A stretch of DNA of 64,000 nt from Clostridia bacterium (lineage in GTDB: Bacteria; Bacillota; Clostridia; UBA1381): the NCBI GenBank assembly GCA_017621875.1, contig JAGASE010000001.1, forward strand, positions 248,001-312,000, given 5' to 3'. The position numbers and the translations under genes are program-made. The notes under the pieces are model-generated. The model did not search any database and was not told the origin of the DNA. It saw nothing but the letters and a program-made list of their open reading frames with translations. Positions 1-64,000 of the stretch are shown here, one piece after another. Positions within the stretch are counted from its first letter, which is position 1. Each line of letters opens with the position of its first letter.

Positions 1-200
1 TTGACAAGAACAACATCATTCACTGCCCTGTTGGCAAGGTTTCCTTCGGTAAGGAAAAGCTGGCTGAAAACTTTAATGCACTTATGGGTGCTATCATCAA
101 GGCTAAGCCGGCAGCTGCAAAGGGTCAGTATTTAAGAAGCGTTGTTGTTTCAACAACAATGGGACCCGGAATAAAGCTTAACGGTTCAAAGCTTGGTTGA
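1..200 (+). CDS. rplA: 50S ribosomal protein L1, C-terminal part
   Basis: The open frame begins at base 3 and runs 65 codons to a TGA at 198-200; the start lies before the window. The translation contains HCPVGKVSF, a glycine-lysine stretch and the closing [10 protein letters not shown] segment typical of the L1 C-terminus. L1 binds 23S rRNA at the L1 stalk and acts in release of E-site tRNA. It sits directly upstream of the L10 leader and rplJ-rplL, the usual rplKAJL order. No clear terminator separates it from the rplJ promoter, so some read-through is possible. Confidence 0.93.
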
Positions 201-248
201 TTAAATCTTCGGCAGATTTTAAAATCTGCCGGGATTTTTAAAAAAGTA

Positions 249-277
249 TTGACAAATTATGATTTCTGTGCTATATT
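249..277 (+). promoter_or_regulatory. Sigma-A type promoter for rplJ-rplL-yceD-rpmF
   Basis: A consensus -35 TTGACA lies at 249-254 and a -10 TATATT at 272-277, separated by 17 bp. Transcription would start near 284, just before the L10 leader hairpins, so rplJL has its own promoter as well as any read-through from rplA. Confidence 0.85.
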
Positions 278-297
278 AATATAGTTGGAAATAAATC

Positions 298-394
298 CGT
301 AGACAGTAGGCACAAAGGTAAGTCCTACCGAGGGTGTTAATTAGTTTTGATGACTAACGGCTCTTTTCGTCTACGAAAAAGAGCCTTTCTTTTT
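298..394 (+). promoter_or_regulatory. Ribosomal protein L10 leader with attenuator
   Basis: The untranslated region before rplJ shows the L10-leader layout: a closing helix CGTAGAC (298-304) with GTCTACG (369-375), an inner helix GTAGG (306-310) with CCTAC (324-328), and a TTAGT/ACTAA helix (341-357). The 3' side of the closing helix lies in the loop of a second hairpin, GGCTCTTTT (359-367) with AAAAGAGCC (377-385), which is followed by TTTCTTTTT. The second hairpin looks like an intrinsic terminator. In this family L10-(L7/L12)4 binds the leader and represses its own operon; the attenuation switch is inferred from the overlap. Confidence 0.85.
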
Positions 395-426
395 GAAAGG
401 CATAAAATCTTATAGGAGGTGACATT

Positions 427-1119
427 ATGCCAAACGAAAAGGTTTTGGAAGCAAAAAAAGCACAGGTTGCTGAAGTTGTTGAAGTACTTAACGGTGCAAC
501 AACAGGCGTTTTGGTTGACTACCGTGGTCTTAACGTTGAAGAAGACACAAAGCTCAGAAACGATTTAAGAGCAGCCGGCGTTAAATATTTTGTTATAAAA
601 AACACATTGCTTCGTTTAGCAGCAAACCAGGTTGGTCTTGAAGAGCTTGACAGCATGCTTCACGGCCCAACAGCATTGGCAGTTTCAGAGGATCCGGTAG
701 CTCCGGCAAAAATCCTTTTTGACTTTGCCAAGCAAAACGATAAGGTTGAAATCAAGACAGGCTTCATGGATGGTAAGGTAATGTCTATGGACGAGCTTAC
801 TACTCTTGCTAAGACTCCTTCAAAGGAAACTCTTATTGCAAAGATTATGGGCAGCCTGAATGCACCGGTTTCAAACCTTGTAAGATTGCTTAACACAATC
901 GCAGAAGGCGGCGAAGAAATCGCTGACTTAATTGCAAAGAAGAACGGTGAAGCTACAGCTGAAGCACCTGCAGCAGAAGAGACTCCGGCAGAGGAAACTG
1001 CTCCGGAAGCACCTGCAGCTGAGGAAGCTCCTGCAGAAGAAGCAGCACCGGCAGAAGAGGCTGCACCTGAAGCAGCAGCTGAAGAAACTTCAGAAGAAAA
1101 ACCTGCAGACGCAGAGTAA
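427..1119 (+). CDS. rplJ: 50S ribosomal protein L10 with acidic Ala/Glu/Pro C-terminal tail
   Basis: L10 forms the base of the ribosomal stalk and carries the L7/L12 dimers. Residues 1-173 match a normal L10: MPNEKVLEAKK start, DYRGLNVEE, YFVIKNTLL, a central GPTALAVSEDP, and a C-terminal helix that binds L12. Residues 174-230 are a 57-residue low-complexity tail made almost only of Ala, Glu, Pro and Thr, with 19 Glu and one Lys. This makes the protein about one third longer than the usual 165-175 residues. AGGAGG lies 7 bases before the ATG. rplL follows 31 bp downstream. Long acidic tails on L10 are uncommon but not unknown; the tail's role is unknown to me. Confidence 0.97.
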   Translation: MPNEKVLEAKKAQVAEVVEVLNGATTGVLVDYRGLNVEEDTKLRNDLRAAGVKYFVIKNTLLRLAANQVGLEELDSMLHGPTALAVSEDPVAPAKILFDFAKQNDKVEIKTGFMDGKVMSMDELTTLAKTPSKETLIAKIMGSLNAPVSNLVRLLNTIAEGGEEIADLIAKKNGEATAEAPAAEETPAEETAPEAPAAEEAPAEEAAPAEEAAPEAAAEETSEEKPADAE

Positions 1120-1150
1120 TTTAATTTTATTTAATTAGGAGGAAAATAAA

Positions 1151-1522
1151 ATGGCAGACATTCAGAAGATTTTAGATGATATCAAAGAATTGAAATTGTT
1201 GGAAGTAGCAGAGCTGGTTAAGCTGATGGAAGAAGAATTCGGCGTATCAGCAGCAGCTCCTGTAATGGTAGCAGGTGCAGTAGCAGAAGGCGGTGCAGCA
1301 GCAGCTGAACAGTCAGAGTTTGAAGTTGTACTTGCAGATGCAGGTGCTTCAAAGCTTAACGTTATCAAGGTTGTAAGAGAAATTACAGGTCTTGGTCTTA
1401 AGGAAGCAAAGGCTTTAGTTGACGAAGCTCCAAAGCCGCTTAAGTCAGGCGTAGCTAAGGAAGAAGCTGAAGAAATCAAGGCTAAGCTTGAAGAAGCAGG
1501 CGCTAAGGTTGAACTTAAATAA
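1151..1522 (+). CDS. rplL: 50S ribosomal protein L7/L12
   Basis: L7/L12 is the multicopy stalk protein that recruits translational GTPases. All parts of the 123-residue protein are present: N-terminal dimerisation domain (1-30, [18 protein letters not shown]), Ala-rich hinge (about 35-53) and the globular C-terminal domain with [20 protein letters not shown], the factor-binding helix. TTAGGAGGAAAATAAA precedes the ATG. The next start codon lies two bases after its stop, so it is cotranscribed with the DUF177 gene rather than with rpoB. Confidence 0.98.
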
Positions 1523-1524
1523 TT

Positions 1525-2043
1525 ATGCTTATAGACCTATCCGACATTATTAAGGATTATGGCGGTAAGTTAGAGCTTTGCGAAAGCTTTGAGATGCAGA
1601 ATACGACCTTTTTGGGCGAGGATTTTGCCTTTGAAGGTCCGTGTCTGTTTGAAGGAACGATACAGAATAACACAAAATCTCTGGAGCTTGAAGCGAATGT
1701 TACAGGCAAGCTTTCGGTGCGTTGTGCACGCTGTGCCAAGCCGATGATTGTCAGCATATGCTTCCCGGTTTCGGAAATTCTTGTCCGCGAGGACGCTGAA
1801 TTTACCGAGGACGAAGATGTTGTTGTATATTCGGGTAGTTCGATTGATCTTTCAGAAGTAATAACTAACAGCTTTTTAATGAATGTATCAGGGAAATATC
1901 TGTGCAGTGAGGACTGCAAGGGACTTTGTCCGCATTGCGGTGTAAATCTCAACGAAACGTCCTGCAGCTGCGAAAAGGATATTATTGATCCCCGGTGGGA
2001 AAAATTAGCCGAAATTATGAAGAATATGTCTGATACTGAATAG
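1525..2043 (+). CDS. DUF177 (YceD-like) protein
   Basis: This 172-residue protein belongs to the YceD/DUF177 family, which is almost always encoded next to rpmF and has been linked to 23S rRNA or large-subunit assembly. The N-terminal half is a beta-rich domain with CARCAK near residue 70. The C-terminal half holds the conserved Cys cluster ([17 protein letters not shown]), probably a metal site. Its ATG is only two bases after the rplL stop and has a weak ribosome-binding site, so translation is probably coupled to rplL. Its fusion to the rplJL operon, where rpoB is normally found, is unusual. Confidence 0.9.
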
Positions 2044-2057
2044 GAGGTGCGATTAAG

Positions 2058-2237
2058 ATGGCAGTACCTAAGGGTAAAGTATCTAAATCAAGAAGAGATA
2101 AAAGAAGAGCTAATTGGAAGCTTGAAGTTCCTGGTATGGTGGAGTGTCCGCATTGCCATGAATATAAAATGCCTCATAAGGTTTGTAAGGCTTGCGGCTA
2201 TTACAATGGCAAAGAGGTTGTAAAGGTTTCTGAGTAA
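2058..2237 (+). CDS. rpmF: 50S ribosomal protein L32
   Basis: A 59-residue protein starting [20 protein letters not shown], the L32 signature, followed by a zinc-ribbon pair CPHC (residues 30-33) and CKAC (43-46). The zinc-ribbon (C+) form is the zinc-dependent paralogue. AGGAGG precedes the ATG by 9 bases. It is the last gene of the rplJ-rplL-yceD-rpmF unit and is followed by a strong terminator. Confidence 0.96.
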
Positions 2238-2249
2238 GTAATTTTTCTG

Positions 2250-2276
2250 CGGAGTGCTTCGGCACTCCGTTTTTTT
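2250..2276 (+). terminator. Intrinsic terminator after rpmF
   Basis: A perfect stem CGGAGTGC/GCACTCCG closed by a TTCG tetraloop (2250-2269) is followed by seven T residues. Confidence 0.92.
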
Positions 2277-2553
2277 ATTATGTAGGAAACCTGCGTTCAG
2301 CAATGACGGAATAACAAAATTGCTACCAAAATCCTACGCCCGCAGGCGGGGCTTCTATCAGAAGCTTTTTTATTATGCAGGAAATTGCGTTCAGCAATGG
2401 CGGAATAACAAAATTGCTACCAAAATCCTACGCCCGCAGGCGGGGCTTCTATCAGAAGCTTTTTTATTATGCAGGAAATTGCGTTCAGCAATGACGGAAT
2501 AACAAAATTGCTACCAAAATCCTACGCCCGCAGGCGGGGCTTCTATCAGAAGC
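2271..2553 (+). repeat. Three tandem 94-95 bp direct repeats, each ending in a terminator-like hairpin
   Basis: Copies lie at 2271-2365 (95 bp), 2366-2459 (94 bp) and 2460-2553 (94 bp). Copies 2 and 3 differ at one position (AATGGCGG against AATGACGG); copy 1 differs near TGTAGGAAACCTGCG. Each unit holds an ATTGC/GCAAT inverted pair, a CCCGC-AG-GCGGG palindrome and the hairpin GCTTCT-ATC-AGAAGC followed by six or more T (2351-2371, 2445-2465, 2539-2559). There are no spacers, so this is not CRISPR. The whole 2238-2590 gap is accounted for by the rpmF terminator and these repeats; the short open frames crossing them show no coding signal. Confidence 0.9.
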
Positions 2554-2590
2554 TTTTTTATAAAGTATGTGCTAAAAACATCAGAATGAA

Positions 2591-3370
2591 TTATAATTCA
2601 CTCTGATGTTCGTTTTTTTTATTCTTATATTCTTTAGGAGATACGCCAAAATAATGCTTAAACATTTTTGAAAAAGTAAATATTTCGCAGTACCCGACAG
2701 ATGCGGCAGCAACGGAAACGGGGATCCCCTTGTCTATCAAAAGCGAAGCGGCTAAGTTCATTCTGTAATTCAATAAATACTGCTTTGGGGAAACTCCTGT
2801 TTTTCTTTTAAAATGTGCAGAAAAATATGTCCTGTCAAGATTTAATCTGGCAGCGATATCGGAAACTGTTATTTTGTTCATATATTCTGAATGTATGTAA
2901 TCGAGAGCTGCTTTTACATAATCGTTTGAAGTTTTTTCCTTTCCCAACAATAACGCAAATAAATCCCAAAGTCTGGCAACTAAATATGCACTTCTTCCTT
3001 CTGAAAAGTTTTCGCACTCCTTCATTTTTGTAAAAATGTCAGCTGCCTCCGGACATCTGATGGTATGCGGGAGTTTTTTTGGCAGCATTTCGTTTGTTGT
3101 AAAGCCAATCCATATATAGTGCCAGGGATTTTTGCCGTCTGCCTCATAGTAAGTTTCGACGTATGGTGGAATAATAAACATTTCTCCCGGCGAAATATCG
3201 TATGTTCGACCGTTTATTTTAAAAATTCCAAAGCCGGAAACAACAAAGTGTATAAGCCAATGTGTGCGTACTGCCGGACCAAAGAAGTGGGATTTTTCAC
3301 AGGATTGATAGCCGAATTGCACCGGATTTAAGCCGGAATAGGCTTTATCGGAAATAATAACGCTATGCAT
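2591..3370 (-). CDS. AraC-family transcriptional regulator, cupin type
   Basis: The protein has an N-terminal AraC-type cupin domain (HWLIHFVVSGFG, then GEMFIIPP and WHYIWIGF, sensing a sugar in this family) and two C-terminal helix-turn-helix units (ITVSDIAARLNLDRTYFSAHFKRKTG and VSVAAASVGYCEIFTFSKMFKHYFGVSPKEYK). The start at 3370 is chosen because GGAGG lies upstream, although its 14-base spacing is long; an in-frame ATG at 3409 would be nearly leaderless from the promoter found. It is divergent from the GH4 alpha-galactosidase-like gene, 109 bp apart, and probably activates it in response to an alpha-galactoside. Confidence 0.88.
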   Translation of the reverse strand: MHSVIISDKAYSGLNPVQFGYQSCEKSHFFGPAVRTHWLIHFVVSGFGIFKINGRTYDISPGEMFIIPPYVETYYEADGKNPWHYIWIGFTTNEMLPKKLPHTIRCPEAADIFTKMKECENFSEGRSAYLVARLWDLFALLLGKEKTSNDYVKAALDYIHSEYMNKITVSDIAARLNLDRTYFSAHFKRKTGVSPKQYLLNYRMNLAASLLIDKGIPVSVAAASVGYCEIFTFSKMFKHYFGVSPKEYKNKKNEHQSEL

Positions 3371-3420
3371 AATAGATATTTCAACCTCCAAAAAACAACA
3401 AAATGACAAATTTTAATAAC

Positions 3421-3450
3421 ATTATACCATTTCTATTTATAGGGTGTCAA
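3421..3450 (-). promoter_or_regulatory. Promoter of the AraC gene, overlapping the divergent GH4 control region
   Basis: Read on the minus strand, TTGACA (3445-3450) and TATAAT (3421-3426) are separated by 18 bp. A plus-strand TATAAT at 3453-3458, immediately beyond, is the likely -10 of the GH4 gene and has a poor -35. The two promoters therefore abut, with the activated gene having the weaker one. Confidence 0.75.
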
Positions 3451-3479
3451 TGTATAATTACATTAAGGAGGCGATATTT

Positions 3480-4799
3480 ATGAAAATAACATTTATGGGA
3501 GCAGGAAGTACGGTCTTTGCAAGAAACGTAATCGGAGACTGTATGTGCGTTGAGTCTTTAAGAGACAGTGTGTTTGCTCTCTATGACATTGACCCTGTAC
3601 GTATAGAGGAAAGCAGGGTTATTTTAGAGGCAATCCGCAAGGAAAAGGGCGGATTTGGAAAAATAGAATGCTATACAGGCGTTGAAAACAGAAAGGAAGC
3701 ATTAAAAGGTGCGAGCTTTGTTGTAAATGCAATACAGGTTGGTGGATATGACCCGTGTACGATTTTAGATTTTGAAATTCCAAAAAAATACGGTCTGCGT
3801 CAGACTATTGCCGATACACTCGGCATTGGAGGGATTATGCGTGCACTGCGTACAATTCCTGTTATGGACGATTTTGCAAAGGATATGGCAGAGGTTTGTC
3901 CTGATGCGCTGTTTTTAAACTACACAAATCCTATGGCAATGCTAACAGGATATATGCTTCAGCATACTCCAATTAACACAATAGGTCTTTGTCACAGTGT
4001 CCAGGTTTGCTCTGAAGGATTGCTGAAGGGTTTAGGCATGGAAGACAAGCTTGATGGAAGAAAAGAGCTTATAGCGGGTATAAACCATATGGCATGGCTT
4101 TTGGAAATAAAGGATAAAGACGGTGTTGACCTTTATCCTGAAATTAAGTCGAAGGTTGATGCTTACATAGCAAATCCGGATAATAAGGATAAAGTACGTA
4201 TGGAATATATTAAGAATTTCGGATATTACTGCACCGAATCAAGCGAGCATAACGCTGAATATAATCCGTTTTATATAAAGAGTAAGTATCCTGAGCTTAT
4301 TGAAAAGTATAATATTCCGCTTGATGAATATCCGCGTAGATGCATAGACCTGATTGATTCCTGGAAGAAGGAATATGCTGAAATGTTGAAAAATGGTATT
4401 AAGGAGCATACCAGAAGTAAGGAATATGCCGCATGCATAATGCAGAGCATCGTGGAAAATACACCGTATCAGATAGGCGGAAATGTTTTGAATAGGGGAC
4501 ATATAATTGCGAACTTCCCTGAAAAAGCATGTATTGAAGTCCCTTGCCTTGTAAACGGAAATGGTATTATACCTTGCCATGTAGGCAAAATTCCTACGCA
4601 GTGTGCGGCGATGAATATGTCAAATATAAATGTTCAGCTTTTGACTATTGAGGCAGCTGCAACAAGAAAGAAAGAGCATATTTATCAGGCAGCCATGATG
4701 GATCCGCATACTGCTGCGGAGTTAGATATTGATACAATAAAGAAAATGGTAGATGAGCTTATTGAAGCTCACGGAGACTATTTACCAAAATTCAATTAA
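3480..4799 (+). CDS. melA: GH4 family glycosidase, alpha-galactosidase (MelA)-like
   Basis: GH4 enzymes use NAD+ and a divalent metal for redox-assisted glycoside cleavage. The 439-residue product starts MKITFMGAGSTVFARN, a Rossmann NAD-binding motif, then LYDIDPVRI (cofactor adenosine site), ADTLGIGG, FLNYTNPMAM, GLCHSVQ (metal-binding Cys/His) and INHMAW (metal-binding His), all as in MelA. Length matches the family. The ATG at 3480 is preferred over one 36 bases upstream because AAGGAGG lies correctly before it. With no signal peptide it must act on imported sugars. Specificity could instead be alpha-glucoside or galacturonide; the CHSVQ motif favours alpha-galactoside. Confidence 0.86.
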   Translation: MKITFMGAGSTVFARNVIGDCMCVESLRDSVFALYDIDPVRIEESRVILEAIRKEKGGFGKIECYTGVENRKEALKGASFVVNAIQVGGYDPCTILDFEIPKKYGLRQTIADTLGIGGIMRALRTIPVMDDFAKDMAEVCPDALFLNYTNPMAMLTGYMLQHTPINTIGLCHSVQVCSEGLLKGLGMEDKLDGRKELIAGINHMAWLLEIKDKDGVDLYPEIKSKVDAYIANPDNKDKVRMEYIKNFGYYCTESSEHNAEYNPFYIKSKYPELIEKYNIPLDEYPRRCIDLIDSWKKEYAEMLKNGIKEHTRSKEYAACIMQSIVENTPYQIGGNVLNRGHIIANFPEKACIEVPCLVNGNGIIPCHVGKIPTQCAAMNMSNINVQLLTIEAAATRKKEHIYQAAMMDPHTAAELDIDTIKKMVDELIEAHGDYLPKFN

Positions 4800-4880
4800 G
4801 TAAATATTTAAAACCCGCAAGCCTGTTTGGTTGCAGACTTTTGAATAACAAAGAAATTATGAAAAATACAGTAAAAAATG

Positions 4881-4909
4881 TTGACAAACTATTATGGTTG
4901 TGGTATAAT
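4881..4909 (+). promoter_or_regulatory. Sigma-A promoter for rplU-rpmA
   Basis: TTGACA (4881-4886) and TATAAT (4904-4909) with an exact 17-bp spacer lie just before the L21 leader. Confidence 0.88.
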
Positions 4910-4915
4910 ATCTGA

Positions 4916-4975
4916 GTATCCGCATGAGTGCATGGTTATAAATCCCAATGGGTACCGGCATCAGCGTGACTTCAT
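4916..4975 (+). promoter_or_regulatory. Ribosomal protein L21 leader
   Basis: The 5' UTR of rplU contains the conserved L21-leader core GGTTATAAATCCCAATGGG followed by TACCGGCATCAGCG. It lies between the consensus promoter and the AAGGAGG of rplU. In Bacillota this structured leader is thought to mediate autoregulation by L21. Confidence 0.82.
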
Positions 4976-4996
4976 ATTATAAGGAGGTGTGTTTTA

Positions 4997-5308
4997 ATGT
5001 ACGCAATTTTGGAAACAGGCGGAAAGCAGTACAAGGTTGAAGAAGGCAGCGTTATCTTCGTTGAAAAGCTGGAAACAGCAGAGGGCGAAAGCGTTACTTT
5101 CGATAAGGTTCTTGCAGTTGCTGACGGCGACAATGTAACAGTTGGAACACCGGTAGTTAGCGGTGCTACAGTTACAGGTAAAGTTACAAAGCAGGGAAAG
5201 GCTAAAAAGATCTATGTCTTCAAAATGAAGAGAAAGAAGAACGAGCGTTCTAAAAAAGGTCACAGACAGCCTTACACAAAGGTTACTATCGAATCTATCA
5301 ATGCTTAA
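4997..5308 (+). CDS. rplU: 50S ribosomal protein L21
   Basis: A 103-residue protein beginning [20 protein letters not shown] and containing [20 protein letters not shown], both diagnostic for L21, which binds 23S rRNA domain I. AAGGAGGTGTG precedes the ATG. The next gene, 42 bp away, is rpmA; the protease gene prp (ysxB) that normally lies between them in Bacillota is absent. Confidence 0.98.
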
Positions 5309-5350
5309 TCAGCATATTAAATTCAAATTGGAAAGCTGAGGTGTTTTTAA

Positions 5351-5605
5351 ATGGCTCATAAAAAAGGTATGGGATCTACCAAGAACGGTCGTGACAGCGA
5401 AAGTAAACGTCTTGGTGTGAAGAGAGCTGATGGTCAGTTCGTTTTAGCAGGAAACATTCTTGTTAGACAGAGAGGAACAAAAATCCATCCGGGTAACAAT
5501 GTAGGTATCGGAAGTGATGATACACTTTTTGCATTGATTGACGGAAAGGTTAAGTTCGAAAGAAAAGGCAGAGATAAGAAGCAGTGCAGCGTTTATTCTG
5601 CATAA
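5351..5605 (+). CDS. rpmA: 50S ribosomal protein L27, form without the cleaved N-terminal extension
   Basis: The 84-residue protein begins [20 protein letters not shown], so the functional N-terminus that reaches the peptidyl-transferase centre is encoded directly, as in Gram-negative bacteria. Bacillota usually encode a roughly 9-residue extension ending in FF-A or LF-A that Prp removes. Here an in-frame TAA immediately precedes the ATG, which excludes such an extension, and prp is missing from the locus. The rest ([13 protein letters not shown]-type loop, [14 protein letters not shown]) is normal. A terminator follows. Confidence 0.97.
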
Positions 5606-5624
5606 ATATCTTATAAAGCTGATA

Positions 5625-5650
5625 AGCGTCCGAAAACGGACGCTTTTTTG
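5625..5650 (+). terminator. Intrinsic terminator after rpmA
   Basis: AGCGTCCG-AAAA-CGGACGCT (5625-5644) followed by a T-rich tract. Confidence 0.93.
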
Positions 5651-5679
5651 TTTTTTCCATAAAAAGGAAAAAAAGGGGG

Positions 5680-5708
5680 TAGACAAATAGATATTTTTGT
5701 GTTATACT
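5680..5708 (+). promoter_or_regulatory. Promoter of the candidate structured RNA
   Basis: TAGACA (5680-5685) and TATACT (5703-5708) with a 17-bp spacer. Transcription would start near 5715, exactly where the closing helix of the candidate RNA begins. Confidence 0.7.
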
Positions 5709-5714
5709 ATAATG

Positions 5715-5863
5715 GCAACGCAGTTTAATATTAGTCAACACGGGGTTAACATTTGGAAAAAATGTAGACTTTGGTAATCATATCTTGTGTTGATGTGGAC
5801 TGCGTTGCAACAGTATCGAAGTCGCGTTTTTCGTGCGTTGACTTCGCAGTCAACGCATTTTTT
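5715..5863 (+). ncRNA. Candidate structured RNA of unknown class with attenuator-like 3' end
   Basis: No coding frame fits this region. A 10-bp closing helix pairs GCAACGCAGT (5715-5724) with ACTGCGTTGC (5799-5808). Inside it TCAACAC (5735-5741) pairs with GTGTTGA (5787-5793), with a small ACATTT/AAATGT hairpin and a possible GGTTA/TAATC helix further in. Downstream, CGAAGTC (5817-5823) can pair with GACTTCG (5840-5846), which would break the terminator at 5834-5863. This is the architecture of a riboswitch or attenuator, or of a terminated small RNA. I cannot match it to a known family. The nearest downstream gene is the AbrB-type regulator at 6017. The rest of the 5606-6016 gap holds the rpmA terminator and a possible promoter at 5947. 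Confidence 0.6.
5834..5863 (+). terminator. Intrinsic terminator of the candidate RNA
   Basis: TGCGTTGACT (5834-5843) pairs perfectly with AGTCAACGCA (5848-5857) around a 4-base loop and is followed by six T. Confidence 0.9.
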
Positions 5864-5946
5864 ATTATGGAAATTACATTCAAATGTTATTTTGCACAGA
5901 AAAAGTAAAAGAGCTTGTGTATAGTTCCCGTAATGTAAAATTTTTG

Positions 5947-5975
5947 TTGACTTTTGTCGGATTTTGAAATAAAAT
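5947..5975 (+). promoter_or_regulatory. Possible promoter for the AbrB-type gene
   Basis: TTGACT (5947-5952) and TAAAAT (5970-5975), 17-bp spacer. A TATAAT at 5979-5984 has no -35 at proper distance. If real, the regulator does not depend on read-through from the upstream RNA. Confidence 0.5.
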
Positions 5976-6016
5976 ATTTATAATGGGGTATCTGATAGAA
6001 AGTAAGGGTGAATATT

Positions 6017-6265
6017 ATGAAAGGTACGGGAATGAGCCGTCCTATAGACGAGCTTGGAAGAGTAGTAATTCCAAAGGAAATTCGTAAGGCACTGGGTCTT
6101 AATGTTAAAGAGCCTTTGGAGATATATCTTGAAGATGAAAAAATAATCTTAAAAAAGAGAGAGGATAAGTGTGTTTTTTGCGGAAACCAAGAAAAGCTTA
6201 CGCAGGTGAGTGATAAAAATATTTGCAAAGCATGCATAGAAAAAATTAAGCTGTTAGAAAACTGA
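6017..6265 (+). CDS. AbrB/SpoVT-type transition-state regulator with zinc ribbon
   Basis: The 82-residue protein has the swapped-hairpin DNA-binding domain of the AbrB/SpoVT/MazE family (MKGTGMSRPIDELGRVVIPK and the LEIYLEDEKIILKK strand pair). A C-terminal CVFCGN...ICKAC zinc ribbon follows, an arrangement common in Clostridia. ATG 6017 is chosen over an in-frame GTG at 6008 because AAGGGTG lies six bases before it. It is a likely dimeric regulator of stationary-phase or sporulation genes; its targets cannot be read here. Confidence 0.9.
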   Translation: MKGTGMSRPIDELGRVVIPKEIRKALGLNVKEPLEIYLEDEKIILKKREDKCVFCGNQEKLTQVSDKNICKACIEKIKLLEN

Positions 6266-6288
6266 GGGTGAGTGCCGTCAGTTTTTTT
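6260..6288 (+). terminator. Weak intrinsic terminator overlapping the AbrB-type stop codon
   Basis: AACTGA (6260-6265, including the stop) pairs with TCAGTT (6278-6283) across a 12-base loop and is followed by a T run. Confidence 0.55.
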
Positions 6289-6363
6289 ATTTAAAAAATT
6301 GCCATCTCTAATTTTATTTTAATATTCTGCATGTATAATACAAAATAAAAGGAGGGATTAACT

Positions 6364-7092
6364 ATGGCGATAGAGGTCTTTAACAGGTATGAGCATAAAT
6401 ATCTTCTTGATAAAGAGACCTACGAAAAGCTTATAGAGACGATAGAAGCTCACATGGAGCTTGATTCTTATAACTTAAACCATAATTTTTATACTATTAC
6501 AAATATATATTATGACACCGATGATGATTACCTTATACGTACATCGCTTTCAAAGCCTATATACAAGGAAAAACTGAGGCTGAGAGCATATGGAGTACCG
6601 AGGAAAGAGGATAAGGTATTTCTGGAGATTAAGAAAAAGTATAACGGCATTGTAAATAAGCGGCGCACAAAGCTTCGGCTTGATGAGGCATGTGAGTTTG
6701 CAAAGACAGGAGAGCCGCCGGAATTTAAAGAATACATGAACAAACAGGTAGTAAAGGAAATCACATATTTTCTGCATAGATACAGCCTAAAGCCCAAGCT
6801 GTATCTGGCGTATGACAGGATTGCGTACTTTGAACAGGGAAATCCGGATCTCAGAATATCCTTTGACACAAATATCCGTACGAGACGCTATGACTTAAGC
6901 TTGGACAGCGGTGACTACGGTGAGCCGTTGCTCGATAAGGACGTATATCTTATGGAAATTAAAACTGCTCGTGCAAAGCCGCTGTGGCTTGTACATGTGC
7001 TTACCGAGCTTGATATCAAGCGTCAAAACTTTTCCAAATACGGAACAGAATTTAAAAATACTGTGCCGCAAAAATTGAAAACTGCAATATGA
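6364..7092 (+). CDS. VTC-domain (polyphosphate polymerase-like) protein
   Basis: The 242-residue protein matches the VTC/CYTH-like tunnel fold. It has NRYEHKYLLDKETY at the start, then NIYYDTDDDYLIRTSL, KLRLRAYG, FLEIKKKYNGIVNKRR and a closing VYLMEIKTARAKPLWL. The alternating basic and acidic strand residues (K-x-R-x-R, E-x-K-K-K, E-x-K) are those that bind triphosphate and metal in yeast Vtc4. There is no transmembrane segment. AAGGAGGGATTAACT precedes the ATG. The next gene, a DUF4956 membrane protein, starts 10 bp later; the pairing is common in Bacillota and Bacteroidota. Polyphosphate synthesis is inferred from the family only. Confidence 0.88.
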   Translation: MAIEVFNRYEHKYLLDKETYEKLIETIEAHMELDSYNLNHNFYTITNIYYDTDDDYLIRTSLSKPIYKEKLRLRAYGVPRKEDKVFLEIKKKYNGIVNKRRTKLRLDEACEFAKTGEPPEFKEYMNKQVVKEITYFLHRYSLKPKLYLAYDRIAYFEQGNPDLRISFDTNIRTRRYDLSLDSGDYGEPLLDKDVYLMEIKTARAKPLWLVHVLTELDIKRQNFSKYGTEFKNTVPQKLKTAI

Positions 7093-7102
7093 GGTAATTA
7101 AA

Positions 7103-7789
7103 ATGGATAATTTATTTAATAATATTTTAACTAATGAATCGACCGACCTGAGCGTTTATTCGGCACTTATTAAAATGCTTGTCGCGGTTATACTCGGTGC
7201 AGTTATAGCGTTTACTTACTACAAAACCCAGGAGGAAGAAAATTTTCAAAGGAGTATTGCTATTACCCTTTTAATGCTTCCGATAATACTTTCGGTAATT
7301 ATTCTGTTTATCGGCAGCAATATCGCACGTGCATTCAGCCTGGCAGGAACTTTGTCGATAATCCGATTCAGAAGTGCACCGGGCGACCCGAAGGATATAG
7401 GCTTTATTTTCTTTGATATTGCGGCAGGTCTTGCCTGTGGAGTTGGTCTTTACGGATACGGTGCTGTTTTTGTACTTATTTTATGTATTATTCTATACAT
7501 TTCGGAAAAATATAGATGGTTTGAAAGAAAAACTGTGCAAAAGCATTTAAAAATTACCATTCCGGAGGATTTGAATTATCAGGGAGCGTTTGACGATGTT
7601 TTGAGCAAATATACAAAAAGATATTCACTTGAGAAAATCAAAACGACAGACCTTGGCTCATTGTTCGAGGTTTGCTATAATGTAACTATGGAGCAGGGCT
7701 TGAATGAACAAGAGTTCTTAAATGAGCTTCGCTGTCGAAACGGAAATTTAAGCATTATTCTTGCAGTTTCGCCGAGAATAGCAAAATAA
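7103..7789 (+). CDS. DUF4956 membrane protein
   Basis: This 228-residue protein has about four transmembrane helices: near residues 22-42 (MLVAVILGAVIAFTYY), 55-75 (LLMLPIILSVIILFIG), 80-115 with IIRFRSAPGDPKDIGFIFFD between helices, and 118-136 (YGAVFVLILCIILYIS). A soluble C-terminal domain of about 90 residues follows. The RFRSAPGDPKD loop is the DUF4956 hallmark. Function is unknown; it is regularly encoded beside VTC proteins, so it may be a membrane partner of polymer synthesis or export. It is co-oriented with its neighbours, with gaps of 10 and 14 bp. Confidence 0.85.
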   Translation: MDNLFNNILTNESTDLSVYSALIKMLVAVILGAVIAFTYYKTQEEENFQRSIAITLLMLPIILSVIILFIGSNIARAFSLAGTLSIIRFRSAPGDPKDIGFIFFDIAAGLACGVGLYGYGAVFVLILCIILYISEKYRWFERKTVQKHLKITIPEDLNYQGAFDDVLSKYTKRYSLEKIKTTDLGSLFEVCYNVTMEQGLNEQEFLNELRCRNGNLSIILAVSPRIAK

Positions 7790-7803
7790 TAAAAAGGAAA
7801 GGA

Positions 7804-9753
7804 ATGAAAACTATGAAAAAATCATTAGCAACGCTTTTGAGCGTAATCATGGCACTAAGTGTAATTGTGGTTGCTTGCAGGGCTGCCGAGGATAGCGATG
7901 AATGGAAGAATAACACAGGAGTAATTAATCTTACCGATATGACGGTAAGCGGAAGCGGAGTAAGTGTTTCCGAAAATACGATAACAATAAATGAGGGCGG
8001 TGACTTTGATGTTACGGGAACGCTTGCGGATGGAATGATTTATGTAAACACCGAGGATAAGGTCAAGCTGAGACTGAGCGGTGCGGATATCTCCAACAGT
8101 ACAGGACCGGCGATATTCTTTGATAATGTAGAAAAAGGATTTATCACTATAACCGAGGATACCGAAAACTATCTGTCTGACGGCAAAGAGTATACAGAGG
8201 AAGAGGCTGATGCGGCACTTTTCTCAAATGACGACCTTGAGATAAAGGGAAACGGTGTACTTAATATTTCGGGAAATTATAAGCACGGTATTGCCGGAGA
8301 TGACGATATTGTTATTGAAAACGGAGTTATTAATATTACGTCTTATGAGCATGGCATTAAGGCAAATGATACACTCAATATAACAGGCGGTGAAATAACC
8401 ATAAACGCTCAAACAGGTAAGGGTATGAAGGCTGGATTAGAGCTTGTAATTGATGATGGCATACTTAATATAACCACTGAAGAAAGTGAGGGGCTTGAGA
8501 GTAAGGGTATTTTGACCATAAACGGCGGAGATATTAATATAACTTCGGCTGAAGACGGCATTAATACAGGAAATGAAAGCACTGTAGCAGAAACAGCAGC
8601 AGGTGAAAGCAAGGCAGACGCTACGCAAGACGCACAACAGCCGAATAATATGAGAAATGATGCAGAAAGACCTGAAATGCCGCCGAATGAGGAAAGGCAA
8701 GCAGGTATGCGTGGACCGGGAGGCAGAGGCTTCGGTGGTCAGAGGCAAAATCGGGAGATGCCGCCGATGACAGACGGGTCAGGTATACAGATGCCGGAAG
8801 TCGGTGTCGGAGAAATGCCGAGGGGTGGAATGGCTCAGGGCGGCGGATTTGGCAGAATTGACGAGGAAACCGCCGCAGCACATGCAATAACAATAAACGG
8901 CGGCAAAATTTATATTAATGCACTTGGTGATGGTATAGATTCTAACGGAAACCTGACCATAAACGGAGGAGAAATTATAATCGACGGTCCTGTAAATAAC
9001 GGTAACGGTTCTTTGGACAGCGAGGGTACCATGGAAATTAACGGCGGAATTGTAATTGCTGCTTCAAGTGCAGGAATGATGCAGCTTCCAAGAGGTACAG
9101 ACGGTCAGAATATATTAAGAGCAGTATTTGACGAAAAGAAGGGCACAGGCACTGTGATTTCCATAAGGAATGATGAGGGCGAAGAAATCATGTCACATAC
9201 TCCGCAAAATGAGTATCAGGCTTTGATTTTCTCATCTGAACTTCTAAAGGGCAATAGTGAATACACCTTGTATACAGACGGCGAGGAATACGAAAGCTTT
9301 ACCGCAACCGAAGGACAGACCACTATTGGAAACGCTGCGGGCGGAATGGGCGGATTTCGTGATGTCGGTCAGGCACGAGGAGATAGAGGTCAAATGAGAG
9401 AAAAACGCATAAGGGTTAATATTGACGGAAACGCCGTAATATTTGACACCGAGCCGACTATTAAAAATGACACTACTCTGGTTGGTTTCCGAGCAATTTT
9501 AGAGGCATTGGGAGCAGTGGTCGAATGGGACGAGGAAACACGCACCGTAACGGCTGTTAAGGACAATATTACAATTACTCTTACTGTAAATTCCGATATT
9601 GCGAGTGTAAACGGAAAAGAGTGTACTCTTGCCGCCGCACCCGAAATTATAAATAATTCAACAATGATTCCGATAAGATTTATTTCCGAGCAGCTCGGAA
9701 TGAATGTTAAGTGGGACGATGTGACAAGGCAGATTGACGTGACATCAAAATAG
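7804..9753 (+). CDS. Secreted Cthe_2159-like beta-solenoid protein with copper amine oxidase-type C-terminal domain
   Basis: A signal peptide (MKKSLATLLSVIMALS-type, residues 4-27) is followed by a repetitive right-handed beta-solenoid of the Cthe_2159/DUF4353 carbohydrate-binding family. Its recurring rungs are LNITGGEITINA, LTINGGDINITS and ITINGGKIYINA (about residues 45-250 and 355-430). Between them, residues about 260-350, lies a low-complexity Gly/Met/Pro/Arg/Gln-rich linker. Residues about 535-649 match the copper amine oxidase N-domain fold (GFRAILEALGAVVEWD, STMIPIRFISEQLG), often a cell-wall-associated module. ATG 7804 or ATG 7813 could be the start. Cthe_2159 binds acidic polysaccharide such as polygalacturonate; the same is inferred here. 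Confidence 0.82.
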   Translation: MKTMKKSLATLLSVIMALSVIVVACRAAEDSDEWKNNTGVINLTDMTVSGSGVSVSENTITINEGGDFDVTGTLADGMIYVNTEDKVKLRLSGADISNSTGPAIFFDNVEKGFITITEDTENYLSDGKEYTEEEADAALFSNDDLEIKGNGVLNISGNYKHGIAGDDDIVIENGVINITSYEHGIKANDTLNITGGEITINAQTGKGMKAGLELVIDDGILNITTEESEGLESKGILTINGGDINITSAEDGINTGNESTVAETAAGESKADATQDAQQPNNMRNDAERPEMPPNEERQAGMRGPGGRGFGGQRQNREMPPMTDGSGIQMPEVGVGEMPRGGMAQGGGFGRIDEETAAAHAITINGGKIYINALGDGIDSNGNLTINGGEIIIDGPVNNGNGSLDSEGTMEINGGIVIAASSAGMMQLPRGTDGQNILRAVFDEKKGTGTVISIRNDEGEEIMSHTPQNEYQALIFSSELLKGNSEYTLYTDGEEYESFTATEGQTTIGNAAGGMGGFRDVGQARGDRGQMREKRIRVNIDGNAVIFDTEPTIKNDTTLVGFRAILEALGAVVEWDEETRTVTAVKDNITITLTVNSDIASVNGKECTLAAAPEIINNSTMIPIRFISEQLGMNVKWDDVTRQIDVTSK

Positions 9754-9765
9754 AGAAATATTGAA

Positions 9766-9789
9766 GGCTCTGCACTTTTATGCAGAGCC
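9766..9789 (+). terminator. Hairpin between the solenoid protein and the response regulator
   Basis: A perfect 9-bp stem GGCTCTGCA/TGCAGAGCC has no T-run after it. It could be a weak terminator or an mRNA-processing or stability element that separates the structural genes from the two-component genes. Confidence 0.5.
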
Positions 9790-9852
9790 TCAAAAGCTTG
9801 TTTACCGAAGATATATTTTATGATATAATTAAGGAGAAGGTGGGTGAGAAAT

Positions 9853-10527
9853 ATGAGATTGCTTGTTGTGGAGGATGAAAAAGACCTTAACAGGGTTATT
9901 TCAAAAAGGCTTGAAAATGAAGGCTACAGCGTTGACCGCTGCTATGACGGCGAGGAGGCATTGGACTTTACGGACGTGGGCGAGTTTGATGCAATTATTA
10001 TGGATATTATGATGCCTAAGCTGTCGGGACTTGAGGTATTAAGAACTCTGCGTGCAAGAAATAATTCTACCCCTGTGCTTTTACTGACGGCAAAGGACAG
10101 TGTGCAGGACAGGGTTTCGGGGCTTGATGCGGGAGCGGACGATTATCTGGTAAAGCCGTTTGCATTTGAGGAGCTGCTTGCAAGAATACGTGCGATGACA
10201 AGAAAGGCTGCAGGAAATTCCACAAATGTATTTACTGCCGCAGATTTGATGCTTGACGCAAATTCGGGTAAGGTCACAAGAGGTGGCAGAGAAATTTCGC
10301 TGTCGGCACGAGAGTTTGATATTTTAGAATACTTTATGTATAACAAGGGCGTTGTGTTATCCCGTGAGAGGATAGAGAATCATGTCTGGAATTTTGATTA
10401 CTGCGGCGGTACGAATGTTGTCGATGTGTATATAAGATATTTAAGGAAGAAGATTGATGACCCGTTTGAGAAAAAACTGATTCATACTGTGCGTGGAAAG
10501 GGTTATATTCTGAGGGAGGATATATGA
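9853..10527 (+). CDS. OmpR-family response regulator
   Basis: The receiver domain (1-115) has the acidic pair in VVEDEKD, phospho-acceptor Asp51 (IIMDIMMPKLSG), the TAKD threonine and the LVKPF lysine. The C-terminal winged helix (about 130-224) carries LSAREFDILEYF, SRERIENHVW and VDVYIRYLRKKID...HTVRGKGYIL, typical of OmpR/PhoB. ATG 9853 follows AAGGTGGGTG; an in-frame GTG at 9844 is less well placed. The stop overlaps the start of the sensor kinase (ATGA). The partner genes suggest it controls the VTC-DUF4956-solenoid module. Confidence 0.95.
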   Translation: MRLLVVEDEKDLNRVISKRLENEGYSVDRCYDGEEALDFTDVGEFDAIIMDIMMPKLSGLEVLRTLRARNNSTPVLLLTAKDSVQDRVSGLDAGADDYLVKPFAFEELLARIRAMTRKAAGNSTNVFTAADLMLDANSGKVTRGGREISLSAREFDILEYFMYNKGVVLSRERIENHVWNFDYCGGTNVVDVYIRYLRKKIDDPFEKKLIHTVRGKGYILREDI

Positions 10528-11882
10528 GCAGGATTTCAGTAAAGCTGAGAGTTACCTTGTGGTATCTGATTATAATGATAATTATGTCGTCGGTGGTACT
10601 TGTTGCAATGACGTCCATCAGTGAGGAAATGGTGAGTCGGGACGCTTCGGAGCGGATAACACGCACAGTCAGGGATATGTCGAGAAGATTCCATATCCCA
10701 GGCGACGATTTGAGGTTTGCTCCTCCGGGATTTAAGCTTTATGAACAGGGCGTTCATATGGTGGTTTACGACAATGAATTAAACCTTATTGCGGGGCAGA
10801 TTCCTTTTGGTATTGAGGAGGAATTTGAGCTTGAGAATGATAAGCTCAGAAAAGAGAATATAAACGGAAATCAGTATTATATATATGACAGTGAAATTAA
10901 ACTAAGAGGCGGAGACTCGCTTTGGCTCAGAGGAATAATGTCGGTAACAGACGCAGGCTATGCCGTAAAATCGGCACTCAAAAACAATGTTATCCTGACG
11001 ATTATCCTTATTTTTGCGGCTGCCGCAGGCGGATACTTTATTATAAAAAGAGCCTTTGTGCCTGTAAGTAAAATCAGTAAAACCGCGAAGGAGATAGCGG
11101 ACAGCAGTGATTTATCAAGGAGAATAAATATAGGCGAAGGAAAAGACGAGATTTTCGCCCTTGCGAATACCTTTGATGAAATGCTTGATAAAATTGAGCA
11201 GTCGTTTGAGCGGGAAAAGCAGTTTACGCAGGACGCGTCGCATGAGCTTAGAACGCCTGTTGCAGTTATTCTTTCAGAATGTGAATACATGGAGGAATGT
11301 GCAAAAACCGATGAGGAATTTAAAGAGTCGGCAGCGTCGGTAAAAAAACAGGCGGAAAAAATGTCAAAGCTGATTTCCGAGCTTTTGATGATTTCGCGTA
11401 TGGATAAAAATACGCTTAAAACCAATTTTGAGGAAACAGATATAAGCGAGCTTTTGGCGTTTGTATGTGATGAGCAGGAGGAAATCCGAACAGAAGATAT
11501 TCTTCTTGAAAGAAATATTATGCCTTGCGTGACAGCAAAGGCTGACCGCTTTTTGCTGGCAAGACTGTTTATAAATCTTATCTCAAATGCGTATCAATAC
11601 AGTGAAAGCGGCGGTACTATTAAGGTAACGCTTAAGGAGGGCATCGACAGGATTGTGTTTGAGGTCAGTGATAACGGAATTGGAATATCGGAGGAGGATT
11701 TGCCTAAGATATGGGAAAGATTCTATCAGGCGGACGCCTCAAGAACAGCAAAGGAAAACGGCAGCATGGGACTGGGGCTTTCCATGGTAAAATGGATAGC
11801 CGAGTGTCATGGAGGAAGGGTTAGTGCAAAAAGCGAGCTTGGATGCGGAAGTACGTTTATCTTTTGGCTGCCTAAAAATTAG
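10524..11882 (+). CDS. Sensor histidine kinase (HAMP-HisKA-HATPase)
   Basis: Two transmembrane helices (about 11-31 and 155-175) flank an extracellular sensor of about 120 residues. A HAMP linker follows (about 176-228), then the HisKA domain with His240 in QDASHELRTPVAV and a HATPase domain with LISNAYQYSESGG (N box), VSDNGIGI (G1) and MGLGLSMVKWIAECHGG (G2). It overlaps the response regulator by four bases and is the last gene of the unit, ending before a bidirectional terminator. The input signal is unknown. Confidence 0.95.
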   Translation: MSRISVKLRVTLWYLIIMIIMSSVVLVAMTSISEEMVSRDASERITRTVRDMSRRFHIPGDDLRFAPPGFKLYEQGVHMVVYDNELNLIAGQIPFGIEEEFELENDKLRKENINGNQYYIYDSEIKLRGGDSLWLRGIMSVTDAGYAVKSALKNNVILTIILIFAAAAGGYFIIKRAFVPVSKISKTAKEIADSSDLSRRINIGEGKDEIFALANTFDEMLDKIEQSFEREKQFTQDASHELRTPVAVILSECEYMEECAKTDEEFKESAASVKKQAEKMSKLISELLMISRMDKNTLKTNFEETDISELLAFVCDEQEEIRTEDILLERNIMPCVTAKADRFLLARLFINLISNAYQYSESGGTIKVTLKEGIDRIVFEVSDNGIGISEEDLPKIWERFYQADASRTAKENGSMGLGLSMVKWIAECHGGRVSAKSELGCGSTFIFWLPKN

Positions 11883-11903
11883 TTGAATTTTTGAATAAAA
11901 AGT

Positions 11904-11947
11904 AAAACCCCATGTTTTGACCGAATGAGTCAAACAAGGGGTTTTTG
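11904..11947 (+). terminator. Bidirectional terminator between histidine kinase and pflA
   Basis: AAAACCCC and TTTGAC pair with GTCAAA and GGGGTTTTT across the hairpin. A-rich and T-rich flanks let it serve both the plus-strand kinase gene and the minus-strand pflBA operon. Confidence 0.85.
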
Positions 11948-11969
11948 TAATTCAAATATTTTTTAAGTA

Positions 11970-12698
11970 TCAGCCGCTGTATTCTGCCAGCAGTTTTCTG
12001 AGAGCCGCCATGGTTTCACTTTTCGGCTCGGGTATATCCGCAAACGGAAAAGGAATTTGCAGGTTATCGTATTTTACCTGACAAAGCTTTTTAAACGGCA
12101 AAAGCTCTATCTTATCAACACAGCAATGCTGTTCGGCAACTGCTTTAAGCGTCAATATGTTTTCTTCGTTGTCATTGAGAGTCGGAATTATAACCTGACG
12201 CAGCGTGACAGGAATCTGTTTTTCGTTCAGATAGGCAAGAAACTCTAATACCTTTTCCATGCCGCAGCCCACATGCTCGCGATAAAGTGAATCGCACGTA
12301 TATTTCAAATCCAGCAAAACGCGGTCGGTCTCATCTAAAAGGGCTTTGACCGTGTCACTTAAAATACTTCCCGAAGTATCCAGGCAGGTATGAATACCCT
12401 CCTTGTGGCAGAGTGCAAAAACTTCGCGGGCGAAATCTGCCTGCAAAAGCGGCTCGCCGCCCGAAAAAGTTATTCCGCCGCCATGTGAAAAATATTCGCG
12501 GAAGTGCAGTGCCTTTTCTGCAATTTCATGGGGCGTATATTCTGTGCCGTCCGATAGTGCCCATGTGTCAGGATTGTGGCAGCAGCTGCAGCGGAGATTA
12601 CACCCCTGCAGGAAAACCACAAAGCGAACTCCCGGACCGTCCAGCGTGCCAAGACTTTGTATCGAGTGCACACGCCCTTTTATAGAAGCTTGTGTCAT
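11970..12698 (-). CDS. pflA: Pyruvate formate-lyase activating enzyme
   Basis: A radical-SAM enzyme that puts the glycyl radical on PflB. The 242-residue protein has the CxxxCxxC cluster at Cys33, Cys37 and Cys40 ([15 protein letters not shown]), FSGGEPLLQ (SAM binding) and [15 protein letters not shown]. It lacks a ferredoxin insert, as expected for true PFL activases. It overlaps pflB by four bases and is translated from the same mRNA, probably with coupling. Confidence 0.96.
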
Positions 12699-14926
12699 AT
12701 GCTTTCGTGGAAGGTACGGCTGATAACCTCACGCTGCTGCTCACGGGAGAGCTTGTGGAAGTTAACCGCATAGCCCGATACTCTGATGGTCAGATTTGGA
12801 TATGCTTCAGGGTCTTCGTATGCCTTCATAAGTGTTTCGCGGTTTAAAACGTTTACATTAATATGATGTGCCTTCTTTGCAAAATAGCCGTCCAAAATTG
12901 CAACCAAGTTGTCGATGCGTTCCTGCTCTGTTCTGCCGAGAGCGTCGGGTGTGATTGAGAAGGTATTGGAAATACCGTCGCGGCAATCGTCATAGCTGAT
13001 TTTTGCTACAGAGTTTAATGATGCAAGAGCACCGTTTTCCTCGCGGTTGTGCATCGGATTAGCACCCGGAGCAAATGGAGCGGCAGCTTCTCTTCCGTCC
13101 GGAGTTGCACCTGTATTTTTGCCGTACATAACATTTGAGGTTATTGTCAGAACCGAAAGTGTGTGGATTGCATTGCGGTAGGTAGGAGTTTTACGCAGTT
13201 CGCAAATAACCTTGTGCGTCATATCCTTTGCAATTAAATCAACTCGGTCATCGTCATTGCCGAATTTAGGGAAATCTCCCGAGGTTTCAAACTCGGTTAT
13301 AAAGCCCTCTTCATTTTTGACAGGGCGAACCGAGGCAAATTTGATGGCACTTAATGAGTCAGCCACTACCGAAAGTCCTGCAATACCAAATGCCATAAAG
13401 CGTTCGACATCTGTGTCATGCAGAGCCATCTGAGTTTTTTCGTAAGCATACTTATCATGCATGTAGTGTATAATGTTCATCGTGTTTACATAAAGGTGAC
13501 TCAGCCAGCTGATATAAATATCAAAACGCTCCATAACTGCGTCAAAATCAAGGGTGTCACCGTCTAAAACCGGCATCTGAGGACCAATATGCATATTGCT
13601 TGTGGTGTCATAGCCGCCGTTTATGGCAATAAGCAGAAGCTTTGCCAGGTTGCAGCGAGCACCAAAAAATTGCATCTGCTTACCAACCTTCATAGCAGAA
13701 ACGCAGCAAGCGATTGCATAGTCATCGCCGTAAATAGGACGCATAACGTCGTCGTTCTCATATTGAATTGAATCGGTATCTGCAGATACCTTTGCACAGA
13801 ATCTCTTGAAATTCTCAGGCAGAGAATTTGACCAAAGCACCGTAAGGTTTGGCTCGGGAGATGAGCCGAGGGTGTAGAGTGTGTTAAGAATACGATAGCT
13901 GTTTTTAGTAACCAGCGTTCTTCCGTCCTCGCCCATGCCGCCTACAGCTTCGGTAATCCACATCGGGTCGCCGCCGAACAGCTCATTGTATTCGGGCGTT
14001 CTCAAGTGACGTGCAATACGCAGCTTCATTACGAAGTCGTCGATTAGCTCCTGTGCGGTTTCCTCTGTCAGAGTTCCATTTGCTAAATCCCGCTCGATGT
14101 AAATGTCAAAGAAGGTGCTTACGCGTCCTAAGGACATTGCCGCACCGTTCTGCTCCTTGATAGAGCCTAAATATGCAAAGTAAGTCCACTGAATTGCCTC
14201 GCGTGCATTTGCGGCAGGCTGACTGATGTCAAAGCCGTACATAGCTGCCATTTGCTTCATATGTCCCAAAAAGGCAATCTGCTGATACAGCTCCTCATTG
14301 AGGCGGATTCTCTCGGCATCAAAGTTGCCGTTTGCAAGATTGTTTTTATCATTTTGCTTTTCTTCTATTAGTTTATCCACACCATACAGAGCAACACGGC
14401 GGTAGTCACCGATAATTCTTCCTCTGCCGTATGCGTCGGGAAGACCTGTGATTACGTGGCATTTGCGGGCTTTTCGCATTTCATCGGTATAGGCACGGAA
14501 AACGCCGTCGTTGTGTGTGGTGCGGTACTGAAATTCCTCTTCAATTTTTGAGCTTAATTTATAGCCGTAAGCCTCGCATGCCTGACGAACCATTCTCATG
14601 CCGCCAAACGGGTTAACTCCGCGTTTTAGCGGGCGGTTGGTCTGCATACCGACTATAATCTCATTTTCCTTGTCAATATATCCCGGAGAGTAGCTGGTCA
14701 GAGATGAAACAGTGGCGGTATCGATGTCCAATACTCCGCCGCACTGCCTTTCCAGTGCAAAAAATGTTTCCAGCTTTTTCATCAGTGCCTGAGTACGCGG
14801 TGTAGCACATGAAAGAAAGCGGTCGTCGCCCGTATACTCCTTGTAGTTGGCTTGAATGAAATCACGCACGTTGATTTCGTCCTGCCAGATTCCTTTTACA
14901 AATCCATCCCAGTTTTTGTGTGTCAT
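12695..14926 (-). CDS. pflB: Formate C-acetyltransferase (pyruvate formate-lyase)
   Basis: PflB converts pyruvate and CoA to acetyl-CoA and formate in anaerobic mixed-acid fermentation and supplies formate for one-carbon metabolism. The 743-residue protein has the adjacent catalytic cysteines Cys407-Cys408 ([12 protein letters not shown]) and the glycyl-radical motif RVSGYAVNF with Gly718 near the end. Length and motifs match genuine PFL. AAGGAGGAAAAACAG precedes the ATG. The 5' UTR carries a ZTP riboswitch with a terminator, so expression probably rises when ZTP signals folate or one-carbon shortage. Confidence 0.98.
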
Positions 14927-14960
14927 CTGTTTTTCCTCCTTACTGATTGAATTGCCTTAG

Positions 14961-15004
14961 AAACAAAAAGGGCAATTCAACTTCTGAAAAAAATTGAATT
15001 GCCC
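14961..15004 (-). terminator. Intrinsic terminator of the ZTP riboswitch expression platform
   Basis: Read on the minus strand, GGGCAATTCAA pairs with TTGAATTGCCC over a 13-base loop and is followed by CTTTTTGTTT. The first bases of its 5' arm are the conserved GGGCA at the 3' end of the aptamer, so ligand binding should stop the terminator from forming. A second copy of GGCAATTCAA lies downstream at 14947-14956 and could also pair with the 3' arm. Confidence 0.88.
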
Positions 15005-15070
15005 AGACGGTCGGCATCATAACATTTACATTCCACCGCGGTAACCCGCGAAATCCGTCAGTCATGTAAA
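15000..15070 (-). promoter_or_regulatory. ZTP riboswitch (pfl motif) upstream of pflBA
   Basis: On the minus strand the leader reads TTTACATGACTGACGG, then CGCGGGTTACCGCGGTGGAATGT, and ends GCCGACCGTCTGGGCA. The outer helix is TTTACAT/ATGTAAA, GACGG can form a pseudoknot with CCGTC, and the closing CCGACCG-CTGGGCA block is the pfl-motif consensus. Family members bind ZTP/AICAR 5'-triphosphate and turn on pfl, folate and purine genes, which agrees with pflB here. The region 14927-15277 otherwise holds its promoter and a possible sporulation promoter for dpaA. Confidence 0.9.
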
Positions 15071-15079
15071 GTCATATTT

Positions 15080-15108
15080 ATTATACATCAAACCCTTTTA
15101 TTTGTCAA
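15080..15108 (-). promoter_or_regulatory. Sigma-A promoter of pflBA
   Basis: On the minus strand TTGACA (15103-15108) and TATAAT (15080-15085) are separated by 17 bp. The start site would fall near 15073, at the first base pairs of the riboswitch. Confidence 0.88.
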
Positions 15109-15277
15109 GAAAAACAATAAAGAATGTAAAATTACGTCGAAAGGGCAAAACGCCGCCTTACACCTGCATTTTGTTGTAAAAAGCAGATGTAATCAAGCGT
15201 AATTTTAATAAAAATATTTTCCCTGCTGAACAAAAACGGAGGAAAAACATATTATGGTAGAAAGGAGGTATGGAGCG

Positions 15278-16120
15278 ATGAAGAGTACAATATATGTTGT
15301 TGGCGGCGATATGAGGCAGGTAACGGTTGCGGAGCTTCTGAAAGAGGAGGGCTTTGCGGTTACTACTGTGGGGCTTTCGGAAGACAGAATCGATTTGCGT
15401 GAGTTAAAAAAGGCCGAAGCCGTCATTTTCCCTATTCCTGTCAGCTATGATAATGTTTATATAAACACGCCGCTGTCAAAAAGGCGTATAACAATTTCCG
15501 AGGTGTTAGATGAGCTTTCCCGGGACTGTATCGTCTTGGGAGCGTGCATATCGGAGGAGACAGAAAGGCAGCTGCAGGAGAGAAAGCTTAGATATATTGA
15601 TTACTATAAGCGGGAGGAGCTTATAGTGAAAAATGCAATTCCGACTGCTGAAGGTGCGATAGAAATTGCACTTTCCGAGATGCCGATAACGCTTTTCAAA
15701 AGTCGCGTGCTGGTTATGGGATACGGCAGAGTGGGAAAGGTTATGGCAGACAGACTTCGTGCAATGGGTGCAATAGTGACGGTTTCGGCACGAAAGTGTG
15801 CTGATTTTGCATGGATAGAGGAAAACAGAATGAAGCCGATACATACGGGCGATTTAGCCTTTGTTGCAGATAAGTTCGACCTCATAGTAAATACAATTCC
15901 TGCGGTGGTGCTTACAGAGGATGTTCTTGGCAAGGTGAGGTCAGACGCACTTATTATCGACCTTGCATCAAAGCCGGGCGGAGTGGATTTCGGTACTGCC
16001 AAAAAGTTAGGCAAAAACGTAATTTGGGCATTATCTCTTCCGGGAAAATCCGCACCCATAACCTCCGGAAAAATCATTAAGGAAACGATTGTGAACATTC
16101 TGGCAGAAACGGGGGTGTAG
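15278..16120 (+). CDS. dpaA: Dipicolinate synthase subunit A
   Basis: DpaA and DpaB convert a dihydrodipicolinate-pathway intermediate to dipicolinic acid in the mother cell during sporulation. The 280-residue protein has an N-terminal domain (MKSTIYVVGGDMRQ) and a C-terminal Rossmann domain with VLVMGYGRVGKVMADRLRAMG for NADPH. It then has NTIPAVVL and LASKPGGVDF. ATG 15278 is chosen because AAAGGAGG lies nine bases before it. A possible sigma-K-like element (AC, 16 bases, CATATTATG) lies at 15230-15256. dpaB follows 3 bp after the stop. Confidence 0.95.
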   Translation: MKSTIYVVGGDMRQVTVAELLKEEGFAVTTVGLSEDRIDLRELKKAEAVIFPIPVSYDNVYINTPLSKRRITISEVLDELSRDCIVLGACISEETERQLQERKLRYIDYYKREELIVKNAIPTAEGAIEIALSEMPITLFKSRVLVMGYGRVGKVMADRLRAMGAIVTVSARKCADFAWIEENRMKPIHTGDLAFVADKFDLIVNTIPAVVLTEDVLGKVRSDALIIDLASKPGGVDFGTAKKLGKNVIWALSLPGKSAPITSGKIIKETIVNILAETGV

Positions 16121-16123
16121 AAT

Positions 16124-16702
16124 GTGGATTTAAAGGGTAAAACAATAGGATTTGCCATGACAGGCTCGTTTTGCACATTTTCCAAGGTGCTCAAAGAGCT
16201 GGAGGCACTGGCGTCAACAGGGGCGGATATAATTCCGATTATGAGTGAAATGGCTTATAATACCGATACAAGATTCGGGTCGGCGGAGGATTTTCGCAAC
16301 CGTATGGAAATGATTTGCGGAAATCCGATTGTGAAATCAATCAAGGAGGCAGAGCCGATAGGACCAAAAAGCTATCTTGATTTGCTGATAATCGCACCTT
16401 GTACGGGAAATACGCTTGCAAAGCTTGCGGGAGGAATAGCCGACAGCTGCGTAACCATGGCGTCAAAGGCACATCTTCGCAATCAAAAGCCTGTACTTAT
16501 CGCGGTTTCGACCAATGACGGACTCGGCAATGCGGCAAAAAATATAGGAATTTTGCTGAATAACAAGCATGTTTATTTTGTACCCTTCGGTCAGGACGAT
16601 TGTATGAAAAAACCAAACTCGCTTGTGGCGGATATGTCGAAAATCATACCGGCGGCAGAGTCAGCTCTTGACGGAAAACAATTCCAGCCAATATTGTGCT
16701 GA
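16124..16702 (+). CDS. dpaB: Dipicolinate synthase subunit B
   Basis: The 192-residue protein is of the flavoprotein/HFCD type (KTIGFAMTGSFCTFSKVL, then PIMSEMAYNTDTRFG, LLIIAPCTGNTLAKLAGGI and PVLIAVSTNDGLG), as in SpoVFB. It starts at GTG 16124, since the nearby ATG 16122 is out of frame and stops at once. The asd-dapG-dapA genes that follow dpaAB in Bacillus are not present. The pair shows that the organism can make endospores, or descends from one that could. Confidence 0.95.
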   Translation: MDLKGKTIGFAMTGSFCTFSKVLKELEALASTGADIIPIMSEMAYNTDTRFGSAEDFRNRMEMICGNPIVKSIKEAEPIGPKSYLDLLIIAPCTGNTLAKLAGGIADSCVTMASKAHLRNQKPVLIAVSTNDGLGNAAKNIGILLNNKHVYFVPFGQDDCMKKPNSLVADMSKIIPAAESALDGKQFQPILC

Positions 16703-16723
16703 TTATATATAGTCACCAAAGCT

Positions 16724-16763
16724 TAAAGGCTGAACGATTTATTTCGTTCAGCCTTTAAATTTG
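16724..16763 (+). terminator. Intrinsic terminator after dpaB
   Basis: AAAGGCTGAACGA (16725-16737) pairs with TCGTTCAGCCTTT (16744-16756), followed by a loose T-rich segment. Confidence 0.8.
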
Positions 16764-16866
16764 TTTAAAAAAGAGCCCTCAAAAAGTATTTGTATTTGTG
16801 AACACCATGGCCACTTATGTGCAGCTTTTATCGGAGCAGTGAGGATTTGTTAACAAAAATTGTAAC

Positions 16867-16895
16867 TTGTATGCCCTGATTATTAATGCTACAAT
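16867..16895 (+). promoter_or_regulatory. Promoter of the 21-kb exoprotein/ABC transporter operon
   Basis: TTGTAT (16867-16872) and TACAAT (16890-16895) with a 17-bp spacer. No comparable promoter with a terminator was seen again until 38 kb, so this probably drives the long operon. The poor -35 suggests activation. Confidence 0.6.
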
Positions 16896-16959
16896 GAAAA
16901 TGTAATAGACTCGCAAGGAGTGTTTTGATGCAAAAAAAGCATTATGCCTCCGCAACCCC

Positions 16960-16990
16960 CCCAATTCTGTCTGCCCGTGACAGAATTGGG
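16960..16990 (+). other. Perfect 12-bp inverted repeat in the operon leader
   Basis: CCCAATTCTGTC (16960-16971) pairs with GACAGAATTGGG (16979-16990) around TGCCCGT. It lies about 65 bases into the predicted mRNA and 40 bases before the binding-protein start, without a T-run. It could be an mRNA stability hairpin, a protein-binding leader or a DNA operator. The rest of 16703-17029 holds only the dpaB terminator and the promoter. Confidence 0.75.
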
Positions 16991-17029
16991 AAAGTTATTA
17001 AATACGGGCAGAAAGGCTATGGTATTTTT

Positions 17030-18415
17030 ATGAAAAAAACAAGACAAATTTTATGTGCGGCATTGGCGGCAATGATGACGTTATCTATTGCCTCATGCGG
17101 AACAACCGAGACATCGGGAGGGAACAAGATTGAAAAGATTACCGTATGGTCAAATGCGGCAGGAACAAAGGACGTTCTTGAAAAGCTTGTTCAGGAGTAT
17201 AACGAGAACGAAGGTAAGGAAAAGGGAATTATGATTGAGTATACCGTCCATGGAGGCGATTATGCACAGACACTTGATATGGCATTTGCAAATGACCGTG
17301 CACCTGATATGATGAATATTCAGGGTGAAAGAAGAAATTATGTTGACAAGGGCTATTTAATGCCGATTGACGACCTTCCGGGAATGGACGAGTTTCTTGC
17401 AAAGTATGATGAGGAAACACTGACAAGATTTGCTGTTGACGGACGTATTTACAGCGTGCCTACACAGGTTACGGCTGTAGGATTGATTTACAACAAGGAT
17501 TTATTCAAAAAAGCCGGCATTGTTGATGAAAACGGAGAGGCTAAACCACCACGTACATGGGCGGAAATGGTTGACGCTGCAAAGAAGATTACAGATGTAC
17601 CTAACAAGGTTTACGGTATTGCACTTCCGATGAAGTGGGGAGGCTACTGGAGTTGGGATTTCCAAAAGCCGATGTTCTCCGCTACAGGAAAGTATACATA
17701 TGACCATGCAAACGATGTGTATGACTATAGCCTCTATAAAGAGCCTCTTGAGTACCTTTTGCAGATTAAAGAGGATAAGAGCTTCTATCCGGGACCTGAA
17801 GGTCTTGACAATGACCCTGCAAGAGCACAGTTTGCAGAGGGCTTTGTGGGTATGAAGTTTGCCGCTTCATGGGACGTGTCAGTTCTGACAAACCAGTTCC
17901 CGGCAAAGTGTGACTGGGGTGTTGCACCTGTTCCTGCAATCAACGAGGAGGCTATAGGAAAATATTACTATGAATCTGCCGATGAGTGTGCACTTGATGT
18001 ATCAAGCAAGGCAAGGGAAAAGGACCCGGAAAAGATTTCAGAGGTATATCGCTTCTTCAACAGCGATGAGGTTTTGACAAGGCTCTATGAAGAGGGCTGC
18101 ATAATTCCATACAGAAGCGAATGTATAACAAATGCAACAAAGATAAGCGATGCAAAGGGCTGGGTTGAGTTTGGTGAAATAGCTACAAAGTCCAAGGCTG
18201 TTCAGGGCTGGGTTTCATTAAAGCTTGAAGGCGAAAGCGACAAGGATGCTCTTAACAAGGTATGGTACGGTACAATGACTGTTGATGAATTTATTGCAGA
18301 CAGAAATAAAATCTGGAATGATGCTTACCAGAAAGCACTTGCAGAGGGTACGGTAGAGCGTCTTGAAGAATACAAGGCATTACCTGCGGAGCTATTTAAC
18401 AGAGAAATACATTAA
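17030..18415 (+). CDS. Sugar ABC transporter substrate-binding lipoprotein
   Basis: The product begins MKKTRQILCAALAAMM with a lipobox ending SIASC (Cys about residue 23) and continues as a type-1 extracellular solute-binding protein (KITVWSNAAGTKDVLEKL, YTVHGGDYAQTLDMAFANDRAPDM, YSVPTQVTAVGLIYNKDLFKKAG, GFVGMKFAASWDVS). It is lipid-anchored on the outer face of the membrane and would pass oligosaccharides to the two permeases. ATG 17030 was chosen because it starts the signal peptide; the longer frame from 16925 runs through the leader hairpin. Its length (461) is usual for the family. Confidence 0.93.
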   Translation: MKKTRQILCAALAAMMTLSIASCGTTETSGGNKIEKITVWSNAAGTKDVLEKLVQEYNENEGKEKGIMIEYTVHGGDYAQTLDMAFANDRAPDMMNIQGERRNYVDKGYLMPIDDLPGMDEFLAKYDEETLTRFAVDGRIYSVPTQVTAVGLIYNKDLFKKAGIVDENGEAKPPRTWAEMVDAAKKITDVPNKVYGIALPMKWGGYWSWDFQKPMFSATGKYTYDHANDVYDYSLYKEPLEYLLQIKEDKSFYPGPEGLDNDPARAQFAEGFVGMKFAASWDVSVLTNQFPAKCDWGVAPVPAINEEAIGKYYYESADECALDVSSKAREKDPEKISEVYRFFNSDEVLTRLYEEGCIIPYRSECITNATKISDAKGWVEFGEIATKSKAVQGWVSLKLEGESDKDALNKVWYGTMTVDEFIADRNKIWNDAYQKALAEGTVERLEEYKALPAELFNREIH

Positions 18416-18430
18416 TTGAGGTGAACAGGG

Positions 18431-19375
18431 TTGTTAGAAGCAAAAACTAAAGCGTCGGAAGGAAAAGTAAAAAAGAGGAAAAGCCGCGACGCCGTAAAAT
18501 CCGATATACAGGCAGTATGTATGATACTGCCTCAGATTATCGGGCTTATACTTTTCAGTATCTATCCGATTGTGTATGTGGTCAAATATGCGTTTTATGA
18601 CTATGACATGGTTACTGCACGGTTTATCGGATTTGACAATTTCATACGAATTTTTACCAATGATCCGGCGTACTGGAAGAGCATACTGAATGTAATCATT
18701 ATAGGAATGTCAAAGCTGATTGTTGAGATGCCGCTGGCATTTTTACTGGCATATATTATTGACTCAAAGTTTATCAGAGCAAAATCGGTATTTCGTGTGA
18801 TTTATTATATGCCGAATGTAATGAGTGCGGCGGTTGTCGGACTGATTTATTATTTCCTGTTTTCAGCAAGTGACGGCGTTGTGAATGCACTGCTTTTAAA
18901 TATAGGTGCTATAACCGAGCCGATTGCATGGTTCTCTGGGAAATGGACAGCTATGCTGGTCATCGGTATTGCCTCACTGTGGCAGGGCTTTGGTGTAAAC
19001 GTGTTGTTTTTCTCATCGGGCATGACCACCATTCCGAGAGATTACTACGAGAGTGCCGATATTGACGGTGCAACTATGCTGCAGAAGCTGATACATATAA
19101 CAATTCCTTCATTAGGACCGATTATGCAGGTAATCTGTATGCTTGCCATTATAAATACTTTAAAAATGAACGATTTGGTAAAGGTTTTAACCAACGGAAA
19201 TCCCGCAGGCGAAACCGAAGTTCTGATGCTGTATCTGTTCAAGAAATTCTTTGCTTACGGCAGCGGACAGCGTGCGGAAATCGGCTATGCGGCAGCACTT
19301 GGCGTAGTGACGGCGATAGTTCTCGGAATAATCACGCTTATTTACCAGAGAATGACACGCAAAATGAATGAGTAG
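18431..19375 (+). CDS. Sugar ABC transporter permease (MalF/UgpA-like)
   Basis: The 314-residue protein has six membrane helices; the first is near residue 33 (VCMILPQIIGLILFSIYPIV). The EAA loop ADIDGATMLQKLIHITIPSLGPI contacts the ATPase. The start is TTG 18431, preceded by GAGGTGAACAGG. It lies 15 bp after the binding-protein gene and 11 bp before the second permease. No ATPase gene follows, as in other Bacillota CUT1 importers that share one MsmX-type ATPase. Confidence 0.95.
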   Translation: MLEAKTKASEGKVKKRKSRDAVKSDIQAVCMILPQIIGLILFSIYPIVYVVKYAFYDYDMVTARFIGFDNFIRIFTNDPAYWKSILNVIIIGMSKLIVEMPLAFLLAYIIDSKFIRAKSVFRVIYYMPNVMSAAVVGLIYYFLFSASDGVVNALLLNIGAITEPIAWFSGKWTAMLVIGIASLWQGFGVNVLFFSSGMTTIPRDYYESADIDGATMLQKLIHITIPSLGPIMQVICMLAIINTLKMNDLVKVLTNGNPAGETEVLMLYLFKKFFAYGSGQRAEIGYAAALGVVTAIVLGIITLIYQRMTRKMNE

Positions 19376-19386
19376 GAGGCGGCAGA

Positions 19387-20232
19387 ATGAAAAAGATTAA
19401 TTTAATTGTTCAGATAGTGCTGTACGCCGTACTCGTACTGATTGCGGCTATAACACTTATACCGGTTGTGTATACATTTTTTTCGTCCTTTAAGGAGAAC
19501 ATGGAAATATTAAATAACAGTGCAAGGCTGTTGCCGGAAAAATTCAGATGGGAAAACTATGTTGAGGCTTGGAAGCTGGCGGATTTTAAAACATATACCT
19601 TCAACAGCCTTTTGATGGCAGGAACAACGGCGATTGGCGTTATGTTTTTCTCGGCAATTGCCGGATACGTTTTTGCAAGAGCATCTTTTCCCGGAAAGAA
19701 TGTCTTGTTCTTTATAATAATTTCGACGATGTTTATATGCCTCGGAAGTATTACTCTTTATCCGATAATAAATGTGGCAAAGCTGCTGCATATAAACGGA
19801 AGTATTTTAGGCGTTTCGGTGATACAGATTTTCTCGGCAAATGCAACAAATATATTCCTGGCGAGAAACTTCGTGCTGCGTCTGCCGAAGGAACTGGAGG
19901 AGGCGGCGGCGATTGACGGCTGCGACTTTTTCCAGACCTGTATGAAAATTATTCTTCCGCTTTTAAAGCCGATTATGGCGACGATTGGTATCTTGGCGTT
20001 TAGCGGAAGCTGGAATGAATATATTATGCCGATGGTATTCACTCTCGGTAATCCGAAAAGCTATCCGCTGACGGTCGGACTGATTGCACTTCAGAGTCAG
20101 GGCGAGGCAGCAACCTCATGGAACCTGCTGCTTGCCGGAACAACAATGGCAATCGTTCCGATACTGGTTATTTATCTGGTATTTAACAAGTATTTCACAA
20201 AGGGACTTACAGAAGGAGCTGTGAAAGGATAA
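19387..20232 (+). CDS. Sugar ABC transporter permease (MalG/UgpE-like)
   Basis: The 281-residue protein has six transmembrane helices and a CUT1 EAA loop (LEEAAAIDGCDFFQTCMKIILPLLKPIM). AGGAGG precedes the ATG. Its TAA shares one base with the ATG of the SLH-anchored propeller protein that follows, tying import physically to an exoprotein gene. Confidence 0.95.
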   Translation: MKKINLIVQIVLYAVLVLIAAITLIPVVYTFFSSFKENMEILNNSARLLPEKFRWENYVEAWKLADFKTYTFNSLLMAGTTAIGVMFFSAIAGYVFARASFPGKNVLFFIIISTMFICLGSITLYPIINVAKLLHINGSILGVSVIQIFSANATNIFLARNFVLRLPKELEEAAAIDGCDFFQTCMKIILPLLKPIMATIGILAFSGSWNEYIMPMVFTLGNPKSYPLTVGLIALQSQGEAATSWNLLLAGTTMAIVPILVIYLVFNKYFTKGLTEGAVKG

Positions 20233-23200
20233 TGACAGGAAGCTGTATTTTTAAAAAGTTTGTTGCTGCAATCGTGTGTACGGCGATGCTTGCTCCGTGC
20301 GGCGTCATGAAAGCGGCTGCTGCACCTGTAGAAAAATCGCCGTCCTGCGATACTTATGTAACAAAAAGCAGCGGCAGTAATTCGGTGTATTCTTACGAGC
20401 ATCTTGAGTCGTCTGCCGATACATGGACATACCTTGCTTTTGATATGAGCGATATTAAATATCTGAATTATAAAGCAACACTGTCGTTTACATTAAAAAA
20501 TGTTGTATCGTCGGGAGGTAAGGCGAACGCCGGAGTTTACGGTCTTTCGGAGCATGACTGGACTCCGGGAAGCCTGAGCGGTGCGAGCCGTCCGACGCCT
20601 ATGCAGAAGCTGGGTGAGTTGGAGCTTGAGGCAGGAACTCGTGCAGAGCTTGATGTAACCACATATGTAAGGCAAAACATAAGTAAGCGTGGCAATATTG
20701 CGTTTGTGGTTCTGCAGGACGACAGTGCAGGAAAAACGATAGTCCTGTATTCCTCGGAGAGCGGAAAAGGACCTGTTCTTACTATTGACAGAGACGGATA
20801 TGATGCTGAAATCTATGAGAAAGAGCCGACAGAGCCTGTAGAAATGTATACAGTTGCGGCAGAAAGCTCAGCAGGTGCAGATTATGAAACCGAGCCGCTT
20901 TCGGCATCATGGGAGGAGCTGTCGTATTATGTTCCCGAGCCGGATATTTCGGGGATAGGAAATATTGACATTGATTCTTTGACTACAACCCGTACTGCTC
21001 CATGGATGGTAAATTATCATCTTACAAAAATTGCACAGGCACAAAACGGTTATGCAGGCGGAGAGTGCGGACAGTTTATGTTTTGCATAGACGTTGCACC
21101 GACAGATTCACAGAAGATGATTTTAGGTCTTGATACCTGCGGTATGTTCCGCAGCGAGAACGGAGGCAAGTCGTGGAGCGACGCGTCAGGCGGCTTTAAA
21201 TCAATGGGAACGATAGATATTCGCTATGACCCGGACAATGCAGATATTGTATATGTTGCGGCGTGTCCGCATTCGGGAAGCGACGCCTATAATCAATTTT
21301 CAGGTATATGGAAAAGCACTGACGGCGGTAAGAACTGGCGGCAGCTTAATGATTTCCAGTTCCCGAATCTTTATAACGGATATGTTATAGACTTTGGCGA
21401 GCCGAATGAAAATGGCAGTCGTACTATTTATGTAGGTGCACATAATGAGGGTGTAATGAAATCTGATGACGGCGGTGAAAGCTGGACAAATCTCGGACTT
21501 GAAAGAAAGGGCATTACAACACTTCGCGTAAGCTCGGGAAGGCTTATCGCAACAACAGAAAACGGAATCTATATAATGGAAGAAGCCGGAAACTGGCGTG
21601 AATGCTCGGAGGGGCTTGAAAGCAAGGATATAACGGGACTTGCAGTTGACCCTTATGATGATATGCACTGGTTCTCGGCAGATGAAAACAATATTTATGA
21701 GAGTATAAACGGCGGCGAAAGCTGGGACGTTATACATACTAAGGAAAGTGCCGGACTTACGACAGGAAAGTTTATGGCGGTGCATTTCAACAAAGCAAAG
21801 GATGGCGAACAGGCTATATTGTATATTGTCTGTGCATCTCAGACCTATTCGCTCAGGTATAGTACAGATTACGGAAAAACCGTTAAGCTGCCTGTATTTG
21901 ACGGACGGGAAACAGTGTATCTTGAGGATAATCACGGCTGGTTTGCAGAGGCATTTCGTGTTCACAGCAGCAGATTTGATGAATGTATGGTTTCGGTGGA
22001 CGGCGAGCTGCACAGAGGAGAGTATAAGGACGGCGAGCTTTATCTCTATCCGTCAGCAAGCGGAATTTCCGGTATAAGAGCAAGCGATTTTGCATTTTCG
22101 GCTGAAAATCCAAATGTTATGTTCATTGCGGCTATCGACCGCGGTGTTATAAAGACAGTTGATGCAGGGTTAGGAGAAAATTATCCGCTGGCATATAATC
22201 TGCCCTTTGAGGACAGATACAATATCCGTTTCAATGGCTCCAAAACCTCAAAGGGTATTGCGATTGACCCACGGAACGAAAACAGAATAATCTGTAATGT
22301 GGGGCAGTGGAACTTATCGGTGTTGAAGGAAAGCCGCGACGGCGGCAGGAGCTATGTGGAGCTGCCCGGAACACAGAGCAGTCCGCCCAGATGCATCGAG
22401 TTTCATAATACAAATCCTGACATTATTTATGCAGGCAGTCTTATAAGCTACAATAACGGCGTTACCTGGAAAAAATCAAAATATGAGGTTCAGGCGGTTT
22501 CGCCGATTAATTCAGATGTTGTATATGCCTCATCAAGCGATATGGTTTATGTATCATATAACTGCGGCGTTGACTGGCAGGTTTTGAATAATACAACGAT
22601 AAGCGGTATGCAGAGAATAACTCCTGATAATACCACAGAGGGAAAGGTTTATGTTGGCTCATTTCTTGACGGCTTGTGGATTCTTACCAAGGATATAGCC
22701 GAGCATATTCTTGATGAAAACGGTCTTGTAAGAAGTGCCGGCGGCAGACTGCCGATAATGGATATTGCCCAGAATCACGAGAATCCGCAGCATCTGCTGG
22801 CGGGAGGCGTTGATAACTATGAAAGGGCAACAAGTGCAGGCTTATTTGAAAGCTATGACGGAGGCAAAAGCTGGCATGTGGTTGACGGGCTTACAGGAAG
22901 CAAGGACATTTGGGTAATAGAATTTCATCCGCACAAAAAGGCGGCATACATCGGAACTTCGTCAGGAACCTTTGTGTATGAGTATGAGAATTATTTTGAT
23001 AGAAGTGAAGGCTATTTCAGCGATGTTCCGGCAGAAAAGGAGTATATAACCATACTTGCCGAAAGCGGCATGATAAACGGTTATCCGGACGGTACATACA
23101 AGCCGGAAAATGCACTTACCCGTGCGGAGTTTGCGGCATTTATAAAGCCGGTATTGGTGTCCGGAAGTACAAGCATGCAGTTTAACGATGTAGATGAGTA

Positions 23201-23540
23201 CGCATGGTATTACGGAAGTGTGAATAACGCAGTAGGCGCAGGTGCTATGGTGGGCTACGGCGGATTTTTCAGACCGCAGGACAGCGTTACTCATGAAGAA
23301 GCACTTACTGTATTTGCAAAGCTTTTGGATTTTGGCGGAGTAAACAGAAAGTTCACTCTGCTTGAAGCAAAATCCTCAGCTATAACAGAAAATGTATCGG
23401 ATTATGCTGTATACAGCGTGTATAAATGCTATCTTGCCGGATTAATCGGAGAGGGCTTCTCCTTTAAGGCTGATAAGACTTTGACAAGAGATGAGGCAGC
23501 ACTTTTGATGTACAGGTTAAAGGGGGTATTGAGGAAATAA
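20232..23540 (+). CDS. Secreted CBM96/DNRLRE - BNR beta-propeller - SLH protein
   Basis: After a signal peptide (about 1-32) comes a jelly-roll of the DNRLRE/CBM96 type (about 35-195: CDTYVTKSS...TWTYLAFDMSDI). Next is a long BNR/sialidase-type beta-propeller (about 250-920) with repeated Asp-box motifs (SENGGKSW, STDGGKNW, SDDGGESW, SINGGESW, SYDGGKSW), similar to GH74 and related propellers. Three SLH domains (about 930-1102; SGMINGYPDGTYKPENALTR) would bind the cell wall. Catalysis cannot be judged from the sequence; it may be an endo-acting GH74-like enzyme or a glycan-binding propeller. The gene overlaps both neighbours by one base. Confidence 0.85.
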   Translation: MTGSCIFKKFVAAIVCTAMLAPCGVMKAAAAPVEKSPSCDTYVTKSSGSNSVYSYEHLESSADTWTYLAFDMSDIKYLNYKATLSFTLKNVVSSGGKANAGVYGLSEHDWTPGSLSGASRPTPMQKLGELELEAGTRAELDVTTYVRQNISKRGNIAFVVLQDDSAGKTIVLYSSESGKGPVLTIDRDGYDAEIYEKEPTEPVEMYTVAAESSAGADYETEPLSASWEELSYYVPEPDISGIGNIDIDSLTTTRTAPWMVNYHLTKIAQAQNGYAGGECGQFMFCIDVAPTDSQKMILGLDTCGMFRSENGGKSWSDASGGFKSMGTIDIRYDPDNADIVYVAACPHSGSDAYNQFSGIWKSTDGGKNWRQLNDFQFPNLYNGYVIDFGEPNENGSRTIYVGAHNEGVMKSDDGGESWTNLGLERKGITTLRVSSGRLIATTENGIYIMEEAGNWRECSEGLESKDITGLAVDPYDDMHWFSADENNIYESINGGESWDVIHTKESAGLTTGKFMAVHFNKAKDGEQAILYIVCASQTYSLRYSTDYGKTVKLPVFDGRETVYLEDNHGWFAEAFRVHSSRFDECMVSVDGELHRGEYKDGELYLYPSASGISGIRASDFAFSAENPNVMFIAAIDRGVIKTVDAGLGENYPLAYNLPFEDRYNIRFNGSKTSKGIAIDPRNENRIICNVGQWNLSVLKESRDGGRSYVELPGTQSSPPRCIEFHNTNPDIIYAGSLISYNNGVTWKKSKYEVQAVSPINSDVVYASSSDMVYVSYNCGVDWQVLNNTTISGMQRITPDNTTEGKVYVGSFLDGLWILTKDIAEHILDENGLVRSAGGRLPIMDIAQNHENPQHLLAGGVDNYERATSAGLFESYDGGKSWHVVDGLTGSKDIWVIEFHPHKKAAYIGTSSGTFVYEYENYFDRSEGYFSDVPAEKEYITILAESGMINGYPDGTYKPENALTRAEFAAFIKPVLVSGSTSMQFNDVDEYAWYYGSVNNAVGAGAMVGYGGFFRPQDSVTHEEALTVFAKLLDFGGVNRKFTLLEAKSSAITENVSDYAVYSVYKCYLAGLIGEGFSFKADKTLTRDEAALLMYRLKGVLRK

Positions 23541-25195
23541 TGAAGAAAACGATATTTATATTAGTTATGCTTCTGCTTGCAGGCAGTCTCACTGCATATG
23601 CACAGGAGTCAGATATTACAATAAGAGCAGACCTTAACGATATTCTGAAAATTTCCTATGAGACAGAAGCTGACGGAAGAATTAATGTAGGCGTTATGAA
23701 AACTACTGACTATGAAACGCTTTCCGAGAAAACTGAGGTCGAGGCAGTTAGCCTGATGATGTTTATGGACCAGTCAGACAGCGGCGGAGAATTTACATTT
23801 TTATCAAATGCACAAATCGGAACGGAATACACGGTAAGTGTAAGAAACGAAAATGAGCTGCAGGCATATTCAAAGCCCTTTGTGTGGTACGATGCCGATA
23901 CCTTAAAGAACGGATTTTTTTCGGCATTGACAGCTGCTGTAGAGAAAGAAGCTGTGCTTAATGTATTTGATAATACATATAAGGGACTTTTAGACCTTTA
24001 CTGCGGTGATTACAGTAAGCTTTCGACTGAAAGCAAGGCTGCATGCGGAGCTTATTTTGCCGCAAACGGCAAAAACAGTGCCGAAGGCTTTGTTGCCAAT
24101 GCAAAAAGAGTGGTTTCGGCACTTGGAATCGCTGATGTTGCAGATAGCGAAATAACCGAGGTCAGCAATCTTGTTGATGAGATACTTACGGAGAATGCGG
24201 AAATTTTAGGGATAAGCAGTCTTTCAGAATTTACGCAGTACAGCGGAAAAAATACTGCGTTTAAAAGCACATTTGCAAAGCGGCTTAACAACAGCAGAAT
24301 ATGCGATGCATCAGCATTTTCAGCGTATTTCAGGGAGCAGTATTATCTTACGGAGCTTGAGCTTACTGTAAATTACAGCCAGGTAAAGCCGATTCTTACC
24401 GCTATGAACAGCTCCTGCGGATTGGATTCGGGGATATATTTCTCACTTACCGATACTAAAGCTTATGATACAGAGCTAACGGGAGCGGCATATGCCGATA
24501 AAAGCAGTCTGGAGGACTATCTGACCGCGATTACGGCAACGAAGGGAAATAACGGAGGTAATTCCGGCGGCTCAGGCGGCTCAGGTGGAGGCGGAGGAAG
24601 TGTGTTTGCATCAGGCGGAACACAGACTGCCTTACCTGCTCAGACGAGCGGATATACGGATTTATCATCAGGTCACTGGGCGTATGAAGCGGTTTCTGCG
24701 TTGTCTCAAAGAGGGGTTATAAGCGGATATGGCGACGGAAGCTTTAAGCCGGGGAATTACATTACCCGTGCAGAATTTCTGACGCTCCTGCTTGAGGCAT
24801 TCTCTTTTGTGGACTCAGATGCAGTCGTCGAATTTGCAGATGTCGGTGAAGATGCATGGTATTGCAAATATGCAGCTACAGGAGAGAAATATGGAATAAT
24901 CAGCGGCTATGAGGATAACACCTTCCGTGCAAATGATAAAGTTACCCGTCAGGACGCTTGCTGCATGGTGGTGAATCTTGCAGATGTACGTGCATTAGCA
25001 CTTGCCGCAGGCCGTGAATATACTGAATTTCAGGACAGCTCTCAAATTGCAGCTTATGCAAGGGACAGTGTAGCAAAGCTGTATTCTGCGGGAGTGATAA
25101 ACGGCTACGGCGAAGGTGAATTTTTACCTCAAGGTCAGCTTACAAGAGCGGAGGCAGCACAGCTTGTATTTTCATTAATAAAGCTGACTGCGTAG
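23540..25195 (+). CDS. SLH-anchored surface protein with unrecognised N-terminal region
   Basis: A signal peptide (MKKTIFILVMLLLAGSLTAYA) is followed by a beta-rich segment (about 22-125), a helical segment with DSEITEVSNLVDEIL-like repeats (about 130-270), and a Gly/Ser linker (about 338-355). Three SLH domains lie at about 375-551 (SGHWAYEAVSALSQRGVISG, DAWYCKYAATGEKYGIISG, VAKLYSAGVINGYGEGEF). I do not recognise the N-terminal 330 residues. The gene overlaps the preceding propeller gene by one base, so the two surface proteins are probably made together. Confidence 0.8.
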   Translation: MKKTIFILVMLLLAGSLTAYAQESDITIRADLNDILKISYETEADGRINVGVMKTTDYETLSEKTEVEAVSLMMFMDQSDSGGEFTFLSNAQIGTEYTVSVRNENELQAYSKPFVWYDADTLKNGFFSALTAAVEKEAVLNVFDNTYKGLLDLYCGDYSKLSTESKAACGAYFAANGKNSAEGFVANAKRVVSALGIADVADSEITEVSNLVDEILTENAEILGISSLSEFTQYSGKNTAFKSTFAKRLNNSRICDASAFSAYFREQYYLTELELTVNYSQVKPILTAMNSSCGLDSGIYFSLTDTKAYDTELTGAAYADKSSLEDYLTAITATKGNNGGNSGGSGGSGGGGGSVFASGGTQTALPAQTSGYTDLSSGHWAYEAVSALSQRGVISGYGDGSFKPGNYITRAEFLTLLLEAFSFVDSDAVVEFADVGEDAWYCKYAATGEKYGIISGYEDNTFRANDKVTRQDACCMVVNLADVRALALAAGREYTEFQDSSQIAAYARDSVAKLYSAGVINGYGEGEFLPQGQLTRAEAAQLVFSLIKLTA

Positions 25196-25232
25196 TAAAG
25201 ACACTGTTTGTGAAAGGATTTATGGTTACACA

Positions 25233-27821
25233 ATGAAACGTTTAATTTTATTATTTTCTGTAATCTGCCTTTTGTCGGGCAGTATTGCTGCAGATGTTCC
25301 GGTTTTGGCGGCACGTGCCGAGGACAACAGCGGATATTTCGGGCTTTTGGAGGCTCTTGACATAATTACTGCCGATGACTATGCACAAGAGGAAAAGCTT
25401 ACGGCAGATATCTCAAGAGGCGAATTTGTAGGGCTGCTTGCAAATGCCTTAAGGGTAGAATATGGCACTTATGAAAAGCAGTATTGGGACGTAGAGCAGG
25501 AGGACGAATTTGCAAGTCAAATAACTGCACTTACAAATCTTGGATATGTAAGCGGCTACGGCGACGGCTCTTTTGGCGATAACGATGTTTTAACCCGTCA
25601 GGACGCTATGGTAATGGCAATATGCTCGCTGGGGTATAAGAATACATGGTCTGACGTTCAGGTTGAGTATAATGCATATTTAAACAAGGCATCAGAGCTT
25701 GATCTTGACGAGGGTATCACGGGTGATATGAACGTCGGAAATGCATATATTCTCATTTATAACATGCTTAATTCCTACATGGCAAAAATGGGAATAAAAA
25801 GCGGTGTGTCTACACTTGCAACAGGCGATGAAACCATGCTTTATAAGGTGTATGAAATAGAAAGCAATGAGGGAATTGTAAAGTCCGCAGGCGAAAGATA
25901 TATCTCAGTCGGAACAAGAGCTGACAGTGGATATGTTTCGGTAGGGAACGACTATCTTTTGGCACAGGCAGATTTTAAAGGACTGTTAGGCTATAACGTA
26001 AAGTATTTTTACGACGAAGATGAAAGGCTGATTTACTGCTATAAGCTGCGAAAGCAGGAAGTTCTGACAATTCCGGCGGAGAAGGTAATCGGCTTTGCAG
26101 ATATGGAATTTAGCTATGAGACGGAGAAGGGGCTAAAAAAGGTAATTGACCTTCCGGCAGGTGCCGACGTGGTTTACAACGGTATTGCAGTAGATTTTGA
26201 AACAGAATTTACCGATAGCCTTATGCAGCCTGAAAGCGGATATATCGACTTTATAGACAATGATGGTGACGACAAGTATGATGTGGTAATGATTCACGAA
26301 AGCTATAATATTATAGTGCAGTCCGCTTTCCAAAAGGACGAATACGTGTTCTGTATCATTGACAAAAATGACAGCACAAAGAATCTTGAGCTTAATTCTA
26401 ACAAATATCTTGAGCTTGCGTGTACCGATTCCGCAGGCGGCGTAGTCGAGCTGCAAAACCTGTATACAGGTGATGTTTTGACAGTGTTCAAAAGCTTAAA
26501 GGGTGAAATTATAGATATTTATCTTTCCGACAGCAAGCGTGAGGCTGTGATTTCGGCAGTGACATTGGAAGACGGTTTTTATATCGTTTCGATTGATTCC
26601 GAAGAATACGAAACCGCGTCAGACTTTGCCGACGATTTGAAGGTAAACAAAACAGCGATTGTATATTTTGATATATATGGAAAAATTGCAGCGGCTACAT
26701 ACATTGATACGGGAGAATATATCACAGGTCTGTTATTGGAAAAGAAGCTTGATGATGACGACAGAGTTATTATCCGTATGCTAAACAGTGCCGACGGCAT
26801 GATATATAAGTATTATTGTGCCGAAAAGGTCAGGATTGACGGAACGCAGAGAAAGGAAATCGACGACATGATTTCGGATATTGATACGTCGGGCTTTGCT
26901 ACTCCGTTCCCTGTGCGTTATCGCTTAAGTGATAGCAGTGAACTTATCGAAATAGACACTCCGCGTGAAAAAACATCCGAGGTGGGAGACACTCTGGTGC
27001 ACCGCAATCCGGGAAATAAAAATTTGTGGTACAAGACCACAAAAACCCTGTCCGGTCACTATGTTGTGAGTGACAGCACAGTTATCTTTGCTATACCTTC
27101 GGTGCGTGACAGCTGGAGTGATTATAAAATTGTATCATCTTCAAAGCTGGGAAATGATAAAACTGTCAGCATTGATGTGTACAGCGTTGGAAAGGACGGA
27201 TTTTCCGCCGCAGCACTTGTTATGGAGGACAACGCATTTGCGTCGGATTACGGAGATGCTGCCGTTGTATGCGGTAAGAAGCTTGAGTTGAATGATGACG
27301 ATGAGACAGTATGGAAGCTGGAGCTTTTTGAAGAAGGGAAGAGCTTTACCAGATTTGTTTATGAGGACGACTACAGCTTGATAGAAGACTTAAGCGTAGG
27401 CGACATTATACGCTTTAGTCAAAAGCCGAATGATGAGCTTGACGGAGTGCTTAGGGTATATGACTACGAAAACGAAAGCTGGTGCTACACAGATGAGGAC
27501 GGAGAGGCTCAGCCTAATCCGACTTCGCCGTATACGAATAATGCCAATTTCCGCCTGTTCTTTGCAAAGGCAAACGAGATTTCGTCAGGCTATGTAGGGC
27601 TTGCTGAAACCAGTGTTGCAAAGGTGACGGATTCTGATATTGAGGCATATCGTTTCAGTGATTTGTGGTATGTGTATAAGGTGGAGAACAAAAAAATGGA
27701 ATATATCAGAAAGGCTACCCTTGACGATATAGTGGAATACAAATATAGTCCGTCGGAGGCATCAAAGGTGCTTATTCAGACACAGTACGCATCGCCTCGG
27801 ACAGCGTATATTATTAAGTAA
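25233..27821 (+). CDS. Large surface protein with N-terminal SLH domains
   Basis: The protein has a signal peptide (about 1-27) and two to three SLH-like units in residues 30-185 (SGYFGLLEALDIITADDY, ITALTNLGYVSGYGDGSF, LTRQDAMVMAICSLGY). About 660 residues of beta-rich sequence without a recognised domain follow, high in Asp/Glu/Lys/Tyr. Its N-terminal SLH layout is opposite to the two genes before it and resembles true S-layer proteins. The ATG has a weak ribosome-binding site. A four-codon ORF (ATG 25222 to TGA 25236) ends across its start codon. Confidence 0.75.
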   Translation: MKRLILLFSVICLLSGSIAADVPVLAARAEDNSGYFGLLEALDIITADDYAQEEKLTADISRGEFVGLLANALRVEYGTYEKQYWDVEQEDEFASQITALTNLGYVSGYGDGSFGDNDVLTRQDAMVMAICSLGYKNTWSDVQVEYNAYLNKASELDLDEGITGDMNVGNAYILIYNMLNSYMAKMGIKSGVSTLATGDETMLYKVYEIESNEGIVKSAGERYISVGTRADSGYVSVGNDYLLAQADFKGLLGYNVKYFYDEDERLIYCYKLRKQEVLTIPAEKVIGFADMEFSYETEKGLKKVIDLPAGADVVYNGIAVDFETEFTDSLMQPESGYIDFIDNDGDDKYDVVMIHESYNIIVQSAFQKDEYVFCIIDKNDSTKNLELNSNKYLELACTDSAGGVVELQNLYTGDVLTVFKSLKGEIIDIYLSDSKREAVISAVTLEDGFYIVSIDSEEYETASDFADDLKVNKTAIVYFDIYGKIAAATYIDTGEYITGLLLEKKLDDDDRVIIRMLNSADGMIYKYYCAEKVRIDGTQRKEIDDMISDIDTSGFATPFPVRYRLSDSSELIEIDTPREKTSEVGDTLVHRNPGNKNLWYKTTKTLSGHYVVSDSTVIFAIPSVRDSWSDYKIVSSSKLGNDKTVSIDVYSVGKDGFSAAALVMEDNAFASDYGDAAVVCGKKLELNDDDETVWKLELFEEGKSFTRFVYEDDYSLIEDLSVGDIIRFSQKPNDELDGVLRVYDYENESWCYTDEDGEAQPNPTSPYTNNANFRLFFAKANEISSGYVGLAETSVAKVTDSDIEAYRFSDLWYVYKVENKKMEYIRKATLDDIVEYKYSPSEASKVLIQTQYASPRTAYIIK

Positions 27822-27838
27822 AATAAGGAGGAATGAAT

Positions 27839-29740
27839 ATGAAAAAATTATTAAGCTGTATTTTAGCATTATGCATGATGCTTTCCTGTGTCGGAGTGAT
27901 TATGGCACGGGACCTTACGGGATATGACAGCATCTCAAAGGAGCCGCTTATCTGGGCTGTTGTTAACGAGGACGGCAGTGCCGCAAGCGATACCAACAAC
28001 ATTCGTGTAGGCGGCGGTGTGTACGGATTGTTTGCATATGATATTTCTTTAGCTGCAGGAAAAACTGTGGGAAAGGCAGAGCTTTCCTTCCCGTGCAGCT
28101 CGTACAGCGACAACAAATTGTATCTTTATAAGATAACAAGCAGTTATGAGGCTTGGTCGCAGGGAGTAGCAAATCGTACTGCAGGCGAAGGATTCGTGAT
28201 GCCGACATGGGATTCTTCAGCCATTGCAAGTCTTGACTGCGTTTCAAGTCAGACAAACGTAATTGATGTTACCGATTATGTAAAGAGTCTTGCGAAGGAC
28301 GGCATTGAGACTGCACAGATTGTTGCAGGAACAGGAACGCAGTATACTGTGGGAATGGGTAACGCATGGAATGCGGGACAGCGTCCGGTACTTAATGTGT
28401 ATTACGCAGACGCACCTGCTATTACGGTTACATCGCCTGAGCAGACTACTCTTTCAAGTGGAAGCAGTGTAACCTTTACGGCAGAAATAACCGACAGCAA
28501 GGGCGTTTCAGAGGTTAAGATGTATCTTGATGATACAGAGCTTGAAGTGACAAACAGTGAAAACACGTACAGTGCTGCTACAGAGGCTCTTGAAGACGGA
28601 AGATATGTTTTGAAGGTGACGGCAACCAACACAGTAGGTATTACTTCGACCGAAACGGTTACAGTTTTAGTTGGATATGAAAAGACAGAAACCGAGCTGT
28701 CGGTTTCCAAACGCGGTGCTAATAAAGATGACGGCGATACAAAGTGGAACGGTGCTGTAACCTCAGAGGTATACTGGTATTTTGCTTATGATGCATCGGC
28801 ACTTGAGGATTACACTCTGATAAGTGCGGAATTTAAGTTTAATTGCAGAGTATCAGGCTCGGAGAATCTTAATTTCTATGAAATAACAAGCGGTTATGAC
28901 GAATGGGCAATTCCTGATGAGGCTGCAGAAGGCGATGTAAATTTCCCGGCAGCTCCGCTTCCTGAGGTTAGCGAAACTGCATTTGTAAGTCAGACTATGA
29001 CCATGCCCGAAACAGACGAAGATTATTTTGAAGCCTATGTTGATATAACAGAGTATGTAGAGAATAAGCTGGCAAGCGGCGAAACTATGATACAGTTTGC
29101 TATAAATACAAATCAGTACCGTATCGCTTCAGGAGGACTTAACAGTCTGCCGGTTCTGACTTTAACAACCTCAGAGCTGCTTCGTCCCACAGTTACACCA
29201 AAGAAGGACTACTCCTACGTATCGCCGAATACGGATACACAGTACACATTTACTGTTGACGCACACGGTGCAGAAATTTCTGCGGTAACTGCGGTGGTTG
29301 ACGGCGAGCCGGCAGAGCTTACGGCAGAAAATGGTGAATACAGCCTGACAGCTGCATTTGAAGGCGGCGAGCATACGATTGAAATTACAGCGGTAAATGA
29401 CGCTGGTGCAAAGAGAGTATATGCACAAAAGGTAAATGCTATTGATTACGAGGTTGTAACAGAAGATATTGTAATAAGCGAGGGCACTGCAAGCGGAGCG
29501 GCAAAAATTAATTCGTATACAGGAGTGCTTGATAACGCGGTTGTGATAATGGCTGTGTATGATGAAAATAATACCATGCTTGATAAAACCGCAGTGCCTT
29601 ATGAAAATCTGTCAAAGGGTGAAACGCCTGTTTCAGCTTCAATAACTGTACCGTCGGGTGCGAAAACGGTAAAAATGTTTATCTGGTACAACATTGAAGG
29701 ATTAAAGCCTCTTTGTAACGCAGAAGTAAAAGGTTTATAA
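27839..29740 (+). CDS. Secreted protein with two CBM96/DNRLRE-type jelly-rolls and Ig-like domains
   Basis: After a signal peptide (MKKLLSCILALCMMLSCVGV) there is a jelly-roll (about 30-185: RVGGGVYGLFAYDISLAAGKTVGKAELSF). A bacterial Ig-like domain follows (about 190-280: ITVTSPEQTTLSSGSSVTFT), then a second jelly-roll (about 285-440: VYWYFAYDASAL...SAEFKFNC), another Ig-like unit, and a C-terminal about 100-residue domain also found at the ends of its neighbours (KTVKMFIWYNIEGLKPLC). ATG 27839 is preferred over 27833 because AAGGAGG then has seven-base spacing. No catalytic domain is seen; it is probably a glycan-binding or scaffold protein. Confidence 0.78.
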   Translation: MKKLLSCILALCMMLSCVGVIMARDLTGYDSISKEPLIWAVVNEDGSAASDTNNIRVGGGVYGLFAYDISLAAGKTVGKAELSFPCSSYSDNKLYLYKITSSYEAWSQGVANRTAGEGFVMPTWDSSAIASLDCVSSQTNVIDVTDYVKSLAKDGIETAQIVAGTGTQYTVGMGNAWNAGQRPVLNVYYADAPAITVTSPEQTTLSSGSSVTFTAEITDSKGVSEVKMYLDDTELEVTNSENTYSAATEALEDGRYVLKVTATNTVGITSTETVTVLVGYEKTETELSVSKRGANKDDGDTKWNGAVTSEVYWYFAYDASALEDYTLISAEFKFNCRVSGSENLNFYEITSGYDEWAIPDEAAEGDVNFPAAPLPEVSETAFVSQTMTMPETDEDYFEAYVDITEYVENKLASGETMIQFAINTNQYRIASGGLNSLPVLTLTTSELLRPTVTPKKDYSYVSPNTDTQYTFTVDAHGAEISAVTAVVDGEPAELTAENGEYSLTAAFEGGEHTIEITAVNDAGAKRVYAQKVNAIDYEVVTEDIVISEGTASGAAKINSYTGVLDNAVVIMAVYDENNTMLDKTAVPYENLSKGETPVSASITVPSGAKTVKMFIWYNIEGLKPLCNAEVKGL

Positions 29741-29746
29741 TTAAAA

Positions 29747-29772
29747 GGCGGCAGACTTTTATGTCTGCTGCC
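29747..29772 (+). other. Intercistronic hairpin
   Basis: GGCGGCAGAC pairs with GTCTGCTGCC (one G-U pair) around TTTTAT. No T-run follows. It lies between the CBM96/Ig protein and the next secreted protein and may mark an mRNA processing or stability boundary inside the operon. Confidence 0.6.
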
Positions 29773-29789
29773 TGAAAAGGAGAGATAAT

Positions 29790-30785
29790 ATGAAGAAATT
29801 TTATGCCACTATAGCCGCAGTTGCTTTAACTGCGACGTGTACTGCACAGGCATTTGCTTCTACTCAGGTATTGGACATTACAAAGGACGGCAACTGGTAT
29901 GCCGGAAATAATATGAATGTGGAGGTTGATACAAACTTTGTTGAGGGAAAAAGTCTTTTAAAGCTTACTAGACCCGAAAGTGCAACAGATGCCACGACAA
30001 TATATTTTTCTTGGAACGGCTTTGATAACAACGGAGAATTTCCTTCCATTGATAACAAGTATGCAATAATGGATTATTACTATAAAACCCAAAACGGAAA
30101 TCTGACAGGAAACAAGTCAACCTTCCAGGTAGATAAATTTAAGCAGATTACAGATGGAGCGGAGACAGATCCGGGACTTAACTCAAGCGGATTTATAAGC
30201 AATACCGAAACTGCAATATGTGCCAACGAATGGGCACCGATTCTTATTCCACTTAATAATTCTAAGCTTGAGGGCTACAGGAGCACTTATTCGGGAATAA
30301 AATACTACACAACACGCTGTTATCCTTCTCGTGCAGCTGTGATGAGTACAGATGATGCTTTGTATATAGGAAACATTACCTACTATACCGAAAAGCCGTC
30401 AAATGCAGTTTACAACCCGTCACTTACCTACGACAACAGTGTTTTAAGCGGAAGTGCAAGACTTTATCAGTTCAGCGATGCTGCAAAGGGCTGTGCAATG
30501 ATACTGGCTCAGTACGATGATGCGGGAAATCTGACAGGCTGCAGCATAAAGGAATATACAGCAGCGGAATTAACTGCAGGTGCTTTTAACGATATCAGCA
30601 TATCAATGAGCTATGTAATAAGCGAGGATAACAATGCGAAGATGTTTATATGGGACGGAATTTCTGATATAGCACCGCTTTGCGAGTCGGTTTCGGCAAG
30701 CTATGAAGCACCTATTACATATGGTACGGATAACGAGCTTTCATATGACAGCTTCGGAATTTCCGGTGCGGTTGTGACGGAATAA
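29790..30785 (+). CDS. Small secreted protein of unknown function
   Basis: A signal peptide (MKKFYATIAAVALTATCTAQAFA) precedes a 200-residue beta-rich domain (NWYAGNNMNVEVDTNFVEGKSLLKL...ALYIGNITYYTEKP) that looks like a carbohydrate-binding jelly-roll. A C-terminal domain (about 205-305) ends in KMFIWDGISDIAPLC, nearly the same closing motif as in its upstream neighbour and in the second propeller protein. That shared end suggests a common surface-attachment or folding module. Good GGAGAG ribosome-binding site; function unknown. Confidence 0.72.
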   Translation: MKKFYATIAAVALTATCTAQAFASTQVLDITKDGNWYAGNNMNVEVDTNFVEGKSLLKLTRPESATDATTIYFSWNGFDNNGEFPSIDNKYAIMDYYYKTQNGNLTGNKSTFQVDKFKQITDGAETDPGLNSSGFISNTETAICANEWAPILIPLNNSKLEGYRSTYSGIKYYTTRCYPSRAAVMSTDDALYIGNITYYTEKPSNAVYNPSLTYDNSVLSGSARLYQFSDAAKGCAMILAQYDDAGNLTGCSIKEYTAAELTAGAFNDISISMSYVISEDNNAKMFIWDGISDIAPLCESVSASYEAPITYGTDNELSYDSFGISGAVVTE

Positions 30786-30802
30786 GAGGGGAGGAAAAAG
30801 AT

Positions 30803-33800
30803 ATGTTAAAGAAATTAATCAGCTCTATCTTGGCAGTATCCATTGCCTTATCTGCACTTATAATACCGCAAATTGCCGAGGCAAAAATATATGAATATAC
30901 ATATACCTTTACGAAGCATGGATATGCAGAAACAATAGTAGATGGCGAGTCGGCTTATAAGACTGCAGGAAATGCGAATTTTAGCGTTGATTTATCTGCG
31001 GACGACAGCGGAGTGAAGATTCCGGCTGCGGATATCAAATATATGAAGTTCAGCTATTACATTGAACTGCCCAACGGTGTAACATCGGGTGCTTCGGGAA
31101 AAACGTTTTATGCACAGATTCCTTCGTCAAATGCTTATACGGTTTATACAAGTGACGGAACGTCATCAAAAGTTGCAGGAACATCTGGATTTATTAATTT
31201 CGGTGCAACAAGTCAAACCAATAGCTGGGCATACAGTAGCACTGTAGAAATGAAAAATATTGCAACAGACGTTGCAAAGTACAGCAGTTACGCAGAAATG
31301 TATCTGACAAGTTTTCAGTTAAGACCTTTCTTTGGTGCAACATTAGCGGACGGAGAAAAAGTGTATCTGAGAGATATAAAAATATATACTGTAAATCCTG
31401 CTAATCAGAGTGCTGAAAACGGTGAGCAGTATAACGTAACCTTCTACAGCGATGACAGCAAGACAACTGTTGAAAGTACCGAGAGCTATACAAGTAATAT
31501 CGCAGCATATGCAGAAAAAATTACAATGCCTGAGCCAAAATCGGCAAAGGACGGTTTTGCCTTTATCGGCTGGAAGAAGGTCGGCGGCAGCAAGGTTTAT
31601 GCTGTAGGCGATACTTACACATTTGTTGATGGCAGTGATATTGAGTTTGTAGGTGTGTGGCAGGCAGACGAGGTTTATGTGTCGGAGTCGGGCAGCGATT
31701 CAAATTACGGAACCTCATCAGACCCTGTTGCAAGCATTGAAAGAGCTATAGAAATTTTAGGTGCTGACCGCGGCGGAAAAATTTATATAAGTGACACTGC
31801 GGCGTATGAAAATGTTCCGGAGCATTCTGCGGAAATCACTTTTGAGGGTATTGGCAGTGATGCTACGCTGACCTGTGACAGTGCAATTAATTTAAAGGGC
31901 GATACTGTGCTTAAAAACCTGACGGTTTCAGCCACAGGCGGCGTGTTCACGTTTACACATGAGCTTACCTGCGAAAATGTGAAAGCAGCCGAGGTTTCGC
32001 TTGGCGGTGATATGACGGTAGGCGGAAACGGAGTTCAGCCGCAAGCGGAGCTGGCAGTTTTAGACGGCGGTGAATACACAAGCGTGTATTTGGGCGGCGT
32101 AGACGATAATTACACCTACGGAACATACACCAAGGGCAATACTCTTTATATTAATGATGCAACAGCAGATGCAGTTTATATCGGGCATCAGACTGATAAG
32201 GATCAGCTTTTTGCAGGTGATGTAAATGTTATAGTAAATAATTCAACAGTTGGCTCGGTTACTGACAGCGGCAGAGCAATCGGCTGGCTGGCAGGTGCGG
32301 TTCAGGTACTTGCAAACTATGGCACAAGCGTTACATCAAGCATTTCAACTACAAGCATTTCCTTCGGAAAATGGTTTATGAATTCAGATTCTAAAGGCGG
32401 TCTTGATGTTACGGATACAGAGGGCGTGTTCACCGTTTTAGACGGAAAAACAGCCGTTGCAACAAATGCATCTACAGGCGATGTTTACTATTCCGTAGAC
32501 AGTACTTTGAAAGTTCCGGCAGGTACATACAGTGTAACCTACCGTGACACCGCTGTATATGGATATTCGGAGGATATGCAGACACTTACGGTTGTTACGG
32601 ATTTTGAGGCAGACTTTAATCTGATTGAATATCCGGAGCTTGACGGAATGCTGTTCCTCGGTTGGGAATATGAGGACGGCACAGCACCAAAAACAGGTGA
32701 TACACTTGCAGCAGGAAGCGTGCTCTATGCACAGTATACCGATTTTGATAAAAATGACGGTGGCGATTTCTATATTGAAAGCACCGAAATAAGACAGGCA
32801 GATGAAGCAGAAGAGCCTGCACTCAGATTTATTGTGAACAGAAGTGCAAATGTCGATATTCCGAACGCAAATTACGGAACTGTAGCACTTCCGAAGATTG
32901 TGGTACAGTATGAGGCTTTGGAAATCGGCAAGCAGTACGAGTATCCGTACGGCAGCGGAAATATGCATACAGTGCAGAATGTTCCGGCACTTAACACTTA
33001 TGTTGATACCGATGAATACACAAAATACACGCTTTGCATAACCGATATGCCGGCGGAGGAATATATCCGCGATATTACAGTAAGAGGCTATGTGAGCTTT
33101 ACCGACTTAAATGGTCTTGAAAGAACGGAATATACAAATAAAAAGTCATCAAACCTTTACGCTGTTGCAAAGGCGGCACAAAGGACAGACTTAACTGACG
33201 CAGCACGCAGTGCACATGAGGAATACGGTGAAACTCCTGTAGGCTACCGTGAAGAACAGCAGACATCGCATGGCGAGACGGCACACCAGACAAATTACTC
33301 GGGTACTTTGTTTATGGAAACAACTATTGACTTAGGAATTGATGAGCCGCTTGAGTTTATTTCCTATGGTGACCAGCACTTTAAGTACATGGACGGACTT
33401 GACTATGAAGATCCGGAAATTATGTATACTGCTAAAAAACGTAAGGATTCTGTTAATCCGATACGCAGGCACTATCAGTCTGCACAGACTATGATGGAAT
33501 ATGCCTCAATGTTTGACTATACAATGTCTGTGGGCGATACGGTTGACTTCTTCTCTTACGGAAGCCTTGATATAGCTAAGGATGTCCTGTTCGATAAGGA
33601 CCCGGATATGCTTGTTGCCCTTGGCTACCATGATTATGTTGTTTATACAATGAACGGAAGAAGCTCAAAAGAATTTAACCAGAGTGCGGCAAAGAAAGTT
33701 CTTTCCAGTATGTATCCGAATGACATTACTTATGCAAGCTACGATGTACCAAATACACCGATAAAGGTTGTGTATATGGACGATTCAAGAAACGGTCAGT

Positions 33801-34285
33801 ATTATTACAGCGACGGTATTCACGATAAGCTTGCGGCAGATATTGCTGACGCTAAAGCAAACGGAAAGTATATCTTCATTATGAAGCATGAGGGTATGTG
33901 TACGAATGATGAGGACGCTACAACTCAGGAGGGCTTTATAACGGGCGACTTAAATGACGAAAATTCCATCGGATACGTGAATACAATTAATAAGTATATC
34001 AACTACAAAACACAGCAGGGTAATGTGTGGTTTAACACAATATCGGGTCAAGAAAATTATGATCAGGTTAAGGGTACTAAGGCTGTTTTGGAGCTGATTT
34101 ACCATAACGCCGACGTAATCAAGGGAGTCTTCCACGGTCATGTTCACGCAAACTATGTTTCTGAGATTAAGGCGGACTATACAGACAGCGAAGGAAATGT
34201 TGTTGAAACAACAATACCGCAGTATTCATCTATGTTGAACGGAAGCTTTGACTACGGTATGGGAATAAAAATTAATATAAAATAA
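30803..34285 (+). CDS. Large secreted protein with C-terminal metallophosphoesterase domain
   Basis: The 1160-residue protein has a signal peptide (about 1-27), a jelly-roll (about 28-205), an InlB/Flg_new-type repeat (about 212-290, ending FIGWKK...VGVWQ), and a right-handed beta-solenoid (about 293-560, opening VYVSESGSDSNYGTSSDP). A second InlB-like repeat follows (about 590-650). The calcineurin-like phosphoesterase domain (about 850-1160) has Asp857-x-His859 in YGDQHF, SVGDTVD, GYHD in place of the usual GNHD, MKHEG, and GVFHGHVH with His1113 and His1115. Five metal-ligand motifs are therefore present. The substrate is unknown; an extracellular phosphate ester or phosphorylated glycan is possible. 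Confidence 0.8.
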   Translation: MLKKLISSILAVSIALSALIIPQIAEAKIYEYTYTFTKHGYAETIVDGESAYKTAGNANFSVDLSADDSGVKIPAADIKYMKFSYYIELPNGVTSGASGKTFYAQIPSSNAYTVYTSDGTSSKVAGTSGFINFGATSQTNSWAYSSTVEMKNIATDVAKYSSYAEMYLTSFQLRPFFGATLADGEKVYLRDIKIYTVNPANQSAENGEQYNVTFYSDDSKTTVESTESYTSNIAAYAEKITMPEPKSAKDGFAFIGWKKVGGSKVYAVGDTYTFVDGSDIEFVGVWQADEVYVSESGSDSNYGTSSDPVASIERAIEILGADRGGKIYISDTAAYENVPEHSAEITFEGIGSDATLTCDSAINLKGDTVLKNLTVSATGGVFTFTHELTCENVKAAEVSLGGDMTVGGNGVQPQAELAVLDGGEYTSVYLGGVDDNYTYGTYTKGNTLYINDATADAVYIGHQTDKDQLFAGDVNVIVNNSTVGSVTDSGRAIGWLAGAVQVLANYGTSVTSSISTTSISFGKWFMNSDSKGGLDVTDTEGVFTVLDGKTAVATNASTGDVYYSVDSTLKVPAGTYSVTYRDTAVYGYSEDMQTLTVVTDFEADFNLIEYPELDGMLFLGWEYEDGTAPKTGDTLAAGSVLYAQYTDFDKNDGGDFYIESTEIRQADEAEEPALRFIVNRSANVDIPNANYGTVALPKIVVQYEALEIGKQYEYPYGSGNMHTVQNVPALNTYVDTDEYTKYTLCITDMPAEEYIRDITVRGYVSFTDLNGLERTEYTNKKSSNLYAVAKAAQRTDLTDAARSAHEEYGETPVGYREEQQTSHGETAHQTNYSGTLFMETTIDLGIDEPLEFISYGDQHFKYMDGLDYEDPEIMYTAKKRKDSVNPIRRHYQSAQTMMEYASMFDYTMSVGDTVDFFSYGSLDIAKDVLFDKDPDMLVALGYHDYVVYTMNGRSSKEFNQSAAKKVLSSMYPNDITYASYDVPNTPIKVVYMDDSRNGQYYYSDGIHDKLAADIADAKANGKYIFIMKHEGMCTNDEDATTQEGFITGDLNDENSIGYVNTINKYINYKTQQGNVWFNTISGQENYDQVKGTKAVLELIYHNADVIKGVFHGHVHANYVSEIKADYTDSEGNVVETTIPQYSSMLNGSFDYGMGIKINIK

Positions 34286-34295
34286 GCATTACGGC

Positions 34296-34325
34296 GTGCA
34301 GGAGGGTTATCGTGCCTTCCTGCAC
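34296..34325 (+). other. Intercistronic hairpin that covers a possible ribosome-binding site
   Basis: GTGCAGGA..GG (34296-34305) pairs with CC..TCCTGCAC (34315-34325) with one bulged T. It encloses GGAGGG and a GTG codon (34312) that is in frame with the following propeller gene. The preferred start at ATG 34345 lies just after it. Confidence 0.55.
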
Positions 34326-34344
34326 CGCAATACGGAGATTAATA

Positions 34345-37020
34345 ATGAATAGAAAAATTTGGATAACGGCTTTTGCAGCAGCGATTGCCGCAGTCGGTGC
34401 GGCAGCTGCATTTAATAGTGCAATTTTGAAGGAAGCTGATATTGTAACAGTTTATGAAAATGATGTAACTGTTTCGGGTAAGACAGACTCAAAAACAGGC
34501 AGGATAACACTTGCTGTTGTCGGACCCGACATTACATATAAGGAATATGCAGCAAGCGGAGATTTCAATGCGGTGGTGCATATCGACCAAGGCACGATAA
34601 CTGACGGTAGCTTTGAATTTGAATATGTTATGAACACAGAGCCGGGCGTGTATGAAGCGGCGGTTTTGGACGATAACGGCAAGGTTATCTATACCGACAG
34701 CTTTACCTACGGTATTTCGGACAGAATAAATGACTTTACGGCGACCTATACAGCTCCGTGGATGGCAAACTGGCACTTAACAACCGAGGAGCAGCTTGAA
34801 AGCGGTATTAAAGGCGGCGAGGGCGGTCAGATGGTATGGGGAATTGCTATTGCTCCGTCTGACGAAAATAAGGTGCTTTTAGGTACTGATACAAGCGGCA
34901 TATATAAAAGTGATGATGCGGGCAGCAGCTGGCATGCTGCAGGATTGGGATTTTATGCTACGGGTATTACCGATATAGAGTTTTATCCCGATGATGCAAA
35001 TATTGCTTTTGCAGCGGCATCTTCTCATAGCACAACGTGGCAGTCACCGTTTGAGGGATTGTGGCGAAGTGAGGATTCAGGTGAAACATGGGAGCAGGTT
35101 TTAAGCTGTGGCTTTGGCGGAAGCAGAAATGAAAGTATAGTATTCGCAGACCCGGAAAACGGCATAAGAACTATCTATGCCGGAGCATACAGTGAAATCG
35201 AGATTGATGGTACAAGCTGCAGCGGCGGTGTGTATCAAAGTGATGACCTTGGTAAAACATGGACTAATATCGGTCTTACGGATATGACAATTAATTCCTT
35301 GTATTATGAAAACGGCTGTCTGTATGCGGCTACAAACGATTATATATACATCTTAAACGACGGGGCATGGACAAAGGTATCAAGTGGTCTTGTGTCAAAT
35401 ATTTTGTCAGTCGCAGGTTTTAAGGACGCTTTGTATGCGGTGAGCAGCAGCTACCTTTACAAAAGCAGTGACAGTGGCGAAAGCTGGAGCTGTATAAAAA
35501 CAAAATCCGAGATAGGTGCATCTGGAAGCTTTGCGTTTTTAATGCCGTTTGGTGACGCTCTTGGCATTATGACAAATATGACGTCCAATAATTTCTTTTA
35601 CAGTACAGACGGCTGCGAAACCTTCCGCCGTCCTGAGTTTGACAAGACAAATGCATTTGTTCAGGAGAACAGCGGCTATTATTCCGAGGGAGCAGATGCG
35701 TTTAAGGATGGCAGTATTATTATCGCAATGGACGGAGAGGTGTATAAGGGTACAGTTTCGGACAGCATTTTGAAGGTTACGCCAAGCTCAAGCGGTTTTT
35801 CGGCTTTCCGTGCAAGACACTTCTTGTTTGACGAGGAAAATCCTGATTCTGTAATAATTTCTGCGGTGGATAAAGGCATGGTTGCAACAACTGGCGAGAC
35901 GGTTGCAAACTCATATCTGCCGGTGGATTATTCGCCTATGGAGGACTATAACGGGGCAAGATACAACGGTAAAAAAACTGTATATAGTACAGCGAGAGAC
36001 CCTCGAAACAGTCAGAGAATTTTGATTTCTATAGGAAGCTGGAGTACGTCAATCATAAAGGAAAGCTTAGACGGCGGAAAAACCTTTGCAGAGCTTGAAG
36101 GCTCGGAGGGTGTGCAGACAGAGGCCCTTATGTTTAACGCAAAAAATCCGGATATTATCTATGCCGGAAACAGAGTAAGCTATGATAATGGTGAAAGCTG
36201 GACATCTTTAGATATGAAGATTAAGGCGGTATCGCCATTTGACGGCGATAAGGTTTATGCACTGTCATCATCGGAGCAGATATATGTATCGGACGATGCC
36301 GGAAAAACATGGACGTTGTTTGTAAACGATTATGTTTACGGCTGTCAGAATATTCATGCAGATATTGCTGTGGAGGATAAATTGTGGGCAGGAACATTTT
36401 CCGGCGGAATAAAGATAGTTACCAAAGAGGGCGTAAAAGATGCAAATAACGGTATAACCGAAAGTGCCGGTGATACTTTGGCTATATATGATATAGCACA
36501 AAATCCCAAAAACCCAAATCATCTTGCGGCAGGCGGCGTAGACGGCAAGACCTGCTCGGTTTCATCGGGACTTTTTGAGAGTTTTGACGGCGGTGCAAGC
36601 TGGAGGCAGGTTGAGGGTCTTACGGGCAGCCGCGATGTGTGGACTGTGAAATTTCATCCGATATACCCGAGGCTGTATATAGGAACTTCATCGGGAACCT
36701 TTATCTATGAGTATGAAAAATACAGTGATGAAAAGCTTATTTTAGAAGACACTAAAGGGAGCATGGACAGCGGTTTTACCGGAGGCTTTAAAATATGGAG
36801 CTTTATACAGGATAAGCTGCCTGCAGTGGCTGTAACGGCATTATATACCAATGACGGCGGATTGAAGGCTGCAAGCTATGACTGCTTTACTCTATACAAA
36901 AACCGTCCGTTTGTTTTGAATAAAAATTTATTCGATGGCGAAATATTAAGCGACGACACAGTAAAGCAGTTTATCTGGAATGATGGACAAAAGCCGCTTA
37001 CAGAGCCTTTGGAATATTAA
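34345..37020 (+). CDS. Secreted BNR beta-propeller protein without SLH domains
   Basis: The N-terminus MNRKIWITAFAAAIAAVGAA looks like a signal peptide or membrane anchor. The propeller (about 130-795) is clearly related to the one at 20232: APWMANWHLT, GTDTSGIYKSDDAGSSW, SEDSGETW, SDSGESW, SFDGGASWRQVEGLTGS-type motifs occur in the same order. It lacks the SLH domains and ends with the TVKQFIWNDGQKPL-type C-terminal module of its neighbours (about 800-891). ATG 34345 has GGAG at seven bases; an in-frame GTG at 34312 is an alternative. It may be a GH74-like enzyme or binding propeller and remains soluble or loosely attached. Confidence 0.82.
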   Translation: MNRKIWITAFAAAIAAVGAAAAFNSAILKEADIVTVYENDVTVSGKTDSKTGRITLAVVGPDITYKEYAASGDFNAVVHIDQGTITDGSFEFEYVMNTEPGVYEAAVLDDNGKVIYTDSFTYGISDRINDFTATYTAPWMANWHLTTEEQLESGIKGGEGGQMVWGIAIAPSDENKVLLGTDTSGIYKSDDAGSSWHAAGLGFYATGITDIEFYPDDANIAFAAASSHSTTWQSPFEGLWRSEDSGETWEQVLSCGFGGSRNESIVFADPENGIRTIYAGAYSEIEIDGTSCSGGVYQSDDLGKTWTNIGLTDMTINSLYYENGCLYAATNDYIYILNDGAWTKVSSGLVSNILSVAGFKDALYAVSSSYLYKSSDSGESWSCIKTKSEIGASGSFAFLMPFGDALGIMTNMTSNNFFYSTDGCETFRRPEFDKTNAFVQENSGYYSEGADAFKDGSIIIAMDGEVYKGTVSDSILKVTPSSSGFSAFRARHFLFDEENPDSVIISAVDKGMVATTGETVANSYLPVDYSPMEDYNGARYNGKKTVYSTARDPRNSQRILISIGSWSTSIIKESLDGGKTFAELEGSEGVQTEALMFNAKNPDIIYAGNRVSYDNGESWTSLDMKIKAVSPFDGDKVYALSSSEQIYVSDDAGKTWTLFVNDYVYGCQNIHADIAVEDKLWAGTFSGGIKIVTKEGVKDANNGITESAGDTLAIYDIAQNPKNPNHLAAGGVDGKTCSVSSGLFESFDGGASWRQVEGLTGSRDVWTVKFHPIYPRLYIGTSSGTFIYEYEKYSDEKLILEDTKGSMDSGFTGGFKIWSFIQDKLPAVAVTALYTNDGGLKAASYDCFTLYKNRPFVLNKNLFDGEILSDDTVKQFIWNDGQKPLTEPLEY

Positions 37021-37039
37021 TTCAAGAGAGGTCAGGAAA

Positions 37040-37972
37040 ATGACAGAGGAACAATATATTAAAAATCTTAATGTACCCCGCGGTACGATAGACGCTGTTC
37101 TTGATACAGACGCATATAATGAGATTGATGACCAGTACGCAATAGCATATATGCTGTTTTGTCAGGATAAAATAAATATAAAAGCAATATATGCGGCACC
37201 GTTTTTTGCAAAGCATGTTGTGAATAAAAAGGCAGACAGCCCTAAAGAAGGAATGGAAAAAAGCTATAAGGAGATTTTGCACATTCTTGACCTTGCAAAT
37301 ATGTGGCAGATGGGGAAAAGAGTAATGAGAGGGAGCACGGATTATCTGAAATCGCATAAAGAGCCGCAGCCCTCCGAGGTAGCCGAGGACCTTGTTCGGC
37401 TTGCCAGGCTGTACAGTCCGCAAAAGCCGCTGTATGTAATCACAATAGGCTGCCTTACCAATCTTGCGTCCGCACTTTTGATGGCACCGGAAATAAGTGA
37501 AAATATTGTGGTTGTGTGCATGTGCGGAAACGGCAGCGACTGGGGAACGCCGTATGAATTTAATTTAAATCAGGATTTTACAGCGTCAAAAATTGTATTT
37601 AATTCGGGTGCACCGATAGTTCAAGTGCCGGGAATGGGCGTTACGAGCGAACTGCGAGTTACAAAGCCGGAGCTTGAGTATTGGCTTTTGGGAAAAAACA
37701 AGCTTTGCGATTATATCGCAGGATATACAATTTCTGAGGCGGAAAGCTATGCTAAGGGCAGACCATGGAGCAGAGTTTTATGGGATGTTCCGGCGGTTGC
37801 GTGGCTTATGGACGATGAGGAAAGATTTATGAAAAGCCGACTGGTGTCCCTTCCCGGATATATTAAGCAGAATCAATATGAAAACCGCTTGATACGCTAT
37901 GTATATTGGGTGGATAGAGATAATATATTTGAGGAATTAGTAAAACGGCTTACAGCTTTTGACGGAATTTGA
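37040..37972 (+). CDS. Inosine-uridine nucleoside hydrolase-like protein
   Basis: The 310-residue protein opens with VLDTDAYNEIDDQYAIAYML. This is the DTD-x3-E-x-DD calcium-binding signature of nucleoside hydrolases; the standard family has DxDxxxDD, so this belongs to the divergent branch. Later motifs include YVITIGCLTNLASALL, VVVCMCGNGS and WDVPAVAWLM. There is no signal peptide, so it acts in the cytoplasm, releasing ribose or another sugar from an N- or O-riboside. Its place as the last gene of a glycan operon suggests the substrate is a glycan-derived glycoside rather than a nucleoside; this is inference. Confidence 0.82.
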   Translation: MTEEQYIKNLNVPRGTIDAVLDTDAYNEIDDQYAIAYMLFCQDKINIKAIYAAPFFAKHVVNKKADSPKEGMEKSYKEILHILDLANMWQMGKRVMRGSTDYLKSHKEPQPSEVAEDLVRLARLYSPQKPLYVITIGCLTNLASALLMAPEISENIVVVCMCGNGSDWGTPYEFNLNQDFTASKIVFNSGAPIVQVPGMGVTSELRVTKPELEYWLLGKNKLCDYIAGYTISEAESYAKGRPWSRVLWDVPAVAWLMDDEERFMKSRLVSLPGYIKQNQYENRLIRYVYWVDRDNIFEELVKRLTAFDGI

Positions 37973-38007
37973 AAAACGCTGTTCACTTACGGTGAACAGC
38001 GTTTTTT
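37973..38007 (+). terminator. Bidirectional terminator at the end of the 21-kb operon
   Basis: AAAACGCTGTTCAC pairs with GTGAACAGCGTTTT over TTACG, with A and T runs on either side. It serves the plus-strand operon and the convergent response regulator gene. Confidence 0.92.
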
Positions 38008-38010
38008 ACA

Positions 38011-38691
38011 TCAGTTATCGTATATATCAAAGAAGGAAAGTGCATCAAGCTCCTTCATCAGCTCCTTGGTGGACGGCTTATTGAATTTTTTCAGTATGCG
38101 GCTTATCTGCACGCGTATGCTTGGCTCCTCAACATGCCGCAGAGCGGCGATTTCGCGGTAGCTTAGTCCGTCGTGGATATATTTTAGAATTTCGTATTCG
38201 CTTTTGCTGAGCTTGGATATTATGCTGACAGAATATAAAAGGCTTTGGTTACGCTTGTATATTTTTGGGAATTGCAGAAGAAGCCTGCTTGCAATCTGCT
38301 CATTTAATCGGAAACGGTTCTTGTTTATGCTGTAAATAGAGTTAAGCACCATTGATGATGGGCTGGATTTTGTAATATAATCGGTTGCACCGTTGCCGAA
38401 AGCCTCGTATATATAATCATCGTCATCATACATTGTGCAGACAATAATGGAAATTTCGGGGTGCAGCTTCTTGATTTCGCCTATTGCCTCAATTCCCGCA
38501 AGCTCACTTTCCATTTGTATATCCATCAGAATAATGTCCGGCTTTAAGGTGTCGGCAAGCTGCACCGCCTCGCGTCCTGAAGACGCAAGACCGCAAACTT
38601 CAATATCATCACGCTGATTTAATATATTTTGAAAATGAGTTTGTATAGCCTCATTATCATCGGCTATCAGAATACGTATTTTTTCCTGCAT
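38011..38691 (-). CDS. NarL/FixJ-type response regulator
   Basis: The receiver domain has the acidic pair at Asp11-Asp12 (ILIADDNEA), phospho-acceptor Asp57 (IILMDIQM), VCTMYDDD and the lysine in DYITKSSP. The C-terminal region has a LuxR-type helix-turn-helix (LSKSEYEILKYIHDGLSYREIAALRHVEEPSIRVQISRIL), somewhat diverged. It is six bases downstream of its kinase. Its position, convergent with the 21-kb operon, makes it a candidate regulator of it. Confidence 0.9.
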   Translation of the reverse strand: MQEKIRILIADDNEAIQTHFQNILNQRDDIEVCGLASSGREAVQLADTLKPDIILMDIQMESELAGIEAIGEIKKLHPEISIIVCTMYDDDDYIYEAFGNGATDYITKSSPSSMVLNSIYSINKNRFRLNEQIASRLLLQFPKIYKRNQSLLYSVSIISKLSKSEYEILKYIHDGLSYREIAALRHVEEPSIRVQISRILKKFNKPSTKELMKELDALSFFDIYDN

Positions 38692-38697
38692 ATAATA

Positions 38698-40212
38698 TCA
38701 TCCTTTCCGCAGGCAATGCTTTTGTTTTACATCACAGGGAAAGAAAATACTGATTTGTGTTCCCTGACCGGGAGTGCTTAAAACCCGTATAAATCCACCA
38801 TGTGAGCTTATAACCTTATGTACATAAAACATTCCGACACCCCAGTAGTCCTTTTTCACTTTTGTAGTAAACAGCGGACGGAACATTTTTTTGCGTGTTT
38901 TTGCGTCCATACCAATGCCGTTGTCGGATATGCTTATCTCAACGATATCGCGGTCGGAATTTAAGAAAACTGTGATCTCTCCGTCTGTTTTTTCTGCCGC
39001 AATAATCGCGTCGGCTGCATTGCGAAGTATATTTTTGAACATCTCGGTAAGATGGTAATAGTCAAAGGTCAGCATTTTCATGTTTGTATTGTATCTGCGG
39101 TATATCTTTATATTTTCAGGTAAGTTTATCCCTGATATGGCGGTTTCAATACAGCTGATAATGTCATCATTATTTTCATCAAGGTCGATATAGTCGAAGG
39201 AGTTAAGGGTTGTTGTAATTATACTCATGGTGTTTTCCGAGAGGCTGCTTATTGTTTTAAAAATTTCATCCTTCTGCTTTGGTGAGTCAGTGCTAAGGCC
39301 TTGTCCGCTTAATGCCTGTATTGTCAGTAAGTGATTCTTAAATGAGTGGAAATAAGTACGCAGCTGTTTCTTTGTTTTTGCAGCACTTTTGTTTAAAAAG
39401 AAGCTTTTTACCTTGATAATTGAACCGAAGGTTTTATAATGGAATACTGAAAATATCATGAATGCGGTTATGAAGAGTGTAAATACTCCAAGCATGATAT
39501 ACGTGTTACCCGACATGAAATAAGGATGCCCTGTAAAGGAAAGCAAAAGCTGAGAAATTTTAATGGTATCCGTACTCCATACGGTGTTCTGTAAAAGGAA
39601 AAACATGTAAAGCACATTAAGGGAAAGCATATAAATGTTATATGAAAATATCTGCCATTTTCTCAGCCATATGGTGGTTGAGCGGTATGCGTTAAACAGG
39701 ATAAGATTGTTATAGCATACGTTTAAAATAAGCAGTATTATTGCTCCGTTGCGGACAGTGTTCCATACAATGAAAAGACACGGCGGAAGGGAATGATAAT
39801 ATATTGTCTGATAAACCCATGTGCTTACAGATGGCTGCTGTGTTACAAAATATATCAGGCAGAAAACCGCAGTTAAAGAAATTCTTCTGTTGTACTTATG
39901 AGGCAGAAAATCAAGAGTGAACAGCATGCATACGAGTGCGTAGAGAATCAGGCTGAAATGCAGCAGTCTTATAAGAAAGTAGTAGTTCAGCTTGACCTGA
40001 GACAGCTGCATATAAAAATTATAGTCTAAGGTATACAGCGGATTTCCTGTGTATTGATAGGTCAGAGACTTAGATGATAAAAAAATGCTTGTAATCATGA
40101 CAAGACAAAAGCTGAGTATAATGAACAGGAATTTATAGGTGTATTTGCTTTGCGGATTATTTATAAAAAGAAGCAGTGCAAGTGCCGCAAGCATTATGAG
40201 TACATAAGTCAT
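38698..40212 (-). CDS. Sensor histidine kinase with multi-pass membrane sensor
   Basis: The first 265 residues hold about seven hydrophobic helices (TYVLIMLAALALLLFI, FLFIILSFCLVMITSIF, LRISLTAVFCLIYFV and others). A short helical region with YFHSFKNHLLTIQALSG then supplies the likely phospho-His (KNHL, as in LytS/AgrC-like kinases). The HATPase domain has NILRNAADAIIAAEK, ISDNGIGMD and WGVGMFYVHKVISSHGG. ATG 40212 follows AAGGGG; an in-frame GTG at 40221 has no room for a ribosome-binding site. It pairs with the downstream response regulator. The membrane domain could sense a ligand within the bilayer; none is evident. Confidence 0.88.
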   Translation of the reverse strand: MTYVLIMLAALALLLFINNPQSKYTYKFLFIILSFCLVMITSIFLSSKSLTYQYTGNPLYTLDYNFYMQLSQVKLNYYFLIRLLHFSLILYALVCMLFTLDFLPHKYNRRISLTAVFCLIYFVTQQPSVSTWVYQTIYYHSLPPCLFIVWNTVRNGAIILLILNVCYNNLILFNAYRSTTIWLRKWQIFSYNIYMLSLNVLYMFFLLQNTVWSTDTIKISQLLLSFTGHPYFMSGNTYIMLGVFTLFITAFMIFSVFHYKTFGSIIKVKSFFLNKSAAKTKKQLRTYFHSFKNHLLTIQALSGQGLSTDSPKQKDEIFKTISSLSENTMSIITTTLNSFDYIDLDENNDDIISCIETAISGINLPENIKIYRRYNTNMKMLTFDYYHLTEMFKNILRNAADAIIAAEKTDGEITVFLNSDRDIVEISISDNGIGMDAKTRKKMFRPLFTTKVKKDYWGVGMFYVHKVISSHGGFIRVLSTPGQGTQISIFFPCDVKQKHCLRKG

Positions 40213-40251
40213 AAAATACACCCCTTAAAAACCTGAATAATTCCACTTATA

Positions 40252-40280
40252 ATTATAGCATTTTTGAGTAATATTGTCAA
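40252..40280 (-). promoter_or_regulatory. Sigma-A promoter of the kinase/response regulator pair
   Basis: On the minus strand TTGACA (40275-40280) and TATAAT (40252-40257) have a 17-bp spacer, a near-perfect constitutive promoter. Confidence 0.87.
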
Positions 40281-40352
40281 TGAAAAAAAGGACGAAAAAT
40301 GCAGATTTACTGCGGTTTTGAGAGGCATTTGAAAAATTCCTGTATATGGAAA

Positions 40353-40391
40353 TAAAGCACTGACAAAATCAAGACTTTTGTCAGTGCTTTT
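40353..40391 (-). terminator. Terminator of the glycyl radical enzyme operon
   Basis: AAAGCACTGACAAAA pairs with TTTTGTCAGTGCTTT; on the minus strand a T run follows. It separates the operon from the downstream kinase promoter. Confidence 0.88.
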
Positions 40392-40464
40392 GCGTGAATG
40401 ACCATATATTAAAATATTAATAAGCGTCAATCAGCAGTGCTGATACAGTTGTATTTTCTGCCGC

Positions 40465-42678
40465 CTACAGTTCGCTTAAAAATCTGTCCACAACGAGCTG
40501 ACGAAATTCGGGTGAAAGGCTTGCAAAATATGCCGTAAAGCCTGTTACACGAACAACAAGGTCGGGGTGGAGGTCAGGATTTTTATGTGCCTCCAAAAGC
40601 TTTTCTCCGTCTAACACGTTTATATTAATCAGTGTGCCGCCCTGTCTGAAATGTGTTTCGATAAGGTTTAACACAACCTCAACGCCCTTTTCGTCTGCTG
40701 CCACCTGCGGGTCAAATTCAAGCTGAAGCGGTGCAGTGTTGCCGTAGCCGCACTGAACTGATGCAATTCCGCTTGCCTGTGCAGTGGCTGCACCGTCACC
40801 TCGAAAATGAGGATTGGGATTTGCACCGTGAGAAACCGGCTCGCCGCTGCGGCGTCCGTTCGGCGTTGCACCTACATTTTTTCCGTATTCAATCGTTCTT
40901 GCCCAGGAAAACCAGCCGGGAATGAGCTGTCGCCCTTTTGGCATTTTCTGTTCCTTAACAGCGTTTGTCCAGCTTTTTGTAAGCTCTTTTGCCCAAAGGT
41001 CAGAGAGTGTTCCGCCATGACAGTATTTGGGTGTGGAGCTTAAAATAAGCCGTATTCTTTCGTCCGCAAAATTACTGTCAAGGGCAGTATAAACCTCATC
41101 CCAAGTGAGCAGCTTTTCCTTTTCCACTCTTGTTTCAAGAGCACCGAAGGAGTCTGCCACAACCGCCAATCCGACACCGTCTACGCCGACTGTGTAAAGC
41201 TCTGCACATTTTGAAATGTCCTCGCCGAGTTCTATAGAATTTTCCATCATCAAATTCATAACAAGCTCAGGAGTTACCTCCCATTGATGTTCAAGGTGCA
41301 GATTAATGCCTGCCGCAGTAACCTCGACTGCCTTTTTCAGATGCTTCTTGTATATTTCATAGAGCCTTTGGGTTGATTTGTTTTTTTCGGACTTCATTTC
41401 GGAAAGTGCAACGTCAAAGACTTTTGCAATATTAATTTTCACGGTATCGTTCATGGGAAATTCCTTGCCAGGAACACACATCCAGTTGCAGCCTACAGCA
41501 ATCCGTTCTCTTGCAGTCCTTTTGTCAATTCCGTTTCGCATATAGCCCTCGGCTAAAGCTTTGTCATTACAAAATCTTGGCCAGCCATTTTTGTTTTTCA
41601 AGAGATAATAAACTGCCTTCTTCAAAAACTCTTTGTCACAGTTTTCATGCACTCTCACCGTAAGATTGCAGGCAATATTAATAGAATCCGCAGCCTCCAA
41701 AATCAGATAGGAAAGGTGATTTGTCATATCCTCGTCATTTTCATTTACGCCGGAAATTTGGTAATAGTGCGGGTCGGTAAGCAAAAGATTTGCTATTAAA
41801 AACTTCGCTGTTTCATCATCTAAGATTCCGTTTTTAATGTCGTTTTCGTAATAAGGAAGAAGCAGTCCATCAAGCTGAAAGCCTGCCCCGTCACGGGTAT
41901 ATATTCTTGACGCACAATTAAAATATACCGTCCATTGACATACCTCATGAAAGGTTTTCGGTGCGTCGAGTCTGATATTTTTATTGACGGCAAGCATTTT
42001 TTCAAGACTTGCCTTGATTTCAGTTCTTTTTTCTGTTTTGATTTGTCTTTCTATTTCCTCAATATGCCTGTCTATAAACCTTATTATCGTCTTGACAACC
42101 TTTTCTTCGGCGTTGTAAAAGTACTGCTTTTCGGGGTTGATTTTTCTGTATTTTTCTATTTTATCCAAAAATCCGCCGAATCCAAGTCTGAATCCGATGC
42201 GGTAGTCACAGGCAAAATGGGCATCGCCGTCAATTCCTGTCTGAATGTTGTATTTTTCCTGAAATGGCTTCAGGTCATCATAAGGAAACCGCTGTTCGTC
42301 CCAACGCTTTGACCATTGATTCGTTGCAGTTTTCATAAATTCCATAGTTTTTGGTCTTTTTTTCAGCCAGTCCGGCATATAGTGAAGGTCGCCGCGGTAA
42401 TTTACCAGCATATCACGCCACCTACCGCACAGCATTTCCATGGGATCGACATATGCAGGATGTGCGTCAATTACGCGGCAGAAGTTTTCGCTCATTCCAT
42501 CATAGCCGTAAAAGCTGCCGTTTGAGCTGTTATACCACGGCTCCACTTCATATTCGGGAGTGATGGGAACTGTACCAAAGTCATCAAGGTCGGTATAGCC
42601 GTTTTGTTCTCTTTTTGCAAGTGTATGCCGGATTTTTGTGTCCCTCATTGATTTTAATCTGTCAGCGTATGTAAGCAT
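40465..42678 (-). CDS. Glycyl radical enzyme of unassigned class (Cys-Asn-Trp active-site loop)
   Basis: The 737-residue protein is a glycyl radical enzyme: glycyl loop RVTGFTAYF with Gly713 near the C-terminus, the finger ININVLDGEKLLEAHKNP before it, and active-site Cys397 in RIAVGCNWMCVPGKE. In diol dehydratases, choline lyase and related enzymes the Cys is followed by Val-Glu; pyruvate formate-lyase has Cys-Cys. Here it is Asn-Trp, with no catalytic Glu two residues on and a second Cys at 401. This does not fit a class I recognise. It overlaps its activase by 17 bases and sits last in an operon of sugar-type dehydrogenases, so the substrate is probably a sugar derivative; reaction unknown. 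Confidence 0.9.
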   Translation of the reverse strand: MLTYADRLKSMRDTKIRHTLAKREQNGYTDLDDFGTVPITPEYEVEPWYNSSNGSFYGYDGMSENFCRVIDAHPAYVDPMEMLCGRWRDMLVNYRGDLHYMPDWLKKRPKTMEFMKTATNQWSKRWDEQRFPYDDLKPFQEKYNIQTGIDGDAHFACDYRIGFRLGFGGFLDKIEKYRKINPEKQYFYNAEEKVVKTIIRFIDRHIEEIERQIKTEKRTEIKASLEKMLAVNKNIRLDAPKTFHEVCQWTVYFNCASRIYTRDGAGFQLDGLLLPYYENDIKNGILDDETAKFLIANLLLTDPHYYQISGVNENDEDMTNHLSYLILEAADSINIACNLTVRVHENCDKEFLKKAVYYLLKNKNGWPRFCNDKALAEGYMRNGIDKRTARERIAVGCNWMCVPGKEFPMNDTVKINIAKVFDVALSEMKSEKNKSTQRLYEIYKKHLKKAVEVTAAGINLHLEHQWEVTPELVMNLMMENSIELGEDISKCAELYTVGVDGVGLAVVADSFGALETRVEKEKLLTWDEVYTALDSNFADERIRLILSSTPKYCHGGTLSDLWAKELTKSWTNAVKEQKMPKGRQLIPGWFSWARTIEYGKNVGATPNGRRSGEPVSHGANPNPHFRGDGAATAQASGIASVQCGYGNTAPLQLEFDPQVAADEKGVEVVLNLIETHFRQGGTLININVLDGEKLLEAHKNPDLHPDLVVRVTGFTAYFASLSPEFRQLVVDRFLSEL

Positions 42679-43429
42679 ATTTACTAAGCTCCTTCATATA
42701 TTCCTTTGACGGGATTTCAAATTCTGTTATTGGCTTGCATAGTGCTTTTGCCTTTGCAGTGCCTAATGAATGATAAGGTAAAAGCTCATATGCAACCACG
42801 TTTTTTAGTGTCCCTGAAAATTCTGATATTTTATCTATCTCCTGATTTATTCGGGGGATTACAGGTGTTCTCAAAATAATCGGAATATTCAGCTTGTCAA
42901 GCATTTTGAAATGCTCTTTTATATTATAATTATCTGTCCCTAAATATTTTTTGTGTAGCTCGCCGTCCCATATTTTTAGGTCTGCCATTATGAAATCAAG
43001 ATTTTTAAAAATGTCCTCATCATAGTATATAAGCGAGGTTTCGACAGCACAGCCTATATCGGAGTTTTTGCACAGTCTGATTATTTCCTTCAAAAAATCC
43101 TTTTGTGCCAGCGGCTCGCCGCCTGAAAATGTTACTCCTCCGTTTTCGCCGTAGTAGTCCTTATCAAGAAGAATTTCGCAAAGCAGCTCATCTGGCGTAT
43201 ATTCCTTGCCGCAAACTACTTTTGCACCGGCAAAGCAGCCTTCGCTGCACTTTCCGCAGCCAATACATTTTTCGGGATAATGTAAAATTTCTTTTTCAAA
43301 AGATATGCATTCGGGATTGTGGCACCACGGGCAGGAAAGCGGACAGCCCTTGAAAAAGATAGTTGTGCGTATTCCGTATCCGTCGTGAATAGATGCCCGT
43401 TGTATATCGGTTATCAGTCCTTTAATCAC
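42662..43429 (-). CDS. Glycyl radical enzyme activase (radical SAM)
   Basis: The 255-residue protein starts with ASIHDGYGIRTTIFFKGCPLSCPWCHNPE, where Cys29, Cys33 and Cys36 hold the radical-SAM cluster. A short ferredoxin-like insert with CIGCGKCSEGC (Cys55, 58, 61, 65) holds one extra 4Fe-4S cluster. Many activases of non-PFL glycyl radical enzymes have two such clusters, so this insert is reduced. [13 protein letters not shown] follows. It would form the Gly713 radical on the adjacent enzyme, whose start codon it overlaps. Confidence 0.94.
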   Translation of the reverse strand: MIKGLITDIQRASIHDGYGIRTTIFFKGCPLSCPWCHNPECISFEKEILHYPEKCIGCGKCSEGCFAGAKVVCGKEYTPDELLCEILLDKDYYGENGGVTFSGGEPLAQKDFLKEIIRLCKNSDIGCAVETSLIYYDEDIFKNLDFIMADLKIWDGELHKKYLGTDNYNIKEHFKMLDKLNIPIILRTPVIPRINQEIDKISEFSGTLKNVVAYELLPYHSLGTAKAKALCKPITEFEIPSKEYMKELSKYAYIR

Positions 43430-44522
43430 GGATTTCTTCCTCTTTTCTGCTTGCGGAACTCTTTATGGCTGCGTCTAAAATTGACATAACCTTCATATTT
43501 TCCTTTAGTGTCAGCATCGGATGGATTTCTTTGCCGTATATTTTATAATTTGCATACTGCCACGGCATATTTTTAAATTCATCACCAACCTCGATATCGG
43601 GAAGCTCAATTTCGTTTCCGTAAATATCATATGCTTTAACGTCGGGCTGATTTTCCGCACCGCCCGTGCACATTATAACGCCATCGGTGCAAAGCACCAT
43701 CGGACCTGAAGGGATAACGGCTCTCGGAGTTGACCATGTTCCCTCAATTACCGACATTTTTCCGTCATAGCGGATAACTGCGGCAAAATTGTCCTCGGTA
43801 TCGCCAAAGGGAGTGTTAAGATTTTCTCCGACCGAGACCACGCTTGTTGCACCGCTGCCCAAAAACCATTCCGAGAAAAAGCAACCGTAGCAGCAAATAT
43901 CGAGGTATACGCCGCCTCCAAGCTGTGATTTATGCCACCACGTTTTTGCACGCTGCTCGTCGGTCATTTCCTCGGCATTTTCCGAAACGCCTCTGTGCTT
44001 GGCACCTTTTCCCAAAGGTCCTGTGTGACCGTTTATATATCGTAATTTAATCGGCTCTCCAACGATTTTTTTGTCGAGTGCAGCTTTCATTTTAAGAATG
44101 TATTTACGCCACACAACGGGCCAGTTTACGACTGCCTCAATGCTATATTTTTTTACGCTTTCTTCTATTTTTTTTGCTTCATCAAGACTTACCGCGATAG
44201 GCTTTTCTATTGAAACATTCACGCCTCTTTTTGCACATTCTGTGACTATTTCGGGCTTTTTACAGTTTTCGGCCATGATGAATGCAATATCCGGCTTGAC
44301 CTCGTCAAGCATTACTCTGTAGTCGTCATAAACCTTGCTGCAGTAGTTGTTTTTTACATTTTCCATGTTCCACTTCGGTGTGTACCGAAGCGGCGGGATT
44401 TCCTCTGTGTTTTCCGCACAATCTGCAATAGCACAAAGCTCAAAATCCGGCTGCTCATGAATATACAGTGCGATTTCGTTTACATGCATATGTGAAAATC
44501 CGATTATTACTGATTTTATCAT
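43422..44522 (-). CDS. Gfo/Idh/MocA family oxidoreductase (third of the operon)
   Basis: The N-terminal Rossmann domain begins MIKSVIIGFSHMHVNEIA, a diverged version of the GxGxxG loop, with VSIEKPIAVSLDEA carrying the family EKP lysine. The C-terminal domain has LGGGVYLDICCYGCFFSEWFLG, equivalent to the GGGxxxDxxxH substrate region but with Cys-Tyr in place of the usual His. Length 366 is normal. The altered nucleotide loop and missing His suggest a changed substrate or a non-standard role. It overlaps its neighbours by four and eight bases. Confidence 0.85.
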   Translation of the reverse strand: MIKSVIIGFSHMHVNEIALYIHEQPDFELCAIADCAENTEEIPPLRYTPKWNMENVKNNYCSKVYDDYRVMLDEVKPDIAFIMAENCKKPEIVTECAKRGVNVSIEKPIAVSLDEAKKIEESVKKYSIEAVVNWPVVWRKYILKMKAALDKKIVGEPIKLRYINGHTGPLGKGAKHRGVSENAEEMTDEQRAKTWWHKSQLGGGVYLDICCYGCFFSEWFLGSGATSVVSVGENLNTPFGDTEDNFAAVIRYDGKMSVIEGTWSTPRAVIPSGPMVLCTDGVIMCTGGAENQPDVKAYDIYGNEIELPDIEVGDEFKNMPWQYANYKIYGKEIHPMLTLKENMKVMSILDAAIKSSASRKEEEIRD

Positions 44523-45598
44523 TTTAATTCCTCCATAAATATCTCACGACCAAGCTCTGCAGAACGGTAGAAGAGGTCGATTATTGCGGAAACGTTAATT
44601 GTTTCCTCCGGCGTTACTATCGGGCTTTCTTCGCCTTTTAAAGCCTTTCTCAGGTTGTCGGCAAGGAAAATATGTCCAGGGAATTTTGAGTCATAAGGAA
44701 TTTTGGTGGGCATAAGGTGTTCTTCGGAGTTTTCGCCTGAATATATTTTACATTCAGGAAGATAAACTCCTCTTTTTTTGCCAATTAAGCGTATATCTGA
44801 CGCTTCGGGCATATTTGCAGCCCACGCAACCTTAAAGGACACCTGTGCATTATTTTCAAAGGTGATTATACCGCTTGAAAAATCCTCAACGTCCATTTCG
44901 TCGGGATTAAATTTTCTGATATTATCCACATTTCCCGTTAATGCACCGCTTGATTCCAAAGAGCCAATTTCGTCCTTGTGGTTTTGCATTGTGACCGCAC
45001 GGACAGATTTTACTTTTTTGTTTCCCATAAGCCACACAAGTGCGTCCAGCATATGCACGCCGATGTCAATAAAAGCACCGCCGCAGCTTATTTTCTTCAT
45101 ATGAAATGTACCCCAGAACGGAATTCCTCGTCTGCGGATTCTTGAAAGCTCGCCGTAGTAAATGTCTTCAGTGCCGTTTTCATCAAGGTGCTTTTTTGCC
45201 GCCAGGCGGTCGGGAGTAAAACGCATACTCTGGCACGCCATTAAAATTTTTCCGTTTTTCTTAGCGGTATCAAACAATTCCACTGCGTCACTATATGTAA
45301 CCGCAAGCGGCTTTTCGCACAGCACATTTGCACCGTAGGAAAGAGCCATTAATGTGTATTCTTTATGGAAACAGTTTGGTACACAAACCGAAACCACATC
45401 CGGCTTTTGCTCCTTCAACATAGTTTCTGCATCGGTATAAAAGCAGTTGATGCCGTGCCTTTTCGCAGTTTCCCTTGCGGCCGTTTCATTTATATCGCAA
45501 ACGCCGACAATTTCATAGTCATCGGGAAAGCTTTTGAATGCCGGAATGTGTGCCGAATTTGCAATCATTCCGCAGCTTATTATGCATACTTTAAACAT
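44519..45598 (-). CDS. Gfo/Idh/MocA family oxidoreductase (second of the operon)
   Basis: A canonical family member of 359 residues: MFKVCIISCGMIANSAHIPAF at the start, NVLCEKPLAVTYSDAVELF (EKP), and GGAFIDIGVHMLDALVWLMG with the catalytic-type Asp and His. These enzymes oxidise or reduce a sugar hydroxyl with NAD(P). It overlaps the isomerase-like gene upstream by eight bases and the third dehydrogenase by four. Confidence 0.9.
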   Translation of the reverse strand: MFKVCIISCGMIANSAHIPAFKSFPDDYEIVGVCDINETAARETAKRHGINCFYTDAETMLKEQKPDVVSVCVPNCFHKEYTLMALSYGANVLCEKPLAVTYSDAVELFDTAKKNGKILMACQSMRFTPDRLAAKKHLDENGTEDIYYGELSRIRRRGIPFWGTFHMKKISCGGAFIDIGVHMLDALVWLMGNKKVKSVRAVTMQNHKDEIGSLESSGALTGNVDNIRKFNPDEMDVEDFSSGIITFENNAQVSFKVAWAANMPEASDIRLIGKKRGVYLPECKIYSGENSEEHLMPTKIPYDSKFPGHIFLADNLRKALKGEESPIVTPEETINVSAIIDLFYRSAELGREIFMEELK

Positions 45599-46364
45599 TT
45601 TCTGCCTCCTTTAAAAATCCCAAAGTTTCGCCGTCGTGTTTTGTGCTTCTATATTCCAAACCAATAAAACCGGCGTAATCAGTTTTATTGATTTCGCGGA
45701 TTATGCTTACATAATCCACATTACCTGTGCCCGGCTCATGCCTGCCGGGAGCGTCTGCAACATGAAAATGACCGATTAAATCAATGTTCTTTAAAACCTC
45801 ATCTAAATTAAAATCACCCATCATATTTTGGTGATAAATGTCATACAGCATTTTTATATTGGTACTGCCGACTTTTTTCAAAAGCTCAAATATCGGCTTT
45901 GCATAAGGCATTGAGTAGTTTTTTCGGTCAATGTCATTGAGCGGCTCGATTATGAGAGTAACATCTTCCTTTTCAACAATCGGTTTTGCCGCCATAAGGC
46001 ATTTTAAAACATTCTCCTCACTGTATTTCGCATTTTCGCCGATTAAGACAATCATTGCCGAGGCTTTCAGCTTTTTATAAACAGGTATACTCTCGGAAAG
46101 TGCTTTTAAAAAGTCATCACATCTTCCCGCATTTAAAATACCTCGTGATAAGTCATATGAAAGGTTTTCGTTCGCAGAATCAATATTGAAAACGGAAACG
46201 GACATATTTTCACTGTCCAAAAGATTGCGTATGCTGCCAATATCCTTGTTGGTCCATTTCCAAAATTCGACCGTATTAATACCGCTTTTTTTGACCTCGC
46301 CAAAGCGGTCGTAAAAATCGCAGTATGAATACATCATATCTATGCAGCAGCTTATTTTTGCCAA
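45591..46364 (-). CDS. Hydroxypyruvate isomerase-like sugar-phosphate isomerase/epimerase (TIM barrel)
   Basis: The 257-residue protein has the AP-endonuclease-2-type TIM barrel. Metal-binding motifs typical of Hyi-like enzymes are LIIEPLN (Glu), MLYDIYHQNMM (Asp/His), IGHFHVADAPGRHEPGTGNVDY (His) and FIGLEYRST (Glu). Relatives isomerise or epimerise keto-sugars, and some act on 3-keto-glycosides made by Gfo/Idh enzymes. Encoded between Gfo/Idh genes, it probably acts on the product of one of them. Confidence 0.88.
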   Translation of the reverse strand: MAKISCCIDMMYSYCDFYDRFGEVKKSGINTVEFWKWTNKDIGSIRNLLDSENMSVSVFNIDSANENLSYDLSRGILNAGRCDDFLKALSESIPVYKKLKASAMIVLIGENAKYSEENVLKCLMAAKPIVEKEDVTLIIEPLNDIDRKNYSMPYAKPIFELLKKVGSTNIKMLYDIYHQNMMGDFNLDEVLKNIDLIGHFHVADAPGRHEPGTGNVDYVSIIREINKTDYAGFIGLEYRSTKHDGETLGFLKEAENV

Positions 46365-46390
46365 TTAAATCACGCTCCTTTACAGGTATA

Positions 46391-47656
46391 TCAATAAGGC
46401 TTTTCGTCAAAATCTATTGTTCCCCAATCATCGGGAGCTTTTCCTACATATGGAATTTTAAGTGTTTTGCCGCCCAGCATTGCACTTTCGTGTGCCTTTA
46501 TTCCGGTAATGGTATATGTAGCCGCCATCCATGGGTTCACGGGCGGCAGTTTTCCTGTTATAACAGCTCTTACGAAATCATCTACCAAGAATATGTGTGA
46601 GCCGTTGTGCCCCATAACGGCATTAACGTGTGCGTTTTGGTCGATGGTCAATAAATTTTGCGGAAGTCTTTTGAGGTTGTGTATTTTTGAAAAGCCCATC
46701 ATATAGAAATAATCGGTTCGGCCGTCCTCCTCACGCATTTTGCCCTTGTTATTGACAAAATTGAAGGTGTTGATTTCATCACTGACTGTTTCTGAGGTGA
46801 ACTCGCCATTTTGAGGTACGTTTCTGCTAAAAAGATGCTGATTTCCGCTGCCCTCATATGCCCCTTTGTCGCCGTATAAGCCTGTGATATATGATGTCGG
46901 TCTTACGTTACCGCAGCGTCTGAATTCATTAATACGAGCGATTCCGCCGCCGCTCATTCTAAGGATTGCGGTTTCGTTGCTAAAGGGATTGTCCCAGTCA
47001 TTATTTCCCTTGCCGTAAATTCCATCGCCTTCTGTATCCTCATAACCAAAGCAGGTTACGTCAAGCGGATATTGGTCTATTGCCGAAAAAAGCATAGACA
47101 TGGAATGAGTTGCGTAATACATGGGCGGAATACCGGCAATTCTCTTCCAATTATCGCCCTGTGCGGAGAACGAGCCGTACATATCCATAATATCATGATA
47201 ATACTGCGATTCGCCGTAAACAAATTTGCCAAATCTTCCGGCTTGGTAGTTTTCTCTGCACCAGACTGCACAAGGGAAGTAGTAGCAGGTTTCCGCCATC
47301 ATATATATGAGCCGCTTTTCCTCTGCGATTTTCAGTATTTCCATTACCTCTTCCTCGGTACAGCCCATCGGAACGGCAGAAAATACGTGTTTCCCGGATT
47401 TAAGCCCCTGAATTACCATTGGACCATGCTGATGCCGCTGTGAAAAAATTCCCACGCAATTAAGTTCGGGCACCTTTTCGAGCATTTCATCATATGATGA
47501 ATACATTTCAATACCGTAAGTTTCTGAAATATGCTTTCTTCGGTCGGCGATAAGCTCCGCACCGACTACTTTACCTACGCCCGGATGCTGAAGCCATATA
47601 TCTAAAAAGCTTTCAGAAAATTCGCCGAAGCCTACTATGCCTATGTTTACTTTCAT
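46391..47656 (-). CDS. Gfo/Idh/MocA family oxidoreductase (first of the operon)
   Basis: The 421-residue protein begins MKVNIGIVGFGEFSESFLDIW (GxGxx-type nucleotide loop) and has HVFSAVPMGCTEEEVMEIL where EKP is normally found, so the conserved Glu-Lys-Pro is replaced by Ala-Val-Pro. ATHSMSMLFSAIDQYPLDV follows. It is longer than its two paralogues downstream, with an extended C-terminal sheet. Loss of EKP makes ordinary dehydrogenase chemistry uncertain; lyase-like or deglycosidase relatives exist. It is the first gene after the divergent promoter, with a GAGGTGG ribosome-binding site. Confidence 0.83.
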   Translation of the reverse strand: MKVNIGIVGFGEFSESFLDIWLQHPGVGKVVGAELIADRRKHISETYGIEMYSSYDEMLEKVPELNCVGIFSQRHQHGPMVIQGLKSGKHVFSAVPMGCTEEEVMEILKIAEEKRLIYMMAETCYYFPCAVWCRENYQAGRFGKFVYGESQYYHDIMDMYGSFSAQGDNWKRIAGIPPMYYATHSMSMLFSAIDQYPLDVTCFGYEDTEGDGIYGKGNNDWDNPFSNETAILRMSGGGIARINEFRRCGNVRPTSYITGLYGDKGAYEGSGNQHLFSRNVPQNGEFTSETVSDEINTFNFVNNKGKMREEDGRTDYFYMMGFSKIHNLKRLPQNLLTIDQNAHVNAVMGHNGSHIFLVDDFVRAVITGKLPPVNPWMAATYTITGIKAHESAMLGGKTLKIPYVGKAPDDWGTIDFDEKPY

Positions 47657-47698
47657 TTAACCACCTCGTAAAATGTCTCTTTTATAGAGAAATAATAT

Positions 47699-47727
47699 AC
47701 TATAATTATTCTTTTTGCTATAGACAA
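47699..47727 (-). promoter_or_regulatory. Promoter of the glycyl radical enzyme operon
   Basis: On the minus strand TTGTCT (47722-47727) and TATAGT (47699-47704) have a 17-bp spacer. Its -35 lies on the same bases as the -35 of the divergent AraC gene. Confidence 0.7.
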
Positions 47728-47749
47728 AACGGTATTTTTGTTGTATAAT
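47721..47749 (+). promoter_or_regulatory. Promoter of the AraC gene divergent from the glycyl radical operon
   Basis: TAGACA (47721-47726) and TATAAT (47744-47749) with a 17-bp spacer. RNA polymerase cannot easily occupy both divergent promoters at once. Confidence 0.75.
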
Positions 47750-47772
47750 TTGAGTAAAAGGAGGTATGGGAT

Positions 47773-48582
47773 ATGTACGAAAAATTCAAGGAGCTTATGA
47801 AGACTGATTTCAGGCTTGAAAATCTGCATACAATTTCAAATACTGTAACGCCTCCGGTGCCCTTTGTGTGCAGCCATAACTGTGTTTTGCACGACAGATT
47901 TTTCTATATTGTAAAAGGAAAGATTATTTTTGACTCAAATACTAAAAAGGAGCAGTCTTTTTCGGCAGGAGATATTGTTTATCTGCCTTATGACATAACC
48001 TATACCTCGATGTGGGACACGGCGGAGAGTGGTGAATATATATCGGTTAATTTTATGATGTTTGATGAGGAAAACAGGCTTTTATCTATTGCGGACAGAA
48101 TCACCTTGCTGATACATGATTCCTCAAAAAAATATTTTGACCTATTTAATGAAATACATAAAGTCTGGTCCTTCGGCTCACTTGGATACGGTATTAAAAG
48201 CAAATCTCTTTTTTACAATCTCTGCTTTCAGCTTACTGCCGATTTTGAAAGCAAGAGCCTGAAAAAACAACATTCGGGAATTTACAAAACGATACTATTC
48301 CTTGAAAATAATTATATGTCGGATATTTCGACGGGGGAGCTTGCGAGAATGTGTGGTCTTAAAGAATGTATGTTCCGCAGACTGTTTAAAAAAATCAAGG
48401 GAATGTCGCCTGTCAAATACAGAAATATGCTGCGTGTGAAAAAAGCTCACGAAATGCTTTCAAGCGGGGAATTTACTGTTATAGAGGCTGCAATCGTAAC
48501 CAACTTTAACGACGCAAGCTTTTTTAACCGTGAGTTTAAAAAATATTACGGAATAAATCCGTCAGAATGCATCCCTAAATAG
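47773..48582 (+). CDS. AraC-family transcriptional regulator of the glycyl radical operon
   Basis: An N-terminal cupin-type ligand domain (HNCVLHDRFFYIVKGKIIFD, then FSAGDIVYLPYD) is followed by two AraC helix-turn-helix units (DISTGELARMCGLKECMFRRLFKKIKGMSPVKY and FTVIEAAIVTNFNDASFFNREFKKYYG). AAAAGGAGG precedes the ATG. Divergent position and overlapping promoters make it the likely sugar-responsive activator of the six-gene operon. Confidence 0.93.
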   Translation: MYEKFKELMKTDFRLENLHTISNTVTPPVPFVCSHNCVLHDRFFYIVKGKIIFDSNTKKEQSFSAGDIVYLPYDITYTSMWDTAESGEYISVNFMMFDEENRLLSIADRITLLIHDSSKKYFDLFNEIHKVWSFGSLGYGIKSKSLFYNLCFQLTADFESKSLKKQHSGIYKTILFLENNYMSDISTGELARMCGLKECMFRRLFKKIKGMSPVKYRNMLRVKKAHEMLSSGEFTVIEAAIVTNFNDASFFNREFKKYYGINPSECIPK

Positions 48583-48620
48583 AAGGCTACAGAAAATAAA
48601 ATATAATAATCAACAAAATA

Positions 48621-48649
48621 TTGCTTTTTTATCCAATTAATGATATAAT
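48621..48649 (+). promoter_or_regulatory. Promoter of the small membrane protein gene
   Basis: TTGCTT (48621-48626) and TATAAT (48644-48649) with a 17-bp spacer. Confidence 0.65.
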
Positions 48650-48670
48650 CACCAATAAGAGGTGATCTTA

Positions 48671-49183
48671 TTGGCGTATCTTAATGAAATTATAAGTGGT
48701 GTTATCGTTACCTTAATTGTAACTTTTCTTATATTTTTCGGCACAAAAATCATCAACTTCTTCAAAAAATTATTTACAGAATTAAATGGAAAAGCAGAGG
48801 TAAGGAAAGAAATATCACAATTAATCAATAAAGCGAATGATGAAATAAAAAAGGGAGTTAAGTCATACATCACCGAAGACAGCCCCAACAATTTGTTTAT
48901 CGTAAGGGCTTTATTCAACTCTACTGCCCGAAAATACGGAGTGCCTATTGAAAAATTAAACTCATTAGTAGAAATATGCGAAGATGTAATTAAGGAAATT
49001 AACGATGATGACCTTTTGGTTAAGACAGAAAAAGAAGCAAGAATGGAAAATGTTGTTAGGAATATCAAAGAGCTTCAAAATCTGTCTGATGTGCCGAAGG
49101 TTGCCGATACCACAGCGGAGAAAAATAATGCGGAAACCGAGCGGATTGAGAGTGAAAGCGAGAATGATGGCTTAAAAGTGTAG
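48671..49183 (+). CDS. Small membrane-anchored protein of unknown function
   Basis: The N-terminal helix IISGVIVTLIVTFLIFFGTKII spans the membrane. A charged, mostly helical cytoplasmic region of about 140 residues follows, ending in a Glu/Asn/Ser-rich tail. The start is probably TTG 48671, preceded by AGAGGTGAT with five-base spacing; an in-frame GTG at 48662 overlaps that site. No family is recognised. It stands alone with its own promoter. Confidence 0.6.
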   Translation: MAYLNEIISGVIVTLIVTFLIFFGTKIINFFKKLFTELNGKAEVRKEISQLINKANDEIKKGVKSYITEDSPNNLFIVRALFNSTARKYGVPIEKLNSLVEICEDVIKEINDDDLLVKTEKEARMENVVRNIKELQNLSDVPKVADTTAEKNNAETERIESESENDGLKV

Positions 49184-49236
49184 CGTAAAGATGTGCATTG
49201 TGATGAAATTTCAGCTTATAATCAGAAAATCCTGTC

Positions 49237-49406
49237 ATGGATAAGTTCAACGTCGTGCTTGAGGTAAAATTCAACGGATTTTTACTTGATTATATCAGGG
49301 GCTTTATAAACAGTATAAATTAGATATGGACAATGCCTTTATTCGTGCCGACATGGAAATGTATGAGCAAAAGAAAGCCAAAAATGTACTCAGATACATA
49401 TTTTAA
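49237..49406 (+). pseudogene. Possible frameshifted gene remnant
   Basis: The gap 49184-49510 contains a 28-codon frame (ATG 49237, FNVVLEVKFNGFLLDYIRGF) ending at TAG 49321. In another frame LDMDNAFIRADMEMYEQKKAKN follows, up to TAA 49404. The second part loosely resembles the end of a GGDEF domain (ADxxMYxxK). Joined by one frameshift it could be a decayed gene, but the evidence is thin. The gap otherwise holds only the pyrophosphatase promoter. Confidence 0.2.
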
Positions 49407-49452
49407 AATCCGAATTCTGAGGTAAAATATTATTAATAAAAGCTGATAAGTA

Positions 49453-49481
49453 TTTACTTCTTATAAATTTTATGATAGAAT
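49453..49481 (+). promoter_or_regulatory. Promoter of ppa
   Basis: TTTACT (49453-49458) and TAGAAT (49476-49481) with a 17-bp spacer, about 30 bp before the pyrophosphatase start. Confidence 0.55.
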
Positions 49482-49510
49482 TACTACTGTCAAATGAAAG
49501 GAGCGTTTTT

Positions 49511-50044
49511 ATGTCTAATATATGGCACGATATTTCACCAAAGAGAATAAATGCAGATGATTTTATTTGCGTTATCGAAATATCAAAAGGAAGCAAGAAA
49601 AAGTATGAGCTTGATAAGGAAACAGGATATCTTCTTCTTGACAGAATTTTATATACATCAACTCATTATCCGGCAAACTACGGATTTATTCCGCGTACCT
49701 ACGGCGATGATAATGACCCGCTGGACGTGCTTTTGCTGTGCTCGGAGCAGATTGAACCAATGACCTTGGTGCGTGCATATCCTATTGGCGTCATATCCAT
49801 GATTGATAACGAAAGAAACGATGAAAAAATTATCGCAATTCCGTTTAATGACCCTAATTATAATATGTATAAGGACATCAGCGAGCTGCCAAGTCACGTT
49901 TTTGATGAAATGAGCCATTTCTTTAAGGTATATAAAAATCTGGAGAATAAAACAACCGCGGTCAACGAGGTTAGTAACCGCGAGGCATCGCTAAAGATAA
50001 TCGATAATGCTATAAATAATTATGTGGAAAAGTTTTGCAAGTAA
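49511..50044 (+). CDS. ppa: Family I inorganic pyrophosphatase
   Basis: The 177-residue enzyme hydrolyses pyrophosphate in the cytoplasm. Diagnostic motifs are VIEISKGSKKKYELDKETG, HYPANYGFIPRTYGDDNDPLDVLLL (the D-x-D-P-x-D metal site) and IAIPFNDPNY. ATG 49511 follows AAAGGAGCG; the longer frame from 49472 has no ribosome-binding site. Many Clostridia rely on other pyrophosphatases, so a family I enzyme is of some interest. A terminator follows. Confidence 0.95.
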   Translation: MSNIWHDISPKRINADDFICVIEISKGSKKKYELDKETGYLLLDRILYTSTHYPANYGFIPRTYGDDNDPLDVLLLCSEQIEPMTLVRAYPIGVISMIDNERNDEKIIAIPFNDPNYNMYKDISELPSHVFDEMSHFFKVYKNLENKTTAVNEVSNREASLKIIDNAINNYVEKFCK

Positions 50045-50081
50045 GAATTGCCTGAGCGTTCAGGGCTTACAAGCATGAAAT

Positions 50082-50115
50082 GGCAACCTTCTGTTCTTGA
50101 AGGTTGTTATTTTTC
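50082..50115 (+). terminator. Intrinsic terminator after ppa
   Basis: GGCAACCTTC pairs with GAAGGTTGTT around TGTTCTT, followed by ATTTTT. A small GCCTGA/TCAGGGC hairpin lies just upstream at 50050-50066. Confidence 0.85.
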
Positions 50116-50185
50116 GTTATACAATGAAATATCCCACAATACGGGGATATTTATTAAAATACAGACATGGAAGATAATAGAAATA

Positions 50186-50214
50186 TTTACATTTAAGTTC
50201 ATCTGTGCTATAAT
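50186..50214 (+). promoter_or_regulatory. Promoter of the MBL hydrolase/GH78 pair
   Basis: TTTACA (50186-50191) and TATAAT (50209-50214) with a 17-bp spacer. Confidence 0.7.
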
Positions 50215-50233
50215 AGCCGGGAGGTGGAAACAA

Positions 50234-51103
50234 ATGGACAAGCTTAAAATTACAGATGTAAGGGTTAATCCCGGGGACAGTGCGTTCCTTATTGATGACG
50301 GAAATACGGCTATTATGTATGATTCGGGCTTTGCGTTTACGGGCTACAGTGTGGCGGATAAAATTAAGGCTATACTTGGGGAGCGTAAGCTTAACTATAT
50401 ATTTCTTACTCATTCTCATTATGACCATGCGTTAGGCTCTGCTTATGCACTAAGGTATTGGCGTGGTGCAAAGGTTGTTGCAGGAGAATATGCGGCAAAA
50501 ATTTTTGCTAAGCCATCTGCAAAGGCGGTAATGCGTGACCTTGACAATAAATTTGCGAAAAAATGCGACGTTGACAGTTATGAAGACCTGATTGATGAGC
50601 TAAGGGTTGATATTCCTGTTTCGGACGGAGATGTGATAAAGGCGGGAGACCTGGAATTTATCGCACTTAATCTTCCGGGGCATACAAAATGCTCGATTGG
50701 GTATTATTGCCCAAGACTCAAACTGCTTTTGGGCTGCGAAACCATCGGAGTTTTTGACGGTAGTAGGGAGGTTGTGCCTTCCTATCTTGTGGGATACCAA
50801 ATGACGCTTGACTCAATCGCAAGGGTTGAAAAGCTTGACATTGAGAATATCCTTGTTCCGCATTACGGGTTTCTTGATAACGATAAAACCAAGCTTTATC
50901 TTAAAAGAGCAAAGGAAAGTGCGGCTGAAACCGCTGCCGACATAGCCGCAATGCTTAAGGCTGAAAAATCAAGAGAAGAGATTATGGAATATTTTAAAAA
51001 TAAATTTTATCACGGATATATAAAAGAGATTTATCCCATTGATGCGATGGAGCTTAACACCGGCATAATGATTGATTTATTAAAAAAAGAGCTTGATTAT
51101 TAA
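50234..51103 (+). CDS. MBL-fold metallohydrolase
   Basis: The 289-residue protein has the metallo-beta-lactamase signature THSHYDH (His60, His62, Asp64, His65). LNLPGHTKCSIGYY follows (third His ligand), then LLLGCETIG (bridging position, Glu in place of the usual Asp) and LVPHYG (last His). ATG 50234 follows GGGAGGTGG; the longer upstream frame crosses the promoter. A helical 60-residue C-terminal extension follows the core. Only 23 bp separate it from the GH78 gene. The natural substrate is not evident. Confidence 0.88.
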   Translation: MDKLKITDVRVNPGDSAFLIDDGNTAIMYDSGFAFTGYSVADKIKAILGERKLNYIFLTHSHYDHALGSAYALRYWRGAKVVAGEYAAKIFAKPSAKAVMRDLDNKFAKKCDVDSYEDLIDELRVDIPVSDGDVIKAGDLEFIALNLPGHTKCSIGYYCPRLKLLLGCETIGVFDGSREVVPSYLVGYQMTLDSIARVEKLDIENILVPHYGFLDNDKTKLYLKRAKESAAETAADIAAMLKAEKSREEIMEYFKNKFYHGYIKEIYPIDAMELNTGIMIDLLKKELDY

Positions 51104-51126
51104 AAAGTATAAGAAAGAGGTAAACT

Positions 51127-53376
51127 ATGCTGTTTGATTCAAAATGGATTACATACAAAACAGGAGAATACAAAACCGCCGATGACAAGTATGGCAATCC
51201 CTCGCCGTATTTCAGACGCAGCTTTAAAACGGCAGGCAGAGTTAAAAAAGCAACGCTTTTTGCATCAGCACTCGGAGTTTTTAAGATATACTTAAACGGA
51301 GAGCCGTTGTCGGGCGAATACTTATCTCCCGGCTGGGTGGATTACTCGAAAAAGCTGCCATTTATCAGGTACGATATAACCGAAAGGCTTTTGGAAAGCA
51401 ATGCAATAGGCGTTGTTTTGGGTGACGGCTGGGCTGTAGGACATATAGGCTCAAACTATACCTTTAAGCGTAACGGCTACAGCGACCGCATTGAGTTTAC
51501 CGCTCTGATAAGGATAGAATATGAGAACGGAGAGCTTGAAGAAATCTCCTCCGACAAAACATGGAGGGCGTCTTCGGGGGCGATAAGGAGAAGTGACATA
51601 TACATGGGCGAATTTGTGGATAACCGCCTGTGTCTCGGAAATTTTTCCCAAGCCGCTTATGATGACTCCGCGTGGGATTATGCGGAGGAAACGGTGTTTA
51701 AGTTTTCAAGAAATCTCTATCTTGAGGAAACAATCGTTCCGCCTATTGTGGTAAAGCATACCTTTAAGCCGGTGCTGGTATCGCAGGAAAACGGCACCTT
51801 CATATATGATGTGACGCAGAATATAGCAGGCGTTTTAAGCTGTGTTTTTCGCGGAAAATGCGGAGCAAGGGTTGTTATAAGGCATGGCGAGCTGCTTGAG
51901 AATGGAAAGCTTTATACCGAAAATCTCCGAAAGGCTGAGGCAACAGATACATATATATTGTCGGGAAACGGCGATGAATACTTCCGTCCGCTGTTTACCT
52001 ATCATGGATTCAGATATGCCGAAATTACGGTTGAGGGCGAGGCAGAGATAGTTGATATTACAGCAGAGGCGATGTATTCCGACCTTAAGAGTACAGGCAG
52101 CTTTGAATGCTCCGACCCGATTGTTTCAAAAATCTATCAGAATGCACTTTGGGGACAAAGGGACAATTTTCTGAATGTTCCGACCGATTGTCCGCAGCGT
52201 GACGAGCGACTGGGCTGGACGGGAGACGCACAGATTTTCTGTCAGAGTGCAATGTATAACATGGATTGCCGTAAATTTTATGAAAAATATTTAGCCGATG
52301 TGCGTGACGCACAGCTGGGGAACGGGGTTATTCCTGCCGCAGCACCGCTTCCGCATGTGGGATTTTACGATTATACGGGGCATGACGCCGCCGCAGGCTG
52401 GTGCGAGGCAATAGCTGAAATTCCGTACTGCCACTATAAAATGTATGCGGATAAGAAAATTATACGGGATAATCTTCCGGCACTTAAAAAACTGCTTGAT
52501 TATTATGAAACCGAAAGTCCCGACTATATCCGCAGCGGCGGAAAAGGCTACGGTGACTGGGTGAGCCTTGGAACTCCTACCGATTTGGGAGTTGTGTCTA
52601 CCTTGTATTATGCTAAAGCCGCGGAGCTAGCCTCAAAAATGTGCGGCATAATCGGAGATTTTGAGGAGGAGTATTACAGTAAGCTGTATCTGCGTATAAA
52701 AGATGCATTCAGAGCAAGATATATTTCAGAGGACGGCAGAATAAAGTCGGATACGCAGACAGCGTATGTTATGGCTTACAAATTCGGTATCATTGATAAA
52801 AATGAGGCAGAAGCAAACCTTGTACGAAAATTTGATGAGAACGGAGGGCATCTCACTACCGGATTTTTGGGAATAAAGTTTCTTTTGCCTACTCTTTGTG
52901 ATATCGGGCGTTCCGATATAGCCTATCGCATTATTACCGATACAAGCTATCCCGGATGGGGATACTCGGTGGTAAACGGAGCCACTACAATTTGGGAGCA
53001 TTGGGACAGCTATACGCATGAAAACGGCATAAGAAAGGGCATGAATTCCTTTAATCATTATTCCTTCGGCTCATGCAGCGAATGGATGTTTGAGTATTGC
53101 CTGGGAATACGTCCTGATATTGAAAATCCGGGTTTTAAAAAGGTGAAGCTTGCACCGTATATGGACATAACAGGAAAAATAACCTCCGCAAGCGGATATT
53201 ACGATACCGATTACGGAAGAATTTCCGTATCGTGGCAAAAAAACGGTGATTGCTTTGAATACAAGGCGTCTGTGCCGCAACAGATAAGCTGCGAATTTGT
53301 CTTTCGCGGCATGGAAACTGTAGAGAGCAGCAACAGCGGCACAAGCTATTTCTTTAAATTAAAAAAATCCGAATAA
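51127..53376 (+). CDS. GH78 alpha-L-rhamnosidase
   Basis: The 749-residue protein has the N-terminal beta-sandwich domains (KATLFASALGVFKIYLNGE, YDITERLLESNAIGVVLGDGW). The (alpha/alpha)6 barrel follows, with PTDCPQRDERLGWTGDAQIF holding the catalytic acid Glu, then GDWVSLGTPTDLG and GATTIWEHWDSY, the catalytic base region. A closing beta domain begins near FEYCLGIRPDIENPGF. There is no signal peptide, so it acts on imported rhamnosides, for example from rhamnogalacturonan or flavonoid glycosides. It is probably co-transcribed with the MBL-fold gene. Confidence 0.95.
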   Translation: MLFDSKWITYKTGEYKTADDKYGNPSPYFRRSFKTAGRVKKATLFASALGVFKIYLNGEPLSGEYLSPGWVDYSKKLPFIRYDITERLLESNAIGVVLGDGWAVGHIGSNYTFKRNGYSDRIEFTALIRIEYENGELEEISSDKTWRASSGAIRRSDIYMGEFVDNRLCLGNFSQAAYDDSAWDYAEETVFKFSRNLYLEETIVPPIVVKHTFKPVLVSQENGTFIYDVTQNIAGVLSCVFRGKCGARVVIRHGELLENGKLYTENLRKAEATDTYILSGNGDEYFRPLFTYHGFRYAEITVEGEAEIVDITAEAMYSDLKSTGSFECSDPIVSKIYQNALWGQRDNFLNVPTDCPQRDERLGWTGDAQIFCQSAMYNMDCRKFYEKYLADVRDAQLGNGVIPAAAPLPHVGFYDYTGHDAAAGWCEAIAEIPYCHYKMYADKKIIRDNLPALKKLLDYYETESPDYIRSGGKGYGDWVSLGTPTDLGVVSTLYYAKAAELASKMCGIIGDFEEEYYSKLYLRIKDAFRARYISEDGRIKSDTQTAYVMAYKFGIIDKNEAEANLVRKFDENGGHLTTGFLGIKFLLPTLCDIGRSDIAYRIITDTSYPGWGYSVVNGATTIWEHWDSYTHENGIRKGMNSFNHYSFGSCSEWMFEYCLGIRPDIENPGFKKVKLAPYMDITGKITSASGYYDTDYGRISVSWQKNGDCFEYKASVPQQISCEFVFRGMETVESSNSGTSYFFKLKKSE

Positions 53377-53417
53377 AGCTTTTCTGTAGGATATTACAGA
53401 TATTCCTGTAATTACAT

Positions 53418-53446
53418 TTGCATTATGTAAACCAATATGTTATGAT
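53418..53446 (+). promoter_or_regulatory. Promoter of the LysM-CAP gene
   Basis: TTGCAT (53418-53423) and TATGAT (53441-53446) with a 17-bp spacer. Confidence 0.6.
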
Positions 53447-53493
53447 GGTTAGGCGTCGTGATTTACGACAGCTTAAACAGGAGGTATATATAA

Positions 53494-54102
53494 ATGAAAA
53501 AGCTGTTAATATCCGCATTAGCTGCGGCAGGGATTAGTATAATGCTTTCCGCCGGTGCATCGGCTGCCGGAACGCATACAGTGGTATCAGGGGACAGTAT
53601 GTGGAAAATCGCTGTAAAATATGAGGTAGGACTCAGTGAGCTTAAAAGTGCAAATCCGCATATCACAAATCCGGAGCTGATTTATCCCGGACAGGTTATC
53701 ACAATACCAAGTGTGGATTCAACCGTTTTGGAATATGAAAATGAGGTAATAAGACTTGTAAACGAAATAAGGGTTAAAAACGGACTGAATAAGCTCACTG
53801 CTGACTGGGAGCTGAGCCGTGTTGCAAGATACAAGTCACAGGATATGAAGGACAATAATTATTTTTCTCACACAAGCCCTATTTACGGCTCTCCGTTTGA
53901 GATGATAAAGAATTTCGGTATATCGTACAGAAGTGCGGCAGAGAATATCGCAAAGGGGCAGGCTACTCCGCAGGCGGTTGTCAATGCATGGATGAATTCA
54001 TCGGGACACCGTGCGAATATTCTGAATGCATCGTATACAAAAATCGGAGTCGGATATGTCGCAAACGGAAAGTATTGGACACAAATGTTTATAAGACAGT
54101 AA
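53494..54102 (+). CDS. LysM and CAP (SCP/YkwD-like) domain secreted protein
   Basis: A signal peptide (about 1-24) is followed by one LysM domain (THTVVSGDSMWKIAVKYEVG...YPGQVITIP, about 27-72). A CAP domain of about 125 residues follows (EVIRLVNEIRVKNGLNKL, FSHTSPIYGSPFEMI, AENIAKGQATPQAVVNAWMNSSGHRANIL). This layout resembles SafA/YkwD-type coat or wall proteins of spore formers. LysM binds peptidoglycan; the CAP domain's job in bacteria is poorly known. Confidence 0.93.
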   Translation: MKKLLISALAAAGISIMLSAGASAAGTHTVVSGDSMWKIAVKYEVGLSELKSANPHITNPELIYPGQVITIPSVDSTVLEYENEVIRLVNEIRVKNGLNKLTADWELSRVARYKSQDMKDNNYFSHTSPIYGSPFEMIKNFGISYRSAAENIAKGQATPQAVVNAWMNSSGHRANILNASYTKIGVGYVANGKYWTQMFIRQ

Positions 54103-54110
54103 TTTATGCG

Positions 54111-54145
54111 AACACTTGTGAATTTATCCTGAGTGTTTGTTTTTA
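54111..54145 (+). terminator. Weak terminator after the LysM-CAP gene
   Basis: AACACT (54111-54116) and AGTGTT (54132-54137) could pair across a 15-base loop, followed by TGTTTTT. Confidence 0.4.
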
Positions 54146-54196
54146 TGTGTAAATTGTTAATCGTATGCCTGATGTGTAAATTTAAAAAATATAATA

Positions 54197-54225
54197 TTGA
54201 AAATCAGTGCTGCTAATGATATAAT
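54197..54225 (+). promoter_or_regulatory. Promoter of the GH36 alpha-galactosidase
   Basis: TTGAAA (54197-54202) and TATAAT (54220-54225) with a 17-bp spacer. Confidence 0.7.
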
Positions 54226-54260
54226 GATAGTTGCAAATATCTCGAAGGGAGAAAAACAAC

Positions 54261-56399
54261 ATGATAATTAAAAATGGAAATACAGTTCATCTTCAGGGAC
54301 GCGAAATAAGCTATATTATGATGGTATCGGAAAAGGGAGATTTGCTGAACTTTCACTTCGGCAAGAGGCTTGATGAGAGCGACTATTCTCTGATGTACGA
54401 TGAATGGAAAAAGGGAGGCTTTATTTCAAATGACCTGTGTCTTGACGAGCTGGCACAGGAATATCCGTCATATGGCTACAGAGACCTTCGTATGCCGGCA
54501 TATGAGGTTGAAAATATTTACGGAAATATGCTTTCACAGCTTAAGGTGAAGGATTTTATTGTTCACGAAAATGAGACTGCTCAAATTGAGGGAATGCCGT
54601 CGCTGTTTGCAGGGGATAAAAAGGCGGACACTCTTGAGGTGGTTTTATGTGATGATGCGATAGCCTTGGAGGTACATTTATACTATACGGTTTTTGATGA
54701 ATATAATATAATTGCAAGAAATGCGGTTATTATTAATAAAGCTGATGCAAATGTTACCTTAAAAAGAGCGTACTCTGCCAGCATTGATTTGCCAAAGGGC
54801 GATTATGACATGATAACCTTTCCGGGTGCATGGGGGGACGAGCGGAATATAGTACGCACTCCGCTTAAACGCAGCGTTATGCTTGAGGCGGAAACTTCAA
54901 GATATACCTCGCACAATCTTAACTCGTTTGTTATGATTGCAGGCAGTGAGGCAAATGAGGACATGGGCGATGTTTACGGATTTTCGCTCATATACAGCGG
55001 TAATCATTCAACTGCCGTAAAAACCGAGATGTATGGGGACGTAAGAATAATGCAGGGAATAAATCCGTTCCAGTTTAAGAAGGAATTAAAGCCGGGCGAA
55101 AGCTTTGCAACTCCGCAGAGCGTTATCTGCTATTCGGACAGCGGTTTTGGAAAAATGTCGCGTGAATATCATGATGTATACCGCAATAATCTTATGCGGA
55201 GCAAGTTTACGCATATGGACAGACCGATTTTGATAAATAACTGGGAAGCTACATATTTTGAGTTTGATGAAGAAAAGCTCGTGAACATGGCGAAAATCGC
55301 ACATGATGCCGGAATTGAGCTGTTTGTGCTTGATGACGGCTGGTTCGGAAAGCGTGATACCGATAACTGCAGCTTAGGCGACTGGGTGGCTGATAAAAAG
55401 AAGCTGCCGAACGGAATTGAGGGCTTGGCAGAGAAAATAAATGCAATCGGAATGAAGTTCGGACTGTGGTTTGAGCCGGAAATGGTAAGCCCTGATTCCG
55501 ATTTATACAGAGCTCACCCCGATTGGGCAATCAGCGTTAAGGAGAGAACTCCGATTGAGGGACGTCAGCAGCTCATTCTGGATTTGAGCAAAAATGAGGT
55601 TTGCGAATATATAATAGAGGCGGTAAGCTCGGTTTTACGCAATGCAAATGTTGAGTATGTAAAATGGGACTTCAACCGTATGATGACCGACATGCCTTAT
55701 CCGGGCTTTAACCATGCTTTTACGCTTGGCTTTTATAAGGTGATGAAGGGCATAACAGAGGCGTTCCCGAATGTTTTGTTTGAGGGGTGCTGCAGCGGCG
55801 GCGGACGCTTTGACCCGGGTGTTTTGGCATATATGCCGCAGATTTGGACGAGCGATAACTCGGACGCTGTTGCACGAATGAAAATTCAGTACGGCACTTC
55901 AATGTGCTATCCGCCGTCAAGTATATCAAGCCATGTTACGGCTGTGCCGAATCATCAGTGCGGACGCCTTACAAGCTTAGATGCAAGAGCAGACACCGCG
56001 TATATCGGTACCTTTGGATATGAGCTTGATATTACCCAAACTCCAAAGGAGGAAATAGAGGAAATAAGAAAGCAGATTGCTTTTGATAAAAAGATACAGC
56101 CGCTTGTGAGAGAGGGAGATTTCTACCGTCTCCAGAATCCGTTTGACAGCAATTTCTGCAGCTGGCAAATGGTGTCTAAGGACAAAAAGCATACCGTTGT
56201 ATATGCGGCAAAAATTCTTGTTGACGCACATACCTTTACGGGTACTTTAAAGCTTAAGGGTTTGGACCCTGATAAAAAGTATAAGGATACAAAGACCGGT
56301 GCGGTATACAGCGGAGCATATCTTATGTATAAGGGAAAGAGAATGAATTACGAACGCAATGATTTCTCAACCGAAATAATTGAGCTGGTGGAAGCATAA
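54261..56399 (+). CDS. GH36 alpha-galactosidase
   Basis: The 712-residue protein has the large N-terminal beta domain. The TIM barrel carries FVLDDGWFGKRDTDNCSLGDW, KFGLWFEPEMVSPDSDLYR, VKWDFNR with nucleophile Asp470, EGCCSGGGRFD and WTSDNSD with acid/base Asp532. Length matches Bacillota AgaA-type enzymes. No signal peptide, so raffinose-family or galactomannan oligosaccharides are split inside the cell. ATG 54261 follows AAGGGAG. The stop overlaps the trmO start by one base. It is a second alpha-galactosidase beside the GH4 gene at 3.5 kb. Confidence 0.96.
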   Translation: MIIKNGNTVHLQGREISYIMMVSEKGDLLNFHFGKRLDESDYSLMYDEWKKGGFISNDLCLDELAQEYPSYGYRDLRMPAYEVENIYGNMLSQLKVKDFIVHENETAQIEGMPSLFAGDKKADTLEVVLCDDAIALEVHLYYTVFDEYNIIARNAVIINKADANVTLKRAYSASIDLPKGDYDMITFPGAWGDERNIVRTPLKRSVMLEAETSRYTSHNLNSFVMIAGSEANEDMGDVYGFSLIYSGNHSTAVKTEMYGDVRIMQGINPFQFKKELKPGESFATPQSVICYSDSGFGKMSREYHDVYRNNLMRSKFTHMDRPILINNWEATYFEFDEEKLVNMAKIAHDAGIELFVLDDGWFGKRDTDNCSLGDWVADKKKLPNGIEGLAEKINAIGMKFGLWFEPEMVSPDSDLYRAHPDWAISVKERTPIEGRQQLILDLSKNEVCEYIIEAVSSVLRNANVEYVKWDFNRMMTDMPYPGFNHAFTLGFYKVMKGITEAFPNVLFEGCCSGGGRFDPGVLAYMPQIWTSDNSDAVARMKIQYGTSMCYPPSSISSHVTAVPNHQCGRLTSLDARADTAYIGTFGYELDITQTPKEEIEEIRKQIAFDKKIQPLVREGDFYRLQNPFDSNFCSWQMVSKDKKHTVVYAAKILVDAHTFTGTLKLKGLDPDKKYKDTKTGAVYSGAYLMYKGKRMNYERNDFSTEIIELVEA

Positions 56400-57091
56400 T
56401 GCAGACATCAGCGGAGATGCCTATGAAGGTAATTGCACATATAGAAACGGACTTTAAAGAAAAATTCGGTATTCCGCGTCAAAGCGGTCTTGCAGGCGAA
56501 ACAAAGGGCAGGATAGTTTTTGAAAAGGAATACAGAGTTAATGAGGCGTTAAGAGGACTTGAGGGCTTTTCGCATATATGGATTTTGTGGCAGTTTTCAA
56601 AGGCTGTAAGAGAGGATTGGTCGCCTACCGTAAGACCGCCTGTTTTGGGTGGAAACAAACGCGTAGGTGTGTTTGCGACGCGTTCGCCCTATAGACCGAA
56701 TCCGATAGGACTTTCCTGCGTGCGGCTTGAGAAAATTGAATATACCAAAGAGGAAGGTCCTGTTATCTATGTGAGGGGTGCGGATATCCTCGATAATACG
56801 CCGATTTTCGATATAAAGCCGTATCTGCCCTATAGCGACTGCTATCCCGATGCGTGCGGAGGCTTTGCCGCGAGTCCCGATAAAAGAAGGGTGGAGGTGC
56901 GGATTTCGGATAAAAAATTTTACGAATTATCCGAGGAAAAGCAGAGGGAAATAACAGAAATTCTGTCGCATGACCCAAGACCCTCCTATATTGAGGAGGA
57001 GAGAATTTACGGCATGAAATACGGCGGCTATGAAATTAAATTCAGTGCATCAGGCGACGAGTTAACGGTTATTTCAATAGAAGAAGTGTAA
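56399..57091 (+). CDS. trmO: tRNA (N6-threonylcarbamoyladenosine(37)-N6)-methyltransferase TrmO
   Basis: TrmO methylates t6A37 in some threonine tRNAs. The 230-residue protein has VIAHIETDFKEKFGIPRQSGL, GFSHIWILWQFS, RVGVFATRSPYRPNPIGLS (the family signature) and DILDNTPIFDIKPYLPY. The ATG shares its A with the GH36 stop, so it is translated from that mRNA; an internal ATG at 56423 is a possible alternative start. The link to GH36 is probably chance operon fusion. Confidence 0.94.
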   Translation: MQTSAEMPMKVIAHIETDFKEKFGIPRQSGLAGETKGRIVFEKEYRVNEALRGLEGFSHIWILWQFSKAVREDWSPTVRPPVLGGNKRVGVFATRSPYRPNPIGLSCVRLEKIEYTKEEGPVIYVRGADILDNTPIFDIKPYLPYSDCYPDACGGFAASPDKRRVEVRISDKKFYELSEEKQREITEILSHDPRPSYIEEERIYGMKYGGYEIKFSASGDELTVISIEEV

Positions 57092-57092
57092 G

Positions 57093-57136
57093 AAAAAGAC
57101 GGTGAAATGAGGATTTATCATTTCGCCGTCTTTTAT
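57093..57136 (+). terminator. Bidirectional terminator between trmO and the epimerase
   Basis: AAAGACGGTGAAATGA pairs with TCATTTCGCCGTCTTT over GGATTTA (one G-C to G-U change), with A and T runs on either side. Confidence 0.9.
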
Positions 57137-57139
57137 AAT

Positions 57140-57811
57140 TCACTTTGAAGAAACAGCTTTTCTCAGTTCCGAGACATTTTCTGCAAAGGATTTCCCTTGT
57201 GCAAAAACGCTTGATGTTCCTGCAACGAAAATATTTGCTCCTGCTTCGCTCATAAGCCGTGCATTTTCAAAGCTGACATTCCCGTCTGCTTCGATTTCTA
57301 TGTGCTTATATCCGTTATTATCAAGATATTCCCGTAGCTGTCTGATTTTTTTGAGCGTGGATTGTACCAGCTTTTGACCGGCAAAGCCCGGGTTTACCGT
57401 CATAACAAGCACAGCGTCTATATCGTCAAGCAGGTTTTCCAAAACGCTTATGGGAGTTGCCGGATTGATTGCCACCATCGGCTTTGCACCGCGGTTTTTA
57501 ATTGTGCATACAGCTTTATGCAGATGACGCGTTGACTCATAATGCACCGAAACATAATCATTTTCACCGAATTCAAACCAATCAAGCTTGCTTTCGGGAT
57601 TGTCTATCATAAGATGCAGGTCAAGCGGAATTTTTGAATTGCTCTTTAAGGCTTTTATAAAGTCAGTTCCCAGTGTATAGTTAGGAACAAAGCTGCCGTC
57701 CATAACATCAACATGTATATATTCAATGCCGCATTCTTCAAACTGTTTGATGTAATTGTTCAGCATAAATGGACTTGCACACATAATGGAAGGGGAAATT
57801 TTTTTATTCAT
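57140..57811 (-). CDS. Ribulose-phosphate 3-epimerase family protein, AlsE (allulose-6-phosphate epimerase)-like
   Basis: The 223-residue TIM-barrel protein starts KISPSIMCASPFML, has HVDVMDGSFVPN, PLDLHLMIDNPE, VMTVNPGFAGQ and FVAGTSSVF. The SPSxMC start and MTVxPGFAGQ spelling are closer to E. coli AlsE than to housekeeping Rpe (SPSILSADF). It overlaps the GatD-like dehydrogenase by eight bases, so a catabolic role on a ketose 6-phosphate is more likely than the pentose phosphate cycle. Rpe activity cannot be excluded. Confidence 0.85.
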   Translation of the reverse strand: MNKKISPSIMCASPFMLNNYIKQFEECGIEYIHVDVMDGSFVPNYTLGTDFIKALKSNSKIPLDLHLMIDNPESKLDWFEFGENDYVSVHYESTRHLHKAVCTIKNRGAKPMVAINPATPISVLENLLDDIDAVLVMTVNPGFAGQKLVQSTLKKIRQLREYLDNNGYKHIEIEADGNVSFENARLMSEAGANIFVAGTSSVFAQGKSFAENVSELRKAVSSK

Positions 57812-58820
57812 TGGTATCCTCCGTATTCATATTTAAAATCACTTTGTTATAAAATTCTGTTCTGTTTTTCATCATTTCAAACGCATCGCAGCACTTTGAT
57901 AAAGGAAATTTGTGAGTTATAAGCGGTTTGACATTGATTTTGCCCTCGGATAATGCTTTAAGGCTTTCTCTCCAGTCATTCTCGCGATCGTTAAAAGAGG
58001 AATTCCATGTTCCGGATATTTTTAATTCTTTTCTTAAAATATGCCAATATGTATCCTGCGATAGAACAACCTCGCCAAAGGGGTTGCCCATTAAAACCAT
58101 TGTGCCAAATGGACGAATAACTTCAAGACATTTTTTTAGAGCATCGCCTGCACCTGTACCTTCAATCACGTGGTCGATTACAGCACCGTCACCATATTTG
58201 AAAAATCCGAGACTTTTGGCAAAATCAAGCTTTCTTTCATCAATATCCGTGTAATAAACATTTTTCGCACCAAAGAGCTTTGCCCACTGTCCTGCAATAA
58301 GCCCGATAGGACCTGCACCCGAGATAAAAACGTTGCTGCCTTCTGAAATATTAAGCTTTTTTACAGCGTGTCTTGCAACCGAAACAGGCTCGCACATTGC
58401 ACCCTCGTCATAGCTTAAATTCTCCGGCAGCTCCAAAAGATTCCAACGCTTTACTGCGATATATTCCGTCATTCCGCCGTCTCTTCTTGAGCCGTAATAA
58501 TCATATCCGCTGCAGGTCGGATAGCTGCCGCTTTTGCAGCTGTCACATTCAAAGCAGGGAAGGAGCGGGAATATAACAACATTCTTGCCGGTGAGAAGTC
58601 CTTTTGGATCCTCTGTAACCTTGCCGGAAAATTCATGTCCTATTATTGTCGGAAAATGATACGTACCTTTTTTGTAGACACGCGAAATATCACTGCCGCA
58701 TATTCCGCAGCTTTTTACCTGCACCATAACCTCATCCTCGCCGATTTCCGGCATTTTTGTATCCTCGTACCTTAAATCGTTTACTGCATATAAATTTGCT
58801 GATTTTACTTTATTTTTCAT
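57804..58820 (-). CDS. Zinc-dependent sugar alcohol dehydrogenase, galactitol-1-phosphate 5-dehydrogenase (GatD)-like
   Basis: The 338-residue medium-chain dehydrogenase has the catalytic zinc site CGICGSDISRVYKKGTYHFP and GHEFSGKV. The structural zinc cluster is CFECDSCKSGSYPTC and the NAD loop is FISGAGPIGLIAGQWAKLFG. YDYYGSRRDGGMTEY and the KxGTYHFPTIIGHE region resemble GatD. ATG 58820 follows GAGGG; the longer frame lacks a ribosome-binding site. With the overlapping epimerase it should turn a hexitol phosphate into a ketose phosphate and then epimerise it. Confidence 0.88.
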   Translation of the reverse strand: MKNKVKSANLYAVNDLRYEDTKMPEIGEDEVMVQVKSCGICGSDISRVYKKGTYHFPTIIGHEFSGKVTEDPKGLLTGKNVVIFPLLPCFECDSCKSGSYPTCSGYDYYGSRRDGGMTEYIAVKRWNLLELPENLSYDEGAMCEPVSVARHAVKKLNISEGSNVFISGAGPIGLIAGQWAKLFGAKNVYYTDIDERKLDFAKSLGFFKYGDGAVIDHVIEGTGAGDALKKCLEVIRPFGTMVLMGNPFGEVVLSQDTYWHILRKELKISGTWNSSFNDRENDWRESLKALSEGKINVKPLITHKFPLSKCCDAFEMMKNRTEFYNKVILNMNTEDTNE

Positions 58821-58849
58821 ACTTACCCTCTTTTCTTTTCTGTTCGTAT

Positions 58850-58878
58850 ATGATATAATAAGCAAAATAAAAAATCAA
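58850..58878 (-). promoter_or_regulatory. Promoter of the dehydrogenase-epimerase pair
   Basis: On the minus strand TTGATT (58873-58878) and TATCAT (58850-58855) with a 17-bp spacer. Confidence 0.6.
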
Positions 58879-58934
58879 TATTTGGCGGTATTATTGAAAA
58901 ATAATCTGATTTTATTAATATTTTAGAAAATAAT

Positions 58935-58949
58935 CGAAAATAAACGAAA
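58935..58949 (+). promoter_or_regulatory. Candidate DeoR-type operator
   Basis: Two CGAAA direct repeats start exactly 10 bp apart (58935 and 58945), so they lie on one DNA face. DeoR/GlpR-family regulators typically bind such TTTCG/CGAAA half sites. They sit between the divergent dehydrogenase and deoR genes. Confidence 0.55.
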
Positions 58950-58962
58950 GAGGGAGCAATAT

Positions 58963-59667
58963 ATGTTTAATCTGGAACGGCAGGAGGAAATCCTTAAGAT
59001 TTTAATCAAGTCGGGGAGTAGCAGCGTAACAAAGCTGTCGAAGCTTTTATATGTCAGCCAGCCCACAATCCGAAGGGATTTAAGTGTACTTGAAAATCAG
59101 GGAAAGGTGATAAGAACACATGGAGGAGTGGTTTTAAGGAATGCCTCTGATAATGAAATACCTCTTGTGTTGAGGGAAGAGCGGAACAATCTTTCAAAAA
59201 AAATTATTGCAGAAAAGGCGTCAAGGCTGATAAGCGATGGAAATGTTATTTTTCTGGACGCGTCATCAACGGTTTCTTATCTGATACCGCATCTTGAAAA
59301 ATTTAATGACATAATCGTGATAACAAACAGTCCCAAAACGTCTATGAAACTGGGAGAGAAGAGAATAAAAAATTATTGTACCGGCGGCTTGATGCTGATG
59401 CATTCAATAGCCTATGTGGGAAGTGAGACCGAAAAGTTTATTTCCAATATAAATGCGGACATATTCTTTTTTTCGAGCCGAGGCTATATAGAAAATAGTG
59501 TTATTACCGATTCCTCGGTGGAGGAGGCGTCGGTTAGAAAGGCGATGCTGAAAAATTCCGATAAAAGCTATTTTCTATGCGACAGCAGCAAGCGGAATAA
59601 AAAATATATGTATAATATCTGTAATATCGAAGACATAGACGGTATTATAGATGAGCTGAGTGAATAG
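58963..59667 (+). CDS. DeoR-family transcriptional regulator
   Basis: The N-terminal winged helix (MFNLERQEEILKILIKSGSS, VTKLSKLLYVSQPTIRRDLSVLENQGKVIRTHGG) is followed by the DeoRC sugar-phosphate sensor (IIAEKASRLISDGNVIFLDASSTV, YFLCDSSKRNKK). The gene is divergent from the GatD-like/epimerase pair, 142 bp apart, and probably represses it until a sugar phosphate binds. Confidence 0.94.
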   Translation: MFNLERQEEILKILIKSGSSSVTKLSKLLYVSQPTIRRDLSVLENQGKVIRTHGGVVLRNASDNEIPLVLREERNNLSKKIIAEKASRLISDGNVIFLDASSTVSYLIPHLEKFNDIIVITNSPKTSMKLGEKRIKNYCTGGLMLMHSIAYVGSETEKFISNINADIFFFSSRGYIENSVITDSSVEEASVRKAMLKNSDKSYFLCDSSKRNKKYMYNICNIEDIDGIIDELSE

Positions 59668-59819
59668 AAAATCATTTTACCCACTGTTTGCCGATTTGCA
59701 GCGGGAGACTTGCGTCAATGGTACATCTATACAAAAGGCGTTGAGCTGTGACACTTATTTTTGCATCATTCTCCTCACATTTATATGCCTGAAAGCATAT
59801 GATAATACGAGGTGATATT

Positions 59820-60263
59820 ATGAAAAATAATTTTGCTCGTCCTAATGCAGTGGCATTTATAAAGGGCGGACCGGAGGCACCGAGCCTTATGGGAAGTGTT
59901 AAGTTTTATCAAAGAAAAGGCGGAGTTTTGGTGGTTGCGAACATGACAGGTCTGCCGGAGAGCACGAGCGGTTTTTTCGCTTTGCATATCCATGAGGGAA
60001 ACAGCTGCACCGGCGAAGGCTTTGCGGATACCAAGGGACACTATAACCCGAAAAACCGTCCGCATCCTGAGCATGCAGGAGATTTGCCGCCGCTTTTGTC
60101 GGCTTCAAATGATGCATATATGTCGGTGTTTACGAACAGGTTTTCGGTGGCGGAGATTATTGGAAGAACAGTTGTAATCCACAGCGGACCGGACGACTTC
60201 CGCACGCAGCCTGCAGGCGACAGCGGCATGAAAATTGCCTGCGGCGTAATTCGCAGAAATTAG
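59820..60263 (+). CDS. Cu/Zn superoxide dismutase family protein, cytoplasmic form
   Basis: The 147-residue protein has the Greek-key barrel with FALHIHEGNSCTGEGFADTKGHYNP. In it His-x-His, the disulfide Cys and the bridging His region can be placed. It continues with HPEHAGDLPPLL (zinc His and Asp) and VVIHSGPDDFRTQPAGDSGMKIACGVI, including the last copper His and second Cys. No signal peptide is present, although most bacterial Cu/Zn SODs are exported. Related cytoplasmic forms occur in Clostridia; activity is unproven. ATG 59820 follows GAGGTGA. Confidence 0.88.
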   Translation: MKNNFARPNAVAFIKGGPEAPSLMGSVKFYQRKGGVLVVANMTGLPESTSGFFALHIHEGNSCTGEGFADTKGHYNPKNRPHPEHAGDLPPLLSASNDAYMSVFTNRFSVAEIIGRTVVIHSGPDDFRTQPAGDSGMKIACGVIRRN

Positions 60264-60284
60264 TTAAGCACATAGTTTTGTTGA

Positions 60285-60313
60285 TTGACATATCCTTCAG
60301 GTTGTGATACAAT
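60285..60313 (+). promoter_or_regulatory. Promoter of the PfkB kinase/SGNH pair
   Basis: TTGACA (60285-60290) and TACAAT (60308-60313) with a 17-bp spacer. Confidence 0.78.
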
Positions 60314-60380
60314 TTTATGGAAATCAATTTTTGTGTGCAAAGAAAAACACGGAAGAAATAAAGACAAAAGGGGTAAGACT

Positions 60381-61247
60381 ATGAAAAAATTACTTAGCTT
60401 CGGTTCACTCAACATTGACTATACGTATAGGGTAAACGAGTTTGTGTCTTCTGGAAAAACAATAAAGTCTTTAGGGCTTGAAAAGAATATAGGCGGAAAG
60501 GGTCTTAATCAGTCTACGGCGTTTGCAAAGGCGGGAGGCTGTGTTTACCATGCCGGAAAAATCGGTACAGACGGATTGTTTTTAAAGGAATATCTTGATA
60601 AGGTGGGCGTAAAAACGGAGCTTATCAACGTTGGCGACACCTTCAGCGGTCATGCAATTATTCAAGTTGATGATGCAGGCGGAAACTGTATCATTATATC
60701 CGGCGGTTCTAACATGGAAATCACAGATGAATATGTTGATGAGGTTTTAAGCAACTTTGAAAGCGGTGATTACCTACTTTTGCAGAATGAAATAAATAAT
60801 CTTGACTATATTGTGAGAAAGGCTCATGAAAAGGGAATGTATATTGTGCTGAATCCATCGCCGGTCGAGGAACTTGACCTGCCGATGGAGCTTGTTGACT
60901 GCTTTATCTTAAATGAGCATGAGGCAGAGGCGATATTTGCCGCAAGCGATATTGACGATATAATTGAGGCGATGAAAAAGCAGTATCCGAATGCGGCTTT
61001 TGTGCTTACATTAGGTGCGGAAGGCTCAGTTTACATTGATAAAAGCAGCACTATACGGGCAAATGCGGTAAGAACCAAGGCTGTGGATACAACGGCTGCG
61101 GGAGATAGCTTTACGGGATATTTCCTTAACGCTCTGATTAACGGGGAATCGCCGAAGTCAGCTTTGGAAATTGCATCGAAAGCTGCGGCGATAACCGTTT
61201 CAAGAGTAGGTGCTGCAGAATCTATACCGACATTTGATGAAATTTGA
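60381..61247 (+). CDS. PfkB family carbohydrate kinase (ribokinase-like)
   Basis: The 288-residue kinase has LLSFGSLNIDYTYRV, the GGKGLNQSTAFAKAGG motif of ribokinases, FVLTLGAEGSVYID, and DTTAAGDSFTGYFLNAL with the catalytic Asp and anion hole. ATG 60381 follows AAAAGGGG. It ends next to the SGNH hydrolase start. Whether it phosphorylates ribose or a hexose-type substrate linked to the GatD/AlsE genes is not clear from the sequence. Confidence 0.92.
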   Translation: MKKLLSFGSLNIDYTYRVNEFVSSGKTIKSLGLEKNIGGKGLNQSTAFAKAGGCVYHAGKIGTDGLFLKEYLDKVGVKTELINVGDTFSGHAIIQVDDAGGNCIIISGGSNMEITDEYVDEVLSNFESGDYLLLQNEINNLDYIVRKAHEKGMYIVLNPSPVEELDLPMELVDCFILNEHEAEAIFAASDIDDIIEAMKKQYPNAAFVLTLGAEGSVYIDKSSTIRANAVRTKAVDTTAAGDSFTGYFLNALINGESPKSALEIASKAAAITVSRVGAAESIPTFDEI

Positions 61248-61261
61248 GGGGGAAACCGGAT

Positions 61262-61987
61262 ATGCATATTAAGGATAAAATTTACATGGAGCGGGAAGGG
61301 CTGGAAAAGTACGGTCCGATAACTATAGTCGCGTTTGGTGACAGCGTAACGCACGGAGCGGTTGCGGACGGAGAGATTGACTACGAGAGCGTATATTGGA
61401 ACAGGCTCAGAAAAAAAATTCTTGATGTCAGAAATTATGTACCGGTAAATGTTATTAATGCAGGAATCGGCGGAATCACCGCTGCGGGCTCGATTGAGCG
61501 AATGGACAGGCAGGTCCTTGCCCATTCACCGGATTTGGTTATAGTGTGCTTTGGACTAAATGACGTAAACGGCGAGCTTGAAGAATACATCGGTGCTTTA
61601 AAAACTATTTTTAAAAAATGTCAGGAAATTGATACCGATGTGATTTTTATGACACCGAATATGCTGAATACATATGTTGCAGAGGATACTGCACCTGTGC
61701 ATCGTGAATATGCGGCGACTACGGCGGAGTACCAGAACAGCGGAAGAATGGATATGTTTATGAATAGTGCATGCGAGCTTGCAAGGCAGATGAATGTTGC
61801 GGTCTGCGATTGTTATTCCATGTGGAAAAAGAGGAGCGAAACTGAGGACACTACCATGCTTTTGGCAAATCGTATAAATCACCCCACGAGGGAAATGCAC
61901 CAGCTTTTTGCGGACAGCCTGTTTGATATAATAATCGGAAATGCAGAAGAAAAAGAGCTTGACAGCGATACAATGTTTAAAAAGTAA
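61262..61987 (+). CDS. SGNH/GDSL-type esterase
   Basis: The 241-residue protein has the four SGNH blocks: GDSVTHG (Ser), INAGIGGITAAG (Gly), CFGLNDVNG (Asn) and the Asp-x-x-His equivalent NRINHPTREMHQLFA. There is no signal peptide, so it deacylates a cytoplasmic substrate, such as acetylated sugars from imported oligosaccharides. ATG 61262 follows GAGGGGG; a TTG at 61244 inside the kinase end is less likely. It is cotranscribed with the kinase. Confidence 0.88.
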   Translation: MHIKDKIYMEREGLEKYGPITIVAFGDSVTHGAVADGEIDYESVYWNRLRKKILDVRNYVPVNVINAGIGGITAAGSIERMDRQVLAHSPDLVIVCFGLNDVNGELEEYIGALKTIFKKCQEIDTDVIFMTPNMLNTYVAEDTAPVHREYAATTAEYQNSGRMDMFMNSACELARQMNVAVCDCYSMWKKRSETEDTTMLLANRINHPTREMHQLFADSLFDIIIGNAEEKELDSDTMFKK

Positions 61988-62042
61988 GCCGTGCGGTTAT
62001 TGTAGCAAGCAGTCTGCAAGTATCGCAAAGCAGTATAGCAAT

Positions 62043-62096
62043 AAAACAACACTCTATATTTGAACAACAAAATGAAAAAAGAGTGTTGTTTTTTTG
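62043..62096 (+). terminator. Terminator after the SGNH gene
   Basis: AAAACAACACTCT pairs with AGAGTGTTGTTTT over a loop of about 24 bases, followed by a T run. Confidence 0.8.
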
Positions 62097-62119
62097 TGAA
62101 TATTTTGTCTAAAAAATCA

Positions 62120-62148
62120 TTGAATTAATTATGCAAATGTGCTATAAT
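62120..62148 (+). promoter_or_regulatory. Promoter of the antiporter gene
   Basis: TTGAAT (62120-62125) and TATAAT (62143-62148) with a 17-bp spacer. Confidence 0.72.
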
Positions 62149-62191
62149 ATAAAACGGTTTTGATTAAAAATAATAGAAAGAAGTGGAATTA

Positions 62192-63484
62192 ATGGATACA
62201 TTATTATCAGTATCAATAGCACTATTGGCAGGACTTATTATGACGAGGGTGTTTAAGCCGTTAAAGCTTCCGTCAGTAACGGCATATCTGATTGCAGGAG
62301 TGCTTATCGGACCTTATTGCATAGGTGCGTTGAATATTGACGGTGTCGGATTTACAACGGCAGAGGCGGTTGAAAGATTATCGCTGATTTCGGAGGTTGC
62401 TCTTGGATTTATCGCATTTTCTATAGGAAATGAGTTCAGAGTGTCAGAACTAAAGCATACCGGTAAGCAAGCTTTGGTTATAGGCATTTTTCAGGCATTG
62501 ACGGCTACTCTGTTAGTAGACTTGGCGTTATTTGCTGTTCATTTGATTATGCCGGATAAGCTGTCTGTTCCTCAGCTTTTGACGCTCGGTGCTATCGCAA
62601 CCGCAACTGCACCTGCTGCAACGCTCATGGTTGTACGTCAGTATAAGGCGAAGGGACCTTTAACAAGTCTTTTGCTTCCTATTGTTGCACTTGATGACGC
62701 TGTAGGCTTAATAGTTTTTGCGGTTTCGTTTGGTATCGCCAAAACTCTTATGCTCGGCTCTGTAGATATGGTGTCTATTATAGTTAATCCGATCGTGGAG
62801 ATTGTCTGCTCTTTGACGTTGGGTGCAATAATGGGCTGGGTTCTTACTCAGCTTGAAAAGCTGTTTAACTCAAACACCAACCGACTTAATCTCACCATTG
62901 GTATTGTATTTTTAACAGCATCACTGTCTATGCTTGATTTTAATATCGGACCTGTGCATATCAGCTTTTCATCACTGCTTGTCTGCATGATGCTCGGAAC
63001 GGTATTCTGCAATATCTGTCCGCTGTCACATGATTTGATGGCAGCTTCCGATAAATGGACCTCTCCGCTTTTTGCTCTTTTCTTTGTTGTAAGCGGTGCA
63101 GAGCTTGAGCTTAGCGTATTTGCGGATTGGGCGATTGTATTTATAGGTGCGGTTTATATAATTTTCCGCTCGTTGGGAAAATATTGGGGTGCTTTTATAA
63201 GTGCAAAGGCAACAAAATGCGAGCCGAAGATTTCAAAATATCTCGGAATTACACTTCTTCCGCAGGCGGGTGTGGCACTCGGAATGTGTGCTACAGCAAT
63301 GCAGCTGGGTGAAGAAGGACGTCTTATCAGAAACATCACATTGTTTGCGGTATTGATTTACGAGCTGGTAGGTCCGCTTTTAACGAAGCAGGCATTGACT
63401 GCTGCAGGAGATATCAAGCCTATGTCCGATGAGGTTAAGCAGCGTCGCCAGACTAAGCTTGAGCAGGCTAAAAATAAACAGTAA
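62192..63484 (+). CDS. Cation:proton antiporter (CPA2/KefB-type Na+/H+ exchanger)
   Basis: About twelve transmembrane helices are seen (LLSVSIALLAGLIMTRVF, TAYLIAGVLIGPY, VALGFIAFSIGNEF, ALTATLLVDLALFAVHL and on). The core has IATATAPAATLMVVRQY and LDDAVGLIVFAVSFG, with the paired ion-binding Asp residues in LDDAVG. The protein ends after the membrane domain with a short basic tail and lacks the RCK/TrkA domain of many KefB proteins. It probably exports Na+ or K+ for pH or salt balance. ATG 62192 is preferred over GTG 62183. Confidence 0.9.
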   Translation: MDTLLSVSIALLAGLIMTRVFKPLKLPSVTAYLIAGVLIGPYCIGALNIDGVGFTTAEAVERLSLISEVALGFIAFSIGNEFRVSELKHTGKQALVIGIFQALTATLLVDLALFAVHLIMPDKLSVPQLLTLGAIATATAPAATLMVVRQYKAKGPLTSLLLPIVALDDAVGLIVFAVSFGIAKTLMLGSVDMVSIIVNPIVEIVCSLTLGAIMGWVLTQLEKLFNSNTNRLNLTIGIVFLTASLSMLDFNIGPVHISFSSLLVCMMLGTVFCNICPLSHDLMAASDKWTSPLFALFFVVSGAELELSVFADWAIVFIGAVYIIFRSLGKYWGAFISAKATKCEPKISKYLGITLLPQAGVALGMCATAMQLGEEGRLIRNITLFAVLIYELVGPLLTKQALTAAGDIKPMSDEVKQRRQTKLEQAKNKQ

Positions 63485-63528
63485 TAAAAAATGGAGTTAC
63501 TATAAGGTGTACTCTTAAGGACAGTAAA

Positions 63529-63556
63529 CGGAGCAGTGATTTTCACTGCTCCGTTT
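63529..63556 (+). terminator. Terminator after the antiporter, overlapping the transposase stop
   Basis: CGGAGCAGTGA (63529-63539) pairs with TCACTGCTCCG (63543-63553), followed by TTTCG. It overlaps the stop codon of the convergent transposase gene. Confidence 0.75.
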
Positions 63557-64000
63557 CGCTATTATAGAAACAATCGTTTTCCCATCTTATCACATTTGTA
63601 TCTATATATTCCCATATCATCTGGTAATCTTTCTCACCACGAATGATATGGTCGTGGTATGAGCGTTGCCATATTTTTTCCTTATCTGTATTATGTATCT
63701 TTTTTGATACATTCATTTTTAGAAATCCCATCATTTTATCGATAACAGAACGGTGGTATTGTAGGGGCGATTCACGAATCGCCCGTTTTTCATCATTGTA
63801 AATTTCTATAATCAAATGAATATGATTTGGCATAATAACATATTTAGGAATTGACACATTAAACCTGTCGGGCAATATTTCAATAATTTGTTCTACCAAT
63901 TCCCCGCACTGCGTTAATTTATTTTCGGGCGATACGTGAATCGCCCCTACGATATTTGAAAACAAACATTTTCTGTTATGTGTACATATCGTAATAAAAT
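63543..64000 (-). CDS. REP-associated tyrosine transposase (RAYT), N-terminus beyond the window
   Basis: A Y1/IS200-like transposase of the RAYT group. The frame stays open to the window edge, with FITICTHNRKCLFSNIV upstream of any start codon in view, so the gene begins outside. It has the HUH metal motif in VIMPNHIHLIIEI, the conserved FLKMNVSKKIH helix and IWQRSYHDHIIRGEKDYQMIWEYI, which includes the likely catalytic Tyr. Such proteins move or maintain REP palindromes. Unusually, two inverted REP-type palindromes (63761-63784, 63927-63950) lie inside the coding sequence without breaking the frame. Confidence 0.9.
   Translation of the reverse strand, partial: FITICTHNRKCLFSNIVGAIHVSPENKLTQCGELVEQIIEILPDRFNVSIPKYVIMPNHIHLIIEIYNDEKRAIRESPLQYHRSVIDKMMGFLKMNVSKKIHNTDKEKIWQRSYHDHIIRGEKDYQMIWEYIDTNVIRWENDCFYNSETEQ
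63761..63784 (+). repeat. REP-like palindrome A within the RAYT gene
   Basis: GGGCGATTC-AC-GAATCGCCC (63765-63784) is a perfect 9-bp palindrome preceded by GTAG. It is read by the transposase as part of EKRAIRESPLQ. Confidence 0.88.
63927..63950 (-). repeat. REP-like palindrome B within the RAYT gene, inverted relative to A
   Basis: On the minus strand GTAGGGGCGATTCACG is followed by TATCGCCC, the same element as A with one change (TATC for AATC). It is read by the transposase as IVGAIHVSPEN. It lies 142 bp from A. Confidence 0.88.

Follow-up and report, generated by a model that had tools for sequence, protein, structure and literature searches.

We found that the glycyl radical enzyme (GRE) encoded by one gene of the window, by which we mean the whole stretch of 64,000 nucleotides analyzed here, almost certainly belongs to a separate, undescribed clade. 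Its members, the CXW GREs, form a new subfamily within a known superfamily, and the Cys-X-Glu (CXE) motif that defines the GRE eliminases is broken in them. The substrate is likely to be a sugar or a glycoside. Our preferred, still tentative, reading is that the enzyme is an active GRE working on an unphosphorylated sugar, after or before its C3 oxidation by a DgpA-like neighbor. No description of the clade was found in the open (non-subscription) literature that we searched, but it may have appeared before, unlabelled, as one of the clusters in a network.

The gene is a single open reading frame with an ATG start and zero internal stops (Table 1). The Pfam models PFL-like and Gly_radical scored 302.6 bits (cut-off 24.3) and 53.7 bits (cut-off 22.2), respectively. 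An AlphaFold2 model built from 38 relatives had a pLDDT of 91 and a pTM of 0.91, and the top Foldseek matches of this model were GREs only, at TM values of about 0.8. The propanediol, glycerol, N-methylhydroxyproline, and PflD-type dehydratases came first, with TM of 0.82-0.84 at ~20% identity. The protein thus has the PFL-like barrel, the C-terminal RVxG glycine, and the catalytic cysteine of the superfamily, as well as a radical-SAM activase. The initial annotation had described a complete GRE with Cys397, Gly713, and an activase, and the intact reading frame, the Pfam scores, the fold match, and the TIGR02494 score of the activase all bear it out.

Table 1. Coordinates of the genes and codons discussed in the text (positions in the window).
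Feature	Coordinates	Strand	Remarks
Glycyl radical enzyme (GRE), GC[NHQ]W clade	40465..42678	-	737 aa; ORF, Pfam, AlphaFold2, Foldseek
Gly713 codon, glycyl radical site	40540..40542	-	RVTGF motif; invariant in 40/40
Glu406 codon (Cys+9), candidate substitute base	41461..41463	-	43/43 in the clade vs 10/91 other GREs
Trp399 codon, where GRE eliminases have the CXE glutamate	41482..41484	-	Trp in 40/40 and in 3/3 GCQW
Catalytic Cys397 codon	41488..41490	-	AVGCNWMC; aligned to GDH, PflD, HypD; invariant in 40/40
Asp263 codon, at or beside the HypD Asp278 position	41890..41892	-	26/40, confined to the part of the clade that includes the query; aligned to within one residue
His154 codon, HypD/GDH beta1 His position	42217..42219	-	Invariant in the clade
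Radical-SAM activating enzyme	42662..43429	-	255 aa; TIGR02494 238 bits (cut-off 174); 17-nt overlap with the GRE start
GfoA, Gfo/Idh-family oxidoreductase	43422..44522	-	EKP retained, Tyr in place of the active-site His; most constant neighbor
GfoB, predicted DgpA-type glycoside 3-oxidoreductase	44519..45598	-	Best PDB relatives DgpA1/DgpA; EKP and D-x3-H intact
Hyi-like TIM-barrel isomerase/epimerase	45591..46364	-	Pfam AP_endonuc_2; TIGR03234 149.6 bits, under the cut-off of 353
GfoC, Gfo/Idh-fold protein	46391..47656	-	EKP catalytic-lysine motif replaced by AVP
AraC-type regulator, divergent	47773..48582	+	Pfam HTH_18, Cupin_3

Identity to the characterized GREs was low, about 20-25%. All 12 NCBIfam GRE models scored the query far under their cut-offs, and no equivalog was approached, in agreement with the earlier placement of the enzyme outside the known classes. 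Scores and cut-offs in bits were 154 and 1050 for CutC, 201 and 1100 for HypD, 194 and 1000 for HpsG and 186 and 1000 for HpfG (the sulfopropanediol dehydratases), 116 and 1150 for HPAD, and 109 and 1100 for indoleacetate decarboxylase. The X-succinate synthases (BSS/MasD) and IslA, which entered the comparison through solved-structure scores and not as named tree rows, showed 15-18% identity in fold alignment. We rejected pyruvate formate-lyase, as the query has a single Cys followed by Asn in place of the Cys-Cys pair and scored 73.6 bits with TIGR01255 vs the required 994.2. A threonyl, alanyl, or seryl radical enzyme (AARE) was rejected as well, since Gly713 is present and invariant.

The loop at the catalytic cysteine sets the clade apart. 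GC[N/H]W was observed in all 40 tabulated relatives, down to about 39% identity, and GCQW in three distant ones. Residue 398 is therefore Asn or His in the family and Gln in the sister group, while Trp399 occurs without exception. Because of this constancy of Trp399 and variability of Asn398, the motif is better written as GC[NHQ]W than as GCNW. In the initial annotation the residues after the catalytic Cys were given as Asn-Trp-Met-Cys; the loop had been read correctly and its Trp is constant, but Asn398 varies, and Met400 and Cys401 are not conserved. Cys401, the sole extra cysteine near Cys397, is Cys in only 26 of the 40. For comparison, we aligned 91 further GREs of this class and phylum at Cys397; position Cys+2 was Glu in 78, another residue in 13, and Trp in none.

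The CXE motif is conserved among GRE eliminases, a group made up of GD, PD, CutC, HypD, and IslA, and its Glu is generally assigned to deprotonation of the substrate hydroxyl (PMC7077986, PMC8473560); the IslA E470Q and HypD E436Q variants are inactive (PMC8473560, PMC7077986). The query has C-N-W and its relatives CXW at this place, so the loss of the general-base Glu suggested earlier is true at the sequence position.

Beyond the loop, ~80 columns were invariant in the alignment of 38 sequences (39-81% identity to the query), among them His154, Asp158, Cys397, Trp399, Pro403, Gly404, Glu406, Asp411, His446, Asp500, His617, and Gly713. Several clade residues replace those usual in GREs: His446 for Gln, His617 for Asp, Asn620 for Ser, Gln652 for Asn, Asn685 for Gln, and Thr712 for Ala or Gly. 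The GCQW sequences (L125/L074, L128, L073) share Trp399, Glu406, Asn620, Gln652, Asn685, and Thr712. Loop lengths differ too. The stretch 298-310 is fixed at 13 residues in the clade, compared to 33 in the largest class of other GREs (range 10-34), which makes the loop before Tyr305 about 20 residues shorter than in the commonest form; the loop 258-270 is also shorter than in other GREs.

The best structural matches, the B12-independent glycerol and 1,2-propanediol dehydratases (1r8w, 9rco; TM about 0.82), have the same barrel and ~22% identity to the query. The positions of His164 and Asp447 of glycerol dehydratase (GDH) correspond to His154 and Asp411, whereas Glu435 is replaced by Trp399 and, besides the shorter loop before Tyr305, the loop with His281 and Ser282 has become shorter and different. 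These two GDH residues of the alcohol-binding loop fall in the shortened loop of the clade. The clade has thus lost the CXE Glu and a part of the alcohol-binding loop, with the His and Asp411 positions kept, and its pocket is remodelled.

In HypD, His160, adjacent to the CXE Glu, is essential, as is Asp278 (PMC7077986, PMC8473560). His160 aligns with the query His154; Asp278 falls on Asp263 in the profile alignment and is one residue off in the MAFFT alignment. HypD differs from the query in its CVE motif and other pocket residues. Candidate replacements for the CXE Glu would be the invariant Glu406, His154, and Asp263. However, Glu at Cys+9 stands alongside the CXE Glu in 7 of the 78 CXE enzymes, so Glu406 is not a plain swap for it. 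As the authors of the IslA paper caution, the chemistry of a GRE is difficult to foresee from its sequence.

Whole genomes were sampled from the family (70), the order (95), the class (391), and the phylum (399), and nine further loci, at 67-80% identity, came from named MAG contigs. We collected 43 distinct loci and aligned 38 near-full-length sequences. Two trees were built with the motif columns excluded, one of 120 rows and one of 57 rows under a mixture model; E. coli YbiW and PflD are rows of the latter, as is a sequence that scores above the HypD cut-off. Support values are SH-aLRT from quick searches, on rows other than named decarboxylases, succinate synthases, or IslA. GC[NH]W formed one clade with support of 100 in both trees, and GCQW was its sister with support of 98-99, again in both; L125 (GCQW) is 26-29% identical to the family. 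The separate cluster that had been predicted was thus recovered, the GC[NHQ]W enzymes being monophyletic in each tree and standing apart from E. coli YbiW and PflD, the HypD sequence, and the other Clostridia GREs. Membership in the YbiW/PflD family was rejected: each of these two pairs with other GREs, the CXW enzymes are separate at SH-aLRT of 98, and identity is 24-25%.

Clade members were found in 26 other genomes of the class sample, and the phylum sample contained two genomes outside the class with a member (G811, G781). Eight further genomes from the genus of the query all lacked one, which makes the distribution patchy. The source organism is a gut bacterium; all close relatives with names are MAGs, and wild and domestic ruminants are the gut hosts of several.

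Some other GREs also deserve mention. The CXE Glu is absent from L173 and L187 (GCVV), L185 (GCNL), L038 (GCNN), L121 (GCVQ), and L152 (GCNQ), Clostridia GREs with separate places in the tree. The query's own genome codes for two short GREs of 660-665 aa with an Ala-Cys-Trp-Glu loop (L111, G000:C18:67082-68668, and L112, G000:C20:19918-21240); they form their own clade in the tree and are unusual and apparently uncharacterized. An ordinary pyruvate formate-lyase-like GRE with an ACCV loop lies with its activase in the window at 11970-14926 (minus strand).

The GRE gene is the last in a tight minus-strand run that starts with GfoC, the Hyi-like gene, GfoB, GfoA, and the activase. GfoC is followed by a 26-nt gap; every other junction in the run is an overlap. 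We observed neither a kinase nor a PTS gene in the operon. The divergent AraC-type gene is, judging by position, the probable local regulator. Downstream, the two-component pair at 38011-40221 (minus strand) has a strong promoter-like site of its own at 40280-40252 and is therefore probably a separate unit. Farther away, 16925-37972 (plus strand) holds a sugar-type ABC transporter (binding protein and two permeases), then large S-layer-anchored BNR/CBM96 proteins, and also a nucleoside-hydrolase-like protein; it looks like a surface glycan-use cluster.

The activase has CxxxCxxC and one ferredoxin-type cysteine motif; the activases inspected in GCHW groups are longer (~300 aa), with two such motifs vs one. 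The neighbors agree with the earlier description: three genes have the Gfo/Idh fold, two of them as Gfo/Idh genes proper, and one encodes a Hyi-like TIM barrel. They show weak similarity to inositol dehydrogenases and isomerases. The earlier description of them as sugar-type was upheld and sharpened by GfoB. Against the PDB, GfoB matched DgpA1 (E 1e-51) and DgpA (2e-48) over residues 6-353, the next relative being at 5e-26. It has full-length DgpA relatives and the EKP and D-x3-H motifs of this type, from which DgpA-type activity is predicted. At one locus an alternative partner, 40% identical to GfoB, had DgpA as its top match (3e-53; next other kind 1e-25). GfoC may not be a normal dehydrogenase given AVP in place of EKP, a change present in all GfoC homologs with the motif aligned (homologs at L008, L011, L012, L014, L079, L080, L086, L095, L096, and L107). 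The GfoC model is nearest to levoglucosan dehydrogenase and GH109 alike, so that no function follows from it.

We compared neighborhoods within 8 kb at 20 loci with at least 67% identity, 19 of them informative. GfoA was present in 16 of the 19, a DgpA-type gene (GfoB or the alternative partner) in 14, and the Hyi-like gene in 9; the co-occurrence with Gfo/Idh and Hyi-like genes foreseen in the initial annotation is thus seen among close loci. The activase gene adjoins the GRE in most loci. Three loci (L010, L013, L015) have the GRE with its activase but neither GfoA nor a DgpA-like gene. At L013 and L015 a second GRE (~715 aa, GCGE loop) adjoins the GC[NH]W GRE and its activase at about 7060-9208 (plus strand), with large CBM4_9 proteins near the paired GREs. 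One GCHW group has a cupin, a phosphomannose-isomerase-like protein, a psicose-epimerase-like TIM barrel, and GfoC alongside; a PDB search with this cupin gave no meaningful relative. Other distant clade members stand beside GH38 or GH2 enzymes. A sugar theme is common to much of the clade, but subgroups probably differ in the exact substrate.

The strongest competing explanation, though an unlikely one, is an ordinary eliminase whose base has moved to Glu406 or another carboxylate and which dehydrates an unphosphorylated anhydroalditol or sugar in the manner of YbiW and PflD. Glu406 is invariant wherever Trp399 occurs, the distant GCQW sequences included, and the His164 and Asp447 positions of GDH are retained as His154 and Asp411. 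YbiW and PflD dehydrate PTS-supplied 1,5-anhydroglucitol-6-phosphate and 1,5-anhydromannitol-6-phosphate (PMC12441222), and show that GREs are able to act on anhydrosugars. PflD is also the top PDB profile match of the query. On the other hand, both enzymes have a CVE motif, phosphorylated substrates, and a separate place in the tree, where the CXW clade is sister to neither; the seven GREs with both glutamates and the operon without a kinase or PTS gene speak against this explanation too.

An improbable explanation has the GRE cleave C-C bonds of C-glycosides, or the aglycone off a 3-oxo-glycoside, and so replace DgpBC after DgpA-like oxidation. DgpA oxidizes C3 of C- and O-glucosides, a step followed, in the case of puerarin, by C-C bond cleavage through DgpBC (PMC8563793, PMC11239390). 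The adjacent DgpA-like gene at most close loci would fit such a replacement. The C-deglycosylase subunit CGDB (PF19906, the DgpB family), as a rule the successor of DgpA, was detected in 0 of 15 carrier genomes, several of them incomplete, though it is detectable in the class (above the cut-off in 4 of 382 genomes, our positive control). Membership in the DgpABC C-deglycosylation system itself was rejected on this result from 15 genomes: GfoB is DgpA-type and lies beside a sugar-isomerase-like TIM barrel, but the operon also has a GRE and an activase. Against the replacement, 3-oxo-glycosides readily eliminate through ionic chemistry, and this would make a radical enzyme unneeded. DgpA-type enzymes oxidize O-glycosides too (PMC11239390), and GfoA, GfoC, and the Hyi-like protein are left unexplained. 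The open literature searched did not link GREs with C-glycosides, nor in a relevant way with 3-keto-glycosides.

Somewhat less probable still is an enzyme that epimerizes or isomerizes a sugar or cyclitol by radical chemistry, removing the hydrogen and returning it on the opposite face. There being no leaving group, the CXE Glu would be unneeded, and both it and the His281/Ser282 loop of GDH are lost; the inositol-dehydrogenase and isomerase similarities of the neighbors point the same way. A radical epimerase would normally require a second hydrogen donor, however, and Cys401, the only extra cysteine near Cys397, is present in only 26 of 40, while Gfo/Idh and TIM-barrel enzymes can epimerize keto-sugars without radicals. 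A degenerate, non-catalytic GRE with a drifted loop, to which the ~20-25% identity to characterized GREs might point, is very improbable given the invariance of Cys397, Gly713, Trp399, Glu406, His154, and ~80 further columns in 38 sequences and the activase adjoining in most loci.

We return to an active CXW GRE, which we infer acts on a free or C3-oxidized sugar or glycoside. The activase would generate the radical at Gly713, and it would pass to Cys397 as a thiyl, as in GREs generally. The thiyl would take a hydrogen atom from a ring carbon of a sugar that may be stacked on Trp399 (the stacking is a guess), and the sugar radical would lose a beta C-O group, be it water, an aglycone, or the ring oxygen. 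His154, Asp263, or Glu406, again guesses, could transfer the proton in place of the CXE glutamate; hypothetically, a carbonyl already on the sugar could spare the usual deprotonation step. The neighboring DgpA-like dehydrogenase would oxidize the C3 hydroxyl, most likely before (or else after) the GRE step, and isomerization and reduction of the product would fall to the Hyi-like protein and the remaining Gfo/Idh enzymes. The DgpA-like partner at 14 of the 19 informative close loci, the 15 carrier genomes in which CGDB was not found, the GREs already known to act on anhydrosugars, and the sugar genes beside distant members favor this reading. Conversely, co-location is no proof of a shared pathway, the GCHW groups have other neighbors, and Asp263 is not clade-wide and moves by one residue against HypD Asp278 from one alignment to the other.

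Several of the most demanding reactions of anaerobic gut microbes depend on GREs, and many abundant ones are functionally unassigned according to reviews (PMC11574389). Since the CXW clade replaces a motif described as eliminase-wide, it offers a natural test of whether radical elimination needs the CXE Glu. The operon narrows the candidate substrates to sugars or glycosides oxidized at C3 by DgpA-type enzymes, and together with the CXW motif these sugar-oxidizing neighbors probably indicate new anaerobic radical chemistry on sugars. More speculatively, the CXW GREs could be a new catalytic class, with thiyl chemistry on C3-oxidized sugars or glycosides, a dispensable CXE Glu, and a sugar-stacking Trp instead. 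If so, anaerobes would gain a radical branch of 3-oxo-glycoside breakdown. With close relatives that are MAGs, several of them from the ruminant gut, the reaction may matter for the breakdown of plant glycosides.
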